Source: Koleobacter methoxysyntrophicus (lineage in GTDB: Bacteria > Bacillota > Thermosediminibacteria > Koleobacterales > Koleobacteraceae). From it: a stretch of DNA of 64,000 nt. The first letter of the stretch is position 1. Each line of letters starts with the position of its first letter. Made by a program: the position numbers and the translations under genes. The notes under the pieces were generated by a model. The model saw only the letters and a list, made by a program, of their open reading frames with translations. It had not been told where the DNA came from and searched no databases. The stretch lies in the NCBI RefSeq assembly GCF_017301615.1, contig NZ_CP059066.1, forward strand, positions 496,001 through 560,000, in the 5' to 3' direction. Positions 1 through 64,000 of the stretch are shown piece after piece.

Positions 1-288
1 AACATACAGCATGCTTATGACAATACCTGTAATGGGCCTTATGAGGGCCTTTCTTCTTTTTTTGGTTTCTTCCAGGTCGATATTAGCAATGGCACTCAAT
101 ATTTTGCTTTTGAAGGAATTTATGATAAGTGAAACTGATAGAATAAAGAGCATTATCGATAAAAGCCTCGGCCAAAAGGCCGGCCCCGTACTCTGCACAG
201 GGGTTTTAGGAAATGTAAAGGTGGTAACAAAAAATGTAATAGAAATAATCATAAATATAATCCCGGCTATAAAGTCTTCCCTCCGCAA
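1..288 (-). CDS. tctB: TctB-like small membrane subunit of a tripartite tricarboxylate transporter (partial, runs off the left edge)
   Basis: The minus strand is open from a TTG at 288 to the window edge (96 codons). The start has a GAGGAAG ribosome binding site 7 nt upstream. The translation begins LRREDFIAGIIFMIISITFF, then a P-x-x-P-x-x-WP-type stretch (VQSTGPAFWPRLLS) and a second hydrophobic helix, which is the usual opening of the DUF1468/TctB family. TctB is the small membrane subunit that works with the large TctA channel and the soluble TctC binding protein. It lies 69 nt downstream of tctC on the same strand, as expected for a tctC-B-A operon; tctA would follow outside the window. 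A plus-strand reading frame over the same bases is a shadow. Confidence 0.75.
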   Translation of the reverse strand, partial: MRREDFIAGIIFMIISITFFVTTFTFPKTPVQSTGPAFWPRLLSIMLFILSVSLIINSFKSKILSAIANIDLEETKKRRKALIRPITGIVISMLYV

Positions 289-316
289 AATATCACTTCC
301 TCAAGAGATTATTTGC

Positions 317-345
317 AGGTCCTGCCGGTAATTACGGCAGGACCT
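317..345 (-). terminator. 11-bp hairpin between tctC and tctB
   Basis: Perfect inverted repeat aggtcctgccg (317-327) and cggcaggacct (335-345) with a 7-nt loop. No clear U-tract follows on either strand, so it may be an mRNA-stabilising or partial-attenuation hairpin that raises TctC over TctB rather than a full terminator. Confidence 0.5.
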
Positions 346-357
346 ATGATTATAAAA

Positions 358-1371
358 CTATTTTAATAAACCGAACTTCTTCATAATGCCTTCAACAACC
401 GGGTACTGCTCTTCCATGAATTTTACCGTCTGTTCATGGTCACGGTATAAAGCCCCTATATCGCTCTCCTTAGCCCACTTCTGGAATTCGGGATTTTCGA
501 AGGCTTTTTTACCTGCCTCTCTCAGAATCTGGAGGATGGGTTCGGGAGTGCCTTTCGGTACCGCCAGTACCCTCCAGCTTTCATAAACCACATTATAGCC
601 GAGGTCCTTAAATGTAGGAACATCGGGGAAATCCTCAAGCCTCTCATTACCCATTACCGCCAGCATCCTCAGTGTGCCTGCCTCCAAATGGCTCTTCGAT
701 GCCGTTGTTGATGTTATCATGGCATCCAGGTGTTTGCCCAGCATGGCTGCCAGCTGATCCGAAGAACCTTTAAACGGTATATATTTGTATGCCCCTTCTG
801 TTCCCGTTGCTTCTTCCATGACTACCCCTGCCTGATGCCACAGGCCGTTTTCTCCTGCAACTCCAACCTGAAGCTGTTTACCTTCCTGTTTTGCCTTTTT
901 AGCTGCTTCCAGAAACTCATCCAATGTCTTCCATGGGGAGTCCCCGTGAACTATTAATACGCTCGGGTGGTTGGTAAACATATTTATTATGTCAAAGTCT
1001 CTGTAGGTGACCGGAGCCAGTTTTTGGGCTTCGACAGTCAGGATATCGAAGGTTAAAAGAGCCATGTTGTATCCATCGGGATCGGCCTTGGCAGCTGCAG
1101 ACCATCCGATGGACCCGTTACCTCCGGTGATATTTGTAACATTTATCTCCTGACCCAGTTCTTTTTTGAGGTAATTCAGGTATCCTCTAAAGGCCACATC
1201 AGAACTGCCGCCTGCTGACCAGGGGCAAATGGCACTTATGGGTTTGGTCGGGTATTTTATCTCTTCTTTTTTCGGCTCTTCTTTCCCGCCGCACCCGGCT
1301 AAGGCAAAGGATAAAATACCAAGCAAAGCAACAATTATAATCCCTCTTTGTAATCTTTTGTTTGTAAACAT
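358..1371 (-). CDS. tctC: TctC-type lipoprotein, substrate-binding protein of a tripartite tricarboxylate transporter
   Basis: A 337-residue protein, normal length for the Bug/TctC family. Residues 1-27 are a lipoprotein signal peptide ending in the lipobox LAGC (acylated Cys about 27), so it is tethered outside the membrane. The mature part starts YPTKPISAICPWSAGGSSDV, the family's typical strand with the PW.AGG.SD ligand loop. It should capture a carboxylate and hand it to TctA/TctB. ATG 1371 has a clear AAAGGAGAG site. It lies about 115 nt downstream of a thiamine-diphosphate enzyme gene, so the imported acid may be that enzyme's substrate or a relative (inference). The ligand cannot be read from sequence. 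Confidence 0.9.
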   Translation of the reverse strand: MFTNKRLQRGIIIVALLGILSFALAGCGGKEEPKKEEIKYPTKPISAICPWSAGGSSDVAFRGYLNYLKKELGQEINVTNITGGNGSIGWSAAAKADPDGYNMALLTFDILTVEAQKLAPVTYRDFDIINMFTNHPSVLIVHGDSPWKTLDEFLEAAKKAKQEGKQLQVGVAGENGLWHQAGVVMEEATGTEGAYKYIPFKGSSDQLAAMLGKHLDAMITSTTASKSHLEAGTLRMLAVMGNERLEDFPDVPTFKDLGYNVVYESWRVLAVPKGTPEPILQILREAGKKAFENPEFQKWAKESDIGALYRDHEQTVKFMEEQYPVVEGIMKKFGLLK

Positions 1372-1487
1372 TTTTTTCTCTCCTTTCGATACTTCAAGAT
1401 AGATGAACCCTCTTTTTTCGATTTAATTACACGGCTCTATCTTTTTCGGAAACCACCCCCTTAAAATGAATGAGTTAAGAAATAAAA

Positions 1488-3089
1488 CTATATCCTATAA
1501 GCCTGGGGATTTACCACAGCTTCGATTAATGTTATAACATCGGATTTTAGTGCTTTTTCTATGGCATCCCTTACCTGTTTTTCCGTCTCTACCTTATAGC
1601 CTTTTGCACCGAAGGCTTCCGCAACCTTTACAAAGTCAGGATTGGTAAATTCGGTGCCGAATGCAGGGATCCCTTTCCTTTCCTGATTCATCTTTATCAG
1701 GCTCAGAGCCTTATCGCACAGCACTACCAATATAACGGGTATGCTGCATCTTACGGCCGTCTCTATCTCTCCTAAATACATTCCCAGCCCGCCGTCTCCC
1801 ACAAAGGCTATTACCGGCCTGTCGGGATTTAAAAGCTTTGCAGCCATTGCAGCCGGGAAACTGTAACCCATCGAAGATAACCCGTTAGACATAAAGAAGG
1901 TCTTGGGCGAATAGGTCTTCCACATCTGACCCGTCAGGAACTTGTGGGCTCCTACATCGGCAGTAGCTATGGTTTCTCTGGGGGCTATTTCCCTTATAAT
2001 CTCAACCACCCTGTATGGAGCCAGCCCTTCAACATGCGGTGTAATCAGCCTGTAGAGCTCCTTTTTAGTTTCATCAACCTGTTTTTGGTCCCATTTTGTT
2101 CCTTCGGGCAGTTCCTCTATCAGGATATCCAATATAGTCTTTATGTCTCCTATTATTTCAATTTCAGCTGGGTAGAACTGTTCGGTGTTTGGCACACTGG
2201 AAATGTGAATTGTTTTAACCGACATGCCCCAGGGTTTGTCCAATTCAGTTACATCATAGCCTATATTAATAGTAAGGTCCGCTTTATGGACAAAATCTCT
2301 TACCACTTTATCCCCGAGCATCTCTATGACCCCGACAAAAAGGGGATGATCTTCCGGAATAATCCCTTTAGCTTTAGGAGGCACTACCACGGGAATATGC
2401 AGTTTTTCTGCCAGTCTGACCAATGACCTGTCAGCCCCGGGGCTCCTGACGGCATCCAGGCCTGCAAGTATAACGGGAGATTTCGAATTAAGAATAGCCT
2501 CTACGACTTCATTTAATCCCTGATATGCACTGCCGAATATCCCGGGCAGATTATACTTCACGCTCTCTGCTGAACAGACTTCCCCTTTTACTTCCTGGCC
2601 CGCCACATTGCTGGGAAACTCGATATAAACCGGCCCCGGTCTTTCAGCTTTCGCCATATGAATGGCCTTATTTATAACAGAACCGGCATTTTCACTGTTT
2701 ATGGTTGCACACCACTTGGTAACAGGTCCGTATATGCTTTTAAGATCCAGCTGCTGGTGTACTGCCGTTTCATAGATATCAGTAGGCAGCTGACCTGTTA
2801 TGGCTATTACAGGAGCCCTATCAAGGTACGCATTGGCAACCCCTGTAAGCATATTCGTGGCCCCCGGCCCAACTGTTGCAAGACATACCCCGGGCTTTCC
2901 GGTAATCTCTCCATAGGCATCTGCCATAAAGGATGCCGTTGTTTCATGTTTGGTAAGGATAAATTTGATCCCTGCTCTGCGAAAGGCATCCATTAGTGTG
3001 GTTACTTCCCCGCCGGGAAACCCGAATACATAATCAATACCTTCCTTTTTAAGGGCTTCTGCTACAACATCTGCCGTTGTCTTCAACAC
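1488..3089 (-). CDS. Thiamine-diphosphate enzyme of the acetolactate synthase-like family
   Basis: About 533 residues with the three-domain ThDP fold: N-terminal PYR domain (FGFPGGEVTTLMDAF; catalytic Glu in HETTASFMAD at about residue 49), central domain, and C-terminal PP domain with the GDGG diphosphate/Mg motif. The usual Asn-Asn closing that motif is replaced by Cys-Asp (VVLCDKALSL), as in several decarboxylase-like relatives, so it need not be a true biosynthetic acetolactate synthase. I chose GTG 3089 (or TTG 3086) because AAGGAGG ends 4-7 nt upstream; a longer frame to ATG 3140 has no ribosome binding site. No small regulatory ilvN-like subunit is adjacent; the neighbour is a TctC/TctB transporter, which favours a catabolic 2-oxo- or sulfo-acid reaction (inference). 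Confidence 0.8.
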   Translation of the reverse strand: MLKTTADVVAEALKKEGIDYVFGFPGGEVTTLMDAFRRAGIKFILTKHETTASFMADAYGEITGKPGVCLATVGPGATNMLTGVANAYLDRAPVIAITGQLPTDIYETAVHQQLDLKSIYGPVTKWCATINSENAGSVINKAIHMAKAERPGPVYIEFPSNVAGQEVKGEVCSAESVKYNLPGIFGSAYQGLNEVVEAILNSKSPVILAGLDAVRSPGADRSLVRLAEKLHIPVVVPPKAKGIIPEDHPLFVGVIEMLGDKVVRDFVHKADLTINIGYDVTELDKPWGMSVKTIHISSVPNTEQFYPAEIEIIGDIKTILDILIEELPEGTKWDQKQVDETKKELYRLITPHVEGLAPYRVVEIIREIAPRETIATADVGAHKFLTGQMWKTYSPKTFFMSNGLSSMGYSFPAAMAAKLLNPDRPVIAFVGDGGLGMYLGEIETAVRCSIPVILVVLCDKALSLIKMNQERKGIPAFGTEFTNPDFVKVAEAFGAKGYKVETEKQVRDAIEKALKSDVITLIEAVVNPQAYRI

Positions 3090-3405
3090 AATACCTCCTT
3101 CGGAAATATATTTCCAAATATTGTCGCCGCCCATCATCAAAGAGGAGCGATTTTATATTATAATTATTCGACACTTCTTAAAAAAATCCTTCTAAAAAAA
3201 TTCTTATTTTTTATTTTTTTAATTCTTTAATATATCAATTTAAAGAATTTCTAAAGAAAATAAAATACCAAATAGGGGAAAAGCAAAGGAAAGCTAATAG
3301 TGCACTAAAAAAGCCCTTATTAAGATATTCCCTTAAAGGATTTATCGTTTTTATAGAGAATTAAAAATCAAATAAAATATTTTTTATAAGAAAGGATGAA
3401 ACAAA
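3090..3405. other. AT-rich divergent intergenic region
   Basis: About 315 nt between the start of the ThDP-enzyme gene (leftward) and the MazG-like gene (rightward). It is very AT-rich with runs of A and T and must hold the promoters for both. No consensus -35/-10 pair, riboswitch or terminator stood out. Confidence 0.5.
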
Positions 3406-3735
3406 ATGGGGACTTTTAAGGTAATAAGCCTGCCCAAACTCAATAACCTTACACCTACTATCGAATCTACTGCATTAAAGCTTATGGAAGAAGCCGGAGA
3501 ACTGGCACAGGCTATAGGAAAATTTCGGGGTTTAAACGGAGAGGAAGTTAAAATGGAAGAATGGGAAATAATAGACAGGATCTCCACGGAGCTCCTCGAT
3601 GTGGCCCAGGTAGCCGTTTCTATGATGTTTGTATTAGAGGAAACCTATAATATAGATGTTAATGAAAAGATAAGAAAACATATTGAAAAACTAAAAGCCA
3701 AGGGATATATTAAGAACGGCGAACCCTCCTCATAA
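3406..3735 (+). CDS. MazG-like nucleotide pyrophosphohydrolase family protein
   Basis: A 109-residue all-alpha protein. STALKLMEEAGELAQAIGKF near residues 25-45 matches the MazG/dUTPase-like E-x-x-E helix, and a second acidic helix (ISTELLDVAQVAVSMM) supplies the E-x-x-x-D Mg ligands. Such proteins hydrolyse NTPs to NMP and pyrophosphate as house-cleaning or stress functions; the substrate is unknown. AAAGGATG lies upstream of ATG 3406. Its last 26 nt overlap the end of the convergent lgt gene. Confidence 0.75.
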   Translation: MGTFKVISLPKLNNLTPTIESTALKLMEEAGELAQAIGKFRGLNGEEVKMEEWEIIDRISTELLDVAQVAVSMMFVLEETYNIDVNEKIRKHIEKLKAKGYIKNGEPSS

Positions 3736-4462
3736 TAGTATAAGCCAGCAGCAGCACAGGTGGGGTAATGAGATGGGTCATTGTAAAAAATCCGATACCC
3801 CAGTAATCATTAACATATCCTAATGCAGCCAGCGAATTTTCCCTTATGGTTTCTTCGATTACACCCCTGAGGAGCTGATGGTAAAAAATGAATGACCAGA
3901 ATTGGTACCCTGCAGGGGGTTTGCTTTTACCTACATAAAAATATCTTATAAGAAGAATAACCCCGATCAATGAAGCGATAGGCTGGGAGGGCCACCTGCC
4001 GAAACCCAATTGCGTCATTCTTCCTAAAACTTCGTGATTGAAGATATTCCCTATCCTTACAATAATATAACCCACAGCAAGGCCCGGAACCGCAAGGTCG
4101 CACAGCAGCCTAAAGTTCATGCGGTGCAACCGGGAATATAAATACCCGGCTATTAAGCCTCCTAATAACCCGCCGTGCCATGCCAGCCCTCCCTCATAAA
4201 TCTTCAATACCTGCAGGGGGTTATTTATGAACCAGTGTGGAAAATTTGCAGCCACAAATACTATACGGGCACCTATTACCCCGCTTATTACAACAAGGAT
4301 TACCAGATTCAGAAGCAGATCTTCACTTATACCGTATTTTTTGCCTTTATTTTTTAGATAATAGGCACCTATCAAAAACGAAACGGCCATAAAAATGCCG
4401 TACCAGTAGATTTTTAACGGCCCTATGCTGAAAGCAACAGGATTCAATTCTTCTATCAGCAT
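3710..4462 (-). CDS. lgt: Prolipoprotein diacylglyceryl transferase
   Basis: A 250-residue polytopic membrane protein (about seven hydrophobic helices). It transfers diacylglyceryl from phosphatidylglycerol to the lipobox cysteine of prolipoproteins, the first step of lipoprotein maturation. Family marks are GGLAWHGGLLGG and the signature IIVRIGNIFNHEVLGR (the usual G-R-x-G-N-F-x-N-x-E loop, with I before F and H before E), plus the C-terminal periplasmic-side helices. Length is slightly short of E. coli Lgt (291) but normal for Firmicutes. Two lipoproteins nearby (TctC and the next gene upstream) are plausible clients. The 3' end overlaps the convergent MazG-like gene by 26 nt. Confidence 0.93.
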   Translation of the reverse strand: MLIEELNPVAFSIGPLKIYWYGIFMAVSFLIGAYYLKNKGKKYGISEDLLLNLVILVVISGVIGARIVFVAANFPHWFINNPLQVLKIYEGGLAWHGGLLGGLIAGYLYSRLHRMNFRLLCDLAVPGLAVGYIIVRIGNIFNHEVLGRMTQLGFGRWPSQPIASLIGVILLIRYFYVGKSKPPAGYQFWSFIFYHQLLRGVIEETIRENSLAALGYVNDYWGIGFFTMTHLITPPVLLLAYTIMRRVRRS

Positions 4463-4589
4463 TTAAGCAAAACCTCCCAGTTCTATGTTTGCTCGTTCTC
4501 TATCTGTTATTTTTTACTATTATCTCCCAATTGGGGAAATCTATTATTACTATATTATTTTATTATAGATAACCCGGATTTATCCCCGA

Positions 4590-5606
4590 CTATAAATTAG
4601 ACTGATACTGCAGTTCAATTTCCGGTTCCAATTCCCTTGTAGGTTCTCCAAACATTTCCTCAAAATTAACTACACCCTCTTTTTCAAAATCGGGGTAAAC
4701 AAAATCTATTTTCCTGTTAAAGTCGTCATAATTTAGAAGGATATGGAAATTTGCCTTAAAGGTTTGTTTGCTGTTATCCGGGTCTTTAAATGTTAAGGCA
4801 CCCTGAATCTCCTCCTGTCTTATAAAAGACTTTGAATCTATACCCATTTTTAGGACTAAATTATCGATCTCAATCATTTTTTGCAGTTCTTCAAAAAATG
4901 CCGCCATATCTCCTTCAGCACCTACCAGTTCCTGGTTTGTGGGAAATACGCCGAAAAACAGATCTTTGTATTCTTCTGATTTCATTTTTTCAATCAAAAG
5001 GGAAAGTATATTTCTAACGTCTTCCATATCTAGATTTATAGTTATTAGGTCTACTTTTACATTACCTTCAATATTCTCGCCCTTTTCGATTGTAAACCTC
5101 TCTTCAGGCAGTGCTTCAAAAAATTCCCTGTTAAATTCTTTCCCCAGCTTTTCACCCAGCCTCTGCTGTTTCTTCATATCGATATCAATCCCCTGTTTTT
5201 CTGCCATTTCTTCAGTATTCATATAAATATATTGGGGAAACATAGGGATTCTCATCCATATCTCCTGTTCTTTTGAATAAACATCCATCTCAAAATTCAT
5301 TCCCTGGAATCCTAACTTCATATTCATTATCTGCTGTTGAGGGTCTTTCTGATATTTACCTTCGAATTCTGCCCCTATATTTTTAAATATGGCAGCCATC
5401 TGCTGGTCTTCGATGGTTATTGAATCCTGATCAAGGTTAAAATCAAATCCCAAATCTATTTTTCCTTTGACTGTAAAACTCTTGGTATCTAACTGATTAT
5501 CAAGGGCTTCAATAACCATTTCTTTAGGATTTTTTTTGCCGCACCCCGTCATTATCAGCAATAAAAAAACAACTAAAACAACAGCAATTTTTTTGTGTTT
5601 CTTCAA
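4590..5606 (-). CDS. Lipoprotein of unknown function
   Basis: A 338-residue protein. A basic N-terminus and hydrophobic run end in the lipobox MTGC (Cys about 22), so it is an extracytoplasmic lipoprotein. The rest is acidic, rich in D, E, K and M, with alternating short strand-like segments (FTVKGKIDLGFDFNLD; ANFHILLNYDDFNRKIDFVY) suggestive of a LolA/LppX-like half-barrel, but I cannot assign a family. A likely ribosome binding site (GAGGAGG in the reverse complement of 5616-5623) precedes ATG 5606. It sits just upstream of lgt on the same strand, 127 nt apart, with no obvious terminator between them. Confidence 0.7.
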   Translation of the reverse strand: MKKHKKIAVVLVVFLLLIMTGCGKKNPKEMVIEALDNQLDTKSFTVKGKIDLGFDFNLDQDSITIEDQQMAAIFKNIGAEFEGKYQKDPQQQIMNMKLGFQGMNFEMDVYSKEQEIWMRIPMFPQYIYMNTEEMAEKQGIDIDMKKQQRLGEKLGKEFNREFFEALPEERFTIEKGENIEGNVKVDLITINLDMEDVRNILSLLIEKMKSEEYKDLFFGVFPTNQELVGAEGDMAAFFEELQKMIEIDNLVLKMGIDSKSFIRQEEIQGALTFKDPDNSKQTFKANFHILLNYDDFNRKIDFVYPDFEKEGVVNFEEMFGEPTRELEPEIELQYQSNL

Positions 5607-5740
5607 TGAAAATACCTCCTCTTGTTATTTCTGCTCCCAAATATTCAGTATTCGACACCATTGAAGAAATTCCTTTTCAAAAATCAAATAGCTGCCATTC
5701 GATATTCAAACCGGAAAGGATTTTAGATGCAGCTTGTTGC

Positions 5741-6259
5741 CTAATATAAAATAACGCCCAGCATCCCTGCGGCAATAATACCGAAAACAGGATGAAATTT
5801 TACCCTATAGACCATCACAAATACTACAATACATATTATCATGCTCTTTATATCAATCATTGCAGCTTTACCTAAAGTTATAGCTGCCGAAGCAATCAAT
5901 CCTATGATAGCAGGTCTTATACCTTTAAATGCCCTCCTCACTGCCGGTGAACCCTTTATTTTCAAAAAAAAAGGAGCCAGCATCATTACCAGTAAGAAAG
6001 GCACCAAAACTACACTGACTGTAGACAGCAGCGAACCGATAACCCCACCTATCCGGTAACCTACAAAAGTTGATGAGTTTATGGCAATGGGACCGGGGGT
6101 TATTTCGGCAATCCCTACAATATCTATGAAATCATTCAGGGGTATCCACTGATGCCTGTAAATTATTTCCTTTTGTATAAAGGGAATCATGGTATACCCC
6201 CCACCGAAGCTGAAGGCACCTATTTTTAAGAATGAAATAACAAGTTCAGTGTTTGGCAT
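5741..6259 (-). CDS. Chromate transporter family protein, second half of a two-gene pair
   Basis: A 172-residue membrane protein of the CHR (ChrA) family. It opens with FLKIGAFSFGGGYTMIPFI, the conserved GxFxFGGGxxMIP motif, followed by EITPGPIAINSSTFVGY, then hydrophobic helices. It is one CHR domain long; such short proteins are usually encoded as adjacent pairs that together equal one full ChrA. It overlaps the upstream partner by 14 nt, implying translational coupling. CHR proteins export chromate in some bacteria; in anaerobes without chromate exposure the natural ion is uncertain. Confidence 0.88.
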   Translation of the reverse strand: MPNTELVISFLKIGAFSFGGGYTMIPFIQKEIIYRHQWIPLNDFIDIVGIAEITPGPIAINSSTFVGYRIGGVIGSLLSTVSVVLVPFLLVMMLAPFFLKIKGSPAVRRAFKGIRPAIIGLIASAAITLGKAAMIDIKSMIICIVVFVMVYRVKFHPVFGIIAAGMLGVILY

Positions 6260-6800
6260 GTCCCTTCCCCCTTCTGCTCTCTGTCAGGTAGCCTGTAATA
6301 GCTGCAGTCAGAATAATTACAATAGGATGAATATCCAATAAGACGATACCAATAACGCTCCCTGTAAAAATAAAAACATTAAACACATTTTTTTCAATTA
6401 AATTGCTCAATTTAATAATCGCAACTACAATAAGGGATACTACAGCAGGTCTTATGCCCATAAAAAATTTATTGACCAGTTCCATGTTTTTAAATTGATT
6501 GTATAGAATACTAATTGCCAAAATTATTATAAAGGAAGGGGTTATAACTCCTAAACCTGCAGAAATTGCTCCTGGAATCCCGAACAATTTATAACCTATA
6601 AAAGAGGCCATATTCACTGCAAGAGCGCCCGGTATCGTCTGTACCACCCCAATTATATCGACAAAATCCTCGGATTTCAGCCATTTTTGTTTATCAACGA
6701 TTTCTACCTCTATAAGTGAAATCATGGCATAACCGCCGCCAAAGGTAAAAGCCCCTATTTTCAAAAAGATAAAAAAGAGCTTAGCTAAATTTTTCAACAA
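6246..6800 (-). CDS. Chromate transporter family protein, first half of a two-gene pair
   Basis: A 184-residue CHR-domain membrane protein with FIFLKIGAFTFGGGYAMISLI at the N-terminus and VQTIPGALAVNMASFIGYK at about residues 50-68. It starts at TTG 6800 with AGGAGG 9 nt upstream. It is homologous to the overlapping downstream gene; the two probably assemble in opposite membrane orientation as the known short CHR pairs do (family knowledge). Confidence 0.88.
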   Translation of the reverse strand: MLKNLAKLFFIFLKIGAFTFGGGYAMISLIEVEIVDKQKWLKSEDFVDIIGVVQTIPGALAVNMASFIGYKLFGIPGAISAGLGVITPSFIIILAISILYNQFKNMELVNKFFMGIRPAVVSLIVVAIIKLSNLIEKNVFNVFIFTGSVIGIVLLDIHPIVIILTAAITGYLTESRRGKGHAKH

Positions 6801-6958
6801 GATTAGCCTCCTGACAAAATTAAAAAATAAATAACATGAAGTCTTGTCGGTTTTATACTATTATATCTATAAACTATTTATTATACAAGGCTTGCATCAA
6901 CATAAAAAAATAAGCCCATTTTTCAAGGCTTTGATTAAAAGGCAGGGATTATTCAACT

Positions 6959-7175
6959 CTAAATGATAAATTTCTTAACAGACTCCTCCATATCTTTAGC
7001 TATTTCTGCAAGGTGATTTGCTGCACTACTCAGTTCCTCTATTGATGCAGTTTGTTCTTCCGTCCCCGCTGATACCTCTTGGGTACTTGCTGCATGTTGC
7101 TGTGATATTGAAGCAATATCATTCATCAGGTCTGTAATATTCGCTATATAGCCCCCCAATAAATTTGGAGCAAAT
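6959..7175 (-). pseudogene. Methyl-accepting chemotaxis protein, C-terminal stump
   Basis: Only the last ~70 codons remain: ISQQHAASTQEVSAGTEEQT followed by ASIEELSSAANHLAEIAKDM, the coiled-coil signalling tail of a chemoreceptor with glutamate/glutamine methylation-type sites. Intact receptors are 500-700 residues. In frame upstream the sequence meets a stop within about 10 codons, and an IS3-type transposase fragment begins 40 nt away, so the 5' part was removed. A TTG at 7159 could start a 66-aa peptide but it has no convincing ribosome binding site. Confidence 0.8.
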
Positions 7176-7216
7176 CCTTGTATATGCTAAAATTAAAAAC
7201 AGGTGGTAGATAACAT

Positions 7217-7390
7217 ATGAAAAACAGGCAATATAGTGATGAATTTAAAGAGCAACTAATAAAAGAATGTCAGGAAACGGGTAATGTAGCATTAGTAGCA
7301 AGGCGTCATGAAATTTCGCCCAACACCATTCATACCTGGATCAGCAAATACCGCAAAAGAGGAACCGTGAAATCCCTACCCAAAACATGA
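7217..7390 (+). pseudogene. IS3-family OrfA transposase fragment (helix-turn-helix)
   Basis: ATG 7217 opens a 57-codon frame: MKNRQYSDEFKEQLIKECQE, then VALVARRHEISPNTIHTWIS, the HTH_Tnp_1/Transposase_8 DNA-binding region of IS3/IS911-type OrfA. Intact OrfA is about 90-110 residues and is followed by OrfB; here the frame stops after ...TVKSLPKT and no OrfB is present. It abuts the truncated chemoreceptor, suggesting that a past insertion with later deletion cut both. Confidence 0.75.
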
Positions 7391-7591
7391 GGTCTTTTTT
7401 TCTACGCCTGAATACATTTTTCCTCCCTACTACCTACTTAAATTTTACACTGCCATGAATTAACCGTTGTTCTTTTATCATCTAGCATAATATTATATAA
7501 TTAAAATCAAGAAGGATAGCTTTATACCAAGTTTATTAATATAACCCTTAAAACCTTTCAGAAATTTTTGGAACAGGAAGGAGGCAAAATT

Positions 7592-7804
7592 ATGCAAAGA
7601 CGAAGACGATTTAAAGTCGTTTTAGAATGGAACGACGAGGATGGGGGGTATACCGTTACAGTACCGGCTTTGCCGGGATGTATAACCGAAGGAGATACCC
7701 TCGAGGAAGCATTAAGAAATGCTGAAGAAGCTATTACTGGCTATCTCGAAGCATTAAAGATTCAGGGCCGGCCGATTCCCGAAAAAGACGCAAATACATG
7801 GTAA
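7592..7804 (+). CDS. hicB: HicB-family antitoxin-like protein
   Basis: 70 residues from ATG 7592, which has GGAGG 7 nt upstream (a longer frame from 7568 lacks one). The partial RNase-H-like HicB fold is plain: FKVVLEWNDEDGGYTVTVPA, LPGCITEGDTLEEALRNAEE, AITGYLEALKIQGRPIPEKD. HicB neutralises the mRNA-cleaving HicA toxin. Immediately downstream, overlapping its last codons in another frame, is only the C-terminal third of a hicA gene, so the pair is no longer a working toxin-antitoxin and hicB is an orphan. There is no separate C-terminal DNA-binding domain. Confidence 0.85.
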   Translation: MQRRRRFKVVLEWNDEDGGYTVTVPALPGCITEGDTLEEALRNAEEAITGYLEALKIQGRPIPEKDANTW

Positions 7805-7886
7805 AAAATTACTCAAATTAAAAACCTTGAAAAGTATCCTAACCCAAGCTGACCTTTCGGTGGACGAGCTCATTGAATTACTATAA
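7794..7886 (+). pseudogene. hicA: hicA toxin, C-terminal remnant
   Basis: Reading from 7794 in the +2 frame relative to hicB gives IHGKKLLKLKTLKSIL then TQADLSVDELIELL and TAA at 7884-7886. This is the standard HicA ending (H-G-K-x-L-x-x-x-T-L-x-x-I-L-x-Q-A-x-x-x-x-x-E-x-x-x-L-L). The first half of the toxin, including the catalytic-histidine beta strand and a start codon, is missing. A deletion apparently fused the end of hicB to the middle of hicA. Confidence 0.7.
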
Positions 7887-7891
7887 ATCTT

Positions 7892-7993
7892 AGAAAAAAA
7901 GGAATGTGGACTAAAAGCTATATCTGGAATAGCAACGGTAATCCGGGAGCTCTTTATAATGCTCAGGGTAAGTTGGTTTCACAATACAAGTAA
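7892..7993 (+). pseudogene. Lamin-tail-domain remnant, probably the end of a ComEC-like MBL protein
   Basis: A short open frame ends WTKSYIWNSNGNPGALY then NAQGKLVSQYK and TAA. The N-x-x-G-x-x-x-x-L-Y-x-x-x-G-x-L-V-x-x-Y pattern is that of a lamin tail domain, often found at the C-terminus of secreted ComEC/Rec2-like metallo-beta-lactamase proteins. The next gene, 15 nt on, is a DUF3006 protein, the usual downstream partner of such MBL proteins. An in-frame stop at 7891 shows that the main body is gone. ATG 7904 could start 29 codons (AAAAAAAGGA upstream). Confidence 0.5.
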
Positions 7994-8008
7994 TCGAGAG
8001 GTGGATCA

Positions 8009-8233
8009 ATGTTTGTAATAGATCGGTTTGAGAGCGATATGGCGGTAATAGAGTATAACGGCAGGACTTTTAACCTGCCGAAGAATCTTTTACCAAAAGA
8101 AGCAAAAGAGGGTGATGTGCTTAAAATATCAATTGATGTCGATAGAGAAGAAACGGAAAAATGCAGAGGAAAAATTAAAAACCTTATAATGGTAGATAAT
8201 CTTGAGTATGAACTTTGTATCAGCATTTTATAA
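8009..8233 (+). CDS. DUF3006 domain protein
   Basis: A 74-residue small beta-rich protein: MFVIDRFESDMAVIEYNGRT, then FNLPKNLLPKEAKEGDVLKI. This is the DUF3006 pattern (I/V-D-R-F-E-x-x-x-A-V-x-E, L-P-x-x-x-L-P-x-x-x-K-E-G-D-V-L). GAGAGGTGG lies 7 nt before ATG 8009. The family has no established biochemical role but is typically co-transcribed with extracellular MBL-fold nuclease-like proteins; here that partner is reduced to a remnant. Confidence 0.8.
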   Translation: MFVIDRFESDMAVIEYNGRTFNLPKNLLPKEAKEGDVLKISIDVDREETEKCRGKIKNLIMVDNLEYELCISIL

Positions 8234-8290
8234 GGCCGAAGTCTGTCTTTGAAATTTTCCTACAGTAAATTGACGCTATCCGTTTACCAA

Positions 8291-8319
8291 GCTGTTGTTT
8301 GCGTAGAACAAACAACAGC
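8291..8319 (+). repeat. 11-bp perfect hairpin without U-tract
   Basis: gctgttgtttg (8291-8301) pairs with caaacaacagc (8309-8319) around a 7-nt loop. It lies between the DUF3006 gene and the frameshifted small gene. No T-run follows, so it is not a classical terminator; it could be a processed 5' structure of the downstream transcript. Confidence 0.4.
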
Positions 8320-8348
8320 ATATGATTATAAAAAGAAAAGAGGTTACA

Positions 8349-8575
8349 ATGACTATAGAAGAAAACCCACGTTTAAAACAAATGGTTTTAGAGGTAGTAA
8401 ATAATCAATTTAAAGCCAATAATCCACCTGTAACCAGGAAAACCCTGCAAAGATTAACAAAAAATATGATGAGAAGACAGCCAAAGAAATGATAGCTTCT
8501 GTTTTAGTAGAAGAAATATACTATATTCTTAAAAACAAACAGGTATTTAATTATAAAAGGTATGCTGAGAATTAA
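8349..8575 (+). pseudogene. Small unrecognised gene with a frameshift at an A-AAA-AAT run
   Basis: ATG 8349 (AGAGGTT upstream) encodes MTIEENPRLKQMVLEVVNNQ...TLQRLTKN and then hits TGA at 8490. A shift of -1 (or one extra A) at 8459-8465 restores YDEKTAKEMIASVLVEEIYY and ILKNKQVFNYKRYAEN to TAA 8573-8575, giving a natural-looking ~75-residue helical protein. The site, A AAA AAT in the zero frame, has the X-XXY-YYZ shape of a programmed -1 slip, but a simple one-base deletion in a homopolymer is equally possible. Family not recognised. Confidence 0.5.
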
Positions 8576-8602
8576 ACAACTTAAAGTGAAGGGGTATGTA
8601 AA

Positions 8603-9055
8603 ATGGCCGATTATGAAAAGTATAAAAAAGAATGCAAAAAGATTAAAAAGGAAAACGAAAAGCTCTTAGAGGATTTTTTAAACTGGCTTGCTGAAAAAGG
8701 CCTTTCTTCAAAGACTATCAAAAAACATGTTGGTAATATGGATTTCTATATTAATGAATACCTCTTATACTATGAGCCTAAAACGGCCGCTGAAGGTGCT
8801 TATCATATAGATGATTTTCTTGGCTGCTGGTTCATAAAAAAAGCCATGTGGGCCAGTAAAACTTCTATTAATGACTATACAGCAGGGTTTAAAAAATTCT
8901 ATAAATTTATGCTGGAAAAAGGGTTGATAGCTAAGGAAGACTATGAAGACGTCTGCCTGACCATTAAAGAGAAAAAAGCAGATTGGTTAGAGACTCTGGA
9001 ACGTTTTGATGATCCGGATATAACTGATCCTGGGGAAATCTGGGACTTTTTCTAG
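8603..9055 (+). CDS. Integrase-like SAM-fold protein without a catalytic domain
   Basis: 150 residues, GAAGGGG before ATG 8603. The protein is strongly helical; KLLEDFLNWLAEKGLSSKTI, KKHVGNMDFYINEYLL and STKINDY-like segments resemble the N-terminal core-binding (SAM-like) domain of phage integrases, but the R...H-x-x-R...Y catalytic part is absent. Acidic C-terminus. It is directly followed by a pRiA4b ORF-3-like fragment, a common neighbour in accessory DNA. No function can be assigned. Confidence 0.6.
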   Translation: MADYEKYKKECKKIKKENEKLLEDFLNWLAEKGLSSKTIKKHVGNMDFYINEYLLYYEPKTAAEGAYHIDDFLGCWFIKKAMWASKTSINDYTAGFKKFYKFMLEKGLIAKEDYEDVCLTIKEKKADWLETLERFDDPDITDPGEIWDFF

Positions 9056-9056
9056 T

Positions 9057-9293
9057 GATGGATCTTACGAAAATTATTATCCTGTCTGTTTAGATGGAGA
9101 GAGACACCGGCCGCCTGAAGACGTTGGAGGTATCGGAGGTTACAAAGAATTTATCAGGATCATAAGTGATAGAAATCATCCGGATTATGAGAATATGCTT
9201 ATGTGGGCAGAAAAGGATACTGGCGGAAGAAAATTTGATCCTGAATATTTTTACCGTAATGAAGTTAACAGGGAATTACGCAAGATTAAGTAA
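9057..9293 (+). pseudogene. Plasmid pRiA4b ORF-3-like protein, C-terminal fragment
   Basis: From 9057 the frame reads DGSYENYYPVCLDGERHRPP, EDVGGIGGYKEFIRIISDRN and ends FDPEYFYRNEVNRELRKIK. This is the conserved end of the PRiA4_ORF3 family (C-x-x-G-x-R-x-x-P-P-E-D-x-G-G-x-x-G-Y ... F-D-P-x-x-F-x-x-x-x-V-N). There is no start codon with a ribosome binding site and the N-terminal two thirds is absent; the upstream gene ends out of frame 2 nt earlier. Such proteins are frequent passengers of mobile elements. Confidence 0.7.
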
Positions 9294-9479
9294 TTTTGTA
9301 GTCAGATGTTACAGTGGAGGTAAATATGGCAAATATAAAGGTGCTGATAGAAAACATATAATTGAATAAAAGAAAATGATGGCGAATTTTATTCCCTCCC
9401 TATTTAGTAATTCTCCGCGGATGGGAGTATGTGTGTATACAGGTCCTAGAGAAGAAAACAAAGACTTAAGGAAGTGGTA

Positions 9480-9686
9480 ATGATGAAACAGATCAAAGCA
9501 AACAATTATAAAATTGAAAAAATAGCAGATAAAATGAGTAAGAAATTCGGGAAAATAAAAAAGGGAGAAGAGGCCAATTATAGTCTTGAACTTTTTGCAA
9601 TGGAGTCTAATCTTTTAAAAATTCATCGTAAATATCCAGAATATAATAGTAGAAAGGTTATTGAAGCAATTATATTTTATTATTGA
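9480..9686 (+). CDS. Small basic protein of unknown function
   Basis: 68 residues from ATG 9480 (AAGGAAG 5 nt upstream; GTG 9474 lies inside that site). Lysine-rich helical peptide, MMKQIKANNYKIEKIADKMS. The stop overlaps the TTG start of the next gene (TTGA), so the two are probably translated together. Nothing recognisable; it may be a nucleic-acid-binding or toxin-antitoxin-like small protein (speculation). Confidence 0.5.
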   Translation: MMKQIKANNYKIEKIADKMSKKFGKIKKGEEANYSLELFAMESNLLKIHRKYPEYNSRKVIEAIIFYY

Positions 9687-10048
9687 AAATTGATGGGTAT
9701 CTAAATAATATTGAATATGATTTTTCCGGGCAACTGGATGATGCCAACAGGGCGTATTTAGAAGCATTACAGACATCTTGTGACCCCTTTTTTAATGAAG
9801 AGTTGAAGGCTGTTTTAGGTGAAGACTTCGATTTAAATGATAAAAAAACACTGGAAGAATTTTTTGCAACATATGTTATGTGTTTAATAAGAATTAAAGA
9901 ATCAGCAGAACTATGGAATAAAGAATGGGGTATAGACGGATATTTTAAATTTCTTGAAAATCATATGGGTGATATGATAAATGACGATAGATTAAATTTT
10001 ACAGTAAAAATAGATCCGGATAAAGTGGATATTGATCTGGAGTTATAG
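9683..10048 (+). CDS. Acidic protein of unknown function
   Basis: 121 residues, start TTG 9683 overlapping the previous stop. Acidic and helical (NNIEYDFSGQLDDANRAYLE ... GDMINDDRLNFTVKIDPDKV). Its pairing with a small basic protein by a 4-nt overlap is typical of two-gene accessory modules. No family recognised. Confidence 0.5.
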   Translation: MKIDGYLNNIEYDFSGQLDDANRAYLEALQTSCDPFFNEELKAVLGEDFDLNDKKTLEEFFATYVMCLIRIKESAELWNKEWGIDGYFKFLENHMGDMINDDRLNFTVKIDPDKVDIDLEL

Positions 10049-10147
10049 GGGGTTGGCTATGGTGAAGAAGATAGTTAAAGATACAATTCACAGTAATGGA
10101 ACCGGTAAAAGTAGTTTTGATAAAATTGATACGGAAAAAGTATTTTA

Positions 10148-10450
10148 AGCATTCAAGACATAGAACTTCTTTTTGGTCCCGGGATAGAGCCCAACAATTT
10201 TAATGATGACGCATTAGGTAACACATTGGATAAAATAAATGCAACCGGTTCTAAAAAAGCCTTTTCCGCAATTGCACTGAAAGCCCAACTAAAAGAGGAT
10301 CTCATTTGCCGAGTTCTGCACGGTGACATCACTCCCCGGTTGTTGTACGGTGCTTATGAGGATGGGGAAACATATAACCTGGCTCTTGAGCTTACACGAG
10401 CTGCTTTTGTCAGGGGTAGATGGGAAAAAGTAGGGAAGCTGTTTTTATAA
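10148..10450 (+). pseudogene. IS1634-type transposase fragment (DUF4277 N-terminal part)
   Basis: From 10148 the frame reads SIQDIELLFGPGIEPNNFND, DALGNTLDKINATGSKKAFS, AIALKAQL, matching the IS1634-family entry region (D-x-E-L-L-F-G-P-G-x-x-P-x-x-x-N-D-D-A-L-G-x-x-L-D-K). After that the sequence (from about 10290) no longer follows the family and ends at TAA 10450, so the fragment is joined to other DNA. There is no transposase start, catalytic core or inverted repeats. Confidence 0.6.
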
Positions 10451-10542
10451 AAACATGATTTAAATTATTTTTTGTAAAAAGATATTAACTGTAGTAAAAT
10501 ATAAGGTGGGTCAAATTAATAAATGAATGGGAGGAAAATTTA

Positions 10543-11226
10543 ATGGCCTTTGAAACTGAAAGGGCTCTCAGCAAATATTCCCTAAGAAACCGGATTCATA
10601 ACAAAATAAGAGAAGACATCTTAAAAGGGAGGTATAAAACAGGAGAAAGTCTGGTTGAAATGAAGCTGGCAGAGGAGTTGGGGGTAAGCAGGACTCCGGT
10701 AAGGGAAGCCCTGAGACAGTTAGAACTGGAAGGTCTGGTAACCAGCATTCCTAATAAGGGTGTTATAGTTTCAGGAATCACCGTTCAGGATATAGAAGAC
10801 ATTTTTGAAATCAGGTCCCTTATTGAGGGCCTTGCTGCTAAACGGGCTGTTAATAAAATAACTGAAGGTGACCTTAAAAGGATGGAAGAAATCCTTGAAC
10901 TGACGGATTTCTACACTACTAAAGAAGATGTGGAGAAATGGTCTGAATTGGATACAGAATTTCATGAGATAATATTTAAGGCCTGCAAAAGCAAGCCTTT
11001 ATGGAATGTACTGAGTAATTTTCATCATTTTACCCAGAGACCCAGGATATTTTCGCTTCATGTACCGGGAAGAATGAAGGCAGCTGCTGATGAACATAGA
11101 AAGATCTTCCAGGCCTTTGTTGAAAGGGACCAGGTAAAAGCAGAAAAGGCGATGGTTAAACACGTATGCAATGCCAAACAGAATCTGAAAAACGTTTTGA
11201 AAAAGGAGGAGATTTTTTCAGAATAA
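10543..11226 (+). CDS. GntR-family regulator with FCD ligand-binding domain
   Basis: 227 residues. Residues ~15-80 are a winged helix (IHNKIREDILKGRYKTGESL ... LAEELGVSRTPVREALRQLE), followed by the helical FCD domain (IEDIFEIRSLIEGLAAKRAV; metal/ligand residues in D-x-x-F-H and a later H) typical of the FadR subgroup that senses small carboxylates. GGGAGGA before ATG 10543. It is followed by a terminator and stands alone, so its regulon is not evident; a role in amino-acid or organic-acid catabolism is plausible (inference). Confidence 0.9.
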   Translation: MAFETERALSKYSLRNRIHNKIREDILKGRYKTGESLVEMKLAEELGVSRTPVREALRQLELEGLVTSIPNKGVIVSGITVQDIEDIFEIRSLIEGLAAKRAVNKITEGDLKRMEEILELTDFYTTKEDVEKWSELDTEFHEIIFKACKSKPLWNVLSNFHHFTQRPRIFSLHVPGRMKAAADEHRKIFQAFVERDQVKAEKAMVKHVCNAKQNLKNVLKKEEIFSE

Positions 11227-11252
11227 GGGCATTTTACAGCCCTTTTATTTTT
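11225..11252 (+). terminator. Intrinsic terminator after the GntR gene
   Basis: aagggc (11225-11230) pairs with gccctt (11239-11244) around an 8-nt loop and runs into ttttattttt. It overlaps the last codons of the convergent gene at 11234. Confidence 0.8.
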
Positions 11253-11500
11253 ACGGGCTGCTCTACATCCTCCCCTGAAATGGGCAATATGCCTATCTCC
11301 TCGTCTCCCTTGATGACCACAATACCTTTAGGAGAAACCGATGCATAAAGCCCCGCTTTTATTCCGAAGCTTCCCTCGATGTAGCTTATTTTAACATCGA
11401 TTACAGGGACCAGGGTGTACTGCCCTACCCTGACAGGCTTACCCAATACCTTTTCATTATCCATAATTTCCTGGCTTAATTCCTTTTTTCTCAAATCCAT
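11234..11500 (-). CDS. Small GerW/YtfJ-like protein (tentative)
   Basis: 88 residues, MDLRKKELSQEIMDNEKVLG. The central VRVGQYTLVPVIDVKISYIE then GSFGIKAGLYASVSPKGIVV recalls the GerW/YtfJ sporulation-protein layout (a G-x-T-x-x-P-V motif followed by a Gly-rich beta segment), but the match is weak and it is shorter than typical members. AGGAG lies about 8 nt before ATG 11500. Convergent with the GntR gene and sharing its terminator region. Confidence 0.55.
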   Translation of the reverse strand: MDLRKKELSQEIMDNEKVLGKPVRVGQYTLVPVIDVKISYIEGSFGIKAGLYASVSPKGIVVIKGDEEIGILPISGEDVEQPVKIKGL

Positions 11501-11606
11501 CAGCAGGAGATCCCTTCTTTTTAAAATTATTCTTATTTAATTATATAATACCCCCGTAAAAATTCCCTTATACCAAAACCCTAGCGGATTATAAAGCTGC
11601 ATCAAT

Positions 11607-12164
11607 TCATCTGCTGTTTATTATGCGTTTAAGGACGTTCCATGCCGTTTTTGCCATCGCTCTGTAGCCTTCAGGGTTAGGATGAAGACCATCGAAGTCA
11701 TACATCTCTTTTATTAAACCCGTTTTAGTGTCAAGCAGCTCACTATAAAAATCTATCCTGTGAAGGCTGTGTTCCTCACAGTATTCCCAGATTCTTATTC
11801 GAAATTTTTTCAGCTTCCTTTCTGCAAATTCATCATCAACAGGCAGGGTTATGCCTATGATAGGAACTATATCATTATCCAGAGCAATTCGTATCATTTC
11901 CCTGTAGTTATAAATCATATCCTGGACGGGGACAAAATTGAATGCATCATTTGCACCTCCCGTTATTATAACCAGTTCAGGGCGCTGTTTTACCACATCA
12001 CTTTCAAACCTTTCCAGCATCCCTTCTGTCGTATCGCCGTTAATCCCTTTGTTCAATATGTTAAGCCCATGTTCTTCCCTGAGGATTGCAACCCAGGACT
12101 TTTCTTCATTAAAAGGATATCCCAGAGTCAAGGAATCGCCCAAAGCGATAATCTTTTCGTTCAT
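11607..12164 (-). CDS. SGNH/GDSL-family esterase or lysophospholipase
   Basis: 185 residues from ATG 12164 (GAAGGAGG 7 nt upstream; the longer frame to 12188 includes that site). SGNH blocks are all present: block I GDSLTLGYP with nucleophile Ser near residue 10, Gly in block II (NKGINGDTTEGM), Asn in block III (TGGANDAFN), and the D-x-x-H catalytic pair DGLHPN near the C-terminus. No signal peptide, so cytoplasmic. Likely hydrolyses ester or acyl groups of small molecules or lipids; the exact substrate is unknown. Confidence 0.88.
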   Translation of the reverse strand: MNEKIIALGDSLTLGYPFNEEKSWVAILREEHGLNILNKGINGDTTEGMLERFESDVVKQRPELVIITGGANDAFNFVPVQDMIYNYREMIRIALDNDIVPIIGITLPVDDEFAERKLKKFRIRIWEYCEEHSLHRIDFYSELLDTKTGLIKEMYDFDGLHPNPEGYRAMAKTAWNVLKRIINSR

Positions 12165-12374
12165 TGCAAAACCTCCTTCAATTATCAACCATTCTCCAGT
12201 GCCTCACTTGTGAAGCTTTATTTTAAATTATAAAGCTTATTATATAAGCCTACAAGGGTTTATATATATACATGATGGCATTATTTATTTTATTAACTGA
12301 CAAAAAACTCGACTTTTTTTATTAATAATTGTTATTATTAATTAAACAAAAAAGATTTTTGGGAGGGTTTTTAT

Positions 12375-12572
12375 ATGAGAGAAATGACTAAAGAGAATTT
12401 AAAGAATGCTTTTGAAGCCATTTTTGTATGCCCTGTTTGCGGTCATACCATTAAGAAGGAAGCTCCCGAAAAGTGCCCTGTTTGCAACCTGCCCAAAGAT
12501 AAATATGAAGTTCTAACTGTTTTACATAATATATCCCCGGCCCTGTTTCAGGCTGGGGATGCTCTTAAATGA
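12375..12572 (+). CDS. Small rubredoxin-like iron protein
   Basis: 65 residues with two knuckles, CPVCGHTIKKEAPEKCPVC, the C-x-x-C-G ... C-P-x-C iron-binding pattern of the rubredoxin-like domain at the end of rubrerythrins. GGGAGGG precedes ATG 12375. Here the domain stands alone with short tails, so it may be a minimal electron carrier or a zinc ribbon. Its last 30 nt contain a stem (atccccggcc/ggctggggat, 12534-12561) that could end the transcript. Confidence 0.75.
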   Translation: MREMTKENLKNAFEAIFVCPVCGHTIKKEAPEKCPVCNLPKDKYEVLTVLHNISPALFQAGDALK

Positions 12573-12597
12573 ACCGTGAAAATTGCTAATCCCATGT

Positions 12598-13776
12598 TTA
12601 CCTTCCGCCGGCTATCTTTACAGCTCTTTGGTGTTCTTCATTAACTAACCCATCACTATGTCTTGTAGAATTCAAAAAATGAACATCGAAATGACCGTTA
12701 AACCCGTTATCGGCAATATACTGTATGCCGTGGGGCATTGCACTGGCCGATGCAGCTAATTTTCTTCCGTCTACCAATACAATTACGGGCCTTATCTGCC
12801 AGCTCCACTGATTCCCCCACAGGCTTTTCATTGTAATGGTATCCTGATAGGTAAGGGGTTCAACATCCGCATGATTGGCTCCTAGGGTCCTCCTTACATT
12901 CCATGTTTTCCCTGTGTAAAAGTCAATTAAAACGGCATTTCTTCCTATAGGCCACACATATTGTGCTTCCGACCACCAATCGAGGAGCTCACCATATTGG
13001 GGGCCGGGAGTCGATTTTACCGGGATATGGTGTATCGGTATTTTCAAAACCTGCCCGTCATATAAAATATCGGTTTCTGACATATTATTAACCTTTAAAA
13101 GCTCATACATCGGTATTCCGTACTTTATGCTGAGATTCCAAAAATCCTCTCCAGGTTTTACGGTATGATGTATGTAAGTCACCGATGGTTTTGAGTCATT
13201 ATCGCCCTTGACATTATTTTCTGAATAAGAATCTGATTTTCTGTCTTTGATAGGTATTAAAAGGACCTGTCCCGGATAAAGGGTGGTGCTTTGGTTTACA
13301 TTATTCACCTTTATCAATTCTTCCAACGATATCCCGTACTGTCTGCTGATAAGGTATAGGGTATCTCCTTTTTTAACGGTATGTACTATCCGGGTCCTGC
13401 CTGCTCCGGGGATTATGACGTTTTGGCCGGCATAAAGGGTTGTACTGTATCCAGCCCCATTGGCCTTTAAAATATCATCCAGAGGAATCCCGTATCTCTG
13501 GCTGAGGATCCAAAAGGTCTCTCCCTTTTGGACAGTATGGATTATGTCATCTTTTCGCGGGAGTTTGATAACCTGGCCGACATATAAGACGGTAGAAGGT
13601 GAAGCATTATTTGCTTTGATTATATTCTCCATAGGAATACCGTATCTCCGGCTTAAAAGCCAAAAGGTATCCCCCGGTTGAACGGTATAGGTGTCAGCCC
13701 AAACTGTACCTGCATGTGCAGCAAGAACAAGCACACCAAGAAATAATGCAAATATTCTCTTTTTGGTTTTAGCCAT
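12598..13776 (-). CDS. Secreted protein with four LysM repeats and a C-terminal domain
   Basis: 392 residues. Signal peptide 1-27 (FALFLGVLVLAAHAGTVWA). Four LysM modules at about 30-73, 80-124, 131-176 and 204-248, each starting (H)TVxxGdtFWxLSxxYGI and ending LYxGQvlxIP; these bind peptidoglycan or chitin-like glycans. The C-terminal ~125 residues (LLDWWSEAQYVWPIGRNAVL ... HGIQYIADNGFNGHFDVHFL) form a conserved domain seen behind LysM in Clostridia, with several His residues but no proven activity. GGAGGAAT lies right before ATG 13776. An IS4-type element is inserted just beyond that ribosome binding site, so the native promoter has been displaced by 1.76 kb. Confidence 0.9.
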   Translation of the reverse strand: MAKTKKRIFALFLGVLVLAAHAGTVWADTYTVQPGDTFWLLSRRYGIPMENIIKANNASPSTVLYVGQVIKLPRKDDIIHTVQKGETFWILSQRYGIPLDDILKANGAGYSTTLYAGQNVIIPGAGRTRIVHTVKKGDTLYLISRQYGISLEELIKVNNVNQSTTLYPGQVLLIPIKDRKSDSYSENNVKGDNDSKPSVTYIHHTVKPGEDFWNLSIKYGIPMYELLKVNNMSETDILYDGQVLKIPIHHIPVKSTPGPQYGELLDWWSEAQYVWPIGRNAVLIDFYTGKTWNVRRTLGANHADVEPLTYQDTITMKSLWGNQWSWQIRPVIVLVDGRKLAASASAMPHGIQYIADNGFNGHFDVHFLNSTRHSDGLVNEEHQRAVKIAGGR

Positions 13777-13792
13777 AATATTCCTCCTTCAA

Positions 13793-13804
13793 TGTAATTA
13801 ATGT
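13793..13804 (+). repeat. Left copy of the 12-bp target-site duplication of the IS4-type element
   Basis: tgtaattaatgt occurs at 13793-13804 and again at 15568-15579, directly outside the terminal inverted repeats. Length fits the 10-13 bp duplications of IS4-related elements. Confidence 0.85.
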
Positions 13805-13865
13805 TAGTTATTTGCAAAAACCTAAACCCTTGATATTATTGGGTTTAAATCAAATTTTTATAGTA

Positions 13866-13933
13866 GGCTTCCTCCTCTAAATGTTGTATAATATAGTTAG
13901 ATACACCATTTTTAACAACATAAGGAGGAAGCC
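13866..13933 (+). promoter_or_regulatory. Transposase promoter box inside a hairpin that can mask the ribosome binding site
   Basis: ggcttcctcct (13866-13876) is the exact complement of aggaggaagcc (13923-13933), which contains the transposase Shine-Dalgarno AGGAGG. Between the arms lies tataat (13887-13892). A transcript started there carries only the right arm and stays translatable; a transcript reading in from outside would carry both arms and hide the ribosome binding site. No good -35 was seen. Known IS10/IS50-type protection from read-through works this way (family knowledge); its use here is inference. Confidence 0.6.
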
Positions 13934-13937
13934 AAAA

Positions 13938-15371
13938 TTGTTTAAAAAACATCAACAAATGTCATTTGCCGATATTTATTCTGCCTGTAAAGACCTTTTT
14001 CAAAATGATAAACCTAAATTTTTACAACTTCTTGAACAATACTTTGATTTATCTGAACTTGTTCCCCTTTCTTTTCATCATGCCTATTATAACCATCTAG
14101 GGCGAGATAGAGATTATTCCCTTTATTCCATGCTCTCAGCTTTAATTCTGCAAAAAATTCTTGGTATCCCTACTGTTTCTTTGTTTATCATATTTCTAAC
14201 TCTTTCTAAGGAATTAAGGGATTTTTGTGGATTTGATAAAGTTCCTCACAATTCCCAATTCACCAGGTTTAAACAAGATTTTGTTGATGAATTAGAAACC
14301 TTCTTTAATAAGCTTGTTGATATTACCGAACCTATTTGCCAAAAACTTGATGAACAATTAGCTTCTATTCTTATTTTTGATACCTCAGGCATTGAGGCTT
14401 ATGTCGCTGAGAATAACCCTAAATATATTAACTCTCTTATTAAAAAACTTAAAAAATACTATAAAGATGACCCTGATGTAGATGTTTATAAAATGGCTTA
14501 TGGATTAATGCCTTCATCTGCTGCTGTTAATGATGAGATTAAACAACTTTATATTAACGGCCATTTCTGCTATGTTTACAAGTTCGGTATCCTAACTAAT
14601 GGGCTTGGTATTGTCCGTCATATTGCTTTTCTAGATGAAGATTTTAAAGCTAAGCATCCTGAAGTTATTGTTGATAAGAAAACTGATTCACCAGATGAAG
14701 ATAAGTCTATTGGTGATTCTACTGCTTTAAAACCTATTTTAAAGGATTATTTTGACCTTCATCCTAATGCCCTTAGAGATATCTTTTTGGGCGATTCCGC
14801 TTTTGATAGTTATAAAACCTATCCTTTCCTTTTAAAAGACTGTAATTTTAAGAAGGCTCTAATTCCTCTGAATCCTAGAAATTCTAATTCAAGTCTGCCA
14901 CAGCCAGGATATAATGAATTTGGCTGGCCTTTATGCCCTTTGGATAGTTCTAAACCCATGATTCCTAATGGCCATTGTTATGGAAACGGAAGAAGCCCTA
15001 GAGATAAATGGGTTTGCCCTGAAACTCATTTTGAAAATGGAAAACGTGTTTGCCATTGTGAAAACCCCTGCACTTCTTCTCCTTATGGTAGGGTAGTTTA
15101 TACCTACCCTGATCAAAATCTCCGTGCCTATCCCGGTATTATTAGAAATACTAAAGAGTGGGAAGTCCTCTATAAAAAACGTGCCATAGTAGAGCAAACC
15201 GTTAATTATTTTAAAGAACCTATGGGTATTGGAAATCCTAAGACTCGTGATAAAAAAACTATTAAAGCAGATTTATTGTTAGCTGGCATTACTCAACTCG
15301 TTACTGTTATTCTCGCTGATAAAATAGACAAGCATAAGTATTTTAGAAGTTTAAAACCCCTTGTTGCTTAA
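13938..15371 (+). CDS. IS4-type DDE transposase
   Basis: 477 residues from TTG 13938, 9 nt after AGGAGG. Catalytic acids: D in IFDTSGIEAY (~150), D in FLGDSAFDSYKTY (~295), E in YKKRAIVEQTVNYFK (~425), the last with Y-x2-R-x3-E-x6-K spacing, the YREK signature of the IS4 clan. A cysteine-rich insert (CPETHFENGKRVCHC) lies between the second D and the E. It runs from left to right inside the element and has no frameshift. Confidence 0.9.
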   Translation: MFKKHQQMSFADIYSACKDLFQNDKPKFLQLLEQYFDLSELVPLSFHHAYYNHLGRDRDYSLYSMLSALILQKILGIPTVSLFIIFLTLSKELRDFCGFDKVPHNSQFTRFKQDFVDELETFFNKLVDITEPICQKLDEQLASILIFDTSGIEAYVAENNPKYINSLIKKLKKYYKDDPDVDVYKMAYGLMPSSAAVNDEIKQLYINGHFCYVYKFGILTNGLGIVRHIAFLDEDFKAKHPEVIVDKKTDSPDEDKSIGDSTALKPILKDYFDLHPNALRDIFLGDSAFDSYKTYPFLLKDCNFKKALIPLNPRNSNSSLPQPGYNEFGWPLCPLDSSKPMIPNGHCYGNGRSPRDKWVCPETHFENGKRVCHCENPCTSSPYGRVVYTYPDQNLRAYPGIIRNTKEWEVLYKKRAIVEQTVNYFKEPMGIGNPKTRDKKTIKADLLLAGITQLVTVILADKIDKHKYFRSLKPLVA

Positions 15372-15567
15372 ATGCTTTCTATATAGCTATGTTTAATTTT
15401 TCAAGACTTCGATTCTCGAGGTCTGTTTGTTATGCCATTTTTTATTCTTCTCATCCCCTCCTTTTTATCTTTGCCTCTTTAATTTTAATCTCTGGCTTTT
15501 TCATCTACATATTTGTCTTTAATGTTGATTTCTGTCTCTTAAAAATTTGTCATTTTGCAAATGCCTA

Positions 15568-15579
15568 TGTAATTAATGT
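15568..15579 (+). repeat. Right copy of the 12-bp target-site duplication
   Basis: Second copy of tgtaattaatgt, adjoining the right terminal repeat of the element. Confidence 0.85.
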
Positions 15580-15672
15580 AATATGTCTGTAATATAAATT
15601 CGATACAAGTTCAAAAAATCTTTCAAGTAAATGTTGGTATGACCGGATAGATATGATTGACAATTTTGATTG

Positions 15673-15701
15673 TTGTTTAAATTCAGGATTTGTGGTAAAA
15701 T
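15673..15701 (+). promoter_or_regulatory. Putative promoter of the thioesterase gene
   Basis: ttgttt (15673-15678), 17 nt, taaaat (15696-15701). The start codon is at 15724. A better -35 (ttgaca, 15657-15662) has no matching -10 at normal distance. Confidence 0.45.
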
Positions 15702-15723
15702 CGAATTGAAAGGGGGTATTTTT

Positions 15724-16146
15724 ATGATTGGAATCCCAAAATTCGGACCGGGTCTAACTGAAACCGTTCAAAAGCTCATTACCGAAAAAGATACGGCCCT
15801 GCATTTTGGGAGCGGTGCACTGAAGACCCTTCTGGCAACCCCTGTTCTGACAGCACTGATGATTGAAGCAACAGCAAAAATGATCGACCCTAAACTCCCC
15901 GAAGGATTAATAACCATCGGCAAATCAATAAATATCACCCATGAAAAACCCACTCCTGCAGGAATGACTGTAACGGTAAAAGCCGAGTTAAAGGAAATAG
16001 ATGGGAACCGCCTCCTGTTTCAGTTAAAGGCTTATGACGAACTTGGTGAAATCGGTCACGGTATTCACGAACGTTATATTGTGAGTCACAGCGGTATTTT
16101 GAAGAGTGCAGAAGATAGAAAAAAACTGCTGGAGAGCAAAGACTAA
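15724..16146 (+). CDS. FlK-like hot-dog fold thioesterase
   Basis: 140 residues from ATG 15724, with AAAGGGGG 7 nt upstream. The pattern ITEKDTALHFGSGALKTLLA, TPVLTALMIEATAKMIDPKL and a late GHGIHERYIV resembles the fluoroacetyl-CoA thioesterase (FlK) group, with catalytic Thr/Glu/His positions (T in ATPVLTALMIE, E in ALMIEATA, H in GHGIHER). It would hydrolyse or guard against acyl-CoA compounds in the cytoplasm; the actual acyl group is unknown. Monocistronic, followed by a terminator. Confidence 0.8.
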   Translation: MIGIPKFGPGLTETVQKLITEKDTALHFGSGALKTLLATPVLTALMIEATAKMIDPKLPEGLITIGKSINITHEKPTPAGMTVTVKAELKEIDGNRLLFQLKAYDELGEIGHGIHERYIVSHSGILKSAEDRKKLLESKD

Positions 16147-16162
16147 TCATTTTTTACAATTA

Positions 16163-16240
16163 TGACTATATACTTTACTCAGGACACAGCAAGTCCAGTT
16201 GAAATAATGGCAAACACATAAACGACTGTTAATTTGGCTC
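16163..16240 (+). repeat. Half copy of a dispersed palindromic repeat
   Basis: These 78 nt match the reverse complement of 38928-39005 with about 11 differences (~86%), beginning tgactatatactttactcag and ending aatttggctc. The copy at 38.8-39.0 kb is the longer, nearly palindromic form. It lies between the thioesterase stop and its terminator. Confidence 0.8.
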
Positions 16241-16256
16241 TCAAGCCTGTGATGGC

Positions 16257-16285
16257 GGGATATGGTATAACCATATCCCTTGTTT
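16257..16285 (+). terminator. Intrinsic terminator of the thioesterase gene
   Basis: gggatatggt (16257-16266), 3-nt loop, accatatccc (16270-16279), then ttgtttt. Confidence 0.75.
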
Positions 16286-16297
16286 TAATTTGCTCTA

Positions 16298-16337
16298 AAA
16301 AAAGGCAGTATGCCTAAAAAAAATAACGGCATACTGC
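16298..16337 (-). terminator. Intrinsic terminator of the M20 peptidase gene
   Basis: gcagtatgcc (16305-16314) pairs with ggcatactgc (16328-16337). Read on the minus strand the stem runs into CCTTTTTTT, downstream of the peptidase stop at 16410. Confidence 0.8.
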
Positions 16338-16409
16338 ATAGAATTAATTAATACCCTTTAATACTTAAACTGGTGAACCAAAAGCATCTTTAAGACTACA
16401 CAGAATCTA

Positions 16410-17639
16410 TCAATATCCCTTAATACCGCAAAACTGCGCTATTGCAAGGAAGTATATCTTTACGGCATTTACAAGGTCTTTTACTGCTACCCTCTCATTT
16501 CGGGAATGGGAATAGGAAATATCTCCGGGGCCAAATACAACTGTAGGTATCCCGGCATAGTTAGAAAGGAGAGCAGCATCGGTCCAACCCCGCCTCTTTG
16601 TTATTTCCGGTTCCCTTCCTATAACCTCCTTTATGCCGTTCTTCACTGAAATAACGATAGGGTCGCCTGCATCGGTCTCCAGGGGAAGGTGATCAAACTC
16701 GGGACTCAACAGCAGATTTGAAGGCATTCTTTTGATCTCCGCATGGAAGTCGGGGTCTTTTGCCTTCAAATCGTCGATTATCTGCTGGTATTCCCCGATA
16801 ATGCTGTCTACGGTCTCACCTGTAATGTATCTTCTATCGATCTGAATTATACACTTATCGGCAACGGTGCTGGGCTGGTTGCCTCCCCGGATAACCCCGA
16901 AGTTCATAACCGATGGCCCCATCTTGGGATTAAAGCGTTCCCTTAATTTCGGATAGAGTTTTTCCTTAATTTCAATTATTAACCGTGCTGCCTTTTCTAT
17001 TGCATTAATGCCCAGTTCAGGAACCCCCCCATGGGCTGCCTTTCCTTTAATCTCTATTTCCAGCCATTCCAAACCCCTGTGGCCGATAGCATATTCGTAA
17101 TTTGACGGTTCACCTACTATAGCACCATCAGCCTTTAACCCAGATTTAACGACGGCTTCGGTGCCTTCACTCTTTTCTTCTTCACCTATCACACCTGTGA
17201 ATATTACATCCCCTTTAAGCATTATACCTGCCCTCTTAATGGCAAGCATTGTTATAAGCATTGATGCAATAGGGCCCTTCATATCCACCGCTCCCCTGCC
17301 GTAGATATACCCATCTTTCAGTTCGGCAGCAAAAGGGTCTATATCCATTTCATAGGGTGGAACGGTATCTGTATGGCCGTTCAGCATCAGGGTCTTTCCC
17401 TCACCCGTTCCTTTAAGCCTTACAATGACGTTCATTCTCTGATCAATAACCGGTACAAGCTCTGATTCAAGCCCCATCCGCCGGCAGAATTCGTGGATAT
17501 AAAGGGCTACTTCTCTTTCCCTGTCCTTAACCTTTGAATGGCTGGGTATCTTTATCAATTCCCGGGTTAATTGGATAAGTTCTTCTTCTGTAAAATGTTC
17601 GGCAATTAAGCTTTTTAGTTCTGTAAAGTTCATTTGCAA
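16410..17639 (-). CDS. M20-family metallopeptidase/deacylase (ArgE/DapE-like)
   Basis: 409 residues. Di-zinc amidohydrolase with MLNGHTDTVPP (His ligand and D), GRGAVDMKGPIA (bridging Asp), GVIGEEEKSEGT (catalytic Glu and Glu ligand), and a late SHSRNERV His ligand; a dimerisation domain lies between (HRGLEWLEIEIKGKAAHGGV). It cleaves N-acyl amino acids or peptides such as N-acetylornithine, N-succinyl-diaminopimelate or carnosine-type dipeptides; subgroup not decidable. It lies 84 nt downstream of a YfcC-type transporter, suggesting uptake followed by hydrolysis, possibly supplying amino acids to the ornithine pathway at 25-32 kb (inference). Confidence 0.88.
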   Translation of the reverse strand: MQMNFTELKSLIAEHFTEEELIQLTRELIKIPSHSKVKDREREVALYIHEFCRRMGLESELVPVIDQRMNVIVRLKGTGEGKTLMLNGHTDTVPPYEMDIDPFAAELKDGYIYGRGAVDMKGPIASMLITMLAIKRAGIMLKGDVIFTGVIGEEEKSEGTEAVVKSGLKADGAIVGEPSNYEYAIGHRGLEWLEIEIKGKAAHGGVPELGINAIEKAARLIIEIKEKLYPKLRERFNPKMGPSVMNFGVIRGGNQPSTVADKCIIQIDRRYITGETVDSIIGEYQQIIDDLKAKDPDFHAEIKRMPSNLLLSPEFDHLPLETDAGDPIVISVKNGIKEVIGREPEITKRRGWTDAALLSNYAGIPTVVFGPGDISYSHSRNERVAVKDLVNAVKIYFLAIAQFCGIKGY

Positions 17640-17690
17640 TCACTAACTCCTTCCGCTTTAAGATTCGTTTTCTCATCAAATTTCAATTTT

Positions 17691-17718
17691 TATCCCCGAG
17701 GGATTCCCCCCGGGGATA
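17691..17718 (-). terminator. Hairpin between the transporter and peptidase genes
   Basis: tatccccg (17691-17698) pairs with cggggata (17711-17718). No U-tract on the minus strand, so probably a partial terminator or mRNA-processing hairpin that sets the transporter:peptidase ratio. Confidence 0.5.
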
Positions 17719-17723
17719 GGTTT

Positions 17724-19109
17724 TTAAAATGGGCCGTAATTGATAAACACACTTATCATAAGGAATACAGCACCGGCCAATATCCAGTATGCCATTAAAG
17801 GTGCAACCCAGCGGACCCAGCGTTCATACGGAATCTTTGCAATACTCAGGTATCCCATAAGCACAGCTGATGTTGGTATTATCGAGTTAGTAAAGCCGTC
17901 ACCGTACTGGTATGCCAAAACGGCAGTCTGTCTTGTAATACCCACCAGATCAGCCAGCGGAGCCATTATAGGCATAGTTGTGGCAGCCTGACCGCTTCCC
18001 GAGGGAATAAAGAAGTTGATTATTATCTGAACCACATACATCCCCAGTACTGAAACAGCTGCAGGCAGTGCAGAAATCGCTGCTGCAAGGCCGTGGATTA
18101 CCGTATCAATGATCTGACCCTGTTCCATTACAACAAGGATTGCCCTTGCAAAGCCAACGACCAGAGCACCGAAGGTTAAACTCTTTGCACCTTCAACAAA
18201 ATCCCTGGCTATTTTATTAACATCACTGCCCCCTACAAGCCCTGCTACTATACCCATCGCCAGGAATAATGCGGCAATCTCTGTTATATACCAGCCAAGC
18301 TTGAATACACCGTAGATTATAAAGCCGAAGCCAACTGCAATACATAAAAATGCCAGTTTGTGCCTTGTATTGAATTCGGGTATTTTATCCAGCTTCAGAG
18401 ATTCTTTGTTTTCCTTTTCCAGATCGGCAACATAGCTCTTTTCCGGATCCCTTTTAACTTTCATGCTGTAATTGTACACATACCACATAGCGATTACCAG
18501 AAATACTACATAGGCTGCTATCCTCAAACCGATGCCTGAAAACAGCGGCAATTGTGCTATCCCCTGGGCAACTCCAACCGTGAAGGGATTCATGAATCCC
18601 CCGCAAAACCCTGCCGCTGCCCCCATGGTTATCATAGCCGTTCCTGTTATGGCATCAAAGCCTAAAGCCCGGGCCAGGGCTACGCCGATAGGGATAAAGA
18701 CCAGGGTTTCTTCGGCCATCCCGAAGGTAGCTCCTCCAAGGGAAAAGATAAACATGGTAGCGGGAATCAAAAACTTCTCTTTGCCCTGAAGGCCGAGTAC
18801 TGCCTTCCCGATTCCTGCTTCCACCGCACCGGTCCCCTGTATCATGCCGAAAGCGCCGCCGACAATGAATATGAAGAAGATTATACTGGCTGCTGCTTTC
18901 ATCCCATTTGGCACAGCCTTAAAGATGTCGAACAGTTTTACAGGTGTCTGTTCTACATACTTAAATGAATCAGGGTCAACTACCATCCTGCCGGTATTGG
19001 GGTCTTTTACCTTTTCATATACCCCTGCCGGGATAATATAAGTGCATAATGCAGCAACAATCACAACAGTGAAGATAATTACATAGGTATGGGGAACCTT
19101 AAATTTCAT
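17724..19109 (-). CDS. YfcC/DcuC-type membrane transporter
   Basis: 461 residues, about 11-12 hydrophobic helices. MKFKVPHTYVIIFTVVIVAA then TYIIPAGVYEKVKDPNTGR is the standard YfcC opening, with two internal repeats each carrying a Gly-rich re-entrant stretch (GAAAGFCGGFMNPFTVGVAQ; FIPSGSGQAATTMPIMAPLA). The family imports C4-dicarboxylates, basic amino acids or short peptides and includes arginine/ornithine-type carriers. GGAGGAAAAG before ATG 19109. Expressed with the M20 peptidase and next to an IclR regulator. Confidence 0.85.
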   Translation of the reverse strand: MKFKVPHTYVIIFTVVIVAALCTYIIPAGVYEKVKDPNTGRMVVDPDSFKYVEQTPVKLFDIFKAVPNGMKAAASIIFFIFIVGGAFGMIQGTGAVEAGIGKAVLGLQGKEKFLIPATMFIFSLGGATFGMAEETLVFIPIGVALARALGFDAITGTAMITMGAAAGFCGGFMNPFTVGVAQGIAQLPLFSGIGLRIAAYVVFLVIAMWYVYNYSMKVKRDPEKSYVADLEKENKESLKLDKIPEFNTRHKLAFLCIAVGFGFIIYGVFKLGWYITEIAALFLAMGIVAGLVGGSDVNKIARDFVEGAKSLTFGALVVGFARAILVVMEQGQIIDTVIHGLAAAISALPAAVSVLGMYVVQIIINFFIPSGSGQAATTMPIMAPLADLVGITRQTAVLAYQYGDGFTNSIIPTSAVLMGYLSIAKIPYERWVRWVAPLMAYWILAGAVFLMISVFINYGPF

Positions 19110-19254
19110 TTCTTTTCCTCCTTTGACACTTTAATTTTCAATATAAAGCTGTAGAATAAAAACTTTAAAAACTTTACCGGAATGAGACTATCACCTCCTT
19201 AAAACCTTACTGCTATCACCAGCATAATGCCATCAGAATCAGCCTAAATACAGC

Positions 19255-20013
19255 TTATGGCATCAGCTCTGATATCTTCTTTGCTCCCCTTATTACATGT
19301 TTTTTCATATTCTCAATCTTTTCCTGCGTCAAACCGGTTTTTAAACAGGCTACTGCCACACAGGCAAACACCTCTCCTTTAGAATTTTTCACAGGGGCAG
19401 CAATACCGTAAGCTCCCAGGAGGTTTTCTTCATCGCTTACCGCATATCCCTGTTCCCTTATCCTTTTATATTCTTTTAAAAGCAGGTCGGGATCAGTTAT
19501 GGTATTAGGGGTCCTCTTATCGAGTTTTGCCGTTCGCACGAGTTTTTCCAGTTTTTCAGGCTCTGTAAAGGCCGTAATACATTTGCCGACGGAACCGCAG
19601 TGGATCGGATAAAAGGTCCCGGGTTTATAACCCAACCTCACGGGCTGATAGCTCTCAATTTCATATACCGAGATAATTTTATCTTCATCTTTTATATAGT
19701 AACCTACGGATTCTTTGGTAGCTTCTGCTACCTGGTTAAGAACAGCAACAACCTCATTTGTAAAATTTTTGTTAATTAGATATGCTGAACCTATCAGATA
19801 GATACCGGGACCCAGCTTATATTTCTTTGTAATCATATCCTGAATGACAAATTTTTCTTTCATCAATATGTTTAATATCCTGTGGACCGTTGACCTGTTT
19901 ATATCAAGCCTTTGGCTGATCTCCTTCGCAGAATAGCTATAAGGCTCACAGCCCAGAAGTTTTAAAACCATGATCAACTTTTCTGCACTGGATATATTGT
20001 TTTTAACTGTCAT
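19255..20013 (-). CDS. IclR-family transcriptional regulator
   Basis: 252 residues: N-terminal winged helix (SAKEISQRLDINRSTVHRIL) and C-terminal IclR ligand domain (HCGSVGKCITAF, with the S/C-rich effector pocket; GIAAPVKNSKGEVFACVAVA). Such proteins bind palindromes near their own promoters. It is divergent from the amidotransferase-like gene at 20238 and upstream of the transporter/peptidase pair, so it probably controls all three (inference). Confidence 0.88.
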   Translation of the reverse strand: MTVKNNISSAEKLIMVLKLLGCEPYSYSAKEISQRLDINRSTVHRILNILMKEKFVIQDMITKKYKLGPGIYLIGSAYLINKNFTNEVVAVLNQVAEATKESVGYYIKDEDKIISVYEIESYQPVRLGYKPGTFYPIHCGSVGKCITAFTEPEKLEKLVRTAKLDKRTPNTITDPDLLLKEYKRIREQGYAVSDEENLLGAYGIAAPVKNSKGEVFACVAVACLKTGLTQEKIENMKKHVIRGAKKISELMP

Positions 20014-20047
20014 TAAAAAACCCTCCGGATTAAAATCTTATTTATAT

Positions 20048-20081
20048 GTTCATTATATGGACTTATGTTTTTATTATGAAC
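20048..20081. promoter_or_regulatory. Candidate operator in the IclR divergent region
   Basis: gttcat-tat-atggac (20048-20062) is a near-palindrome, and atgaac (20076-20081) repeats the half site. The position, 35 nt from the IclR start codon in a divergent promoter region, suits autoregulation. Short motif, so low confidence. Confidence 0.3.
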
Positions 20082-20237
20082 TTTAAATAATAATATTCGA
20101 TAAATTCTCAGAAATTCCTCCTTCAGACTAAAAAAAATTTAAGGTATTTCTATAAAAAAATACTGAATATGCTAATATAGATTACGGAATGATTTCAAAC
20201 GATAGGTTTGGAAACAGATAGGAGGGAGCCGTATACA

Positions 20238-21014
20238 ATGAGGAAACCAATAATCGGTTTGAGCTCCAACTACTGGGGAGCGGATGAAGTAGGGCTAACT
20301 ACAAAACTGGGGCTGCCTGAACAGGACTGGGATATGCTGGCCTGTGATTATTCCCGTTCAATAGAAGAAGCCGGAGGAATTCCCGTAATACTGCCGGTAA
20401 TAAAGGAACTGCAGACTTTGAGGGAATTCTTAAAGAAAATCGACGGTTTCGTATTTACCGGCGGCCAGGATATATCACCGGAATTCTATAATGAAAGACC
20501 TGCCAGAGAACTGGGTAAAGTCGAACCGGTTAGGGATAGCTATGAACTAGCGGTTGCCAGGGAGTTAATATACAATACATATATGCCCGTGCTGGGGATA
20601 TGCCGCGGCATACAGTTAATCAATGTAGCCTGCGGTGGAAGTCTCTATCAGGACATCCCCAGTGAGAAACCAGATGCTTTATATCACTCCGTTCACCAGT
20701 ATCCGAAACATCATCCTACCCATAAGGTAAATATCATTGAAGGCTCAAAGCTGTATGAAATATTCGGGTCAAAGTGCATAATGGTAAACAGTTTCCACCA
20801 TCAGGCAGTAAAAAAACCGGCAGAGGATTTCATAGTCACAGCCACTGCCGAAGATGGCTTAATTGAAGCTATAGAATGTACAGGAGAAAGGTTTATATTA
20901 GCCGTCCAGTGGCACCCCGAAATGATGTACGAAAGGCATGGGGAACAGCTGGAGGTCTTTAAGAGATTTGTAAGGGAAGCAGCCGGATTCAGGCAGAAGA
21001 TTGCCACTGATTGA
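20238..21014 (+). CDS. Class I glutamine-amidotransferase-like hydrolase (peptidase C26, PuuD-like)
   Basis: 258 residues from ATG 20238 (GATAGGAGGGAG upstream). Residues include DGFVFTGGQDISPEFYNE, the nucleophile elbow PVLGICRGIQLINVACGG (Cys about 113) and the catalytic VQWHPEMMYER His/Glu. This C26 group removes gamma-glutamyl from compounds such as gamma-glutamyl-GABA or related gamma-glutamyl amides. Divergent from the IclR gene. With the M20 peptidase it suggests salvage of acylated or gamma-glutamylated amino compounds. Confidence 0.88.
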   Translation: MRKPIIGLSSNYWGADEVGLTTKLGLPEQDWDMLACDYSRSIEEAGGIPVILPVIKELQTLREFLKKIDGFVFTGGQDISPEFYNERPARELGKVEPVRDSYELAVARELIYNTYMPVLGICRGIQLINVACGGSLYQDIPSEKPDALYHSVHQYPKHHPTHKVNIIEGSKLYEIFGSKCIMVNSFHHQAVKKPAEDFIVTATAEDGLIEAIECTGERFILAVQWHPEMMYERHGEQLEVFKRFVREAAGFRQKIATD

Positions 21015-21057
21015 ATATATCACCAGGCAATAATATGCCAGGTTAACATTAAAAATG

Positions 21058-21094
21058 AGAGCCCGTTTATACCAAACAGGTAAAAACAGGCTCT
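21058..21094 (-). terminator. Terminator downstream of the YbjQ-like gene
   Basis: agagcccgttt (21058-21068) pairs with aaacaggctct (21084-21094), one G-U pair. On the minus strand the stem is followed by CATTTTTAATG. Confidence 0.7.
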
Positions 21095-21101
21095 TCTCTG
21101 T

Positions 21102-21404
21102 CTATATCTTCACCGCTGTGCCGTATACCAGCATTTCGGCACAGCCCGAAGCAATCTGGGCCGAGGAAAACTTTATACCGATTATCGCATTGGCTCCCAA
21201 TTTTTCAGCTTCCTTTATCATTTCCTGCATTGCCCCTTCCCTTGCCTTCTCCATCAGTTCGGTATAATCTGAAATATCTCCCCCGATAAGGTTCTTCAGG
21301 AAGGCCTTGATATCCTTCCCCAGATGGACGGCTTTGACCTTGCTTCCCCTCACTATCCCTAGAACTTCATAATCAGCCTTAATGTCCGTTGTAGTAAGCA
21401 GCAT
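21102..21404 (-). CDS. YbjQ/UPF0145-family protein
   Basis: 100 residues. LTTTDIKADYEVLGIVRGSK, the long helix YTELMEKAREGAMQEMIKEA and LGANAIIGIKFSS are the hallmark of the YbjQ (heavy-metal-binding-like) family, which forms pentamers; its role is not established. GGGAGGGAAGTATT lies before ATG 21404. It is the last gene after the ABC permease and may be co-transcribed with it (18 nt apart). Confidence 0.88.
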   Translation of the reverse strand: MLLTTTDIKADYEVLGIVRGSKVKAVHLGKDIKAFLKNLIGGDISDYTELMEKAREGAMQEMIKEAEKLGANAIIGIKFSSAQIASGCAEMLVYGTAVKI

Positions 21405-21422
21405 AATACTTCCCTCCCGAAA

Positions 21423-22208
21423 TTAAAATTCTTTTCCCTTAAAGGTCTTCAAACCGATGAAGTAAATCAGCAGTGCAATCCCACCTAAAACCACAGTTTC
21501 AAGGACCGGAAATTTCCCTTCAAATATATACTGCGGGGCTCTCATGTGAAAAAAAGGCGACAGTTTATAGGTATACCTTGAAAAGCTGAAAAGCGACAAG
21601 GCCCCCCATATAAGGCCGGTGACAAGACCGGCCTTTACCGAATCTTCATAAATCCCAGAAAACAGGAGAGCCGTGAAAAATACAGCGGTAAATCCCACTA
21701 AAGGCGGGACTAATCCTATAAATATTTTAAAAATACCCGGCCGGTACCCCTTAAACCACGTTATACCTGCCACTGCAGCGGTCGATATGATTATCACCGA
21801 ATAAAGGATAATAAGCCCTGACACTGCCTTTGTGCCATAAATTTCATCCTTGGATATCGGTTTGCTTAAAAGAAAGCCCATAGTCTTATTTGAAATCTCT
21901 CCTGAAATCAGATTCATCCCCAGTATTATCGAGAAAATCGTTCCTGATTGTATTACATTCTTTGCATGCCACTGGCTCCAAAGGTAGACATCAAAGTCTT
22001 TTAGCAAAAATTCGAGCTGCTTTACCAGATTTCCCAGAAAACCTGACGTTCTCCCGGCACCCGGCAGCAGGTCCTCTATACCCAACTGTTTCAGAAATTC
22101 GTAGGATACGGCTACGATTACACCTAACACCAAAAAATACACAAGCCCTATAATAAATTTCAACCTTGCTTCCCTAAGCTCTTTCACCAGGAGGTGTTTA
22201 TTCATCAT
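21423..22208 (-). CDS. ABC-2-type permease
   Basis: 261 residues from ATG 22208; GGGGAGGGAG upstream, start overlapping the end of the ATPase gene by 11 nt (a longer frame to 22301 lies inside that gene). Six hydrophobic helices; GEISNKTMGFLLSKPISKDE after helix 2 is the coupling-helix motif of ABC-2 permeases that export lipids, bacitracin-type peptides or act in gliding/sodium export. Works with the ATPase upstream. Confidence 0.88.
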   Translation of the reverse strand: MMNKHLLVKELREARLKFIIGLVYFLVLGVIVAVSYEFLKQLGIEDLLPGAGRTSGFLGNLVKQLEFLLKDFDVYLWSQWHAKNVIQSGTIFSIILGMNLISGEISNKTMGFLLSKPISKDEIYGTKAVSGLIILYSVIIISTAAVAGITWFKGYRPGIFKIFIGLVPPLVGFTAVFFTALLFSGIYEDSVKAGLVTGLIWGALSLFSFSRYTYKLSPFFHMRAPQYIFEGKFPVLETVVLGGIALLIYFIGLKTFKGKEF

Positions 22209-23100
22209 TATTCTCCCTCCCCGCAATATCAATAAGCACATCTTCCAGGTTCTGATGAATAACCTCCAGGGCAAAATGGGGGTATGCTCTGCATTTCTCA
22301 TAGATTCCTTCTAAATTTTCGCTAACAGTAATTATATAGCCCTTACCCACCTTTTCAACGTCTACTATGCCCTTTTCATCAAAAAATCCCTCGGGTACCT
22401 CCTTCTGGAACACCACCCTTATCTTCTTTTCATTCTTCTTAAAGTCATCTATAGACTTATTTTTTACCAGTTTACCTCTGTTTATTATCCCGATAACATC
22501 GGCAACCCTTTCCACATCATCTATGATATGGGATGAAAAAAATACCGTCCTTCCCTGTAGGGTTATCTCTTCCATTATTACGTTCAGAAATTCCCTCCTG
22601 AAAATCGGGTCCATACCGCTGGTGGGTTCATCTAGGACCAACAGCTTCGGCTCATGGGCGATGGCAAGCAAGAGGGCCGCCTTTACCTTCATCCCTTTGG
22701 AAAAATTAGATATTCTCAAATTCAGGGGCAAATTAAACTGTTCAAGATACTTGCTGACCAGCCCGTCGTTCCATTTCCCGTAAAAACCCCTGCTGAACTC
22801 AATCAGCTCCTTCATGGTCATATAACCGTAAAGCTGATCTGTTTCCGGCACATAACCGATTTCCCTGAGAAATTCCCTGTCCCCTCGCGAAACATCACAA
22901 CCGAAAACCCTTACTTCCCCTGATGTAGGTTTTATCATCCCCAGCATCAGCTTTATAGTTGTGGTCTTGCCGGCCCCATTAGGCCCGATATATCCGAATA
23001 TGGTGCCCTGTTTAACCTCCAGGTTTATTCCATCCAGTGCCCTGAAGGTATTGTATTCTTTTGTTACATTTTTTAATTCTATTATATTCACAACTATCAA
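22198..23100 (-). CDS. ABC transporter ATPase (YtrB/CcmA-like exporter)
   Basis: 300 residues. Walker A GPNGAGKTTTIK, Q-loop-like Y-V-P-E-T-D-Q, signature LSNFSKGMKVKAA (FSKGM for LSGGQ), Walker B LLVLDEPTSGMDP, switch His SSHIIDD. C-terminal ~80 residues form the DUF4162-like tail of exporters. TTG 23100 overlaps the GntR stop (TTGA); a GTG nine nt on has better spacing to AGGGG. Middle gene of a regulator-ATPase-permease operon. Confidence 0.9.
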   Translation of the reverse strand: MIVVNIIELKNVTKEYNTFRALDGINLEVKQGTIFGYIGPNGAGKTTTIKLMLGMIKPTSGEVRVFGCDVSRGDREFLREIGYVPETDQLYGYMTMKELIEFSRGFYGKWNDGLVSKYLEQFNLPLNLRISNFSKGMKVKAALLLAIAHEPKLLVLDEPTSGMDPIFRREFLNVIMEEITLQGRTVFFSSHIIDDVERVADVIGIINRGKLVKNKSIDDFKKNEKKIRVVFQKEVPEGFFDEKGIVDVEKVGKGYIITVSENLEGIYEKCRAYPHFALEVIHQNLEDVLIDIAGRENNDE

Positions 23101-23495
23101 CCCCTATCATCCAATTTTCCCGACCAGCGGGCTAAATATTCTTCAAAAAGGGCCTTTAGTTCACTGCTGGTTAAATTCAAGTGATATGCTTCAATGAATA
23201 GTTTTTCCAGGATATCAGCCACCGACTCTATCCTGTCTTCTTTCGATTCCGCCGTCTGACCCGCTGAAACAAACATCCCTATACCACGCTCCTTTATGAT
23301 AACCCCCTCATTTTCCAGTTCCTGATATGCCTTTGATACGGTATTAGGGTTTACCGTCAATTCCCTGGCAAGTTCCCGTACAGATGGAAGTTTCTCCCCG
23401 GGTTTAAAAACCCCACCGGCAGCAGCCTTTTTTATCTGCTGTTTTATCTGAATATAGATCGGCACAGGGCTGTCGGGGTCTATATAAAACCACAT
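23097..23495 (-). CDS. GntR-family regulator, YtrA subgroup
   Basis: 132 residues: a GntR winged helix (QIKQQIKKAAAGGVFKPGEK, LPSVRELARELTVNPNTVSK) with only ~50 residues after it, the short YtrA type. It opens WFYIDPDSPVPIYIQIKQQI. GGAGGAATTGCA before ATG. YtrA regulators repress ABC exporters of cell-envelope stress; this one heads such an operon and an operator palindrome overlaps its promoter. Confidence 0.9.
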   Translation of the reverse strand: MWFYIDPDSPVPIYIQIKQQIKKAAAGGVFKPGEKLPSVRELARELTVNPNTVSKAYQELENEGVIIKERGIGMFVSAGQTAESKEDRIESVADILEKLFIEAYHLNLTSSELKALFEEYLARWSGKLDDRG

Positions 23496-23511
23496 TGCAA
23501 TTCCTCCTGCT

Positions 23512-23569
23512 GTATTATTACACTAATACACCCGTATATATTATAATCCACCACCGGGTGATATGTCAA
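23512..23569 (-). promoter_or_regulatory. Sigma-A promoter and operator of the YtrA-type operon
   Basis: On the minus strand: TTGACA (23569-23564), 18 nt, TATAAT (23545-23540), both exact consensus. Just downstream is the perfect palindrome gtatta-ttacac-taatac (23512-23529), placed where a bound repressor would block initiation and elongation. Confidence 0.75.
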
Positions 23570-23723
23570 TTAATTTTTTTTAGAGCGTCATGCGGAAGCG
23601 AGGCAGAAAATGTTGCAGAGGAATACAAACCGCTAAGTTCTTTAAAATTACAATAACATGAAAACGACTTTACTCTTTATATATCATAAAAGCGAAACTA
23701 CAATAAAAGAAGTGAGATTAATT

Positions 23724-24143
23724 TTATAGCTTAGTATAATAAATAATATCATCTAAAAAAACATATATGTCTTTCAAGTTATATTTGGTGATGTTATATA
23801 TCGCTTTAAAATCTATATCTCCATACTGATGGGCAAGTAAATTTCTTAATCTTATCATATTTTTTAAAGGCACAATAAGTTCTTCCCTTATTACTTTCTC
23901 TTTTGCTAAAATATCCGCTATATCGGATAGGAAAACAGGTTCTTTCATGCCTTCATCAGAAATAATATGATTGCAAATATCTATAATATATTGCAACACA
24001 ATAAACAAATTATGGCATACAATGTCTTTTATATCTTCATCTTTTAAAAATTGTTCCATAGAAACACTGCTTTTCGATATAATTCTACCTAAATGATATC
24101 TTATTAAATTCGTCTTTTTTAAGATAACTTCTCTTTTAACCAT
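23724..24143 (-). CDS. hepT: HepT-like HEPN toxin
   Basis: 139 residues, DUF86/HEPN. The RNase motif R-x4-H-x-Y is intact: RNLLAHQY near residue 112. Helical throughout; FIVLQYIIDICNHIISDEGM is the usual second helix. HEPN toxins cut RNA; in the MntA/HepT type the antitoxin modifies the HEPN Tyr with AMP. It overlaps its antitoxin gene by 8 nt. Confidence 0.88.
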   Translation of the reverse strand: MVKREVILKKTNLIRYHLGRIISKSSVSMEQFLKDEDIKDIVCHNLFIVLQYIIDICNHIISDEGMKEPVFLSDIADILAKEKVIREELIVPLKNMIRLRNLLAHQYGDIDFKAIYNITKYNLKDIYVFLDDIIYYTKL

Positions 24144-24561
24144 CAGTTAATCTCATCCCTATCTTTTCTTTAGTATATTTGAAATAAGTATTGATTATAT
24201 ACATCTGGTCAATGTAATAATAAAAATTTTTAGCGCGAAACTGGGAAAGAATAGAAGGCTCGCTGTTCTTAATAATAATACCGTTTTTAAATACTTCATG
24301 GTTTAATAAAGGAGAAGCATTGTTCATAATAACTACATCCACGGTTTTTTTAAATATCTGTTCTAACTCTGTCTTCAGATCTAATTTATACTTAAAAAAA
24401 TCATCCTCATGGATACCGGACAGATATACAGCTACATCTATATCGCTATCTTTTCTTTCTCTGTTTTCAGCATACGAACCAAAAAGATATGCGAACTTTA
24501 CATTTTCCTTTGAAATCATATAATTTTTTAAAATTGAGATCATTTTTTCTATCAACGTCAT
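24136..24561 (-). CDS. mntA: MntA-like nucleotidyltransferase antitoxin
   Basis: 141 residues from ATG 24561. Minimal nucleotidyltransferase with GSYAENRERKDSDIDVAVYL, the G-S-x10-D-x-D active site complete, and a third Asp in TVDVVIM. It is expected to poly-AMPylate HepT and block it. Start region is tight: a tataat lies only ~18 nt upstream, so the mRNA leader would be very short. Confidence 0.85.
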   Translation of the reverse strand: MTLIEKMISILKNYMISKENVKFAYLFGSYAENRERKDSDIDVAVYLSGIHEDDFFKYKLDLKTELEQIFKKTVDVVIMNNASPLLNHEVFKNGIIIKNSEPSILSQFRAKNFYYYIDQMYIINTYFKYTKEKIGMRLTDG

Positions 24562-24564
24562 CAC

Positions 24565-25042
24565 CCGAAAATATTATATCATGCTTATTATACCAGTAAT
24601 ATACTTTTTTATGTCGTTTAATACTCTTTTTCTCATAATAAACTATGATTCTAGTGTAAAAACCCTGTTTTAATACCCCTTTTCCTGATCCTTAAAAATT
24701 TTATAAAGTATAACTTAGAAAATATTTTGGATTTTAGCAGTAAGTTTTAGGTATATCCACCTCTAATATCCGATATTTTACTACCATTTTCGATGGAACT
24801 ACAATATCGTCCACGTTTTTCCTAATAAATTCTTCCTTTTTATATCCGAAAAGCTCTATGAAATCCTTAAAATTATACTGTTTTTGTTTAAGCGATTTGC
24901 CCCAACTGTGTTAATTTATAATAATTATACCATATTCTGGCGTATTCTTCAAAAATTGATATTTTGACCATTCTACGGCCTGGAAAATGTACTTTATTTA
25001 TTTCGAAACAAAACCTGTAGATAGTGGTCAAGCTCTTAAAAC
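24565..25042. other. Intergenic region with a decayed unrecognised ORF
   Basis: Between mntA and the ornithine operon terminator. On the minus strand 24734-24910 an open stretch without a start reads KQKQYNFKDFIELFGYKKEE, FIRKNVDDIVVPSKMVVKYR, ILEVDIPKTYC-stop; it looks like the end of a real protein that I cannot identify. The rest is AT-rich with the mntA promoter (tataat boxes at about 24576-24600). Confidence 0.4.
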
Positions 25043-25080
25043 AAAAACCGGAGGTCCTTATGCACAACCTCCGGTTTTTT
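25043..25080 (-). terminator. Bidirectional terminator of the ornithine operon
   Basis: aaaaaccggaggt (25043-25055) pairs perfectly with acctccggttttt (25067-25079); 13 bp, 11-nt loop, with T-runs on both strands. It closes the operon whose last stop is at 25099. Confidence 0.9.
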
Positions 25081-25098
25081 TCAGCGCCTCTTGAATTA

Positions 25099-26481
25099 TC
25101 ACGCACAGGTTAAACTTGTTATAATCTTTTCTAATCCGAGGCTTTTTGCCATGAGCTTTAAAGCCCCTTTGGGATTTGTCATTGATAGAACACCTAAAGG
25201 CGCCATGATATAGTCCTTATCTATCAGTATTTGAGCATCTTTTCCCGGGAAAAGTTTTTTAGGATTTTTTCTCTCTAAAAGAGATGACAGGATTTGCATG
25301 CCCTTTCCCAGCCTGGTAAGAGCCCCTCCCGTTCCGATTATCCATTTTACATTCGTCAGGTCCTTCCCCTGTGCAATAGTAATCCTGCCCGAAGGGCCGT
25401 AAAGATACTTCAATTCCCCTGCATGTCTGTCTACGGCTATTTCAACGGCCTTTTGAGTGAGGTACTCCGATACGGCTTTTTCAGCGGCAGTCCCGGGTAT
25501 GGGTGATATATATCTTGCAACCTCATCGTGGCTCACAGATAAGTCTTCTCTGATTTTCTCTTCACCGACGGCTTTCAGGATATTGCCCGCATTGATGTAT
25601 ACACCCAGGTCTCCCTCAACGGTCCTTTTGGCTTCAGGTTCAGGTGCAGTGAGGAGTTTGCTGATTTCTTTTGAACCGGGTGTTACGGAGTGGACATCGG
25701 TTGTTGCCCCTCCCACATCTACGACAAGCAGGTCTCCTATTGCCTCTTTTAACAGTTTGGCGGAATTCATCACCGCACCCGGAGTGGGTATTATATGCCC
25801 TGATACCATGTCTCTGATCTTATCCATTCCCGGGGCCTTTACTATATGTTCCTCAAAGACCTTCTGAATTACCCTCCGGGTAGGTTCTATATTCAGTTCA
25901 TCAATTCTGGGATATACATTTTCTACCACTGTAACTTTTATTTTTTCCCTTTCGAGGATTTCTTTCACGTCTTCCGCTGCCGCTGTATTTCCGGCAAAAA
26001 TCACGGGGCAATCTATCTCTATGCCGGCCAGATGATACGCATTGCGGATAACGGTGTTTTTGTCTCCATAATCTACTCCTCCTGCAAGGAGGATAATATT
26101 CGGTCTTATCTTCTGTATCTGTTCCAGGTCCAGTGGAGTTAATTCCCCTGCCGTGACCATATGGAGAACGGCACCGGCCCCAAGGGCTGCTTCTTTTGCC
26201 GCTTTTACGGTCATATCATAAACAAGACCGTGGACCGTCATTTTCAACCCGCCGGCGGCACTGCTTGTAGCGAGCATACTGTCCCATGATACGGTTTCAT
26301 TTAAAACCGACTCCAGGTCAGAAACGGCATTTTTAAGCCCTATAGTTACATCCCCGTCAGCGACAGTAGTTGGTGCAAGGCCCTGTCCCAAAAAGACAGG
26401 GTCTTTATCTACGCTGTCGAATGCATTGACTACAGTGGTTGTGCTGCCTATTTCCGCTATTAGAACATCGACTTTCCTCAT
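25099..26481 (-). CDS. MutL/GlmL-like ATPase accompanying the aminomutase
   Basis: 460 residues from ATG 26481 (AGGAG 8 nt upstream). ASKHA-type fold: VDVLIAEIGSTTTVVNAFDS (phosphate 1), LLVVDVGGATTDVHSV (phosphate 2), WIIGTGGALTRLGKG (adenosine). Members are found beside B12 mutases (glmL/mutL of glutamate mutase, ornithine aminomutase operons) and are thought to repair or reactivate the cobalamin enzyme, although direct proof is limited. It is the last gene, 10 nt after oraE. Confidence 0.88.
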   Translation of the reverse strand: MRKVDVLIAEIGSTTTVVNAFDSVDKDPVFLGQGLAPTTVADGDVTIGLKNAVSDLESVLNETVSWDSMLATSSAAGGLKMTVHGLVYDMTVKAAKEAALGAGAVLHMVTAGELTPLDLEQIQKIRPNIILLAGGVDYGDKNTVIRNAYHLAGIEIDCPVIFAGNTAAAEDVKEILEREKIKVTVVENVYPRIDELNIEPTRRVIQKVFEEHIVKAPGMDKIRDMVSGHIIPTPGAVMNSAKLLKEAIGDLLVVDVGGATTDVHSVTPGSKEISKLLTAPEPEAKRTVEGDLGVYINAGNILKAVGEEKIREDLSVSHDEVARYISPIPGTAAEKAVSEYLTQKAVEIAVDRHAGELKYLYGPSGRITIAQGKDLTNVKWIIGTGGALTRLGKGMQILSSLLERKNPKKLFPGKDAQILIDKDYIMAPLGVLSMTNPKGALKLMAKSLGLEKIITSLTCA

Positions 26482-26499
26482 TTCAATCACTCCTGCCCC

Positions 26500-28695
26500 T
26501 TATTGAGCTTTTACTTCTTTCAGCTTCTTAACCAAAAAGCTTGCTACATGGATGCCCTTAGTCCCGCGCCCAAAACCTGCATCAAGACCGGATTCTACGG
26601 CTATTTCGTTGGTTACCTGAGTTCCTCCCCCTATAAGAATTACCTTATCTCTAATCCCTTTTTCTATGCACAGGTTATTTAATTTCTGCATATTGATCCT
26701 GTGTATGTCGGCATGGGTAATTATGGTGCTTATCAGCACGGCATCAGCGTCTAATTCAATAGCAGCATCTACCACTTTTCCTACGGGTACGGAAGTCCCG
26801 AGATAATGGCACTCAAACCCGAATTTTTCCAGGCCTCCGTGCTTAATGTCGATTATTTCCCTCATACCTACTGAATGTTCGTCCTCACCGACAGTAGCTG
26901 CTACAACTTTTACTTTGTTTTTGTTCAGATACTCCCTGATTTCTTCTTCTGACAGGACCTCTTCTGCTTCAGGTATTTTTAGTGTTTTTGGATCTATGGT
27001 AAATGCTACTCTGCCTTTAACCTCTACATAAGTCCCTTCTGCTGGATGCATTACCTGTTTGTGTATAACTTCCGCATCTTCAAGGCCCATCTTTTTGGCA
27101 ATTTCTAGTGCCGCAAATTCAGCTGTCCTTTCTTCAGCAGGCAGGAAGATATTCATGCTGATTATTCCATCCCCGCACCATTCAACCTCGGGCTTAATCA
27201 AACCTTTTTCAGTGATTTCAGCCGTTTCCTGCAGCCGAACGTTAACATTATCATTTTCATCCAGTTCGTCAATGAAAACGATCTTTTCGGGGTTGCACAA
27301 CGTGCATTCATTTATAAGGCTGCACGGTTTATCTAACCCTTCAGGCAGGTTATTATATCCGAAGTGGTGGCAGACAGGTGCCATATAGTCTTCATCCCTT
27401 TCAACCACCGTTCCTGCCCCTATACCGCCGTTTATATCCCTCGCTATTCCGTCACCGTTTCTCTCCGGATAAAAACCAGAATCGACAAAAAAGCCCTGCT
27501 GCACAGCATTGAAGTATCCGCCGGCTTCAAGGATTTCTTCCATGAAGAGAACAGCTCGTTCTTTTAGTTCGCGGACCGCTCTGCCTAATTCGCCATCCCG
27601 TTTTATTTCAACCATATCACGCAGCCCGTCCATGCCTACAAGGGCCTGTTTTGCGGTGTTCACGGCATTGATATTGTTGTAATGCCAGGGTACATTCCTT
27701 CCTTCATCGGGTGTTATGGTGCTCTGGATGTCGGCGCTTGTAAGCCGGGAGATCATCAAATTCAGCACGTGGGTCACCGTTGCTTCCCTTGTGCAGGATT
27801 CCATATACCGGGTATTCATCTGGGCACGCATTTTGAAGCCTTTGAAAAGCTCTCTTAGGGCAACGGCATAGGGTAAATCCATCCTCATGCAGGGTGCAGG
27901 GGGGGCTGTAGGCGGTACCGTTGAAAGGCATATATTCTCCTTTTTAATCCCCACTTTTAGTGAAAATATTGAATTTATTGCGTGCTGGACCATGAGTTCC
28001 GGCATGACCTTCCACGCTTCACGGGCCGTAGCATTAGCGTTATGCGCCCCGTCTATCTGGGCCATACCGGCAGACGCCATCACCTTTTTTGCAACTGCCG
28101 CATCAACAAAAGACCTGATCATGTTTACATTTCTGTACAATACGTTGTACTGTGGGTCCTGGTGTGCACCGTTAACCCCCTCTTCTGCAAACATCACGGC
28201 AATCTCGGGCCCTGCAACACCGCTTATATATGAATGGAAGTTGATAGGTCTTCCCACTTCATCCTCGATCATGTCCAGGGCTTTTCTGGTAGCCCTTACC
28301 TGTTTTCTTGTTATCGGCACCCCGCCCACACCTTCCGGAGTACCCTCGATGAGGCTGTCAAAATGGCTCTGCCCGGCGGTGCGGATTACCATCATATGGT
28401 CGGCACCGTGCCATGCAGCCATCCTCATCCTCCTGATGTCATCTTCAAACCTTCCCGATGCGATTTCAGTGGTTATAACGCAATCCGGCTGCGGGTCTAT
28501 GTTGTTGAAGTATTTGGCTGCCGGCAGGGGTACGCTGTTTTTCAGGTTTTCTGAAACCTCCCTGTATTCGAAGCTGCCGATCTTCCTTTTACCGACCCCT
28601 TCCCTCCAGTGCCATCCCTTCCTTCGTGGACGGTAATTTTCGAGGTCTTTTAAGAGCCCTTTTATGTCAATTTTTTTATCCTTTTCTAATTTCAC
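26500..28695 (-). CDS. oraE: D-ornithine 4,5-aminomutase large subunit, B12- and PLP-dependent
   Basis: 731 residues. Converts D-ornithine to (2R,4S)-2,4-diaminopentanoate with adenosylcobalamin and PLP. The C-terminal Rossmann domain has the base-off B12 motif GEDEHSVG with cobalt-ligand His about 607, and a Lys 11 residues later (HSVGMREIIDIK, about 618); the same His-Lys spacing is known for Clostridium sticklandii OraE (H618/K629), where that Lys holds PLP. The TIM-barrel part is long and conserved-looking (HGADHMMVIRTAGQSHFDSL). GTG 28695 overlaps the oraS stop (GTGA), with GGAGG upstream, indicating coupling. Confidence 0.96.
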   Translation of the reverse strand: MKLEKDKKIDIKGLLKDLENYRPRRKGWHWREGVGKRKIGSFEYREVSENLKNSVPLPAAKYFNNIDPQPDCVITTEIASGRFEDDIRRMRMAAWHGADHMMVIRTAGQSHFDSLIEGTPEGVGGVPITRKQVRATRKALDMIEDEVGRPINFHSYISGVAGPEIAVMFAEEGVNGAHQDPQYNVLYRNVNMIRSFVDAAVAKKVMASAGMAQIDGAHNANATAREAWKVMPELMVQHAINSIFSLKVGIKKENICLSTVPPTAPPAPCMRMDLPYAVALRELFKGFKMRAQMNTRYMESCTREATVTHVLNLMISRLTSADIQSTITPDEGRNVPWHYNNINAVNTAKQALVGMDGLRDMVEIKRDGELGRAVRELKERAVLFMEEILEAGGYFNAVQQGFFVDSGFYPERNGDGIARDINGGIGAGTVVERDEDYMAPVCHHFGYNNLPEGLDKPCSLINECTLCNPEKIVFIDELDENDNVNVRLQETAEITEKGLIKPEVEWCGDGIISMNIFLPAEERTAEFAALEIAKKMGLEDAEVIHKQVMHPAEGTYVEVKGRVAFTIDPKTLKIPEAEEVLSEEEIREYLNKNKVKVVAATVGEDEHSVGMREIIDIKHGGLEKFGFECHYLGTSVPVGKVVDAAIELDADAVLISTIITHADIHRINMQKLNNLCIEKGIRDKVILIGGGTQVTNEIAVESGLDAGFGRGTKGIHVASFLVKKLKEVKAQ

Positions 28696-29060
28696 TCTGC
28701 ACCACCTCCCTGAAACAGTGCTTCGACTTCATCCCAACCGTCTTCCCCTGCGAGCAGCCTTCCTGCCTCTAAATAATCTATTCCTCTGTTTTCAGCAAAT
28801 TTAAGGACAACATGGCCTGCCCCTTTGCCCAGAAGGCCTTTCTTTACACACCCGTCCACTATACCGTTAGCTTCAAGACTCGAAAAGCCCATCCTCAGGA
28901 GGACGGAACGTTCTATCGAAGGTGAGGTATGCTTATAGGCCAGATCTAAAAGGGGATCTACTATCTTCTCAGCCAGTTCCCAAAAACGTTTTTCCAGTTC
29001 TTCCTCCGTCAGGTCTGCCAAATGCCTGCGCCTCTCCTGAAAGTCATCTGGTCTCTGCAT
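28692..29060 (-). CDS. oraS: D-ornithine 4,5-aminomutase small subunit
   Basis: 122 residues, as in known OraS. RPDDFQERRRHLADLTEEEL then KRFWELAEKIVDPLLDLAYK, followed by HTSPSIERSVLLRMGFSSLE. OraS forms the alpha2beta2 holoenzyme with OraE and is required for PLP/B12 catalysis. ATG 29060 comes 3 nt after the ortB stop with GGGGGAA upstream; it overlaps oraE by 4 nt. Confidence 0.95.
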   Translation of the reverse strand: MQRPDDFQERRRHLADLTEEELEKRFWELAEKIVDPLLDLAYKHTSPSIERSVLLRMGFSSLEANGIVDGCVKKGLLGKGAGHVVLKFAENRGIDYLEAGRLLAGEDGWDEVEALFQGGGAE

Positions 29061-29063
29061 TGC

Positions 29064-30470
29064 TTATTCCCCCTCCAAAACGCTTTTTACAAATTCTATA
29101 TCCGTCCCGGTATCTTCGGCAAGGAATTTCAGGTCTGCTTCTTCCAGCCGCTCTGCCTTGAAGTTCTCAATGCAATTCTTTATATAGGATCTTCTCAATC
29201 TGTTCAGGTCGAAGTCTTTAACCCTTATCATGCCGGGATGTTCAGGGATGATGATCCTGACGCCGGGCTTATCATCAGCCGGGTCTCCCGTCCTTACTTC
29301 GACTCCCTGTTCTCTGGCAAATGTGAGCTGGGCCGTTGGGTGTTTACCTGCCCCTGTGTATTCCGTTTCCTGTACTACCAGGATTTCATCTTCCTTCATT
29401 TCGCGGGCTATAGCAAAGGCTGCAGCAAGTGAGGTATTCCCTGCAGGTCCTCTTTCGAGCCCCTCAAGCTGTGCCAAAGCTTCCGTCATGAAGAATACGT
29501 CCCCCTGTGTAACGGTTACATATCTGTCCATGTATCTCAGCGGCCTTGCCGCATTCCTCGGGACATCCGCCCTATCGGGCCACGTGGCAAAGGGGACCCC
29601 AAACCCCGTGTGCCCCGTTGTAAAGGACTTTCTGTTAAAGTCCCTGTCGCTTGCCATATGCAGCCCTTCCAGATTAACACTTGCGCCGATTATTTTGGTT
29701 TCGGGACAGCCCGCTTTCAATAGGCCCCGGGCGGTACCGGTAAGGTTTCCGCCGCCTGCATGGGTTATAACGACTGCTGTTGGAGGTCTGCCTTCCCGTT
29801 CTTTGACCTGCCGGGCGATTTCATACCCTAAGGTCTCTATTCCCGCTATAGCAAAAGGGGTGTACAGCGAACAGTTAAAATAACCGGTTTCCTCTAACAG
29901 CCTCAAGAAGACGTAAAACAGTTCAGGTCCCACCGTTAATTGAACAACTTCTGCCCCATATGCTTCGCATTTTCTGCCTTTTTCTACGATTTCAGGCTGC
30001 CCTTTGCCTTTGCTGTCGAAAACCTCCTGGACGACTATACACTTCAAACCCCGCATTGCTGCCTGCGAAGCAACGGCAGCCCCGTAATTTCCGCTCGTAG
30101 CCGCTATCACCCCTTTATAGCCCATTTTCTCAGCATGATAGACCGATACGGCCGCCCTCCTGGCTTTAAAGCTCCCTGAAGGGTTGCAGGCTTCGTCTTT
30201 TATATAGACCTTTGCTCCGTAACCGGGAGGAGATAATTTTCGCACAAGTCTGGTAAGGTTTTTCAGCTCGAGCAGGGGAGTATTCCCCACACCCGTCTGA
30301 GCCTGTATTTCCATGATTTCTTCCAATGTATAGCCGGTTTCCTCCATCATCCTTTCGTATTCGAAGGCAACCTTCCCTGTTTCATATTTGCTGTAATCAA
30401 TCCCTACGGCCTGTTTCATTATCTGATTTTTTCGTGCCATCACTGCCTGATAGCTGTTATCTCTAGTCAC
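29064..30470 (-). CDS. ortB: 2-amino-4-oxopentanoate thiolase, beta subunit (PLP)
   Basis: 468 residues from GTG 30470 (AAGGAAGG 8 nt upstream; the frame also extends to GTG 30479). Fold-type II PLP enzyme: NPSGSFKARRAAVSVYHAEK gives the Schiff-base Lys about 115, ATSGNYGAAVASQAAMRGLK the substrate loop, and THAGGGNLTGTARGLLKA the phosphate-binding Gly loop. With OrtA it cleaves 2-amino-4-oxopentanoate with CoA to acetyl-CoA and alanine, the energy-yielding step of ornithine fermentation. Overlaps ortA. Confidence 0.94.
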   Translation of the reverse strand: MTRDNSYQAVMARKNQIMKQAVGIDYSKYETGKVAFEYERMMEETGYTLEEIMEIQAQTGVGNTPLLELKNLTRLVRKLSPPGYGAKVYIKDEACNPSGSFKARRAAVSVYHAEKMGYKGVIAATSGNYGAAVASQAAMRGLKCIVVQEVFDSKGKGQPEIVEKGRKCEAYGAEVVQLTVGPELFYVFLRLLEETGYFNCSLYTPFAIAGIETLGYEIARQVKEREGRPPTAVVITHAGGGNLTGTARGLLKAGCPETKIIGASVNLEGLHMASDRDFNRKSFTTGHTGFGVPFATWPDRADVPRNAARPLRYMDRYVTVTQGDVFFMTEALAQLEGLERGPAGNTSLAAAFAIAREMKEDEILVVQETEYTGAGKHPTAQLTFAREQGVEVRTGDPADDKPGVRIIIPEHPGMIRVKDFDLNRLRRSYIKNCIENFKAERLEEADLKFLAEDTGTDIEFVKSVLEGE

Positions 30471-30768
30471 GGGCTTCACCTTCCTTCAGGAGAGCTCTTA
30501 ATTTGGGGCCTATTTCTAATAATTCCCTTACCGGTTTGCCGAAATCATGGCCGTGTTCGGGGTTTTCCCTTATTAATCTGCCCCGAACCTTTCTGCCCGC
30601 AAGCGTTTTTATTTCTGCTGTTTCACCTATTTCGGCATCATGCAGCAAAAAGCCTTTTACACGCATCTCAAGCGGAACTTTTCCTGTATCCTCAGGCACC
30701 TGTGGTGCTCTTTCAAAAGGTTTCAGGATTATGCTGTGGATTTCGACCCACTGGCCCTTCTGTACCAT
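30463..30768 (-). CDS. ortA: 2-amino-4-oxopentanoate thiolase, alpha subunit
   Basis: 101 residues from ATG 30768 (GGAGGTG upstream; GTG 30777 would sit on that site). VQKGQWVEIHSIILKPFERA, PQVPEDTGKVPLEMRVKGFL and GRKVRGRLIRENPEHGHDFG are the conserved OrtA segments. Partner of OrtB. The 3' end overlaps ortB by 8 nt. Confidence 0.93.
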   Translation of the reverse strand: MVQKGQWVEIHSIILKPFERAPQVPEDTGKVPLEMRVKGFLLHDAEIGETAEIKTLAGRKVRGRLIRENPEHGHDFGKPVRELLEIGPKLRALLKEGEARD

Positions 30769-30773
30769 TTTTT

Positions 30774-31811
30774 TCACCTCCTGTTCACCAGTTTTTGTAT
30801 ATCTCCAAGGATGGCCCTTGGTATCGGCAGGTCCTTCATGCTTGTAAGCCCGGGGGCTGCATCTACCACATGGGGGATCATGTTTACCGCGGTAGCTATA
30901 GTGCCGATACCGCCGGGTATTTCCGGTTTAATGCACATTGAAATATTCGGAGTGCCTTCGATCCAGATGTAGTCACCTGTTTCGACCCCTTCCAAACCCG
31001 GATGGATCTGCTGCGGGTGTTCCAGGGTTATTACAGCTTCTCCGTTCTTAATCCCGTAACCGATATGTTTGCACCCTGCTACCATACCCGGTTCTACTTT
31101 AACATGGGAGGTCTCCCTGTAGGTTTTTGAAATTATCGGTTCCCGCGTTTCCTTTATTTCATCGAGTTTCCACCCGAGGGCATCTGCTATCAATGTTATT
31201 GACTCGGGGAACCCAATATGTCCCACTATACTTCCGTTCTTTAATCCCTCATTAAATTGCTCCACGGTCGTGCCTACCCCCTGGGTCTTCATCACCGTCG
31301 CTCCGAAGGGCGATAAGTCGTTTATCCTTGCCGCTTTTATCTTTGTCACATTGATGCATGAACCTGTCAGCATTATTATGAGCGAGTCCAGAACAAATCC
31401 GGGGTTTATACCCGTCCCAAGGACCGTTACTCCGTTTTCCAAAGCAAGCTCATTGATCCTTTCGGCAAGTTCGGGGTTCGCTACAGCAGGATAAGACATT
31501 TCTTCAGCAATTGATATAACGTTTTTTCCCGCTTTTAATGCCTTTTCTATTTGCGGAAATGCTTCCTTTGTGAAGGATGTGGTTGCCTGCAGTACAATAT
31601 CAGCTTCCTTCCCCAATACCTCGTCAATATCATTTGATACCCTGATTCCTATTTGTCTCCCCAATTCCAGTACTTCCCCCAGGTCCTTACCGTGCTTTGA
31701 TGCCCTACTTGCATATACACCTGTGATTTCGATCCCTTCTTTTTCTAAAATCATCTTTGCTATACCGCTTCCCATAGCACCCATTCCTAAAATAAGTGCT
31801 TTTACTGTCAT
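30774..31811 (-). CDS. ord: 2,4-diaminopentanoate dehydrogenase
   Basis: 345 residues from ATG 31811, with ATCGGAGGTG upstream (a longer frame to 31880 lacks a site). N-terminal Rossmann fold ALILGMGAMGSGIAKMILEK binds NAD(P). Converts 2,4-diaminopentanoate to 2-amino-4-oxopentanoate plus ammonia. Similar to dihydrodipicolinate reductase-like dehydrogenases (GTGINPGFVLDSLIIMLTGS). First gene of the operon ord-ortA-ortB-oraS-oraE-mutL-like, preceded by a long leader. Confidence 0.94.
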   Translation of the reverse strand: MTVKALILGMGAMGSGIAKMILEKEGIEITGVYASRASKHGKDLGEVLELGRQIGIRVSNDIDEVLGKEADIVLQATTSFTKEAFPQIEKALKAGKNVISIAEEMSYPAVANPELAERINELALENGVTVLGTGINPGFVLDSLIIMLTGSCINVTKIKAARINDLSPFGATVMKTQGVGTTVEQFNEGLKNGSIVGHIGFPESITLIADALGWKLDEIKETREPIISKTYRETSHVKVEPGMVAGCKHIGYGIKNGEAVITLEHPQQIHPGLEGVETGDYIWIEGTPNISMCIKPEIPGGIGTIATAVNMIPHVVDAAPGLTSMKDLPIPRAILGDIQKLVNRR

Positions 31812-31996
31812 AGAAAAACACCTCCGATTTTTATTTGTTTTTAAACCCTTCCCAACTCTGACATGCAAAATTTGGTGCATTTGAAAAGTTTTTACTGCCA
31901 GTGAAAACCTATGTATGCGAATATCACCGCTGACAGTAATATATACAATTTTGAGAGGACGCTTTTCGGGCTTTTAATAAGATGTAGCAAATATTA

Positions 31997-32140
31997 TGCC
32001 AAGGGCTTGAAAATAGAATCTCCCGGATTGATGATAACAGCCCTTCTAAGTAAATATTGCGGTAATAAGGAAACTGAAATATTGCACCCCAAGAACAAAA
32101 AATGCATGATTTTTTGCATCTCAGGCAAAAAATCATGCAT
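31997..32140 (-). CDS. Possible leader peptide upstream of the ornithine operon
   Basis: ATG 32140, with AAGGAGG 10 nt upstream (32157-32151), opens 47 codons: MHDFLPEMQKIMHFLFLGCN and on to TAA near 31997-31999. The first codons form the terminator-like hairpin. A tataat (32182-32177) lies ~35 nt upstream. Content is not rich in Orn/Arg codons at the start, so amino-acid-specific attenuation is not obvious. It may be a regulatory uORF or chance. Confidence 0.35.
32102..32140 (-). terminator. Strong hairpin with U-tract in the leader of the ornithine operon (candidate attenuator)
   Basis: atgcatgattttttgc (32102-32117) is fully complementary to gcaaaaaatcatgcat (32125-32140), a 16-bp stem with a 7-nt loop. 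Read leftward it is followed by TTTTTTGTTCTT, so it has the form of an intrinsic terminator about 290 nt upstream of ord, and no other minus-strand gene precedes it for it to terminate. A leader ORF starts inside its first arm. Confidence 0.65.
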
Positions 32141-32329
32141 ATTATGATCTCCTCCTTAGTATTGTTCCCTAACAAAATTATATCATATTTTCCCATGTTT
32201 GGGTAAATATAACAATTATATATTAAATTTTAGCAAACATTGAAGGGAAATAGGAATATTTTGTCGAATTGATATTCTAATACATTATTACACTAAATTT
32301 CTATATATATCAAAAAAGGAGAGGTGTTT

Positions 32330-33256
32330 ATGAACAAGGATTTTAGTCAAATCATTAACAAAATAGCCGGAAGCTGTAAACTTGAAACAAAAAGCGGCTT
32401 TTTTAAAACATTTAAATGGTTGGTTTTAGCCAACGCAGCCGTTGTTTTATCATTGGCCATTATATCAGGTGGAGCACTAATAGCATACAGCCCTTTTATA
32501 CTGCTGCTGGGAAGCGTTTTTCCATTTATCAGCCTTTTGTTTTCTAAGAGCCTGGCAAAAAAAGCTCATAATATTAGAATTATAGACCCTGAAACCAACG
32601 ATGGCTATGAAAAGAGTTTGTATGAAATGGTTAAAAGTCTATGTCAAAAGGCAGGAATTGAAAAGATTCCAGAGGTTGGTATTTATGAAAGTTCTGATAT
32701 GAATGCTTTTGCTACTGGCCCCAGCAAAAACCAATCCTTAATAACCTTCAGCAGTGCTTTGCTGAATAATATGGACGAAAAGGGAATTGCTGCAGTGGCT
32801 GCCCATGAAATTGCACATATTGTAAATGGTGATATGATCACTATGTCAATAGTGCAAAGTGTAGTTAATGCCTTTACGCTATTGATAACCATACCCCTTT
32901 CTTTTATTAAGATTTTTGCCCTTTTCTCCGATCAGGTGGACGCTCTTGCGTATTTATTTATTTCTTTTGTGAAATTTATAATTACCAGCATTGTTTTATT
33001 CTTGGGTAATTTGGTTGTTATGGCTTTCTCAAGAAAAAGGGAATTTGAGGCAGATAAGCTCGCAGCTTATCTATTGGATAAAAACTATATGATACATGCT
33101 TTAAAAATTCTTAGTCAAGATACAGTTACTTTCCCAAAAGAACAAAAGGCTTATGCTGCCTTTAAAATAAATGCTCCATCAGCACTGTTTGATATATTCT
33201 CAACTCATCCTTCCATAGAGCGAAGAATAGAAAGGTTAGAAAAGTTAGAATTATAA
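32330..33256 (+). CDS. HtpX-like M48 membrane metalloprotease
   Basis: 308 residues from ATG 32330 (AAAGGAGAGG 7 nt upstream). Zinc motif AAHEIAHIVNGDM (HExxH about 167-171) with the third ligand Glu in REFEADKLAAYLLD. Two N-terminal and two mid-protein hydrophobic segments. HtpX degrades damaged membrane proteins under stress. Ends TSTHPSIERRIERLEKLEL-like, the M48 tail. Confidence 0.88.
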   Translation: MNKDFSQIINKIAGSCKLETKSGFFKTFKWLVLANAAVVLSLAIISGGALIAYSPFILLLGSVFPFISLLFSKSLAKKAHNIRIIDPETNDGYEKSLYEMVKSLCQKAGIEKIPEVGIYESSDMNAFATGPSKNQSLITFSSALLNNMDEKGIAAVAAHEIAHIVNGDMITMSIVQSVVNAFTLLITIPLSFIKIFALFSDQVDALAYLFISFVKFIITSIVLFLGNLVVMAFSRKREFEADKLAAYLLDKNYMIHALKILSQDTVTFPKEQKAYAAFKINAPSALFDIFSTHPSIERRIERLEKLEL

Positions 33257-33310
33257 ATCGAGTAAGAGGTAGGTGAAGGTGCGAAATGTGCGTTGAAAGG
33301 AGCGTCTAAA

Positions 33311-34195
33311 TTGGATAAGGTTTTAAACAATATCGGGGAAGTTGACGGCCTGAAAATAACCGTCTTGATGGACGATTATGCCGGCTATGAAAACCCCTAC
33401 CTTGCCCAGCACGGTTTATCTTTTTTCATTGAAGTAAAAGGGGAACGGATGGCAAAAACCATCCTTCTTGATACAGGGCAATCGGCAGAAGCGGTCCTGT
33501 ATAACATGGGCCTGCTCGGGATATCTCCTAAATCAATAGATATGGTATACATATCCCACTGCCACTACGACCATACCAGAGGACTGGCAGGGATTCTCAA
33601 GGAAATCGGTCGGGACACCCCCGTAATCGCCCACCCCGGCCTTTTCAGGGAAAATTACAGGCTGGAAAACTCATTGAAGAATATAGGAATTGCTAATGAA
33701 AAGGAAAAAATCCTGCAAAACGGAGGCTGTCCCGTTCTGGTTAAGGAACCCTTTGAAATAGTTACCGGAGTAATATCAACAGGGGAAGTGGAAAGGGTTA
33801 CGGATTTCGAAGGGAAGGGAATAGGTACATATAATCTGGTCGACGGGAAATTTGTACCCGATGAAATAATCGATGATATGTCAATAGCCGTTAATATGAG
33901 GGAAAAAGGGCTCTTTATTATCACAGGATGCAGCCACGCCGGGATAATTAACATAGTAAGGCATACCGTAAACATAACAGGCATAAAAAAGGTTTACGGA
34001 ATTATGGGGGGGCTCCATCTGATCGATGCTTCAAAGGAAAGGATATCAAGAACAATTGAAGGGCTTTCTGAATTTGGCGTTGAGATAATATCGGCAGGCC
34101 ACTGCACCGGTTTAGAAGCCCTGGCCAGACTATCCGAAGAATATGGTGATAGGTTTCTCCATTTTAAGGTAGGCACAAAGATTGAAATCATTTAG
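33311..34195 (+). CDS. MBL-fold hydrolase, dihydropterin/RFA-P synthase-like group
   Basis: 294 residues from TTG 33311 (AAAGGAG 8 nt upstream). Metallo-beta-lactamase motif SHCHYDHTRGLAGI, then FIITGCSHAGIINIV and a late GHCTGLEAL, giving the metal ligands. AQHGLSFFIEV and LLDTGQSAEAVLYN are typical for the group annotated as 7,8-dihydropterin-6-methyl-4-(beta-D-ribofuranosyl)aminobenzene-5'-phosphate synthase, present in many anaerobes; the true role in bacteria is unclear. Confidence 0.85.
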   Translation: MDKVLNNIGEVDGLKITVLMDDYAGYENPYLAQHGLSFFIEVKGERMAKTILLDTGQSAEAVLYNMGLLGISPKSIDMVYISHCHYDHTRGLAGILKEIGRDTPVIAHPGLFRENYRLENSLKNIGIANEKEKILQNGGCPVLVKEPFEIVTGVISTGEVERVTDFEGKGIGTYNLVDGKFVPDEIIDDMSIAVNMREKGLFIITGCSHAGIINIVRHTVNITGIKKVYGIMGGLHLIDASKERISRTIEGLSEFGVEIISAGHCTGLEALARLSEEYGDRFLHFKVGTKIEII

Positions 34196-34285
34196 CAGTT
34201 CAGGGAATGCGGTGGCATCATCTGTCAGATGAAGATAAGAGAAGTTTAAGGTCCTTTTATGACTCACTAAAATGATTGTTCCTTT

Positions 34286-34332
34286 AAAGAAAGGGCTGAA
34301 TTCGTTCAGTAAAGATTCAGCCCTTTCTTTTA
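34286..34332. terminator. Bidirectional terminator between the MBL gene and trpS
   Basis: aaagaaagggctgaat (34286-34301) pairs perfectly with attcagccctttcttt (34315-34330), 16 bp, with T-rich ends on both strands. Serves the rightward MBL gene and the leftward trpS gene. Confidence 0.9.
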
Positions 34333-34342
34333 GTTAATACCG

Positions 34343-35329
34343 TTATACCTTAAGGCCCATCAGTTCCCTTACTTTGTCCATCATAGGTGCTGCAACGGCC
34401 CTTGCTTTACCGGCTCCCTTTTTCAATATTTCATTAATATTACCCGACTCTTTAAGCTCGTTATACCGGGCCTGGATGGGTTTCAGGCACTCAACCACGA
34501 CTTCAGCAAGGTCCTTTTTGAATTCGCCGTAACCCCTGCCTTCGTAGTCCTTTTCAAGGGCTTCGATGGTTTTGCCGGAGCACAGCGAATATATTGTAAG
34601 CAGGTTGCTTACTGCCCCTTTATTTTCAGGGTCATAATATATTTCCCTCCCTGAGTCGGTAACTGCCCGCATTATCTTCTGTCTTATGGTATCGGGCGGG
34701 TCTAGGAGGCCGATGTAGCTGTTAGGATTGGGATTGCTTTTACTCATCTTCTTCTCGGGGTCATCAAGGGACATGATTCGCCCTCCCACTTCTGGTATAA
34801 AAGGCTCGGGAAGTGTAAAAAGCCCTCCGTATCGGTTGTTAAACCTCTGTGCAATATCCCTGGTAAGTTCAAGGTGTTGCCTCTGGTCCTCTCCGACAGG
34901 TACTAAATGGGTATTATACAGGAGGATGTCCGCTGCCATCAGGGCCGGGTATGAAAACAGGCCCCCCGTAATTACTTCCTTTTCCCTGGATTTCTCTTTG
35001 AACTGGGTCATTCTGCTCAATTCCCCGAAGGTTGCCATGCACTGCAAAAGCCACCCCAGTTCGGCATGTTCTGCTACATCGGACTGCACAAAAAGTGTTA
35101 CCTTATCCGGGTCAAGACCTGCGGCTACCAGCATTGCAGCAACACTCAGGGTGTTTTCCCTCAGTTCTTCTGCATCGGGCATCACCGTCATTGCATGGAG
35201 GTTAACTACACAGTAAAAACAATCATGGGTTTCCTGAAGGGCTACCCATTGTTTCATCGCTCCCAGGTAATTCCCGAGGGTCAATATCCCCGTAGGCTGG
35301 ATTCCGGAAAACACTCTTTTCATTTTCAA
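34343..35329 (-). CDS. trpS: Tryptophanyl-tRNA synthetase
   Basis: 328 residues. Class I synthetase: HIGH-like site in GIQPTGILTLGNYLGAMKQW (TLGN), KMSKS in KKMSKSNPNPNSY. AAAGGAG sits 7 nt before TTG 35329; ATG 35323 is also possible. A tryptophan T-box lies upstream. Charges tRNA-Trp. Confidence 0.95.
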   Translation of the reverse strand: MKMKRVFSGIQPTGILTLGNYLGAMKQWVALQETHDCFYCVVNLHAMTVMPDAEELRENTLSVAAMLVAAGLDPDKVTLFVQSDVAEHAELGWLLQCMATFGELSRMTQFKEKSREKEVITGGLFSYPALMAADILLYNTHLVPVGEDQRQHLELTRDIAQRFNNRYGGLFTLPEPFIPEVGGRIMSLDDPEKKMSKSNPNPNSYIGLLDPPDTIRQKIMRAVTDSGREIYYDPENKGAVSNLLTIYSLCSGKTIEALEKDYEGRGYGEFKKDLAEVVVECLKPIQARYNELKESGNINEILKKGAGKARAVAAPMMDKVRELMGLKV

Positions 35330-35368
35330 TTTCACGCTCCTTTTGCTCGGTTAATATTTTCATAAATT

Positions 35369-35686
35369 AAAAAACCCCGTTCCCCATTAAGGGACGGAGT
35401 TATTTTCCGCGGTACCACCCTGATTCACCGGTATTCGGTGCCCTTCTGCAGGTACGGAAGGTATTCTGCCTCCGATACCCTCTTTTCAGAATAACGGTGA
35501 AAGAAAACCGGCCGGACATACTTGCCGAAATTTTTCGGCTTTCATCCAGCAGTTCCCGGGCCCATTCACCGGATCTTCCGTACCGGTCTTCCACCAGTGC
35601 CGGCTCTCTGAAACGGAAAGCCTCCCGGCTACTCTCCCCGTTCATCACTATTTCACTATTTTAAGACACATTGTTATGATAATTTT
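35369..35686 (-). ncRNA. T-box riboswitch controlling trpS
   Basis: The minus-strand leader contains the T-box AGGGTGGTACCGCGG (35421-35407), which pairs with the free CCA end of uncharged tRNA, followed by a terminator stem (35399-35375) with TTTTTT. The stem I specifier region reads CTGGTGGAAG; TGG at 35593-35591, followed by A, is the likely tryptophan specifier. Uncharged tRNA-Trp should favour the antiterminator and read-through into trpS. Confidence 0.93.
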
Positions 35687-35692
35687 AGTACT

Positions 35693-35721
35693 ATTTTACC
35701 TATATTTTATCCAATAGTCAA
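35693..35721 (-). promoter_or_regulatory. Promoter of the T-box/trpS transcript
   Basis: Minus strand TTGACT (35721-35716), 17 nt, TAAAAT (35698-35693); transcription should start near 35686, just before stem I. It lies only 12 nt after the stop codon of the activator-like gene. Confidence 0.75.
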
Positions 35722-35732
35722 ATTAATTCAAT

Positions 35733-37361
35733 TCATTCCTGTCTTTTCTCTGCAGCAATTACGGCAGCACCTAATGCACCTACTATTTGAGGCTCAAAGG
35801 GGATTATGATTTTTTCACAAATCCGGGCTTCGATTTCGCATACAACCCCCTTGTTTTTGGCAACTCCTCCTGTCATCATGTATTTGCCGCTCCTTCCTAC
35901 CCTATCTAAAAGTGAAACTGCCCTTGATGCTACCGACTGGTGGATTCCTCTTATAATATCATTCCTGTCTTTATTCCGGGCAATCAGGGAAATTACCTCC
36001 GACTCCGCAAAAACTGTACACATGCTTGTAATTACGATATCCTCTTGAAAATCCGTAACAGCTCTTGCCATATCTTCAATGGAGACCTCCAGTGCCCTGG
36101 ACATTACTTCCAGAAACCTGCCGGTCCCCGCCGAGCACTTGTCGTTCATCACGAAGTCTACAACATTTCCGGCATCATCCAGCCTTATTACCTTGCTGTC
36201 CTGCCCCCCGATGTCGATTACAGTTCTTACACCCTTATCTAAATAGAAAGCACCTCTGCCGTGGCAGGTTATCTCGGTAACGGATTCGTTTGAAAAAGGA
36301 ATGTTTATCCTCCCATATCCTGTCGAAACGGCATAAGCAATATCTTCTTCTTTTAACCCGGCCTTTTTAAGAGCTATACGGTAAGCTTCCCGGGCGCTGC
36401 CCAGCGCCCTTGCACCGGTAGGCACGGTTGAATAGGAGATTATATTTTTATTCTCATCTATTATCACCACATTGGTAGAAGTGGACCCACTGTCTATGCC
36501 GGCAAAATAGCCGCTTTTTACAGGGTGTGCAATGGCCCTTTTGACGCCAAGGGATTCTAAAAAGGCATCTATTCTGGTCAGTACCTGCCCGCTGTTTGAA
36601 TCCGAATAGTCGGTTTCTATTTTTAAGATGGGAATATTTGAAGTCTTTTTTAGCGATGTGTACTCGAAGGAATAAAAATCGCAGAATTTAACTGTATTAT
36701 ATATTACTCCCTTTAAATTAAGGTCATCTAAAAGCTTCGACCTGTCCTCCGCCATCCTCATGCATGGGGGTAAATTTAAAAGCGCTTTTGCGTAGCTGAA
36801 AATCAAGTCGCCCTCCTGTCCAACCTTTGAAGGCCTGCTTATGCCAGTGCATGTCAAATTTACCACATCTAGATTACATCTTCTCTTTATGTTTTCTATA
36901 ACCCCATCGTTTAATCTACCCCCAAAAACCGCAACGCATTTGCCCTTGCAAGCATTTTCCATTTTATGCTCTGCTAAGACCTTTTTAAACTTATTAAGGT
37001 CAAACTTTTTGCCCTTATAGGCCTCATAAGCCCCTATGAAATGAAGGAGTTCCCTGTAAAAAAGACTGTAAGCGCTTCCTGTTATTTTTCTGGGCAGGTC
37101 AATGATATGTATAAATTTTACTTTCCCCCTTAATATATCGTATAGTCTTCTTATGCTGTCACAGCAATTTACCAGGATTATTTCGTTTATATTTTCTCTA
37201 ATTATCTCCTCTAAAGCCCCCTTCATAAAGCTGCACATGTTGGGATGGGTTAAACTCATCGCCTTTTCAACGGACTTTACCTTTGGCTCTATCCTGCAAA
37301 CTCCCTCATCGAAAGCCCTGATTATTTCAACGGGAGTATATTTGCATACATATCCTGTCAT
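35733..37361 (-). CDS. Fusion of an HgdB-like domain with a BadF/HgdC-type activator ATPase
   Basis: 542 residues. Residues ~1-280 resemble a 2-hydroxyacyl-CoA dehydratase (HgdB-like) subunit; residues ~285-540 are an ASKHA ATPase: FAGIDSGSTSTNVVIID, DIGGQDSKVI, NDKCSAGTGRFLEVM and CTVFAESEVISLI. The two Cys would hold the dimer-bridging [4Fe-4S] cluster of activators that drive one electron into dehydratases with ATP. Usually the two parts are separate proteins. It lies 4 nt after its partner gene, so they form one operon. Confidence 0.85.
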   Translation of the reverse strand: MTGYVCKYTPVEIIRAFDEGVCRIEPKVKSVEKAMSLTHPNMCSFMKGALEEIIRENINEIILVNCCDSIRRLYDILRGKVKFIHIIDLPRKITGSAYSLFYRELLHFIGAYEAYKGKKFDLNKFKKVLAEHKMENACKGKCVAVFGGRLNDGVIENIKRRCNLDVVNLTCTGISRPSKVGQEGDLIFSYAKALLNLPPCMRMAEDRSKLLDDLNLKGVIYNTVKFCDFYSFEYTSLKKTSNIPILKIETDYSDSNSGQVLTRIDAFLESLGVKRAIAHPVKSGYFAGIDSGSTSTNVVIIDENKNIISYSTVPTGARALGSAREAYRIALKKAGLKEEDIAYAVSTGYGRINIPFSNESVTEITCHGRGAFYLDKGVRTVIDIGGQDSKVIRLDDAGNVVDFVMNDKCSAGTGRFLEVMSRALEVSIEDMARAVTDFQEDIVITSMCTVFAESEVISLIARNKDRNDIIRGIHQSVASRAVSLLDRVGRSGKYMMTGGVAKNKGVVCEIEARICEKIIIPFEPQIVGALGAAVIAAEKRQE

Positions 37362-37365
37362 TCTG

Positions 37366-38730
37366 TCACCTTCTCTTTACTATTTCTAAAAAAGCTTCAA
37401 GCCTTGTCTTTGCCTGGCCATGCTGATTGTTTCTCCTGTCTATTACATCACCGTCAACGGCCAGGAAAGGAATATTTTTTTCTTTTAGATAATCTTTAAA
37501 CATGCCAGTGCATCCGATAGACTGTTTGCAGCCCCAGTGGCAGAACTGGATTATGCCGTCGGGTTCTATCCTGTCGATTATATTTGAAAGGGCTTCAATC
37601 CTCCTTTCAATACTGCCGTTGTATGCATTTAAAATCAGCTTTTTTGCAATGCCTTCAAAAGGTTCCCGATATTCCACTTCCTCCAGAAAGTCATAATTTA
37701 AGTCGCACCCGAGGAGGTGGAAATCTCTGCTGAAGTTAAAGCGTTCTTTGAAGCTCACTTCAAACATGGGCGGCAGGTGGATAAAAAATATCCCCCCGCC
37801 GCTTCTCAAAGGCGCTCTCTTTATATCTTCAGCCAGCATTTTATAAAAATTGAGCGTATCTTCCCGACCTATAAAAACATGGGAAGTGAACAACATATAC
37901 AATTCAAAGGACATGGTTGAATTTAGACACCTTTGTCTTAAATTTTCAATATACTCGTTTATCAATGTTTTCGTCTGATTTTCCCGGATTACTATTTCCC
38001 TTAATTTGTCTATATCCAGTTTCCTGTCAAAAACTTCTTCGATTAAAACCGCCATTTCTTTAAGCTGCTTTTTCACATATTCTAGGGAATCCCGATTATA
38101 CTCATAGGGAACATCAATTATGTAAAGGGGGATATTGTATTTTCCAGCCATGTACCTGAAGGTGTTTATATTTGCGTCACAGGCCATAGAAGTGGTTATG
38201 GCCATTTTGGGTTTTTTCAAAATATTAAATTCCCCCGAACCTATAAACACCTTGTGGAAACTGCAGAGGGTATTTGATATACCGGAAGATTCTGCTCTGT
38301 CAATGAGATTGCCCTCGATTAAAAACCCTGACATAAAGGAAGAATAGGCTTCAATAAAGAGTGGGTATATATCCATGGCGTGCAGGAATTCGGTGGGGGC
38401 AAAAATATTGACCCAAATGGAGTTTTCCGGGTGGCATAAGGGCTCCTTAATGTTTTTCAGGCATATTTTGTTTAAAAAACCCAGGGCTTGTGGAAGCCTC
38501 CTGTCGGGGAAAAGGCTTACATACTTGAGTGCTGCATCAAGACCAAATTTTATAAACTTAAAAGCCCTTTCAGGGTTATCGAGATTTTTCCTTATGATGT
38601 GGCTGTAAGTTCTTATCAAGTCCATGTAAAAACACCTCATTGACCATTTACTAGCAGCTTTTTCCCTCCCACAAACGTATCTATAATGATTATATATATT
38701 GTTAAAAGATGAATCAAGGTTGTTTTTCAT
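37366..38730 (-). CDS. 2-hydroxyacyl-CoA dehydratase/HgdB-like subunit
   Basis: 454 residues with the HgdB pattern: FAPTEFLHAMDIYPLFIEAY, cysteines at about SNTLCSFHKVF, ITTSMACDANINTFR, and HWGCKQSIGCTGMFKDYLKE. Such Cys residues bind [4Fe-4S]. The genuine dehydratases need an HgdA-like second subunit, which is not in the window, and the ATPase partner has its own HgdB-like domain. So this may be a dehydratase, a benzoyl-CoA-reductase-like enzyme, or another ATP-driven radical/low-potential reductase. Substrate unknown. Confidence 0.8.
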   Translation of the reverse strand: MKNNLDSSFNNIYNHYRYVCGREKAASKWSMRCFYMDLIRTYSHIIRKNLDNPERAFKFIKFGLDAALKYVSLFPDRRLPQALGFLNKICLKNIKEPLCHPENSIWVNIFAPTEFLHAMDIYPLFIEAYSSFMSGFLIEGNLIDRAESSGISNTLCSFHKVFIGSGEFNILKKPKMAITTSMACDANINTFRYMAGKYNIPLYIIDVPYEYNRDSLEYVKKQLKEMAVLIEEVFDRKLDIDKLREIVIRENQTKTLINEYIENLRQRCLNSTMSFELYMLFTSHVFIGREDTLNFYKMLAEDIKRAPLRSGGGIFFIHLPPMFEVSFKERFNFSRDFHLLGCDLNYDFLEEVEYREPFEGIAKKLILNAYNGSIERRIEALSNIIDRIEPDGIIQFCHWGCKQSIGCTGMFKDYLKEKNIPFLAVDGDVIDRRNNQHGQAKTRLEAFLEIVKRR

Positions 38731-38817
38731 CTGCCTTCTTGCCTTCCTTTTGAGTTTCTTAACTCATCCATTTCGCAAGGGATGGTGAAGTCTCTTTGAG
38801 GTTTTTATAAAAAAATA

Positions 38818-39005
38818 TGACTATCCCTTTAGCTCAGGGGGAATTAAATGGCATCCCTCCGCTTGCCGTTCGCTTCGCATCCATGCTCCGCTCACTCTGG
38901 AATTTGGCTCTCTGCCATCCATGGCTCCGAGCCAAATTAACAGTCGCTCCGGGATTTGCCATTAATTCAACTGGATTTGCGGTATTCTGAGTAAAGTATA
39001 TAGTC
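38818..39005. repeat. 188-bp imperfect palindromic repeat element
   Basis: Left end tgactatccctttagctcag; the reverse complement of the right end is tgactatatactttactcag. Inside, aatttggctc and gagccaaatt form a central stem (38911-38938) and gaattaaatggc/gccattaattc another pair. The right 78 nt recur at 16163-16240. No ORF; it looks like a miniature inverted-repeat element or remnant of a larger one. Confidence 0.75.
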
Positions 39006-39026
39006 AGTTAAAAAAATAAAAATCAT

Positions 39027-39371
39027 GGTAGAAAAGTTCCAAATAACAGCGGTAGCTCCCCCGTTATGGTGATTTCCCTCAAGGCAGGGGGGACAGGGCT
39101 AAACCTTACTGCAGCAACAAATGTAATCCATTACGACCTGTGGTGGAACCCTGCAGTAGAAGATCAGGCCACCGACAGGGCATACAGGATCGGCCAGGCA
39201 AATAATGTCTTTGTCCACAGGCTGATCAGCCTCGGCACCTTCGAGGAAAAAATTGATGAGATGATCACTGCAAAAAAAGAACTTGCAGAACTGACAGTAA
39301 CTGCAGGCGAAAGCAGGCTCAGCGAGCTCTCCAATGAAGAACTGAGAGAGATATTTATGCTGGAAGATTGA
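39027..39371 (+). pseudogene. Broken second copy of the 3' end of a SNF2 helicase gene
   Basis: These ~345 nt match 49107-49450, the last 115 codons of the intact helicase, with ten substitutions and one missing A (ttccaaataac against ttccaaaataac) that shifts frame before the ATG-like Met. ATG 39066 leaves a 101-aa frame (MVISLKAGGTGLNLTAATNV ... helicase motifs V and VI: QATDRAYRIGQ). No upstream helicase part and no ribosome binding site, so non-functional. It borders the palindromic repeat. Confidence 0.9.
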
Positions 39372-39381
39372 CGAAGAACCA

Positions 39382-41061
39382 TTACATTCTACCAGAGCGC
39401 AAGATAGAAATCACCAGACCCATTCCAAGTAGCCCAGCCACAGTAAAACCAACTATCCCTAATATTGGCAAGTTATATAGTTTCGGGCTGACATTTGCCA
39501 GAATTATCAGGGATGATCCGATAATTATTGATGCTACAATCATACTAAACACCAGTCGATTTATCATTCTGTGTAATTCAAAAACCACCTTTTCCAGCCC
39601 TTTATATTCGAAATCTATTTTTATACTGTCAGCTTTAATTTTTTGAAACATCTCATTTAAAATTTTAGGAATTACCAATAAGGCCTGATTCAGCTCTGTA
39701 AGGTTTTTAAGTATTGTATTTATTAAATATTGAGGTCTGTAACGTTCCTGTAGCAGTTTTTTAATAAATGGCTTTGCTACTTTAATAATATCAAAATCCG
39801 GATCAAGATCTCTACCGATTCCTTCAATAGTTAAAACGCTTTTGCATAAAAGGGTAAAATTAGAAGGTAATTTGATTTTATATTTTACGGCAATAGCCAG
39901 TAATTCATTAATTAATTTAGATATTTTTATTTGCTTTAAAGCCTTACCATAGTAATGTTCCACCATATCTTCAATATCCAGTTGAAATTTTCCAAGTTCA
40001 ATATCTTTACTAACAAGCCCAATATCTAAAAATGTTTTGATGATTTTTTCTGAATCCCTATTTATCACACCGATAATCAAATCTGCCATCTTGTGTTTTG
40101 TAAATTCGTTAATTCTGCCCATCATTCCAAAATCAATAAAACTTATCTTCCCATCAGGGCATATAAATATGTTCCCGGGGTGAGGATCTCCATGAAAAAA
40201 ACCGTGAATGAAAATTTGCTTCATCATTAATCTCGCGCCATTTTCTGCTATTTCCTTCCTGTCCAATCCTAATTCTGAAATTTTATCAAACTGATTTACT
40301 TTTACACCATTTATATATTCTATTGTAAGGACCTTTTGGGTAGTTGCGTCCCAATAAACCTTCGGGACGTATATTGTTTCATCTCCTTCAAAATTCCGGT
40401 AAAACCTCTCGATATTCCAACCTTCCCTTGTAAAATCAAGCTCTTTGCGAATTGCGTCGGCAAACTCTTCCACTATCCCTACAGGGTCATATATGCGACT
40501 TTCTGGAATGTGTTTTTCTAGAAGCCTCGCCAGATGAATAAGAATTTCAAGGTCCGTGTTAATTAATCTATCTATATCAGGCCGCTGAACTTTAACAACA
40601 ACATCCTGTCCGGTCTTGAATACCGCTCTGTGTACCTGACCGATAGAAGCTGCAGCAATAGGCTGTTTTTCAAACTTTAAAAAGATATCCTCCATACTGC
40701 ATTTAAATTCACTCTCAATTTGTTCTTTTGCTTTTTCATAGTCAAACCCCGGAACATTATCCTGTAATTTTTTTAGTTCTATAATATATTCACCAGGAAC
40801 AATGTCAGGTCTTGTGCTGAGAATTTGACCGAGTTTTATAAATGTCGGCCCCAGCTCTTCTAACATTAATACTATTTTTTGAGGAGTTGTTAACGTTTTT
40901 TCTTTATAAAATTGATTTTTTGAGATTTTCCCCTTCTGCAATATGCTTATAATTCCAATCTTCTCCATAATATATCCAAATCCGTATTTTATAACAATAT
41001 TAACAATCTGCCTGAACCTCTGAGCGTGTTGGTAAGTAGAATTAAACTGCTTAAAAATCAA
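39382..41061 (-). CDS. UbiB/AarF/ABC1-family atypical kinase with C-terminal membrane anchor
   Basis: 559 residues; TTG 41061 with AGGAGGG 6 nt upstream. Landmarks: GPTFIKLGQILSTRPDIVP (KxGQ), AAASIGQVHRAVF (Ala-rich loop), VVVKVQRP (Lys), HGFFHGDPHPGNIFI and ISFIDFGMMGR. Two C-terminal transmembrane helices (FSMIVASIIIGSSLIILANV; GFTVAGLLGMGLVISIL). In aerobes UbiB aids quinone synthesis; here, in an anaerobe beside lipid enzymes, it likely acts in membrane lipid or lipid-droplet handling (inference). Divergent from the plsC-like gene. Confidence 0.88.
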   Translation of the reverse strand: MIFKQFNSTYQHAQRFRQIVNIVIKYGFGYIMEKIGIISILQKGKISKNQFYKEKTLTTPQKIVLMLEELGPTFIKLGQILSTRPDIVPGEYIIELKKLQDNVPGFDYEKAKEQIESEFKCSMEDIFLKFEKQPIAAASIGQVHRAVFKTGQDVVVKVQRPDIDRLINTDLEILIHLARLLEKHIPESRIYDPVGIVEEFADAIRKELDFTREGWNIERFYRNFEGDETIYVPKVYWDATTQKVLTIEYINGVKVNQFDKISELGLDRKEIAENGARLMMKQIFIHGFFHGDPHPGNIFICPDGKISFIDFGMMGRINEFTKHKMADLIIGVINRDSEKIIKTFLDIGLVSKDIELGKFQLDIEDMVEHYYGKALKQIKISKLINELLAIAVKYKIKLPSNFTLLCKSVLTIEGIGRDLDPDFDIIKVAKPFIKKLLQERYRPQYLINTILKNLTELNQALLVIPKILNEMFQKIKADSIKIDFEYKGLEKVVFELHRMINRLVFSMIVASIIIGSSLIILANVSPKLYNLPILGIVGFTVAGLLGMGLVISILRSGRM

Positions 41062-41121
41062 AGATAACCCTCCTACCTGTTTTTTATATTTCCATTATAC
41101 CATATCAAAGCTGGTTTCTTA

Positions 41122-41138
41122 AGAAAAGGTAAATCTCC
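41122..41138 (+). repeat. Left copy of a 17-bp direct repeat flanking the miniature element
   Basis: agaaaaggtaaatctcc at 41122-41138, repeated at 41410-41426, each touching one end of the element. Confidence 0.75.
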
Positions 41139-41409
41139 TGTCAATAACTTGAGAAAATGTCACCCCCAAACAGGGTTAATTATCGTCAGAAAATGTCACC
41201 TTAGGAAGGCTTCCTAACCGGGCCAATACAATTATAGTTATTCCGTTCGGCCAGTCAAGGGTAAAATGAACGGGCATAGCCCGCCCTTGACAGACCTCAC
41301 TCCATAACTTGATATAAATTAAGCCCGTTTAGGAAAATTGCACCTCGCTCTTCATAGTGACATTTTATCAAGATAATTTACAAGGTGACATTTTTACAAG
41401 ATAATCACA
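41139..41409 (+). mobile_element. 271-bp miniature element with IS21-like ends
   Basis: The left 26 nt (from tgtcaataacttgag) and the reverse complement of the right 26 nt (tgtgattatcttgta) agree at 21 positions and both end in aaaatgtcacc. Each end has a second, inner copy of the tgtcacc-bearing motif (41185-41208 left; 41355-41390 right), as in the multiple terminal repeats of IS21-type elements, which start TG and end CA. No transposase; the middle has two hairpins (gtcaaggg/cccttgac, 41254-41291, enclosing cgggc/gcccg). Flanked by a 17-bp direct repeat. Confidence 0.65.
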
Positions 41410-41426
41410 AGAAAAGGTAAATCTCC
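41410..41426 (+). repeat. Right copy of the 17-bp direct repeat
   Basis: Same 17 nt as 41122-41138; immediately followed by the -35 box of the plsC-like operon. Confidence 0.75.
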
Positions 41427-41455
41427 TTGACAGAACCTTAAACATAAAGTATAAT
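41427..41455 (+). promoter_or_regulatory. Consensus promoter of the plsC-like operon
   Basis: ttgaca (41427-41432), 17 nt, tataat (41450-41455): perfect sigma-A boxes, about 55 nt before the start codon. The miniature element lies directly upstream, so any activator site there would have been displaced. Confidence 0.85.
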
Positions 41456-41510
41456 ATGAAATAGCTTTTGGGGAATTTGTGGATATTGGCGTTATTTGGG
41501 GTGTGATTTT

Positions 41511-42098
41511 TTGTTATATATTATTATAAAGCTTTTGAGTTTAATTATTTTAAAATTAGTTTTCAGACTTAAAATAACCGGTAGTGAGAATATGCCGAAA
41601 ACTGGCCCTTTTATTATTGTGGCAAATCATTCAAGTTTATTAGATGGATTTGTCCTTGTATCATCTGTTAAACATAAAATAACCTTTATGTCTGCTGCAT
41701 ACCTTTTTAAAATGCCTTATATCGGCATTTTTTTCCGGGGAATTGGCGCCATTCCTGTTCAGAATAAAAAGAATGATATTAATTCTATAAAACAGGCCAT
41801 AAAAATCCTACAGGCTGGTGGTGTTCTGGGAATCTTCCCTGAAGGAGGAATTAATCATCAAAAAAATGATTTTTCACCCAAAGCCGGGGCTGCATATCTT
41901 GCAATAAAGACAGGCGTTCCAATTATTCCAGTAGCAATCAAAGGGGCTGATAAGGTTTTACCAGCCGGAATAAAATTTCCCAGATTAAATGAAATTAAAG
42001 TAAATATTAGAAAACCAATTTTCTGTTCAAAAAAAATTAATCTAAACAAAGAAATTCTTAAAAATACAGTAAAATCTTACATGAAAGAAATATATTAA
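41511..42098 (+). CDS. PlsC-like 1-acylglycerol-3-phosphate acyltransferase
   Basis: 195 residues from TTG 41511 (GGGGTG 7 nt upstream; the frame reaches 41496). N-terminal membrane helix, then acyltransferase motifs: I VANHSSLLDG (HX4D), II around GAIPV, III IFPEGGINH, IV VPIIPVAI. It would add the second acyl chain to lysophosphatidate at the membrane. First gene of a run with a patatin gene 12 nt downstream. Confidence 0.88.
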   Translation: MLYIIIKLLSLIILKLVFRLKITGSENMPKTGPFIIVANHSSLLDGFVLVSSVKHKITFMSAAYLFKMPYIGIFFRGIGAIPVQNKKNDINSIKQAIKILQAGGVLGIFPEGGINHQKNDFSPKAGAAYLAIKTGVPIIPVAIKGADKVLPAGIKFPRLNEIKVNIRKPIFCSKKINLNKEILKNTVKSYMKEIY

Positions 42099-42110
42099 AG
42101 GTGGTGGAAA

Positions 42111-43013
42111 ATGTCGCAATGCACTAATAGCCCCAAAATCGGGCTTGTCCTGGGAAGCGGAGGAGCACGCGGATATGCTCACCTAGGCGTACTTAAGGTT
42201 TTGCACGAAGAAGGTATACATATTGATCTTATTGTAGGAACGAGCTTTGGATCTATAATTGGTGCGGCATATGCTGCAGGATGCGATATCTATGAGTTAG
42301 AAAAAATAGCTCTTGAGATTAGATGGATAAAATTGTTAAAAATGGTGGATATTGCACCTCCGAAAGGAATATTTGCAGGGAACAAATTGGAGAGTTTTTT
42401 TTCCTCTCTTACACGACAAAAGCACTTCTTTGAATTAAAGGTTCCTTTAGCAGTAGTTACAACTGATATTAAAACAGGAGAAGAAGTCCTTATCAGTAAA
42501 GGGTCAGTATCTAGAGCAATATTAGCCAGTTCCGCACTCCCCGGTATTTTTGCACCGGTAAAGATAGATGATCGATGGCTGGTTGATGGTTCTCTCGTCA
42601 ATCCTTTACCGATTCAAACAGCTTTTGATATGGGTGCTGATATGGTGATCGCTGTTGATGTTAGTTCGCCAATTGATAACATCGGTCAGTTAATGGCCTT
42701 AAAAAAATATCTCAAGATTTTCTCACAAAATTTATATTATCAAATACCTTCTGCGAACAATATTGTTTCCCTTGGCAGAATTTTTAATAAGTTTCAGTGT
42801 ATCATCCCTGCAGGTTTTACTATTATCGGAAGGGCTCTTAATATTCTGCATAATAATCAGGGCAAAATGGCTGTCATTCCTGACGGCGGTAGTGTAGTTA
42901 TTATCAAACCAAGAGTTGAAAATATCCGCTGGTGTGATTTCCACCATGCGCAGAGATGTATTGAGCTAGGTATAGAGGCTGCTAATCATGCTTTACATGA
43001 TATTAAAATTTAA
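42111..43013 (+). CDS. Patatin-like phospholipase (RssA/NTE-type)
   Basis: 300 residues. Oxyanion loop GLVLGSGGARGYAHLG, catalytic Ser in IVGTSFGSIIGAAYA (GxSxG), catalytic Asp in WLVDGSLVNPLP. AAAGGTGG before ATG 42111. Removes acyl chains from phospholipids. Paired with an acyltransferase, it suggests a deacylation-reacylation cycle on membrane or droplet lipids. Confidence 0.9.
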   Translation: MSQCTNSPKIGLVLGSGGARGYAHLGVLKVLHEEGIHIDLIVGTSFGSIIGAAYAAGCDIYELEKIALEIRWIKLLKMVDIAPPKGIFAGNKLESFFSSLTRQKHFFELKVPLAVVTTDIKTGEEVLISKGSVSRAILASSALPGIFAPVKIDDRWLVDGSLVNPLPIQTAFDMGADMVIAVDVSSPIDNIGQLMALKKYLKIFSQNLYYQIPSANNIVSLGRIFNKFQCIIPAGFTIIGRALNILHNNQGKMAVIPDGGSVVIIKPRVENIRWCDFHHAQRCIELGIEAANHALHDIKI

Positions 43014-43151
43014 ACACCTAATCTGTATAGTAAGATTGGGTTAAAAATAGAGGGGGTGAAACCATAACTTCGTAAGCAAATAATATGAAGAAAGAAGTAA
43101 ATAATAATAAACATGATAAAAAAACATGATAAAATGTAAGGAGGGTCTTAA

Positions 43152-44519
43152 ATGATTGATTTTGCTTTTGCAAAAAAATACGTAGGTGAAAAAATCCTTC
43201 AAGAAACCTTAAACTACCTTGCTAAAAATCCCGAAAACAATGTTCCCAAACTTGCAAATTTATTGAAACAAATAGCGCGTAATGAAAATCACAAAGAGCA
43301 AATAGATGCACTTTTACAGGCATACAACGAAAATCCCAATACAAAAAAATACATAAGCCGAATTTTAACTGAGATTAATCCTCATGTTAGACAACGCATA
43401 GTATACAATCTTGGCATAAATAACTGGCTTATCGGAATTCCCAAGCAGCAGCAAACAACAGAAGAACTGGGTGTGAATATTCCAAACACAATTTTGATTG
43501 ACCCTACAAGTGCGTGCAACCTGCGCTGTGAAGGTTGCTGGGCAGGCACTCACGTAAAACATGATACTTTATCATATGAACTGGTAGACAGAATATTGAC
43601 CGAAGCTAAAGAGCTGGGAATATACTGGGCAGTTGTGTCAGGCGGAGAGCCATTTTTATATCCGCATTTATTTAAACTTGCCGAAAAACATAATGATATG
43701 GTATTCATGGTCTACACAAACGGCACTCTTATTACAGACGAGGTTGCCGATAGAATTGTTGAAGTAGGTAATATTTCACCAGCTATCAGTCTGGAGGGAT
43801 GGAAAGAACGGACCGATGCCCGGCGTGGTGAAGGTGTGTTCGATAAGGTTGTAGGTGCTATGGATAGGCTTCACAGTCGCCGTGCTCTTTTCGGTATATC
43901 CCTTACAATGACCAGGGAAAACTACAAAGAAGCAACCAGTGATGAGTTTATTGATTTCTTAATTGATAAAGGAGCAATTTACGGATGGTCATTCCATTAC
44001 ATTCCTATCGGACGCAATCCGAATCCTGATCTAATGTTAACACCCGATCAAAGAGCGTATTTGGTCGAACGTGTGCGCTATATCAGAACCCATAAACCAT
44101 TTATGCTGATGGATTTCTGGAATGACGGGGAGTATACCGAGGGTTGCATAGCAGGAGGACGGCGTTATTTCCATATCGCTCCTAGCGGGGATGTTGCACC
44201 ATGTGCTTTTGTTCAGTTTTCTACCGATAATATCAAGGAGAAAAGTTTACTTGATGTTCTTAAATCGCCTTTGTTTGCTGCATTCCAGAAGAGACAGCCC
44301 TTCTGTGAAAATCATTTAAGGCCCTGTCCTATTATTGACACACCTGATGCTTTAAAAGAAATTGTCGCAGAGAGCGGGGCACATCCGCTATATCCCGGAG
44401 CAGATGCTGTAATTTCAAAAGACACCAATACTTTATTAAATGAAAGGGCTGCCCAATGGGCTCAGGTTTCCGATACCATCTGGGATAAAAAACTAAAAAA
44501 CCAGAAAGTAGTTCAATAA
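43152..44519 (+). CDS. Radical SAM protein with SPASM-like C-terminus
   Basis: 455 residues, AAGGAGGG before ATG. After a ~110-residue helical N-terminal extension comes the cluster motif DPTSACNLRCEGCWAG (Cx3Cx2C), then VVSGGEPFLYPHLFKLAEKH and MVYTNGTLITDEV, the radical SAM barrel. C-terminal cysteines (YTEGCIAGGRRYF, SGDVAPCAFVQF, PFCENHLRPCPI) would bind an auxiliary Fe-S cluster. Substrate unknown; it sits between a patatin and a membrane-bound HTH protein. Confidence 0.85.
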   Translation: MIDFAFAKKYVGEKILQETLNYLAKNPENNVPKLANLLKQIARNENHKEQIDALLQAYNENPNTKKYISRILTEINPHVRQRIVYNLGINNWLIGIPKQQQTTEELGVNIPNTILIDPTSACNLRCEGCWAGTHVKHDTLSYELVDRILTEAKELGIYWAVVSGGEPFLYPHLFKLAEKHNDMVFMVYTNGTLITDEVADRIVEVGNISPAISLEGWKERTDARRGEGVFDKVVGAMDRLHSRRALFGISLTMTRENYKEATSDEFIDFLIDKGAIYGWSFHYIPIGRNPNPDLMLTPDQRAYLVERVRYIRTHKPFMLMDFWNDGEYTEGCIAGGRRYFHIAPSGDVAPCAFVQFSTDNIKEKSLLDVLKSPLFAAFQKRQPFCENHLRPCPIIDTPDALKEIVAESGAHPLYPGADAVISKDTNTLLNERAAQWAQVSDTIWDKKLKNQKVVQ

Positions 44520-44593
44520 GCTTGATAAATGCAGCATTTTAATTTATACTGAAAACAGAAATTTGTTAAGCTTTTTGGGGGAGGAATGGCAAA

Positions 44594-45289
44594 TTGACTT
44601 TGACGCAAAGGCGGAAAGAATTTTTAATAAAAATCAAACAACTTTACGAAAAAAATAATGCTCCTGTTCACTATATTACGGTTGCTGAAAAACTCGGTGT
44701 AAGTAAGTGGTCTGCATATGAAATGTTAAAAGAACTGGAAAAGAAAGGATTTCTCGCAGCTAAATATATAGTTGATCAAGAAAAGAAAAATCCGGGTAGA
44801 TCTATGGTCTTTTTTATCCCCACTAAAATAACAGAAGAAGTGTTGTCAAAAAAAGAGCAGCTATCAAATCAACTGGAAGAATGGCATCGAACAAAGGAAT
44901 ATCTTTTACAAATGTTTAAGAATCTCGAAAAACCCGGCCCCCAAAAAGTTATTGATGAGTTATTAGAAAAAATGTCCGCAATAGAAATGCCTATTATCTT
45001 GAGTGCATATATTATTACTTTTCTGATTGTGTGCCTAAAAATTTTTAGTTCGAAAAGTATACAGTTTATAAAGAAACATGTACTCTTCACATCTAAACCA
45101 GAAATAGCCCTGAGCATGTTTGCGGGTACTGTTCTGGGTAACATTCTGAAAACCGCTGCGAATTTTAATTTGATTGATCAGCTTACTGTATATATCAAGC
45201 AATTTCAGAATAGTATAGATGAAATTAATTTTCAGGAAAAAACCCTTTTGATGGACTTCTTAAAGGAGGCCTTAGAAGTAACTAGTTAA
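44594..45289 (+). CDS. HTH protein with a membrane-anchored C-terminal half
   Basis: 231 residues, TTG start 9 nt after GGGGGAGG. Residues 1-80 form a winged helix (ITVAEKLGVSKWSAYEMLKE, LEKKGFLAAKYIVD). A coiled segment follows, then hydrophobic stretches MPIILSAYIITFLIVCLKIF and ALSMFAGTVLGNILKTAANF. The layout suggests a regulator that senses a membrane or lipid state. Family not otherwise recognised. Confidence 0.7.
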   Translation: MTLTQRRKEFLIKIKQLYEKNNAPVHYITVAEKLGVSKWSAYEMLKELEKKGFLAAKYIVDQEKKNPGRSMVFFIPTKITEEVLSKKEQLSNQLEEWHRTKEYLLQMFKNLEKPGPQKVIDELLEKMSAIEMPIILSAYIITFLIVCLKIFSSKSIQFIKKHVLFTSKPEIALSMFAGTVLGNILKTAANFNLIDQLTVYIKQFQNSIDEINFQEKTLLMDFLKEALEVTS

Positions 45290-45313
45290 ATTTAAAAATT
45301 TGGAGGGATAAAA

Positions 45314-45613
45314 ATGTTTGATTTGACAAAAAAAATTCTTTATCTCGGGTTAGGTACATTAACTTTTACTAGAGAAAAAGCAGAACAGGTGGTCAATGAA
45401 TTAATCAAAAAAGGTGAAGTTAAGCAGGAAGAAGCTGCAAACCTGGTAGATGATCTGGTTAAGCGAGGTCAAAAAGAAAAGGAAAATTTGAAAGAAATTA
45501 TCAACCATGAAGTAACTAAAATTCTTGCAGAAATGAATATCGCTACAAAAGTTGATATTAAACATCTTGAAGATAAAATAAAGCTTCTAGAAGATAAATT
45601 ACAATCGGAATAA
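45314..45613 (+). CDS. Phasin-like small coiled-coil protein
   Basis: 99 residues, GGAGGG before ATG. MFDLTKKILYLGLGTLTFTR then EKAEQVVNELIKKGEVKQEE, LVDDLVKRGQKEKENLKEII and a C-terminal coiled coil (LEDKIKLLEDKLQSE). This is the phasin/PhaF-like family (poly-hydroxyalkanoate granule-associated), common beside ubiB-like genes in Firmicutes. It may coat lipid or membrane surfaces; no PHA genes are in the window. Confidence 0.75.
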   Translation: MFDLTKKILYLGLGTLTFTREKAEQVVNELIKKGEVKQEEAANLVDDLVKRGQKEKENLKEIINHEVTKILAEMNIATKVDIKHLEDKIKLLEDKLQSE

Positions 45614-45637
45614 TCGTATAGTTGACGTTTTCTTCTT

Positions 45638-45664
45638 TCTAAGACCTATGGTCTTAGATTTTTT
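45638..45664 (+). terminator. Terminator of the plsC-to-phasin operon
   Basis: tctaagacc (45638-45646), tat, ggtcttaga (45650-45658), then ttttttg. Confidence 0.88.
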
Positions 45665-45799
45665 GTTTATCAATATCAAATCTACTACAGCTACTTATAA
45701 GAACCTTATTTTTCCGGAGTATTGTGTAGGGTACTTTTCTATAGGTGAAATTATGGTATAATTATAGCATCGAAAATTTTCATCAACGGGGGAAGAGAA

Positions 45800-48700
45800 A
45801 TGGCGAAGAGCAGAAAATACGGCAAAACATGGTGGGGAAATGCCTGGGTAGATGCTCTGGAAAGAATAGATTACAATACCAACAGGCTTCCCAGGGGTAA
45901 GAGATATGCAAATGACGGCAGGGTAAAGGAAATTAAAGTAGATACAAGCGGCAGGGTAACTGCAAAGGTCAAGGGGACTCGTTCTCGTCCTTACCAGGTA
46001 GAGATAAGGCTAAACAGATTTTCCCCCGCTCAGAAAAAGATTATTAAGTCCGTTATTGCCAAAGACCCGGTTCTGGCTTCAGAGCTGTCTTTGGGAAGGC
46101 TGCCGGAAAAGATACTTGATCGCTTTGAAAAAAACAATATTTACCTGCTGCCTGAATCGTGGGATGATATTGACGCAAGCTGTTCATGCCCTGACTGGGC
46201 CAATCCGTGCAAGCACCTGGCAGCAGTTTATTATATCATAGCCAATGAGATTGATAAGGACCCTTTCATATTGTTTAAGTTAAGGGGTTTAGACAGTGGT
46301 GAACTGCTTCAATCTGCGGGTTTTATCTCACGGGACGAAAAAAACGGGGACCCCATGCCAGGGCAGTTAAGCACCAGAACCCTTTCCTTCATACCTTATA
46401 CAGATATAAAAATTACAAAAAATCGTCAAAAACAGCAAAATAAGCAAGAATTCCCCATTGATTTGAGCAGCATTGCAGGAAGCAGAGAGAGCAAGGCAAT
46501 TTTTGCACTACTTGGTGATAAACCCCTTTTTTATTCGGAAGGTAATTTTAAAGACGTGTTATTACGAGCCTACAAAAATATTTCAAACTCCATGGAAAGA
46601 CTTGAACTTTTAGAGAATGGGTTTTCCTTTAAAGATACAGAGTTTACGCTCCTCTACCCTTCAAATAATGACTTTAATGAAATTTTATTTTTTGTCAGTT
46701 CAGGAAAAGAAGGGGCTGACTGGAAAACCCAGAAAGTTCCGGTTTTAGATGGTGAAGGCTTAGCCTTGAAAAGAAAAAAGGGGGAAAGCCTGCCTGCAGG
46801 GGCCGTCCTGGATATGTTCCTTGCTGTTCCCCTTGAGCTCCCTGCTGAACGAAGTTCCCCCTGGGCAGCCTTTTTAAGTGCGTCCTGTGCTCTGGCCCAG
46901 GCACTGGCCAGGGCATCATCCTTTGTGCCTGAAGTAAGGGTTCCGAATACAAAAACAGTAAAATCCGTGAAACACAATGGGGCTTTTTATATTTCCTACA
47001 GGCCCATGGACAGGTCTGGAAAGCTTGTGCCAGCGCTTGACTACCTGGCATCAATAATGCCCCCGGGTTTTATTTATAATAAAAAAGAAAGGGCTGTGTT
47101 AACAGGAACTGAAGCTGTGCTGGAGTTTTTGTCAATTATCCTTTCTCATATAGTTCATCGTTTCGCCGGGATTGATTGTCACGATAAGATATGCGGGGCC
47201 TTTTTCCGCGGGGAAATATACCGCCCCGAAAAATTTGAGGAAGAACAGACTGCCAAGGCAATTTCTGACTGGCTCGGCTGGCTCAACCTTGACCAAGGCC
47301 ATATCTCCCCGGTAATTAAGATCGACCTGCCCGCACCGGGCAAAGAAAAATTCAAGTTAAAAGTATATGTGGAGGACAAAAAAGACCCCCTCGCACCGAT
47401 TTTACCCTTAAAGGAAATCTTCTCCGACAGAGAAGAACTCTTCTCCCTTCCGGCTCAGGATGCCCGCAGGGAAGTAGCGCGCCAGATGACTATTGCCGGT
47501 GAGTACCTCCCGGTATTGAAGGCGCTTTTAAGCCATAAAGGGAAAAAATATGCCAATCTTAGCCCCACTGAAATGGCAGGATTCCTCACAGAAGGGCAGC
47601 AGATATGTTCACTCCTCGGCATCAGGGTAATAATCCCCAAAGAGCTGAAAAAAATGGCAGCCCCTGCCCTGTCAATAACTGCAAGGGTAAAGAAGGGCAG
47701 TGAAAAGAGGGTTAGCTACCTTAATCTGGCAGATATCCTTGACTTCTCCTGGGAAGTATCTATCGGAGACATTAATATAAGCAGGGAGGAATTTATAAAA
47801 CTCGCAAAATCAGCTGAAGGGATTGTCAGGTTCAGAGACCATTACTTAATGTTGAAACCTGAAGAAGTAAAGTTAATACTGGAGAAGCTGGACAACCCTC
47901 TGCCGCGGCTTACTTCCATGGAAATACTCCAGGCATCAATTACAGGAGAAGCATCAGGTGTATCCTTTAATCCGGATGCAGTTATTAAAAAGCTGGCAAA
48001 TGACCTGGGCAAAGAGGAAGAAATAGGGGCCCCTGCAGGCCTTAAGGCCAAACTGCGCCCCTATCAGCAGCGGGGGCTTAACTGGCTTTATGCAAATACT
48101 ATAAGGGGATTAGGCTCCTGTCTTGCCGATGATATGGGCCTGGGTAAAACATTACAGGTTATAGCCCTTATGCTAAAGCTTAAAGAAGACGGATGGCTTA
48201 AAAAATCTGCCCTGGTAATCTGCCCCACGACCCTTATAGGTAACTGGGTTAAGGAATGTAAAAAATTTGCCCCTTCGCTGAGGGTAGCTGTTTACCATGG
48301 AAGCAGCCGCAGACTGACTGTAAAGGACACTGACGTGATTATTACGTCTTATGGGATTTTGCGGAAGGACGCAGTCAAATTTAAAAAGGATTTATGGGAT
48401 TTAGTGGTTATAGACGAAGCGCAAAATATTAAAAACCCCGATACGGATCAGACAAAGGCGGTAAAATCACTTGGTGCCAAAAGTTATATAGCCATGAGCG
48501 GAACCCCTGTAGAGAACAGGCTCATGGAGTTATGGAGTATTTTTGACTTTATAAACAAGGGTTATCTGGGCAAGCGGCAGGATTTTGCCAGAAGATTTGC
48601 ACTTCCTATAGAAAAATACAGGGATAGGGAAAAGATTGAAAAACTCAGGAAAGCTACCGCTCCCTTTTTAATGAGGAGATTGAAAAGCGATAGAGCAATT

Positions 48701-49450
48701 ATTGCAGACCTCCCTGATAAAATAGTAAAGAATGAATACTGCTATTTGACCGGTGAACAGGCTGCTCTGTACAAGCAGGTTACAGATTCAATGATGAAAG
48801 AAATAGAGAAAAGTGAAGGAATAGCTCGAAAGGGACTGGTCTTTAAACTTATAACATCTTTAAAGCAGATCTGCAATCACCCCGTCCTTTACTCTAAAAA
48901 AGGCAGGGCCCAGAAGGAACACTCAGGTAAGGCAGAAAAGGTGTTATCCATCCTGGAAAGCATAATATCCGGCGGGGAAAAGACCTTGGTATTTACTCAG
49001 TATAAGGAAATGGGAGAACTGCTGGTGGACATGATAAAGGAGAATTTACAGGTAGAAGCGCTGTTTTTCCACGGAGGCCTTCCCAGGAAAAAGCGCGATG
49101 AAATAGTAGAAAAATTCCAAAATAACAGCGGTAGCTCCCCCGTTATGTTGATTTCCCTCAAGGCAGGGGGGACAGGGCTAAACCTTACTGCAGCAACAAA
49201 TGTAATCCATTACGACCTGTGGTGGAACCCTGCAGTAGAAGAACAGGCTACCGACAGGGCATACAGGATCGGGCAGACAAATAATGTGATTGTCCACAGG
49301 CTGATCAGCCTCGGCACCTTCGAGGAAAAAATTGATGAGATGATCACTGCAAAAAAAGAACTTGCAGAACTGACAGTAACTGCAGGCGAAAGCAGGCTCA
49401 GTGAGCTCTCCAATGAAGAACTGAGAGAGATATTTATACTGGAAGATTGA
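45800..49450 (+). CDS. SNF2-family DNA-dependent ATPase with N-terminal SWIM zinc finger
   Basis: 1216 residues. SWIM finger CSCPDWANPCKHLAAVYYII at about 127-146. The C-terminal ~470 residues form the helicase core: LRPYQQRGLNWLY (Q), ADDMGLGKTLQ (motif I), ICPTTLIGNW (Ia), VVIDEAQNIKNP (II, DEAQ), MSGTPVENRL (III), then FHGGLPRKKRDEIVEKFQ, LISLKAGGTGLNLTAA (V) and QATDRAYRIGQ (VI). GGGGGAAGAG before ATG 45800. Such proteins translocate on dsDNA and remodel DNA-protein complexes; in bacteria linked to replication-repair or RNA polymerase recycling. A damaged copy of its last 345 nt lies at 39.0 kb. Confidence 0.92.
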   Translation: MAKSRKYGKTWWGNAWVDALERIDYNTNRLPRGKRYANDGRVKEIKVDTSGRVTAKVKGTRSRPYQVEIRLNRFSPAQKKIIKSVIAKDPVLASELSLGRLPEKILDRFEKNNIYLLPESWDDIDASCSCPDWANPCKHLAAVYYIIANEIDKDPFILFKLRGLDSGELLQSAGFISRDEKNGDPMPGQLSTRTLSFIPYTDIKITKNRQKQQNKQEFPIDLSSIAGSRESKAIFALLGDKPLFYSEGNFKDVLLRAYKNISNSMERLELLENGFSFKDTEFTLLYPSNNDFNEILFFVSSGKEGADWKTQKVPVLDGEGLALKRKKGESLPAGAVLDMFLAVPLELPAERSSPWAAFLSASCALAQALARASSFVPEVRVPNTKTVKSVKHNGAFYISYRPMDRSGKLVPALDYLASIMPPGFIYNKKERAVLTGTEAVLEFLSIILSHIVHRFAGIDCHDKICGAFFRGEIYRPEKFEEEQTAKAISDWLGWLNLDQGHISPVIKIDLPAPGKEKFKLKVYVEDKKDPLAPILPLKEIFSDREELFSLPAQDARREVARQMTIAGEYLPVLKALLSHKGKKYANLSPTEMAGFLTEGQQICSLLGIRVIIPKELKKMAAPALSITARVKKGSEKRVSYLNLADILDFSWEVSIGDINISREEFIKLAKSAEGIVRFRDHYLMLKPEEVKLILEKLDNPLPRLTSMEILQASITGEASGVSFNPDAVIKKLANDLGKEEEIGAPAGLKAKLRPYQQRGLNWLYANTIRGLGSCLADDMGLGKTLQVIALMLKLKEDGWLKKSALVICPTTLIGNWVKECKKFAPSLRVAVYHGSSRRLTVKDTDVIITSYGILRKDAVKFKKDLWDLVVIDEAQNIKNPDTDQTKAVKSLGAKSYIAMSGTPVENRLMELWSIFDFINKGYLGKRQDFARRFALPIEKYRDREKIEKLRKATAPFLMRRLKSDRAIIADLPDKIVKNEYCYLTGEQAALYKQVTDSMMKEIEKSEGIARKGLVFKLITSLKQICNHPVLYSKKGRAQKEHSGKAEKVLSILESIISGGEKTLVFTQYKEMGELLVDMIKENLQVEALFFHGGLPRKKRDEIVEKFQNNSGSSPVMLISLKAGGTGLNLTAATNVIHYDLWWNPAVEEQATDRAYRIGQTNNVIVHRLISLGTFEEKIDEMITAKKELAELTVTAGESRLSELSNEELREIFILED

Positions 49451-49512
49451 CTAAAATTTAAGCCCTTTTTTTCTCGCAGATTATAAGTTTTTAGATAGCT
49501 TGGGGTGATTGT

Positions 49513-50082
49513 ATGAAAGCAATGATGTTTCTTGTATTATCATACATATTGGGTTCAATACCCTCTGCTTTTGTAGTTACCAAAATCATCACCGGCAGAG
49601 ATATTCGAAAAATAGGTAGCGGCAATGTGGGTACTATGAACACCCTAAGGCATGTCGGTCTAATCCCCGGAATAATGACTTTTCTGATTGATTTTAGCAA
49701 AGGAGCACTCGCCACCTGGGCTGCTCTGAGCTCTACCCAAAGCTATTTCATTGTATACGCTTCAGCACTGTTTGTAATGATTGGTCATAACTGGCCTTTG
49801 TTATTGAGGTTTAAAGGTGGAAAGGGTCTTGCTGCAACTGCAGGGTCTTTAGCCGTGATAAATATAAAAATATGCGTAATAGTTTATACTGTAATCGGAA
49901 TAACTTCTTTATTGCTTAAAAATACTGACAGGGCTTCTATTATCGGTTTTCTTGTTTATCCTTTTTTACTGTTTTTAATCTATAACAATTTCCAGATTTT
50001 TGTTATCGGCTTGGTTCATTTTTCGCTGGTCTTTATCAGACATTATCCAGGACTTAAAAAGGGAAAGATGTTAATAACTTGA
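49513..50082 (+). CDS. plsY: Acyl-phosphate:glycerol-3-phosphate acyltransferase
   Basis: 189 residues, membrane protein. PlsY motifs: YILGSIPSAFVVTK, GSGNVGTMNTLRHVG, IGHNWPLLLRFKGGKGLA. It makes lysophosphatidate from acyl-phosphate and glycerol 3-phosphate, the step before PlsC, which connects it with the plsC-like gene at 41.5 kb. The 3' end overlaps the truncated res gene by 12 nt. Confidence 0.9.
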   Translation: MKAMMFLVLSYILGSIPSAFVVTKIITGRDIRKIGSGNVGTMNTLRHVGLIPGIMTFLIDFSKGALATWAALSSTQSYFIVYASALFVMIGHNWPLLLRFKGGKGLAATAGSLAVINIKICVIVYTVIGITSLLLKNTDRASIIGFLVYPFLLFLIYNNFQIFVIGLVHFSLVFIRHYPGLKKGKMLIT

Positions 50083-52443
50083 GAAGTGGTCCTTATCTAT
50101 TATGGTTGTGGCCTTTTTTTCGTTAATGATTCTGCCAGCCTTTAGGATAAAACCTTCCGGGTTTCTCTTAAAAAGAGCAAAGGTTTCCGGTTTTATCCCC
50201 GTCAATATCTTCACGATGGTCCTCCTGGTCAGCCCCGTCTCACCCACAAGCTTGCCTACCAAGTCGTAACGTGCCCCCGCAGCAGCTTCCATATGTCCAT
50301 TACCTGTTTCCGATTCCTTTACTACAAAACCTTTGCCCTTTTCCAATTGCTCCTTAGAGGAAATTGTTTCTAATACTCCGGTCTTTATCTGATAAGATAT
50401 ATCCGTTACCTTTAAACGGGTATCCAGGGCCTTTATGCACCTTCCCACCAGCTCCTCCGTGTCAAATTTTACTGTGTAAGCTGTCCTGACGTTTACCTTC
50501 TTCCACAATTTTTGAAACCCTTCTTTATAAAAGCTGTCATTTACTTTAAGCCCCACGTTTTTGCTGCGCTCGTTGGTTAAAACCTTATCCAGGAAAAACT
50601 GAATATCCGCTTTGCAGGAACGGTCGGACAGGGTTTCGGCGATCTCCCTCTGCAGGTCCCGTGCAAAGGCTTCATAGGATTCGCTGGCTATCACTGAGAG
50701 AACGTTGACATCGTGCACATCAATACCCGGTACCGATTCATCGATCCTTTCGCCATCCTGGTTTACGCACAACCTTAAGCCTCTTCCTACTTCCTGCCGT
50801 TTTTTAATGGTGGAATCGCTGTGCTTTAAGGTGCAGATCTGAAAGACGTTGGGGTTATCCCAGCCTTCCTTTAAAGCCGAATGGGAGAAGATAAAACGGG
50901 TCGGTTCAGAAAGGCTTAAAAGCCTTTCCTTATCCTTCATGATCAAATTGTAGGCGTCCTCGTCTTCGGAATCGGTCTCCCTGGCTTTTACTTTTGGATT
51001 GGTCATCCGCCCCTGTTTGTCAACAGCAAAGTAGCCGTTATGGGTCTTTTCCACATCTATCTGCCTGAGATAATTAGCGTAACGGTCTTCATCATCATAT
51101 TTTCTCAAGTATTCCTCCACCAGCATCCTGTACTCTTCTTCAAAGATTTGAGCATATTCGCCATTGAGCTTATTCCCGCTCTCATCGTACTGCCTGTATT
51201 TTGCCACCTCGTCGATAAAGAACAGGGAAAGCACCTTAATGCCCCGGTAAAATAAGTCCCGCTCTTTTTCCAGATGTGACTTGATGGTCTCCCTGATCTG
51301 AATCCTGCGCAGGGTCAGTTCGTTGACGTCCCCCTGTACATCTCCAGCGGATAAAGAAACACCGTTGGTAAATTCTATAGTATTTTTAGCACCGTTGATT
51401 TCAGAAACCGTATAACCTTTATACTGTTCCAGATAACCGGACAGGTCGTAGAGATTGTCATTTACAGAAACCCTTCTTAATTCCCGTCTTATGCCGGAGC
51501 GGGTCTTTTTTTCAAACTCCAGTCGGGCAAAGGGATAGTGTTTCCGGCTGACATCTATCCCTTCCAGATAAAGATAACCTTCGGTCCCGGTAGTTCCCTT
51601 TACGGTGATGCCCTTGACATTGATCTTCTTGACCAGCTTTTTATTGTAGGCATCAAGGGCATCCAGCCGGTAAACCTTGTTATATTCCTGACGGTGGGTG
51701 GCCGAATAGTGGACGGTGAACAAAGGCTTAAAAAGCTTTAACGCCTCTACCGTTTTTTTGCCTTCCACCGACTGAGGTTCGTCAATGATCAAAATAGGGT
51801 TGGTCTGGGCAATAACATCAATTGGCATACGGGACTGAAACTCGTCCAGCTCCATGTAAATTCTGCGGGCATCTTTTCCCCGGGCGTTAAAGGCCTGGGC
51901 GTTTATTATCATCACATTAATCCCCGGATCACCGGCAAACCGGTCGATTTTATGGAGCTGTCGGGAATTGTATATAAAATAGCGGGCCTTCCGCCCGTAC
52001 TGCTCCATGAAGTGATCTTCCGTTATTTCAAAAGACTTTTTTACCCCTTCCCTGATGGCGATTGATGGGACAACCACAATATATTTTCCCCAGCCGTATC
52101 TTTCAAACAGCTCAAACATGGTTTTGATATAGACGTAGGTCTTCCCTGTTCCCGTTTCCATCTCCACCGTCAGGTTATATTGCCCTTCTAATTTAGGAGA
52201 TATCTTAAGCCCGTTTCGGGCCTGAACTTTCTTGATATTGTCAAAGACTTCCGCCGGCGTCAGTTCGATGGGCCTATTTCTGAACCCTGTGACTTCATAG
52301 GGAATAGCGATCTGTAGTCCGGAATCTATGTATCCCCTATCCAAAGTAAAGCGAGACCGTTCGTTGGGCTGTCCGATAAAACAGTCCACCACAGCATTGA
52401 CTGCATCTGTCTGGAATTGCTGAATTTTAAATTTCAACTTCAC
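50071..52443 (-). CDS. res: Type III restriction enzyme Res subunit, probably lacking the nuclease domain
   Basis: 790 residues. Superfamily 2 helicase: VEMETGTGKTYVYIKTMFEL (Walker A), ILIIDEPQSVEGKK (motif II), VHYSATHRQEYN (III), FIFSHSALKEGWDNPNVFQI and KKRQEVGRGLRL (VI). Type III Res proteins are usually about 950-1000 residues and end in a PD-(D/E)xK nuclease domain. Here the sequence stops just after PEGFILKAGRIINEKKATTI, where that domain should begin, and the stop falls inside the end of plsY. GTG 52443 start, 18 nt after mod. Cleavage should be lost; ATP-driven translocation may remain. Confidence 0.85.
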   Translation of the reverse strand: MKLKFKIQQFQTDAVNAVVDCFIGQPNERSRFTLDRGYIDSGLQIAIPYEVTGFRNRPIELTPAEVFDNIKKVQARNGLKISPKLEGQYNLTVEMETGTGKTYVYIKTMFELFERYGWGKYIVVVPSIAIREGVKKSFEITEDHFMEQYGRKARYFIYNSRQLHKIDRFAGDPGINVMIINAQAFNARGKDARRIYMELDEFQSRMPIDVIAQTNPILIIDEPQSVEGKKTVEALKLFKPLFTVHYSATHRQEYNKVYRLDALDAYNKKLVKKINVKGITVKGTTGTEGYLYLEGIDVSRKHYPFARLEFEKKTRSGIRRELRRVSVNDNLYDLSGYLEQYKGYTVSEINGAKNTIEFTNGVSLSAGDVQGDVNELTLRRIQIRETIKSHLEKERDLFYRGIKVLSLFFIDEVAKYRQYDESGNKLNGEYAQIFEEEYRMLVEEYLRKYDDEDRYANYLRQIDVEKTHNGYFAVDKQGRMTNPKVKARETDSEDEDAYNLIMKDKERLLSLSEPTRFIFSHSALKEGWDNPNVFQICTLKHSDSTIKKRQEVGRGLRLCVNQDGERIDESVPGIDVHDVNVLSVIASESYEAFARDLQREIAETLSDRSCKADIQFFLDKVLTNERSKNVGLKVNDSFYKEGFQKLWKKVNVRTAYTVKFDTEELVGRCIKALDTRLKVTDISYQIKTGVLETISSKEQLEKGKGFVVKESETGNGHMEAAAGARYDLVGKLVGETGLTRRTIVKILTGIKPETFALFKRNPEGFILKAGRIINEKKATTIIDKDHFSSY

Positions 52444-52461
52444 CGGCTCTCACCTTCCTTA

Positions 52462-54384
52462 CTAAATAACCCTAATTTCTGTGCTGGGGGAAAGCATCTT
52501 GAACAGCTCCTCTGCGCTGATCCGCGCTGCATCATCGGCAAAGGAACCGTCCTGGAACACCACCCGCAAAGGTTTTTCCTCAGCAATCTCGCGGACCAGC
52601 TCCCCGGAAACACCTTCATCGAAACAGGCCACCAGGGAGTTGCCGGCCACGAAATGAACTTCCCTGCCCAAAATGTTCCTTTTTTCCATGGGCAGGGAGA
52701 GCTCCAGACCGCATTCCAGCATGACCTGGATCAAAAGGTCTTCCCCCTTCCGGTCTTCCTTGATGTTGGATACCATCGTTTCTAACTGCTGCTGCGACAA
52801 TTCCTCGGGTCGGTAATAGACGTCCTTCATGTTTGAGGAGTCCACTTTAAACACCCGGAAACCGTAGTCAATATCGGCACCGGTTTCTTCTTTTATCCTT
52901 TTTGCGGCCCTTCTGATACGTTCTTTGCCGATTTCAGAGATGTTCTTAAACCCGGCCTTGTAAGCTGCAGAGTCTTCAGGACATGGCTCGGGCAGCTGCA
53001 CCATGATGTATTTACGGCTGCCCCCGTCTTCGGCATTGAGCTGCATGACGGCATGGGCAGTAGTGGCGGAACCGGAGAAGAAGTCAAGGATAATACCATT
53101 TTTATCATTTAAAAGTTCTAAAATATATTTTATTAAAGCTACCGGTTTAGGATGTTGAATAATATCTTCATTGGTATCGAATAATTTTCTAAGTTCATTA
53201 GTTCCGGTTTTTGCATCTCCTATTTTAGTTATAATATTTGTGACAGTTTTAATTCTGTTTATTTTCTTGTATTGCGGTATTCCCTTACTGTTAAAGAATA
53301 TTTCGACATACTCCTGGCCTTTTTTATCAAATACTTTATTACCTTTCAATAATTCAATTATTATATTGGGGGATGACCACATGGCTTTTAATTTCACATC
53401 ATTTGCTAATTTCCCATCTTTGAAAACCATTTTGTCACTTATTATTTCAATGGGTTCTGAGACCCCCCCGATGGTCCCGGACAGTTCTATATCCTCCCCC
53501 TCATACCTCAAACCCTTAGGAAAGGTTAAGACAAACTCTCTATGTTCAACCTTTGTAATTCTCGAATTTATAACATTTGGTTCTTTTAAAATGATTTCAA
53601 AATTTTCAATCGAATCTTTATTTTTTGCATAACATAGCAGGAATTCATTCAGAATTCTAACCCTGCCGTAGTTAATACCTGAAGATTGTAAAACAATAAA
53701 ATTGCATATAAAGTTCTTTTCTCCGAAAATTTCATCACATATCTTTTTAAGGTTTGACACTTCATTCTCATCAATGCTTATAAATATAACCCCATCTTCC
53801 CGCAGCAGGTTCCTTGCCAGTTTCAGCCGGGGATACATCATGCTCAGCCAGTCGCTGTGGAAGCGCCCGTTGGACTCGGTGTTCTGGAAGAGGCGGTTGC
53901 CGTCTTCATCGACCTGCCCCGATTCAGCCAGGTATTCTTCCCTGCTCTGCTTGAAGTTGTCCCTGTAAATAAAGTCCTTGCCGGTGTTGTAAGGGGGATC
54001 TATGTAGATGCACTTAACCTTGTTAAGGTAAGATTCCTGCAGGATTTTAAGGACATCCAGGTTGTCCCCTTCGATGTAAAGATTGCCGGTATTCTCCCAG
54101 TCTGTGCTTTCTTCTATGATAGGGCGCAGGGTTTTGTTAATAGGTAAATTGGCAAGAAGGATGGCTTTCTTTTTACCGGGCCAGGTGAGCTGGTAGCGTT
54201 CCCTGTCCCCTTCCACTATGCGGTCTGACAGCTCCTGTTTCAACAGCTCAAAGTCAACGGTTTTAATCGGGTTTCCCTTTTCGTCCCTTGTCTCGGTAAT
54301 GACGCCGGGGAACAGCTTCTCCAGCTTTTCTATATTTTCCCGGACCAAGTCTTTGGTCGTCATTTTCAGCTTCTTCACATTCAA
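52462..54384 (-). CDS. mod: Type III DNA methyltransferase (Mod)
   Basis: 640 residues. Beta-class adenine methyltransferase: CIYIDPPYNTGKDFIYRDNF (motif IV, DPPY) precedes the target-recognition region, with NGIILDFFSGSATTAHAVMQ (motif I, FxGxxxT) after it. The N-terminal helix and GDNLDVLKILQESYLNKVK are typical of Mod. It methylates one strand of an asymmetric site and also gives the Res partner its specificity. Possible starts TTG 54384, GTG 54378 or ATG 54363. It appears intact. Confidence 0.92.
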   Translation of the reverse strand: MNVKKLKMTTKDLVRENIEKLEKLFPGVITETRDEKGNPIKTVDFELLKQELSDRIVEGDRERYQLTWPGKKKAILLANLPINKTLRPIIEESTDWENTGNLYIEGDNLDVLKILQESYLNKVKCIYIDPPYNTGKDFIYRDNFKQSREEYLAESGQVDEDGNRLFQNTESNGRFHSDWLSMMYPRLKLARNLLREDGVIFISIDENEVSNLKKICDEIFGEKNFICNFIVLQSSGINYGRVRILNEFLLCYAKNKDSIENFEIILKEPNVINSRITKVEHREFVLTFPKGLRYEGEDIELSGTIGGVSEPIEIISDKMVFKDGKLANDVKLKAMWSSPNIIIELLKGNKVFDKKGQEYVEIFFNSKGIPQYKKINRIKTVTNIITKIGDAKTGTNELRKLFDTNEDIIQHPKPVALIKYILELLNDKNGIILDFFSGSATTAHAVMQLNAEDGGSRKYIMVQLPEPCPEDSAAYKAGFKNISEIGKERIRRAAKRIKEETGADIDYGFRVFKVDSSNMKDVYYRPEELSQQQLETMVSNIKEDRKGEDLLIQVMLECGLELSLPMEKRNILGREVHFVAGNSLVACFDEGVSGELVREIAEEKPLRVVFQDGSFADDAARISAEELFKMLSPSTEIRVI

Positions 54385-54577
54385 AACCCCCCCTGCTGCA
54401 GCCTTTTCCCCAATTTATTCCTTTTCTCCCGCTGTTCCGATTATACCCTGCCTTAAAGTCAAACTTGGGTTGAAATCAGTCAGACACTATTTTTATATGG
54501 TTCTTTACTATTTTGAGTAGATAACATCATTAAATAATAACTACTTTCAATATAAAGCAGGCAAACCATAATCAAGG

Positions 54578-54885
54578 TCAATGGCAATTATGTAAGATAT
54601 TGTAATGAAATTTTCCTTTGGCCCTTGCTTTGGCAGCCTGGATTAAACTGTTCAATCCTTCTAATAGGCCGTTGGTAATCCGAGAAGAAAAGAGGTTTCG
54701 TCGATTCCTATTTTCCGAACACTGGAGTAATCTGCCTTTGTTCTTGCTTCCTTGACATAGTGCTTGAGAATCCGCCAGAGCCTCGTGTCGTGTTCACCGA
54801 CCTGTTTAGCAACGGCATTAACCGGCATCTCCTTGACCAAAAGCATAACATGTGCTTCAAAAAGAATAAATCTTTAGGATTATTT
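54578..54885 (-). pseudogene. ISL3-family transposase remnant with a large internal deletion
   Basis: On the minus strand: RFILFEAHVMLLVKEMPVNA, VAKQVGEHDTRLWRILKHYV, KEARTKADYSSVRKIGIDET, then the frame jumps (near 54685) to RITNGLLEGLNSLIQAAKAR-AKG, the C-terminal ISL3 motif. About 200 or more residues of the DDE core are missing and the two parts are out of frame. It separates the type III system from the ATPase gene. Confidence 0.82.
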
Positions 54886-55106
54886 TTCACTGTTATTTCT
54901 CTTTTTCCTGCTGGGGATAAACTATCTAGATATTTCTATATTTACCACTTTGGCTTTTATTGTTATGGGTATTATTAATACAGAAAACATAGTTTACCCA
55001 CCTAAAATAGCGAAGAACCAGATTGATTCTATAATGCTCCGTAATGCTCCGTAAATTTCCTTCAAAGAGTAGTTCTACCCCCCCATGCTGAAACACGGAC
55101 TTTTTG
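54886..55106. other. Non-coding remnant region
   Basis: AT-rich DNA between the ISL3 remnant and the ATPase gene. Contains a short tandem duplication aatgctccgt (55034-55053) and no supportable ORF. It may be the rest of the ISL3 element. Confidence 0.4.
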
Positions 55107-56228
55107 TTATTGAAAATGCTGTAAAATGTACCGCTGGAACATTGGTTCCACGAAAACATAGCTCCCCCGGGCTGTTTTTTTAATAACGGCCCTGTTAATC
55201 AGGTGGTCAATGGCTCGTTTGACTTTATTGGGATGAATACCCTCCTGGTAGACATTTTTACCCAGCGCAAGCTGGTGCAGGACCCTCCGCACCTGGGAAC
55301 GGGCACTCAAATCATCCAGCACTTCGTCGAAGATTGGAGCAAGAGCCAACACCGCCCGGTTATACCCCAAGCGCACATGGTGATGGGTAAGGGTATTATC
55401 TCCTGTTTCCAAAAGGGTATAATAAACTTCAGAGCAGAGGAACATAGTATCTTGCGGATGCCCCCCGGAAAGGTGAACAATTTCTTTTACCACGTTATCA
55501 TCAACCAGGATATTTCGGGAAGCGAATTTTTGGGTGATGTATGGTACCCAATCATCTTCGGCTATGCCGGGAATGGGAAGCATGGCAGCGAAGCGGTAGA
55601 ACGCTTCCTTTCTCCCGCTGAAAAGGGTCTGCATCATGCCCTCTTTGGACCCTAAGAAAAGGTAGGCCGCGCCCTTTTGCACCTGAAAATGAGCACGCAT
55701 CCGCTTAAAGATTTCTGCGTCTGTCACCCTGGGAGCGTCCTGAAACTCGTCAAACATAACTACCATTAACTTATCATCCCTGCCAGCCAAAATACCCGGG
55801 AGACGCAGGGCGTAGTCAAGGAGTTCATCGTCCGATTTTTTCTCGGGAAAGCCGAAGGAAATTTCCAGGTCTCTAAGTTTAATGGCAAATTTCGCCCCCC
55901 CAGCCAGGGCTTTGGCTCGGTCTCGTAAAATATTCAAGGTTTTGTTGATGCCGGTCCTGTTTTCCAGGCACGCGTCAATCAAGCTGACAGCAAAATCTCG
56001 CTTGCCGGAAAAGCGGAAGAAGTCTACTGCGGTGGTATATGCCCCTTTTTCTTTCAGCCTGCGTAAGACTTCATGGGCCAAAGATGTCTTCCCGATTCGC
56101 CTGGGGCCGGCCAGCATCACGCTTTGTCCTTCTAAAAGGCGATTAACTAAAGAAACTATGAAATCTTCCCGGCCCACCAGGTCTTCTTTGGCAACAGGGC
56201 CGCCAACAGGGAATAACCCTCTGGTCAT
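55107..56228 (-). CDS. P-loop ATPase (archaeal-type ATPase/AAA-like)
   Basis: 373 residues from ATG 56228, 6 nt after CGGAGG. Walker A LAGPRRIGKTSLAHEVLRRL at about 35-55, Walker B VMFDEFQDAPR near 160, a sensor-like FLGSKEGMM, and a C-terminal winged helix (IHPNKVKRAIDHLINRAVIK). This group (Arch_ATPase/NB-ARC relatives) is common in mobile and defence regions; no specific role is known. Next to a type III R-M pair and IS remnants. Confidence 0.85.
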   Translation of the reverse strand: MTRGLFPVGGPVAKEDLVGREDFIVSLVNRLLEGQSVMLAGPRRIGKTSLAHEVLRRLKEKGAYTTAVDFFRFSGKRDFAVSLIDACLENRTGINKTLNILRDRAKALAGGAKFAIKLRDLEISFGFPEKKSDDELLDYALRLPGILAGRDDKLMVVMFDEFQDAPRVTDAEIFKRMRAHFQVQKGAAYLFLGSKEGMMQTLFSGRKEAFYRFAAMLPIPGIAEDDWVPYITQKFASRNILVDDNVVKEIVHLSGGHPQDTMFLCSEVYYTLLETGDNTLTHHHVRLGYNRAVLALAPIFDEVLDDLSARSQVRRVLHQLALGKNVYQEGIHPNKVKRAIDHLINRAVIKKTARGSYVFVEPMFQRYILQHFQ

Positions 56229-56452
56229 AATCATCCTCCGTTTTTACTCATCTTTTTGGTGATATTATATCATATTTTGTGTAATATTACAACAACCGTA
56301 ATTTAAGGCTCTCAGAAACCTGCTGTGCTTTCTGCCGGCACAGTGTGCTGTAACCAAAGGATCCCGTCTTGTCGAATATGGGAGATTCGTACCTCCACCT
56401 GCCGCGCTGCCGGAAATATTCGCTATCTTAAGTATGGATAAGAATAAGTATC

Positions 56453-56841
56453 TTAGGTTTTTCCGTTTACAGTTGCTCTTCTAACCCCAGCGGCAGAAAT
56501 ATAACCCAGGATTACTGCAATCGCCATAGGTATCAGTGCCGGTAGAACTTGGGCATTAGAGCCAAAAAATACCGCACAACCGGTAAAAGCGGCCGGGCCA
56601 AAGGAAAACAAGTTATGGGTATTACAATTACCATTATAAAGGTGATAATTGCAACTGCAACAGCCACCCCAAGAGTACCACCGATAATTGGAGCAGTCCT
56701 AATGGCTAGAAAGCCAATTAAAACTCCGGCAATATTAGGTGTCAGAACCTTTATAATCAATTCTCTATTTCCTCCGGCAGCAAAGAACAGACCCCACCCA
56801 ACAAAAGCTGACCAACTAGCCAGACCGTTAACTGAGGTACA
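56453..56841 (-). pseudogene. DUF1097 (YcdZ-like) membrane protein, truncated and frameshifted
   Basis: Minus strand, from 56841: TSVNGLASWSAFVGWGLFFA then GGNRELIIKVLTPNIAGVLI, and after a +1 shift near 56620, LFSFGPAAFTGCAVFFGSNA and LPALIPMAIAVILGYISAAG to TAA 56453. Joined, this is a DUF1097 protein missing its first ~15 residues (stop codon just upstream). Found next to the microcompartment genes; in some bacteria such proteins are encoded near alcohol or aldehyde metabolism. Confidence 0.7.
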
Positions 56842-56844
56842 TTA

Positions 56845-56870
56845 CATCCCGAATGCACCCATTCGGGATG
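56845..56870. terminator. Hairpin after the glycerol dehydrogenase-like gene
   Basis: catcccgaatg (56845-56855) and cattcgggatg (56860-56870), 11-bp perfect stem, 4-nt loop, 21 nt after the stop at 56892. U-tract weak. Confidence 0.55.
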
Positions 56871-56891
56871 CCTCATTTTATAACTAGACCC

Positions 56892-57989
56892 TTATTTTGC
56901 TCGAAACGCCGTCCCAATGGCATCAGCCGCTAAAATCGCACTATAAACGATTTCCGGATTGACTGGGACGTACTCGTTGTAGATAGTCTCTCCATCAGCA
57001 CATGCAGCTTGCGCCACCTTCATTATATCATCATGCTTGATTTCTGTAACCCCAATTTCAGCCAGGGTTACCGGCAGGCCAACAGATACGCAGAACTCCA
57101 ATACCTCATTGATCTGTTCCTTGGAACGATTTTCCAATACGAGCTGCACCAGGGTACCGAAGGCCACTTTTTCTCCGTGATAAGCATGATGGGTTGCTTC
57201 CAGAACGGTCAAACCATTATGGACAGCGTGAGCTGCTGCCAAACCGGAACTTTCAAAACCTAGCCCGCTTAACAAGGTGTTGGCTTCCACTACCCTTTCC
57301 AGCGCCGGAGTGGCCACACCTCTTTCCGCAGCCAATTTGGCCTGAAAACCATATTCAATTAGAATATCGTAGCATAAACGAGCTAGATTTAGGGCAGCAG
57401 CTGTTGATTTACCACCAGGAATATTGTTAGCATTGGAACGGTAGCAGGCATCAGCCTCAAACCAGGTAGCAAGGGCATCACCCATACCGGATACCAAAAG
57501 TCTTACAGGTGCTTTAGCAATTATCTGGGGATCCACTAGCACCAAATCCGGATTTTTGGGCAGCACCAAATATGATTCAAAAACTCCTTCCGGAGTGTAA
57601 ATCACTGCGAGAGCACTACAGGGAGCATCCGTAGCAGCTATGGTGGGTACAATTATCACAGGAAGCTGCATGTGGTATGCAACAGCTTTCGCAGTGTCCA
57701 ATACTTTCCCCCCACCAACGCCCACAATTACATTGGCCCCATTAGCCTCGGCAGTGCTTTTCAATCGCTGAATTTCAGCCTGGGAGCACTCCCCGCCAAA
57801 GCCCTCAAAAACACATTCAATCCCCGCTTCTGCACAACTCGCTGCAATAATATCTTTCGTTTGGGAAAAAGCCGTTCTACCGCCGGTAACAAAGGCCTTG
57901 CTGCCGAAAGCACAGATTTGTTTTCCAATTTCCTTTAGCGCTCCAACTCCCTGCATATACTTGTTTGGTGAGATCATTACTTTACTCAT
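56892..57989 (-). CDS. Glycerol dehydrogenase-like iron/zinc alcohol dehydrogenase
   Basis: 365 residues from ATG 57989, the usual GldA length. NAD-binding GANVIVGVGGGKVLDTAKAV, metal ligands in SGMGDALATWFEAD (Asp), SGLAAAHAVHNGLT (His) and HHAYHGEKVAFG (His). Oxidises glycerol or reduces hydroxyketones/aldehydes with NAD(H). Following the microcompartment genes it could handle an alcohol product or recycle NADH, but an IS110-type element now separates it from them. Confidence 0.88.
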   Translation of the reverse strand: MSKVMISPNKYMQGVGALKEIGKQICAFGSKAFVTGGRTAFSQTKDIIAASCAEAGIECVFEGFGGECSQAEIQRLKSTAEANGANVIVGVGGGKVLDTAKAVAYHMQLPVIIVPTIAATDAPCSALAVIYTPEGVFESYLVLPKNPDLVLVDPQIIAKAPVRLLVSGMGDALATWFEADACYRSNANNIPGGKSTAAALNLARLCYDILIEYGFQAKLAAERGVATPALERVVEANTLLSGLGFESSGLAAAHAVHNGLTVLEATHHAYHGEKVAFGTLVQLVLENRSKEQINEVLEFCVSVGLPVTLAEIGVTEIKHDDIMKVAQAACADGETIYNEYVPVNPEIVYSAILAADAIGTAFRAK

Positions 57990-58292
57990 TTTTATTCTCA
58001 TTCCTTTCGCTTCGCTCAAGGCACAAAACGTAATGAAATGTATTGGCTTTGAGCTATTTTTTTACTATCCTATAGCCATAGGGATAACAGTTAACTACAA
58101 ATCACGGGGAGGTGAGTGGGCCACTTCAGTATTGGAGTGACCGCATTTTTATATGTGTAGATTGCCTTTCCAAGCACAAATAAGTGTGACTTTGAGCACG
58201 CAGACTTATCTTTGTATAAACATTACTCCTTTATTGCTGGACAATCAGTCAATGCTGTCTATCCCTGTAATTCTTTGAAAGGAGTTTTCCCT
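57990..58292 (+). other. Non-coding left flank of the IS110-family transposase gene, possible bridge-RNA region
   Basis: 303 nt without a gene. Part belongs to the element. IS110-type elements encode a structured bridge RNA in the non-coding end next to the transposase gene. The stretch 58110-58240 has short complementary segments (gtgagtgggccacttcag...gagtgacc; aagtgtgactttgagcac). I could not fix the element end, so this is inference. Confidence 0.3.
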
Positions 58293-59534
58293 ATGGCTTT
58301 AAAAATTGTTTACCCAATTTGTTGTGGTATTGATGTCCACAAAACCTTCGTTGTTGCTTGTATTGCTTCAACCAACAACGGGGTTACCACCTACAAACGC
58401 CATCGCTTTTCTACCTATACTAAAGGTCTGAAAGAGCTGTCACAGTGGCTTTGTGAAAACAACTGTAAGGATGTTTGTATGGAATCTACCGGAAAGTACT
58501 GGATTCCCGTATTTAATGTTCTTGAAGATTCTTGCAACACCACCCTGGCTCATCCTAAATATGTCAAAGCTATCCGTGGTAAGAAAACTGACAAAAAAGA
58601 TGCTAAATGGATTGCCGATTTATTCAAGCATGACCTTATAGCTGGAAGCTTTATGCCTCCTCTTGCTATCAGGCAGCTTCGTGACCTTATGCGTTACCGC
58701 TTTAAGCTGACTAACTTTATGTCAAGCGAGAAAAACCGTCTGCAAAACTGTTTAACCGTATCCAATATTCAGCTTGGAAATGTTGTTTCTAATACATTTG
58801 GCAAAAGTTCAATGAACATCATTAACAGGCTTTTAGAAAATCCTATGGATACTTCTTTTGATATTGAACCGCTTATTCACGGTTCTATGAAAGATAAGGT
58901 CCCCGAACTGGAGCTTGCTATTGACGGTTTTATCACGCCTGAACAAGCTGAAAAACTTAAGGTAATCAAGCAGCATTACGAGAATCTGGAGTCTCGTAAG
59001 GATGACCTTGAAAAAATTATCCTTTCTCTTTCCGTACCCTACTCTGAAGAAATTAATCTGATCTTAACTGTTCCGTCCTTTAAGAACATCTTTTCCGCCA
59101 TAGCAGTGGTTTCCGAAATAGGTGTCAACATGGACGTGTTCCCGACAGCTAAGCATCTATGCTCTTGGGCAGGGCTTACTCCTACGAATAACGAAAGTGC
59201 CGGAAAGAAAAAGTCAGTAAGGGTTTCAAGAGCTGGCTGTTATATTAAGCCGCTTCTGGTACAGTGTGCAACTGCTGTAGTTAAAAGCGAAAAGCATCCT
59301 GAAATCCGTAACCGTTATTTAAGGCTTAAAAAGCGTCGTGGTCATAAAAAGGCAATCATTGCCATTGCAAGAATGCTCCTTACAGCTATTTACCATATCC
59401 TTAAGAAGAAAGAACCGTATAATGCTGAATTGTATAGAAACTCGAATGTTCTTCCAGCAAACCGTGAAATCACGGTAGAACAAGCGATTCTGTTGGCTAA
59501 ATCTCAGGGTTACCGTATTAAGGTAACCACGTGA
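58293..59534 (+). CDS. IS110-family transposase (DEDD type)
   Basis: 413 residues from ATG 58293 (AAAGGAG 9 nt upstream). RuvC-like DEDD domain at the N-terminus: CGIDVHKTFVVACIAS (first D), VCMESTGKYWIPVF (E), GKKTDKKDAKWIADL (D-x-x-D). C-terminal Transposase_20 domain with the serine-bearing loop: LTVPSFKNIFSAIAVVSEIG and FPTAKHLCSWAGLTPTNNES. Intact. It splits the microcompartment operon from the glycerol dehydrogenase-like gene. Confidence 0.92.
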   Translation: MALKIVYPICCGIDVHKTFVVACIASTNNGVTTYKRHRFSTYTKGLKELSQWLCENNCKDVCMESTGKYWIPVFNVLEDSCNTTLAHPKYVKAIRGKKTDKKDAKWIADLFKHDLIAGSFMPPLAIRQLRDLMRYRFKLTNFMSSEKNRLQNCLTVSNIQLGNVVSNTFGKSSMNIINRLLENPMDTSFDIEPLIHGSMKDKVPELELAIDGFITPEQAEKLKVIKQHYENLESRKDDLEKIILSLSVPYSEEINLILTVPSFKNIFSAIAVVSEIGVNMDVFPTAKHLCSWAGLTPTNNESAGKKKSVRVSRAGCYIKPLLVQCATAVVKSEKHPEIRNRYLRLKKRRGHKKAIIAIARMLLTAIYHILKKKEPYNAELYRNSNVLPANREITVEQAILLAKSQGYRIKVTT

Positions 59535-59569
59535 TTTTTAATTCGATCCTTGTTTTTTTAAGTCATCGA

Positions 59570-59589
59570 CTGATGGCTTGTTTGCTATG
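59570..59589 (+). other. Small hairpin downstream of the IS110 transposase gene
   Basis: aagtcatc and gatggctt (59570-59589) pair with one G-U around gact. May mark the element's right part or serve as a weak terminator. Confidence 0.3.
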
Positions 59590-59738
59590 CCCTTTTATTT
59601 TGCAGGTAATTCTAAGTAATCATTTCAGACTTGTCTCCTCCTTTTAATTTTTTGTTTCCAGTGATTAAGCTAATGCTACTTTATGGATAAAACCTCAATT
59701 CCATAACTGAAATTGAAGCTTTATTTTTCCTTTATTTT

Positions 59739-60602
59739 TTAAAGAAATAGAATTATTACAGCAGTCAAAGTAGCTATTGCAGCAGCGGGCGGATCGATGT
59801 GAGTATCTCCCCAGTCATAAAACAAGCGAGCAAAAAACTCTCCGACAAAGGCTCCTACTACACCAAATATTCCACCTACGATAATGCTATTGGTAGCCAA
59901 TGCCGCCAGGGCTGCGGGTAGTGCGATGTGATGAGTAACAGGACCTGCTCCCATCACCTGAAGGATAATAAGGGATGAAGCTGCAATACCAAAACCTATT
60001 ACCGCACTCCCTGTTAACAAAGAAATGTAACTGGAAGCCAGCCCGACTCCAAGACCAACCATTATCAGCTGTCCTGCCTTCATTTGAAAAGGCAGCCATG
60101 CAATGGATTCTGGAACATTCCAGCGAGAATTGCTTTTTTTCGGATCATGTTTTCCAAAAACACCGGTATCACTCCAGAGCAGGCGTGCTATTACTGCTGA
60201 AATAACCACCGTTAAAGCTATAGTATCTGTAGGGGTTCCGATACCTGCAAAGAAGCCCTGTATAAAATATCCAAGAATTCCAAAAATCCCTCCAACAAGC
60301 AGTATATCCCACTTTCCAAACTTCACCAACGGAGTTAGGATATCACGCCCTGCTGTATGACCTTTTTTTGCTGCATAAGCCGCTGCAGCAACACCCCCAG
60401 CAAACCCTATATGGGGCCCAAAAAATGTTCCAAAAGCGATTTCGGTGGTAACTGTAGCCGGACCTCCTGCTAGAGCGACGGCTTCACCCATCAGCGTTAT
60501 AAAACCGCACAAAATGAATGAAGGTAACCCCCCCAGGGCTGCACCAAATAATCCGCCCCCAAAAGCCGACAGTATCAAAGAAATGTCAAACAAACCTTCC
60601 AT
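59739..60602 (-). CDS. Polytopic membrane protein of the microcompartment locus
   Basis: 287 residues, eight or nine hydrophobic, Gly/Ala-rich helices (GGGLFGAALGGLPSFILCGF; FFGPHIGFAGGVAAAAYAAK). GAAGGAGGG before ATG 60602. No family name I can give with confidence; it may carry the locus substrate or product across the membrane. It follows the shell-protein gene by 20 nt and so is in the same operon. Confidence 0.7.
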   Translation of the reverse strand: MEGLFDISLILSAFGGGLFGAALGGLPSFILCGFITLMGEAVALAGGPATVTTEIAFGTFFGPHIGFAGGVAAAAYAAKKGHTAGRDILTPLVKFGKWDILLVGGIFGILGYFIQGFFAGIGTPTDTIALTVVISAVIARLLWSDTGVFGKHDPKKSNSRWNVPESIAWLPFQMKAGQLIMVGLGVGLASSYISLLTGSAVIGFGIAASSLIILQVMGAGPVTHHIALPAALAALATNSIIVGGIFGVVGAFVGEFFARLFYDWGDTHIDPPAAAIATLTAVIILFL

Positions 60603-60622
60603 TTATTTTCCCTCCTTCAAAA

Positions 60623-61171
60623 TCATACTAATTGGGCTAAGAGCTCCTTGTTTGGTGATGGAATTACTGAATAATTAAGAAGCCAACCTTCGTCTTTGAT
60701 TTCATCAACCCCCTTTTGAACAGCAGTTTTGACCGCACTTACATCCCCGTTTATGAATATGAAAGCCTTTCCCCCCATTCCTCTAGCCAACCTGATTTCC
60801 ATCAATTCAACTGTAGAAGCTTTTACTGCAGCATCTCCAGCCTTAATTGCTGCAGCTACCGAAAAGACTTCAATTATTCCAAGAGATTTATACTCCTTTA
60901 TCTCCACTGTCCCTGTTAGGGCCGGAAAAACTTGAGAATGAACGTTAGGCAGAATCAGTTTATCAATAACCTGTTCTTTCCCAACATTTATTCCAGCCGC
61001 TACAGCATTTTCAACGGCACCCACTTCACCGGCTATTAATATAACATATTTACCAGGACACAGAGGGAGGGCTTGTATAAGCCTTACATCAGCTGCCTTC
61101 ATCATAGCATCTGAAGCTTCAATCCCCTTTGCTATGCTTCTAAATTCCACCAGTCCAATACTCTTTTTCAT
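60623..61171 (-). CDS. Tandem-BMC-domain shell protein (PduT-like trimer)
   Basis: 182 residues, two BMC domains: SIGLVEFRSIAKGIEASDAM (residues ~4-85) and SLGIIEVFSVAAAIKAGDAA (~95-180). Such proteins form pseudohexameric trimers in microcompartment shells; PduT types hold a [4Fe-4S] cluster or pore that passes electrons. I see no obvious pore Cys, so the cluster is uncertain. ATG 61171 directly follows the PduS-like stop, with GGGGAGG inside that gene. Confidence 0.9.
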   Translation of the reverse strand: MKKSIGLVEFRSIAKGIEASDAMMKAADVRLIQALPLCPGKYVILIAGEVGAVENAVAAGINVGKEQVIDKLILPNVHSQVFPALTGTVEIKEYKSLGIIEVFSVAAAIKAGDAAVKASTVELMEIRLARGMGGKAFIFINGDVSAVKTAVQKGVDEIKDEGWLLNYSVIPSPNKELLAQLV

Positions 61172-62506
61172 CTATGTAGCCTCCCCTACCGATTTTATCA
61201 GTATAGAATCTTCAAAAACCCTGACTTCGCCGGAGATGCTCGCATGAATCCTTGCTCCCATAGCTCCATCGGGAATATCAGCTAGCAAATCCCCTTTTTT
61301 TACAAGGTCTCCTGTTCTAACAACGGGTCTGGCTGGTGCGCCAATATGCTGGCAAAGGGGCAGCACCACTTTATCAGGCTTTATCTCTTTTTTAATCAGA
61401 GGAGATTTGGTATCAAATTCTGACAGTCCCAGCCTGGCCGTAAGTCTGTCTGCAGGAACATATCTAAAGCTTCGTTCATCATAAACCTTCTCGGGTTTTT
61501 TCCGGTGGGGATTCTTGATATTATTGTTCTTAAAGATTTCTTTCAGCATCTGGTTTACTTTTTTAGGAGAAAGATCCATGATACATGCATAGGCTTCACA
61601 CAGGGCACATTCAGAACACAGAAATGCCTGGGTCAGGCTTTCAACATCATTAACGGAATTTGACACTGTGCGCATTATTTTATGGGGCTCAATGGAATGG
61701 CCCAAAAGGTATCTGGGACATATATCAGTGCACAGTCTGCACTGACAGCATACAGATTTTGCCAGTTTGATGCTGGTTTGTATTTTTTGCTTTTTCTTTA
61801 ATACAAGAGGATGATCGGCAGGCAGCACAATTATGCCTTTTGTGGTTTTAATAACCGACTGATTTGGGTCATCAGTTATTTTGCCCATCATTGGGCCTCC
61901 ATCTATGATTGAAAAGCTTTCGCCTAGAGGCCCTCCAGCCTCTTCTATTAAAAGGTTATACGCTGTTCCCACCGGGACCTTAAATGTTGAAGGGTGTTTA
62001 ACCCATCCAGCAACCGTTACATATTTTTCTGTAACCGGCTGCCCCTTTAAGGCATTGGATATATTTAGAAGGGTTTCTACATTAATAACAACGGCACCTA
62101 CGTTTAATGGAATACCCCCTTCATTCACAATCCTTCCTGTAACTTCATAAACCAGCACCTGTTCATCCCCTGCGGGATAAAAATTCCCCAGTTCGAATAT
62201 TTTTATATTCTCATAGGAAGCCGCCATATTCTTTAAGAGTTTTACGGCCTCCCTGTATTTGGATTTTAAAGCTATTATTCCATTTACTGCTCCCACTTCT
62301 TTTACAACCGCTTTTAATGCATTTAGCAAATCCTCTGGGTATTTCCCCATAAGCTGTTGATCCACCCGTATAAGGGGTTCACACTCTGCACCATTAACTA
62401 TAACATATTCCACTTTACTATCTAGTTTTACATGGGTTGGAAAACCGGCTCCCCCTGCCCCTATCACTCCGGCCTCCTTTACTGCATGACTCAAATTTCC
62501 GGGCAT
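61172..62506 (-). CDS. PduS-like flavin/Fe-S electron carrier (RnfC-related)
   Basis: 444 residues from ATG 62506 (AAGGAG 8 nt upstream). Start GVIGAGGAGFPTHVKLDSKV is the RnfC/NuoF-like nucleotide/flavin loop; an SLBB domain follows; two clusters are predicted from CCQCRLCTDICPR (C-x2-C-x2-C-x3-C) and CSECALCEAYACIMD (C-x2-C-x2-C-x4-C). C-terminal barrel-sandwich tail. In Pdu systems it reduces the cobalamin cofactor inside the shell and pairs with PduT. Here it precedes the PduT-like gene, as in Pdu operons. Confidence 0.9.
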   Translation of the reverse strand: MPGNLSHAVKEAGVIGAGGAGFPTHVKLDSKVEYVIVNGAECEPLIRVDQQLMGKYPEDLLNALKAVVKEVGAVNGIIALKSKYREAVKLLKNMAASYENIKIFELGNFYPAGDEQVLVYEVTGRIVNEGGIPLNVGAVVINVETLLNISNALKGQPVTEKYVTVAGWVKHPSTFKVPVGTAYNLLIEEAGGPLGESFSIIDGGPMMGKITDDPNQSVIKTTKGIIVLPADHPLVLKKKQKIQTSIKLAKSVCCQCRLCTDICPRYLLGHSIEPHKIMRTVSNSVNDVESLTQAFLCSECALCEAYACIMDLSPKKVNQMLKEIFKNNNIKNPHRKKPEKVYDERSFRYVPADRLTARLGLSEFDTKSPLIKKEIKPDKVVLPLCQHIGAPARPVVRTGDLVKKGDLLADIPDGAMGARIHASISGEVRVFEDSILIKSVGEAT

Positions 62507-62527
62507 AGTAAACACTCCTTACTGCTT

Positions 62528-63976
62528 TTATAGGATCGAAAGGGCATTTGCCAGCACACATCTTCTGATTCTTACGAAATTTTTAGCCGATGTGAGGCCT
62601 TCTCCAGTTGGACCTGCAATGGTGAAGCTGGTGAAACCTTCACCACCCACGCCGATCCCGGCATAACTGGGAGCATTTTTGACAAATATCGTTGTCTTGA
62701 TGGCTCTAGCAAATCTCGTCATGTTGTCAACATTTTTAGAATGCATCACGGCTGTATGTCTGTTCCCGTGTTCCACTTCAACTGCCGTTTTTATCCCTTC
62801 ATCCACATCATCGACTTTAACTATCGGCAGGACAGGCATCAGCATTTCATTGAATACAAAGGGATGGTTTTTATCCGTCTCAACGATTATAACCTTTACG
62901 TCCTTCCCTGCACTTATCCCAAGTTCCTTTAAAATTACTAAAGCGTCCTTGCCAATAAAGTTTTTATTAGGGCCATAAGCGGAAGGCGGCAATTTCTCGC
63001 CGGTAGTACAGCTTCTGGCTTTATACTCATCTTTTTGGGTCAGCACCAATTCCTCCAGGGCTTTTACGGCATCACCCTTAATTCTATAAGCCCCTTCTTC
63101 TTGCATGAATTCGATCAGTTTATCATAGATGGCTTTTACTGCTATTACTTCTTTTTCGGAAATGCACGGGAGATTGTTGTCAAAACTCGAACCAATGACA
63201 ATATCCCTCGCCGCTTTTCTGACATCTGCAGTTTCATCTACGACAACGGGAGGATTACCCGCTCCCGCGCCTATAGCCTTTTTACCTGAGGAAAGCACTG
63301 CCTTGACCACAGCCTTCCCTCCCGTAGCAACCAGAATATTAATCCCCGGGTGATCTATCAGGGCCCTAGCGGTATCAAGGGTGGGTTCATAAACAGTAGT
63401 AATGAGGTTTTGAGGGCCTCCTGCCTCCATTATCGCAGCATTCAGCAATTCCACCGTCTTATGGGATACCCTCTTTGCAGAAGGATGGGGGCCGAATACA
63501 ACAGAATTCCCTGCCGCAATCATTCCTATGGCGTTGTTGATTATGGTTTCAGAGGGATTTGTCGATGGGGTTAAGCTCCCTATGACACCAAAGGGTGCCA
63601 TCTCCACAAGGGTTAGCCCATGATCCCCTGTTAATGCTTCTGTTTCAAGGATTTCTGTTCCAGGTGTCTTAACGGCAACCAGTTCATTTTTCTTAATCTT
63701 ATCATCCACCCGGCCCATTTTTGTCTCCTCAACAGCCATTCTGGAAAGCAGTTCCAGATTATCCAGTATTACCTTTCTCATAGAGTCGATGATTTCATTC
63801 CGTTTCTTTATGGGCAGTTCAATCAATTCCTGCTGGGCTTTAGATGCGGCATCTATAGCGTCATTAATATCATGAAAGATTCCATTACCGCTGGTTTTAT
63901 TATTCTTTTCTCTTTGCTGAAGTTCTTCAATAACCATGGTGATGATTGCAGATAATTCTTTTTCATCCAATCTCAT
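62528..63976 (-). CDS. CoA-acylating aldehyde dehydrogenase (PduP/EutE-like) with shell-targeting peptide
   Basis: 482 residues from ATG 63976 (AAAGGGAG 9 nt upstream). Catalytic Cys in SFDNNLPCISEKEV, CoA-acylating type (GAGNPPVVVDETADV; GVGGEGFTSFTIAGPTGEG at the end). The N-terminal MRLDEKELSAIITMVIEELQ is an amphipathic helix followed by a linker, the signal that loads enzymes into the microcompartment. It converts an aldehyde made inside the shell to acyl-CoA, with NADH. Genes further upstream lie outside the window. Confidence 0.92.
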   Translation of the reverse strand: MRLDEKELSAIITMVIEELQQREKNNKTSGNGIFHDINDAIDAASKAQQELIELPIKKRNEIIDSMRKVILDNLELLSRMAVEETKMGRVDDKIKKNELVAVKTPGTEILETEALTGDHGLTLVEMAPFGVIGSLTPSTNPSETIINNAIGMIAAGNSVVFGPHPSAKRVSHKTVELLNAAIMEAGGPQNLITTVYEPTLDTARALIDHPGINILVATGGKAVVKAVLSSGKKAIGAGAGNPPVVVDETADVRKAARDIVIGSSFDNNLPCISEKEVIAVKAIYDKLIEFMQEEGAYRIKGDAVKALEELVLTQKDEYKARSCTTGEKLPPSAYGPNKNFIGKDALVILKELGISAGKDVKVIIVETDKNHPFVFNEMLMPVLPIVKVDDVDEGIKTAVEVEHGNRHTAVMHSKNVDNMTRFARAIKTTIFVKNAPSYAGIGVGGEGFTSFTIAGPTGEGLTSAKNFVRIRRCVLANALSIL

Positions 63977-64000
63977 ATACATCAACTCCCTTTAATAATC

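What the first reader, a model, noticed from the sequence alone, without database searches (positions are those of the whole stretch)
39382..45613. Conserved-looking lipid/membrane module: UbiB-like kinase, PlsC-like acyltransferase, patatin, radical SAM, membrane HTH, phasin-like protein
Divergent from the UbiB-like gene, five genes run from one perfect promoter (41427-41455) to one terminator (45638). They combine lipid acylation, lipid deacylation, a radical SAM enzyme, a regulator with a membrane-anchored half and a phasin-like surface protein. In an anaerobe with no ubiquinone or PHA genes in view, this reads as a self-regulated membrane- or droplet-lipid remodelling system with an unknown radical step. 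plsY, the preceding enzyme, is 4 kb away.
Basis: partly seen in the sequence, partly recalled or inferred. Interest (0 to 1): 0.6.

Follow-up and report, generated by a model that had tools for sequence, protein, structure and literature searches.

The report
Mobile lipid-coupling radical-SAM gene module
Six neighbouring genes travel between anaerobic bacteria as one block and probably build or remodel an unusual membrane lipid, most likely by joining fatty-acid tails end to end with a radical enzyme helped by a lipid-handling ATPase of the kind known from coenzyme Q synthesis.

Summary
All six genes are there, with intact family motifs, a perfect promoter (0.08 exact matches expected per 64 kb) and a terminator. 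The unit is also conserved. Loci from other bacterial families and from an Atribacteria MAG carry the same genes in shuffled order, with extra lipid genes (FabH, PlsX, a FakB-like DegV protein, a diacylglycerol glycosyltransferase). Between this genome and one from another family, exactly UbiB-to-terminator (39380-45675) is 91-94% identical in DNA, while another shared gene is only 71% identical in protein. The block therefore moves as a unit.

The 'unknown radical step' has a good candidate. The radical SAM protein (N-terminal helical domain, six invariant cysteines, one auxiliary cluster with only three Cys ligands) has exactly one homologue in Thermotoga maritima, and nearly every Thermotogota genome searched has one. 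This is the likely family of Mss, the membrane-spanning-lipid synthase. It is not Tes. Mss identity could not be checked, because the founding paper is not held. Best reading: a regulated tail-to-tail lipid-coupling module in which UbiB plus the phasin-like protein make lipid tails accessible. The regulator's 'membrane anchor' is not a conserved feature, and PHA storage is unlikely.

The parts
39382..41061 (-). UbiB/ABC1 (COQ8-type) atypical kinase/ATPase, 559 aa, C-terminal hydrophobic pair; divergent from the operon
   Evidence: PF03109 2e-87, TIGR01982 512 bits over cut-off 487; KLGQ, AAASIGQVH, HGDPHPGN, DFG motifs; 91% DNA identity to G003 as part of the block
41427..41455 (+). perfect sigma-70-type promoter, TTGACA-17-TATAAT, of the five-gene operon
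   Evidence: kept in G003 with an 18-bp spacer
41496..42098 (+). PlsC-like 1-acyl-glycerol-3-phosphate acyltransferase, 200 aa
   Evidence: PF01553 5e-29; HX4D and FPEG motifs
42111..43013 (+). patatin-like phospholipase (RssA-type), 300 aa
   Evidence: PF01734 4e-32; GTSFG Ser and DGS Asp
43152..44519 (+). radical SAM/SPASM-like enzyme, 455 aa, N-terminal helical domain (1-106), six invariant Cys (122, 126, 129, 332, 351, 392); clade A of a family that includes the single Thermotoga maritima homologue; candidate membrane-spanning-lipid synthase (Mss) paralogue
   Evidence: AlphaFold model pLDDT 91.6
44594..45289 (+). winged-helix regulator (MarR/PadR/FabT-like N-terminus) with a six-helix hydrophobic C-terminal domain; family found next to this rSAM family in several phyla
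45314..45613 (+). small phasin-related helical/coiled-coil protein, 99 aa; usual genomic partner of UbiB
   Evidence: PF05597 and NF047773 above cut-off; phasin directly upstream of ubiB in L036, L046, L075, L078, L291-L293
45638..45658 (+). intrinsic terminator-like stem-loop plus T run
   Evidence: the conserved block ends just after it, at about 45675

Best explanation
A horizontally mobile six-gene module for making or remodelling an unusual membrane lipid. The core reaction is carried by the radical SAM enzyme. It most likely takes two lipids, makes a 5'-deoxyadenosyl radical, abstracts hydrogen near the methyl end of one acyl chain, parks that carbon on its auxiliary 4Fe-4S cluster (three Cys ligands, one open or labile site), and couples it to a second chain, giving a membrane-spanning (diabolic-type) lipid, as archaeal Tes does. 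PlsC supplies the acylated substrate (FabH, PlsX and a FakB-like protein do so in relatives). The patatin removes or recycles chains. UbiB with the phasin-like partner uses ATP to lift or loosen lipid from the bilayer so the soluble enzyme can reach tail ends. The winged-helix protein senses acyl chains or lipid and controls the operon. Shown here: the unit, its conservation and its transfer as a block, the family relations, the cysteine pattern, and the genomic pairing of UbiB with phasin and of the regulator with rSAM. Inferred: substrate, tail coupling, the UbiB/phasin role and the ligand of the regulator.
For: Genes and motifs. Same set in distant loci, for example FabH-rSAM-PlsC-patatin-phasin-HTH-UbiB (L037), PlsC-patatin-FabH-rSAM-HTH-phasin-UbiB (L078) and Atribacteria UbiB/patatin/phasin-PlsC-patatin-rSAM-FabH (L072). 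Extra lipid genes PlsX, FabH, DegV/FakB-like and diglucosyl-diacylglycerol-synthase-like. Block transferred as a unit, 91-94% DNA identity ending at the block's edges, GC 35.6% against 42-45% around it. UbiB from more than one lineage joined to the rSAM. rSAM family: a single copy in T. maritima at 38% identity, E=2e-112, and a single copy in Caldanaerobacter and Thermoanaerobacter, genera with reported iso-diabolic acid (PMC13274423). Six Cys invariant in 90 of 90, so the auxiliary cluster has three Cys ligands. Tes stores its substrate radical on an auxiliary cluster whose Met ligand is labile (PMC9433317).
Against: The paper that defined Mss is not held, so the T. maritima homologue may not be the tested Mss. 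The nearest solved folds are generic SPASM peptide maturases, SkfB first, and Tes matches only over the rSAM core. The genome also has a clade B paralogue with its own regulator, so the module enzyme may have diverged. Clade B loci mostly lack the module. The window's UbiB belongs to a class-wide UbiB lineage that elsewhere sits away from the module. Some comparison genomes are MAGs, and their binning was not verified.
Confidence: 0.55

Rival explanations
1. The module modifies membrane lipids, but the radical SAM enzyme does another reaction on acyl chains or head groups (methylation, desaturation, cyclisation, head-group chemistry); clade A has left the Mss function to clade B.
For: Clades A and B are well separated (99 and 100 support) and both occur in this genome and in Moorella. 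Producers with a single copy have clade B.
Against: All six cysteines and about 50 positions are invariant across A, B and Thermotoga, which argues for the same chemistry.
Confidence: 0.2
2. The radical SAM enzyme is a peptide (RiPP) maturase that sits by chance among lipid genes.
For: Best structural and sequence matches in the PDB are SkfB, SuiB and anSME.
Against: No RiPP precursor-like gene recurs in the neighbourhoods; lipid genes do. No match reaches any RiPP-maturase cut-off in NCBIfam.
Confidence: 0.08
3. A storage-granule or lipid-droplet system (phasin coat, acyltransferase, lipase).
For: Phasin domain; in the Atribacteria locus it is fused to PHB_acc_N, a PHA regulator domain.
Against: No class III PHA synthase at E<=1e-10 in 13 genomes including this one (class I and wax-ester synthases not tested). 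Phasin pairs with UbiB.
Confidence: 0.07
4. A quinone-related set: UbiB serving quinone synthesis, with unrelated lipid genes next to it.
For: UbiB passes the ubiquinone-linked model TIGR01982, and class relatives keep UbiB elsewhere.
Against: UbiB from more than one lineage has joined this rSAM, usually with phasin, and here it moved with the operon. Quinone pathway genes were not searched genome-wide.
Confidence: 0.1

Closest known systems
Bacterial membrane-spanning lipid synthase Mss (Sahonero-Canavesi et al. 2022; used in PMC13274423, PMC11604127)
   Same: Single T. maritima homologue of the window rSAM at 38% identity and E=2e-112; present in iso-diabolic-acid-producing genera and in bacterial families that the Mss survey lists
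   Different: Mss sequence not verifiable here; the window copy is clade A, a paralogue of the clade B copy found alone in Caldanaerobacter and Thermoanaerobacter; the operon with UbiB, phasin, PlsC, patatin and HTH was not found described
Archaeal tetraether synthase Tes / GDGT-MAS (PDB 7TOL, NF045702)
   Same: CX3CX2C radical SAM core; auxiliary 4Fe-4S cluster without four Cys ligands (Met-labile in Tes; three invariant Cys here)
   Different: No rubredoxin or N-terminal cluster domain; own genome has nothing near the Tes cut-off (62 against 450 bits); whole-fold match not found
UbiB with UbiJ/UbiK, or COQ8, in ubiquinone synthesis
   Same: UbiB ATPase with all motifs; small helical partner; proposed role in lipid extraction
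   Different: Partner is phasin-like, not shown to be UbiK; setting is acyl-lipid genes in an anaerobe
Ger/PlsA glycerol ester reductase
   Same: BcrAD_BadFG and HGD-D domains occur in the adjacent pair 35733-38730, which also follows the module in G013
   Different: DUF2229 absent from the pair; in this genome DUF2229 occurs only in short separate ORFs, not a fused 1400-aa protein as in T. maritima

Membership tests
Mss (membrane-spanning lipid synthase) | Homology to tested Mss at E<=1e-30 and >30% identity (published survey cut-off, PMC13274423) | tested here: inconclusive
   38% identity and E=2e-112 to the only T. maritima family member, but that this protein is the tested Mss was not confirmed
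Mss (membrane-spanning lipid synthase) | Occurs in organisms that make (iso)diabolic acid | tested here: met
   Nearly all Thermotogota searched; one copy each in Caldanaerobacter and Thermoanaerobacter, two in Moorella; lipids from PMC13274423. This is a test of the family, not of the window's organism, whose lipids are unknown
Mss (membrane-spanning lipid synthase) | Couples two fatty acyl tails | not testable with these tools
   needs expression and lipid mass spectrometry
Tes / GDGT-MAS (NF045702) | Score above curated cut-off 450 bits | tested here: not met
   best in own genome 62 bits
Tes / GDGT-MAS (NF045702) | Three auxiliary metal sites including a rubredoxin domain | tested here: not met
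   only three invariant Cys beyond the SAM motif
Radical SAM | CX3CX2C motif and PF04055 | tested here: met
   C122, C126, C129; 4.5e-19
UbiB/ABC1 | KxGQ, Ala-rich loop, HGDPHPGN and DFG motifs; C-terminal hydrophobic pair | tested here: met
   PF03109 2e-87
PlsC/LPAAT | HX4D and FPEG motifs | tested here: met
Patatin | GXSXG Ser and D-G Asp dyad | tested here: met
Phasin of PHA granules | PHA synthase in the genome | tested here: not met
   no class III PhaC at E<=1e-10 in 13 genomes; other classes not tested
Ger/PlsA (for the adjacent pair 35733-38730) | DUF2229 (PF09989) with BcrAD and HGD-D | tested here: not met
   PF09989 absent from both proteins

The most novel reading that the evidence does not exclude
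A mobile module in which a UbiB-type ATPase and a phasin-like partner work as a lipid-extraction device for a radical SAM enzyme that couples acyl tails. This would be the first non-quinone role for UbiB of this kind and the accessory machinery of bacterial membrane-spanning lipids.
Probability: 0.33. Interest if true: 0.82.

Novelty: new variant of a known kind. Interest (0 to 1): 0.62.

Why it matters
Bacterial membrane-spanning lipids are the likely source of branched GDGTs, the soil and sediment palaeothermometer. Only two enzymes (Mss and Ger) are known, and producers, accessory factors and regulation are not settled. A conserved, transferable operon around a likely Mss paralogue gives named accessory candidates and a dedicated regulator. 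It also gives quinone-independent UbiB proteins, a family without an agreed function outside quinone synthesis, a concrete testable role in lipid handling.

Tried and rejected
1) Tes membership: NF045702 in own genome, 62 bits against a 450 cut-off; rejected. 2) Whole-fold match of the rSAM model to Tes by Foldseek: only generic SPASM enzymes in the top 50. 3) Fold of the regulator's C-terminal domain: no match at E<=0.001, only wHTH domains (MarR, PadR, FabT) aligned. 4) PHA reading: no class III PhaC. 5) Ger/PlsA identity for the adjacent HgdB/HgdC-like pair: DUF2229 missing. 6) Literature: no paper held with three or more of UbiB, patatin, radical SAM and phasin; UbiB+phasin+lipid gave one irrelevant paper; the founding Mss paper is not held; no locus-tag match. 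9) T. maritima's other rSAM proteins (HydE, MiaB/RimO-type, B12-binding, RiPP maturases and others) were scanned as alternative Mss candidates. None but L231 is near the window protein, but this is elimination, not proof.

Full report
OBSERVATION. The six ORFs are at the given coordinates, belong to the stated families and keep their catalytic motifs. The operon has a perfect promoter at 41427-41455: two exact matches in 64 kb, 0.08 expected, none of 100 shuffles with two. It is kept in relative G003. A terminator-like stem-loop ends it at 45658. Gaps between the five co-directional genes are 12, 138, 74 and 24 bp. Internal promoter-like sites exist, so a single transcript is likely but not shown.

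CONSERVATION. I searched 61 relatives and took neighbourhoods, then 80 named loci. The set recurs with shuffled order: FabH-rSAM-PlsC-patatin-phasin-HTH-UbiB (L037); PlsC-patatin-FabH-rSAM-HTH-phasin-UbiB (L078, Clostridiales PH28_bin88); UbiB and patatin divergent from phasin-PlsC-patatin-rSAM-FabH (L072, an Atribacteria MAG); phasin-UbiB-rSAM-patatin-DegV-HgdB-HgdC (L036); rSAM-HTH-UbiB (L034, L073, and L074 Moorella mulderi); PlsC-glycosyltransferase-PlsX-FabH-rSAM-HTH (L035). Pfam and NCBIfam confirm PlsX, FabH, a DegV/FakB-like fatty-acid-binding family and a diglucosyl-diacylglycerol-synthase-like protein.

TRANSFER AS A BLOCK. Between this genome and G003 (same order, another family) the DNA is 91-94% identical from 39380 to about 45675, that is from the ubiB stop codon to just past the terminator, and alignment stops at those edges. 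The clade B rSAM of the same two genomes is only 71% identical in protein and its regulator 38%. GC is 35.6% in the block against 42-45% around it. This is what a transferred unit looks like. Caveat: G003 is a draft genome in 50 contigs (86% complete) and mis-binning was not excluded.

THE RADICAL SAM FAMILY. The protein has a helical N-terminus (1-106), an rSAM core and a SPASM-like C-terminus. The model is confident (pLDDT 91.6). Six cysteines are invariant in 90 of 90 sequences: three for the SAM cluster, and three (332, 351, 392) that can hold one auxiliary cluster with an open or labile site. It has one family member, 482 aa, 38% identical, E=2e-112, and nearly all relatives searched in that phylum have one. 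Caldanaerobacter and Thermoanaerobacter, genera reported to make iso-diabolic acid, have one copy each and Moorella two (PMC13274423). The published survey counts Mss homologues at E<=1e-30 and >30% identity, so if the T. maritima protein is the tested Mss, the window protein is in that family. I could not confirm it because the founding paper is not held. It is not Tes. Tes uses an auxiliary cluster with a labile Met ligand to store the substrate carbon as an S-C bond (PMC9433317). The three-Cys auxiliary cluster here is compatible with that chemistry, but this is inference.

TREE. Clade A (32 rows, 99) holds the window protein, and all but one of the full-module loci fall in a 14-row subclade (90); the exception, L046, branches deeply. 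Clade B (42 rows, 100) holds the single copies of most Bacillota and the second copy of this genome; Thermotogota copies form a deep separate clade (quick method, SH-aLRT only). The module therefore belongs mainly to one branch of the family.

UBIB AND PHASIN. The phasin gene sits directly upstream of ubiB in L036, L046, L075 and L078 with rSAM, and in L291-L293 without it. UbiB of more than one lineage has joined the rSAM; the window's UbiB is of the class-wide type that elsewhere is not in the module. COQ8 is thought to help extract lipid intermediates from the membrane (PMC11495197). A UbiB + phasin lipid-extraction role is the most economical reading, and unproven.

REGULATOR. The winged-helix family A3 lies next to this rSAM family in Bacillota, Caldisericota-type genomes and others; elsewhere an ArsR or TetR gene often takes that place. 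The C-terminal domain is six helices with no confident fold match. Its hydrophobicity is too variable for an obligate membrane anchor.

VERDICT. A real, conserved, transferable lipid module. The best mechanism is tail-to-tail coupling by an Mss-type paralogue with UbiB/phasin assistance (0.55 for the module's overall reading, 0.33 for the specific UbiB-extraction version). The parts are known; the combination was not found described in the library searched.

Noticed in passing
window 39025-39375 and 49103-49454: 352-bp direct repeat, 96% identical: a 3' fragment of the SNF2 helicase gene abuts the left edge of the block, and the full gene (45800-49450) follows its right edge. It looks like a trace of the insertion or duplication event.
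   Followed up: partly
window 41121-41427: MITE-like insert of about 288 bp between a 19-bp direct repeat (AAGAAAAGGTAAATCTCCT), with inverted ends; absent in G003; partial copies elsewhere in the genome, some spaced like the two ends of a full IS.
   Followed up: partly
window 35733-38730 (-): HgdB-like protein and an HGD-D/BcrAD ATPase fusion beside the block; the same pair at 64-79% identity follows the module in G013 (L036:12058-14946), so it may be an accessory reductase.
   Followed up: partly
G000:C1:767931-769247 (L048): Second, clade B member of the rSAM family in the same genome with its own winged-helix regulator.
   Followed up: yes
L206:4794-7883: In Thermotoga maritima the family member is flanked by a TetR gene and a second, AhbD/NirJ2-like radical SAM gene on the same strand.
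   Followed up: no
L072:3687-4259: Atribacteria phasin fused to a PHB_acc_N (PhaR-type) DNA-binding domain inside the lipid module: a possible lipid-binding regulator.
   Followed up: no
window 23540-23569 (-): A second perfect TTGACA-18-TATAAT promoter in the window; its gene was not examined.
   Followed up: no
window 16163-16240 and 38929-39006: 78-bp inverted repeat at 86% identity, one copy just upstream of the SNF2 fragment.
   Followed up: no
L122: Two nearby copies of the rSAM family in a contig labelled Heimdallarchaeota, an archaeon with a bacterial-type family.
   Followed up: no
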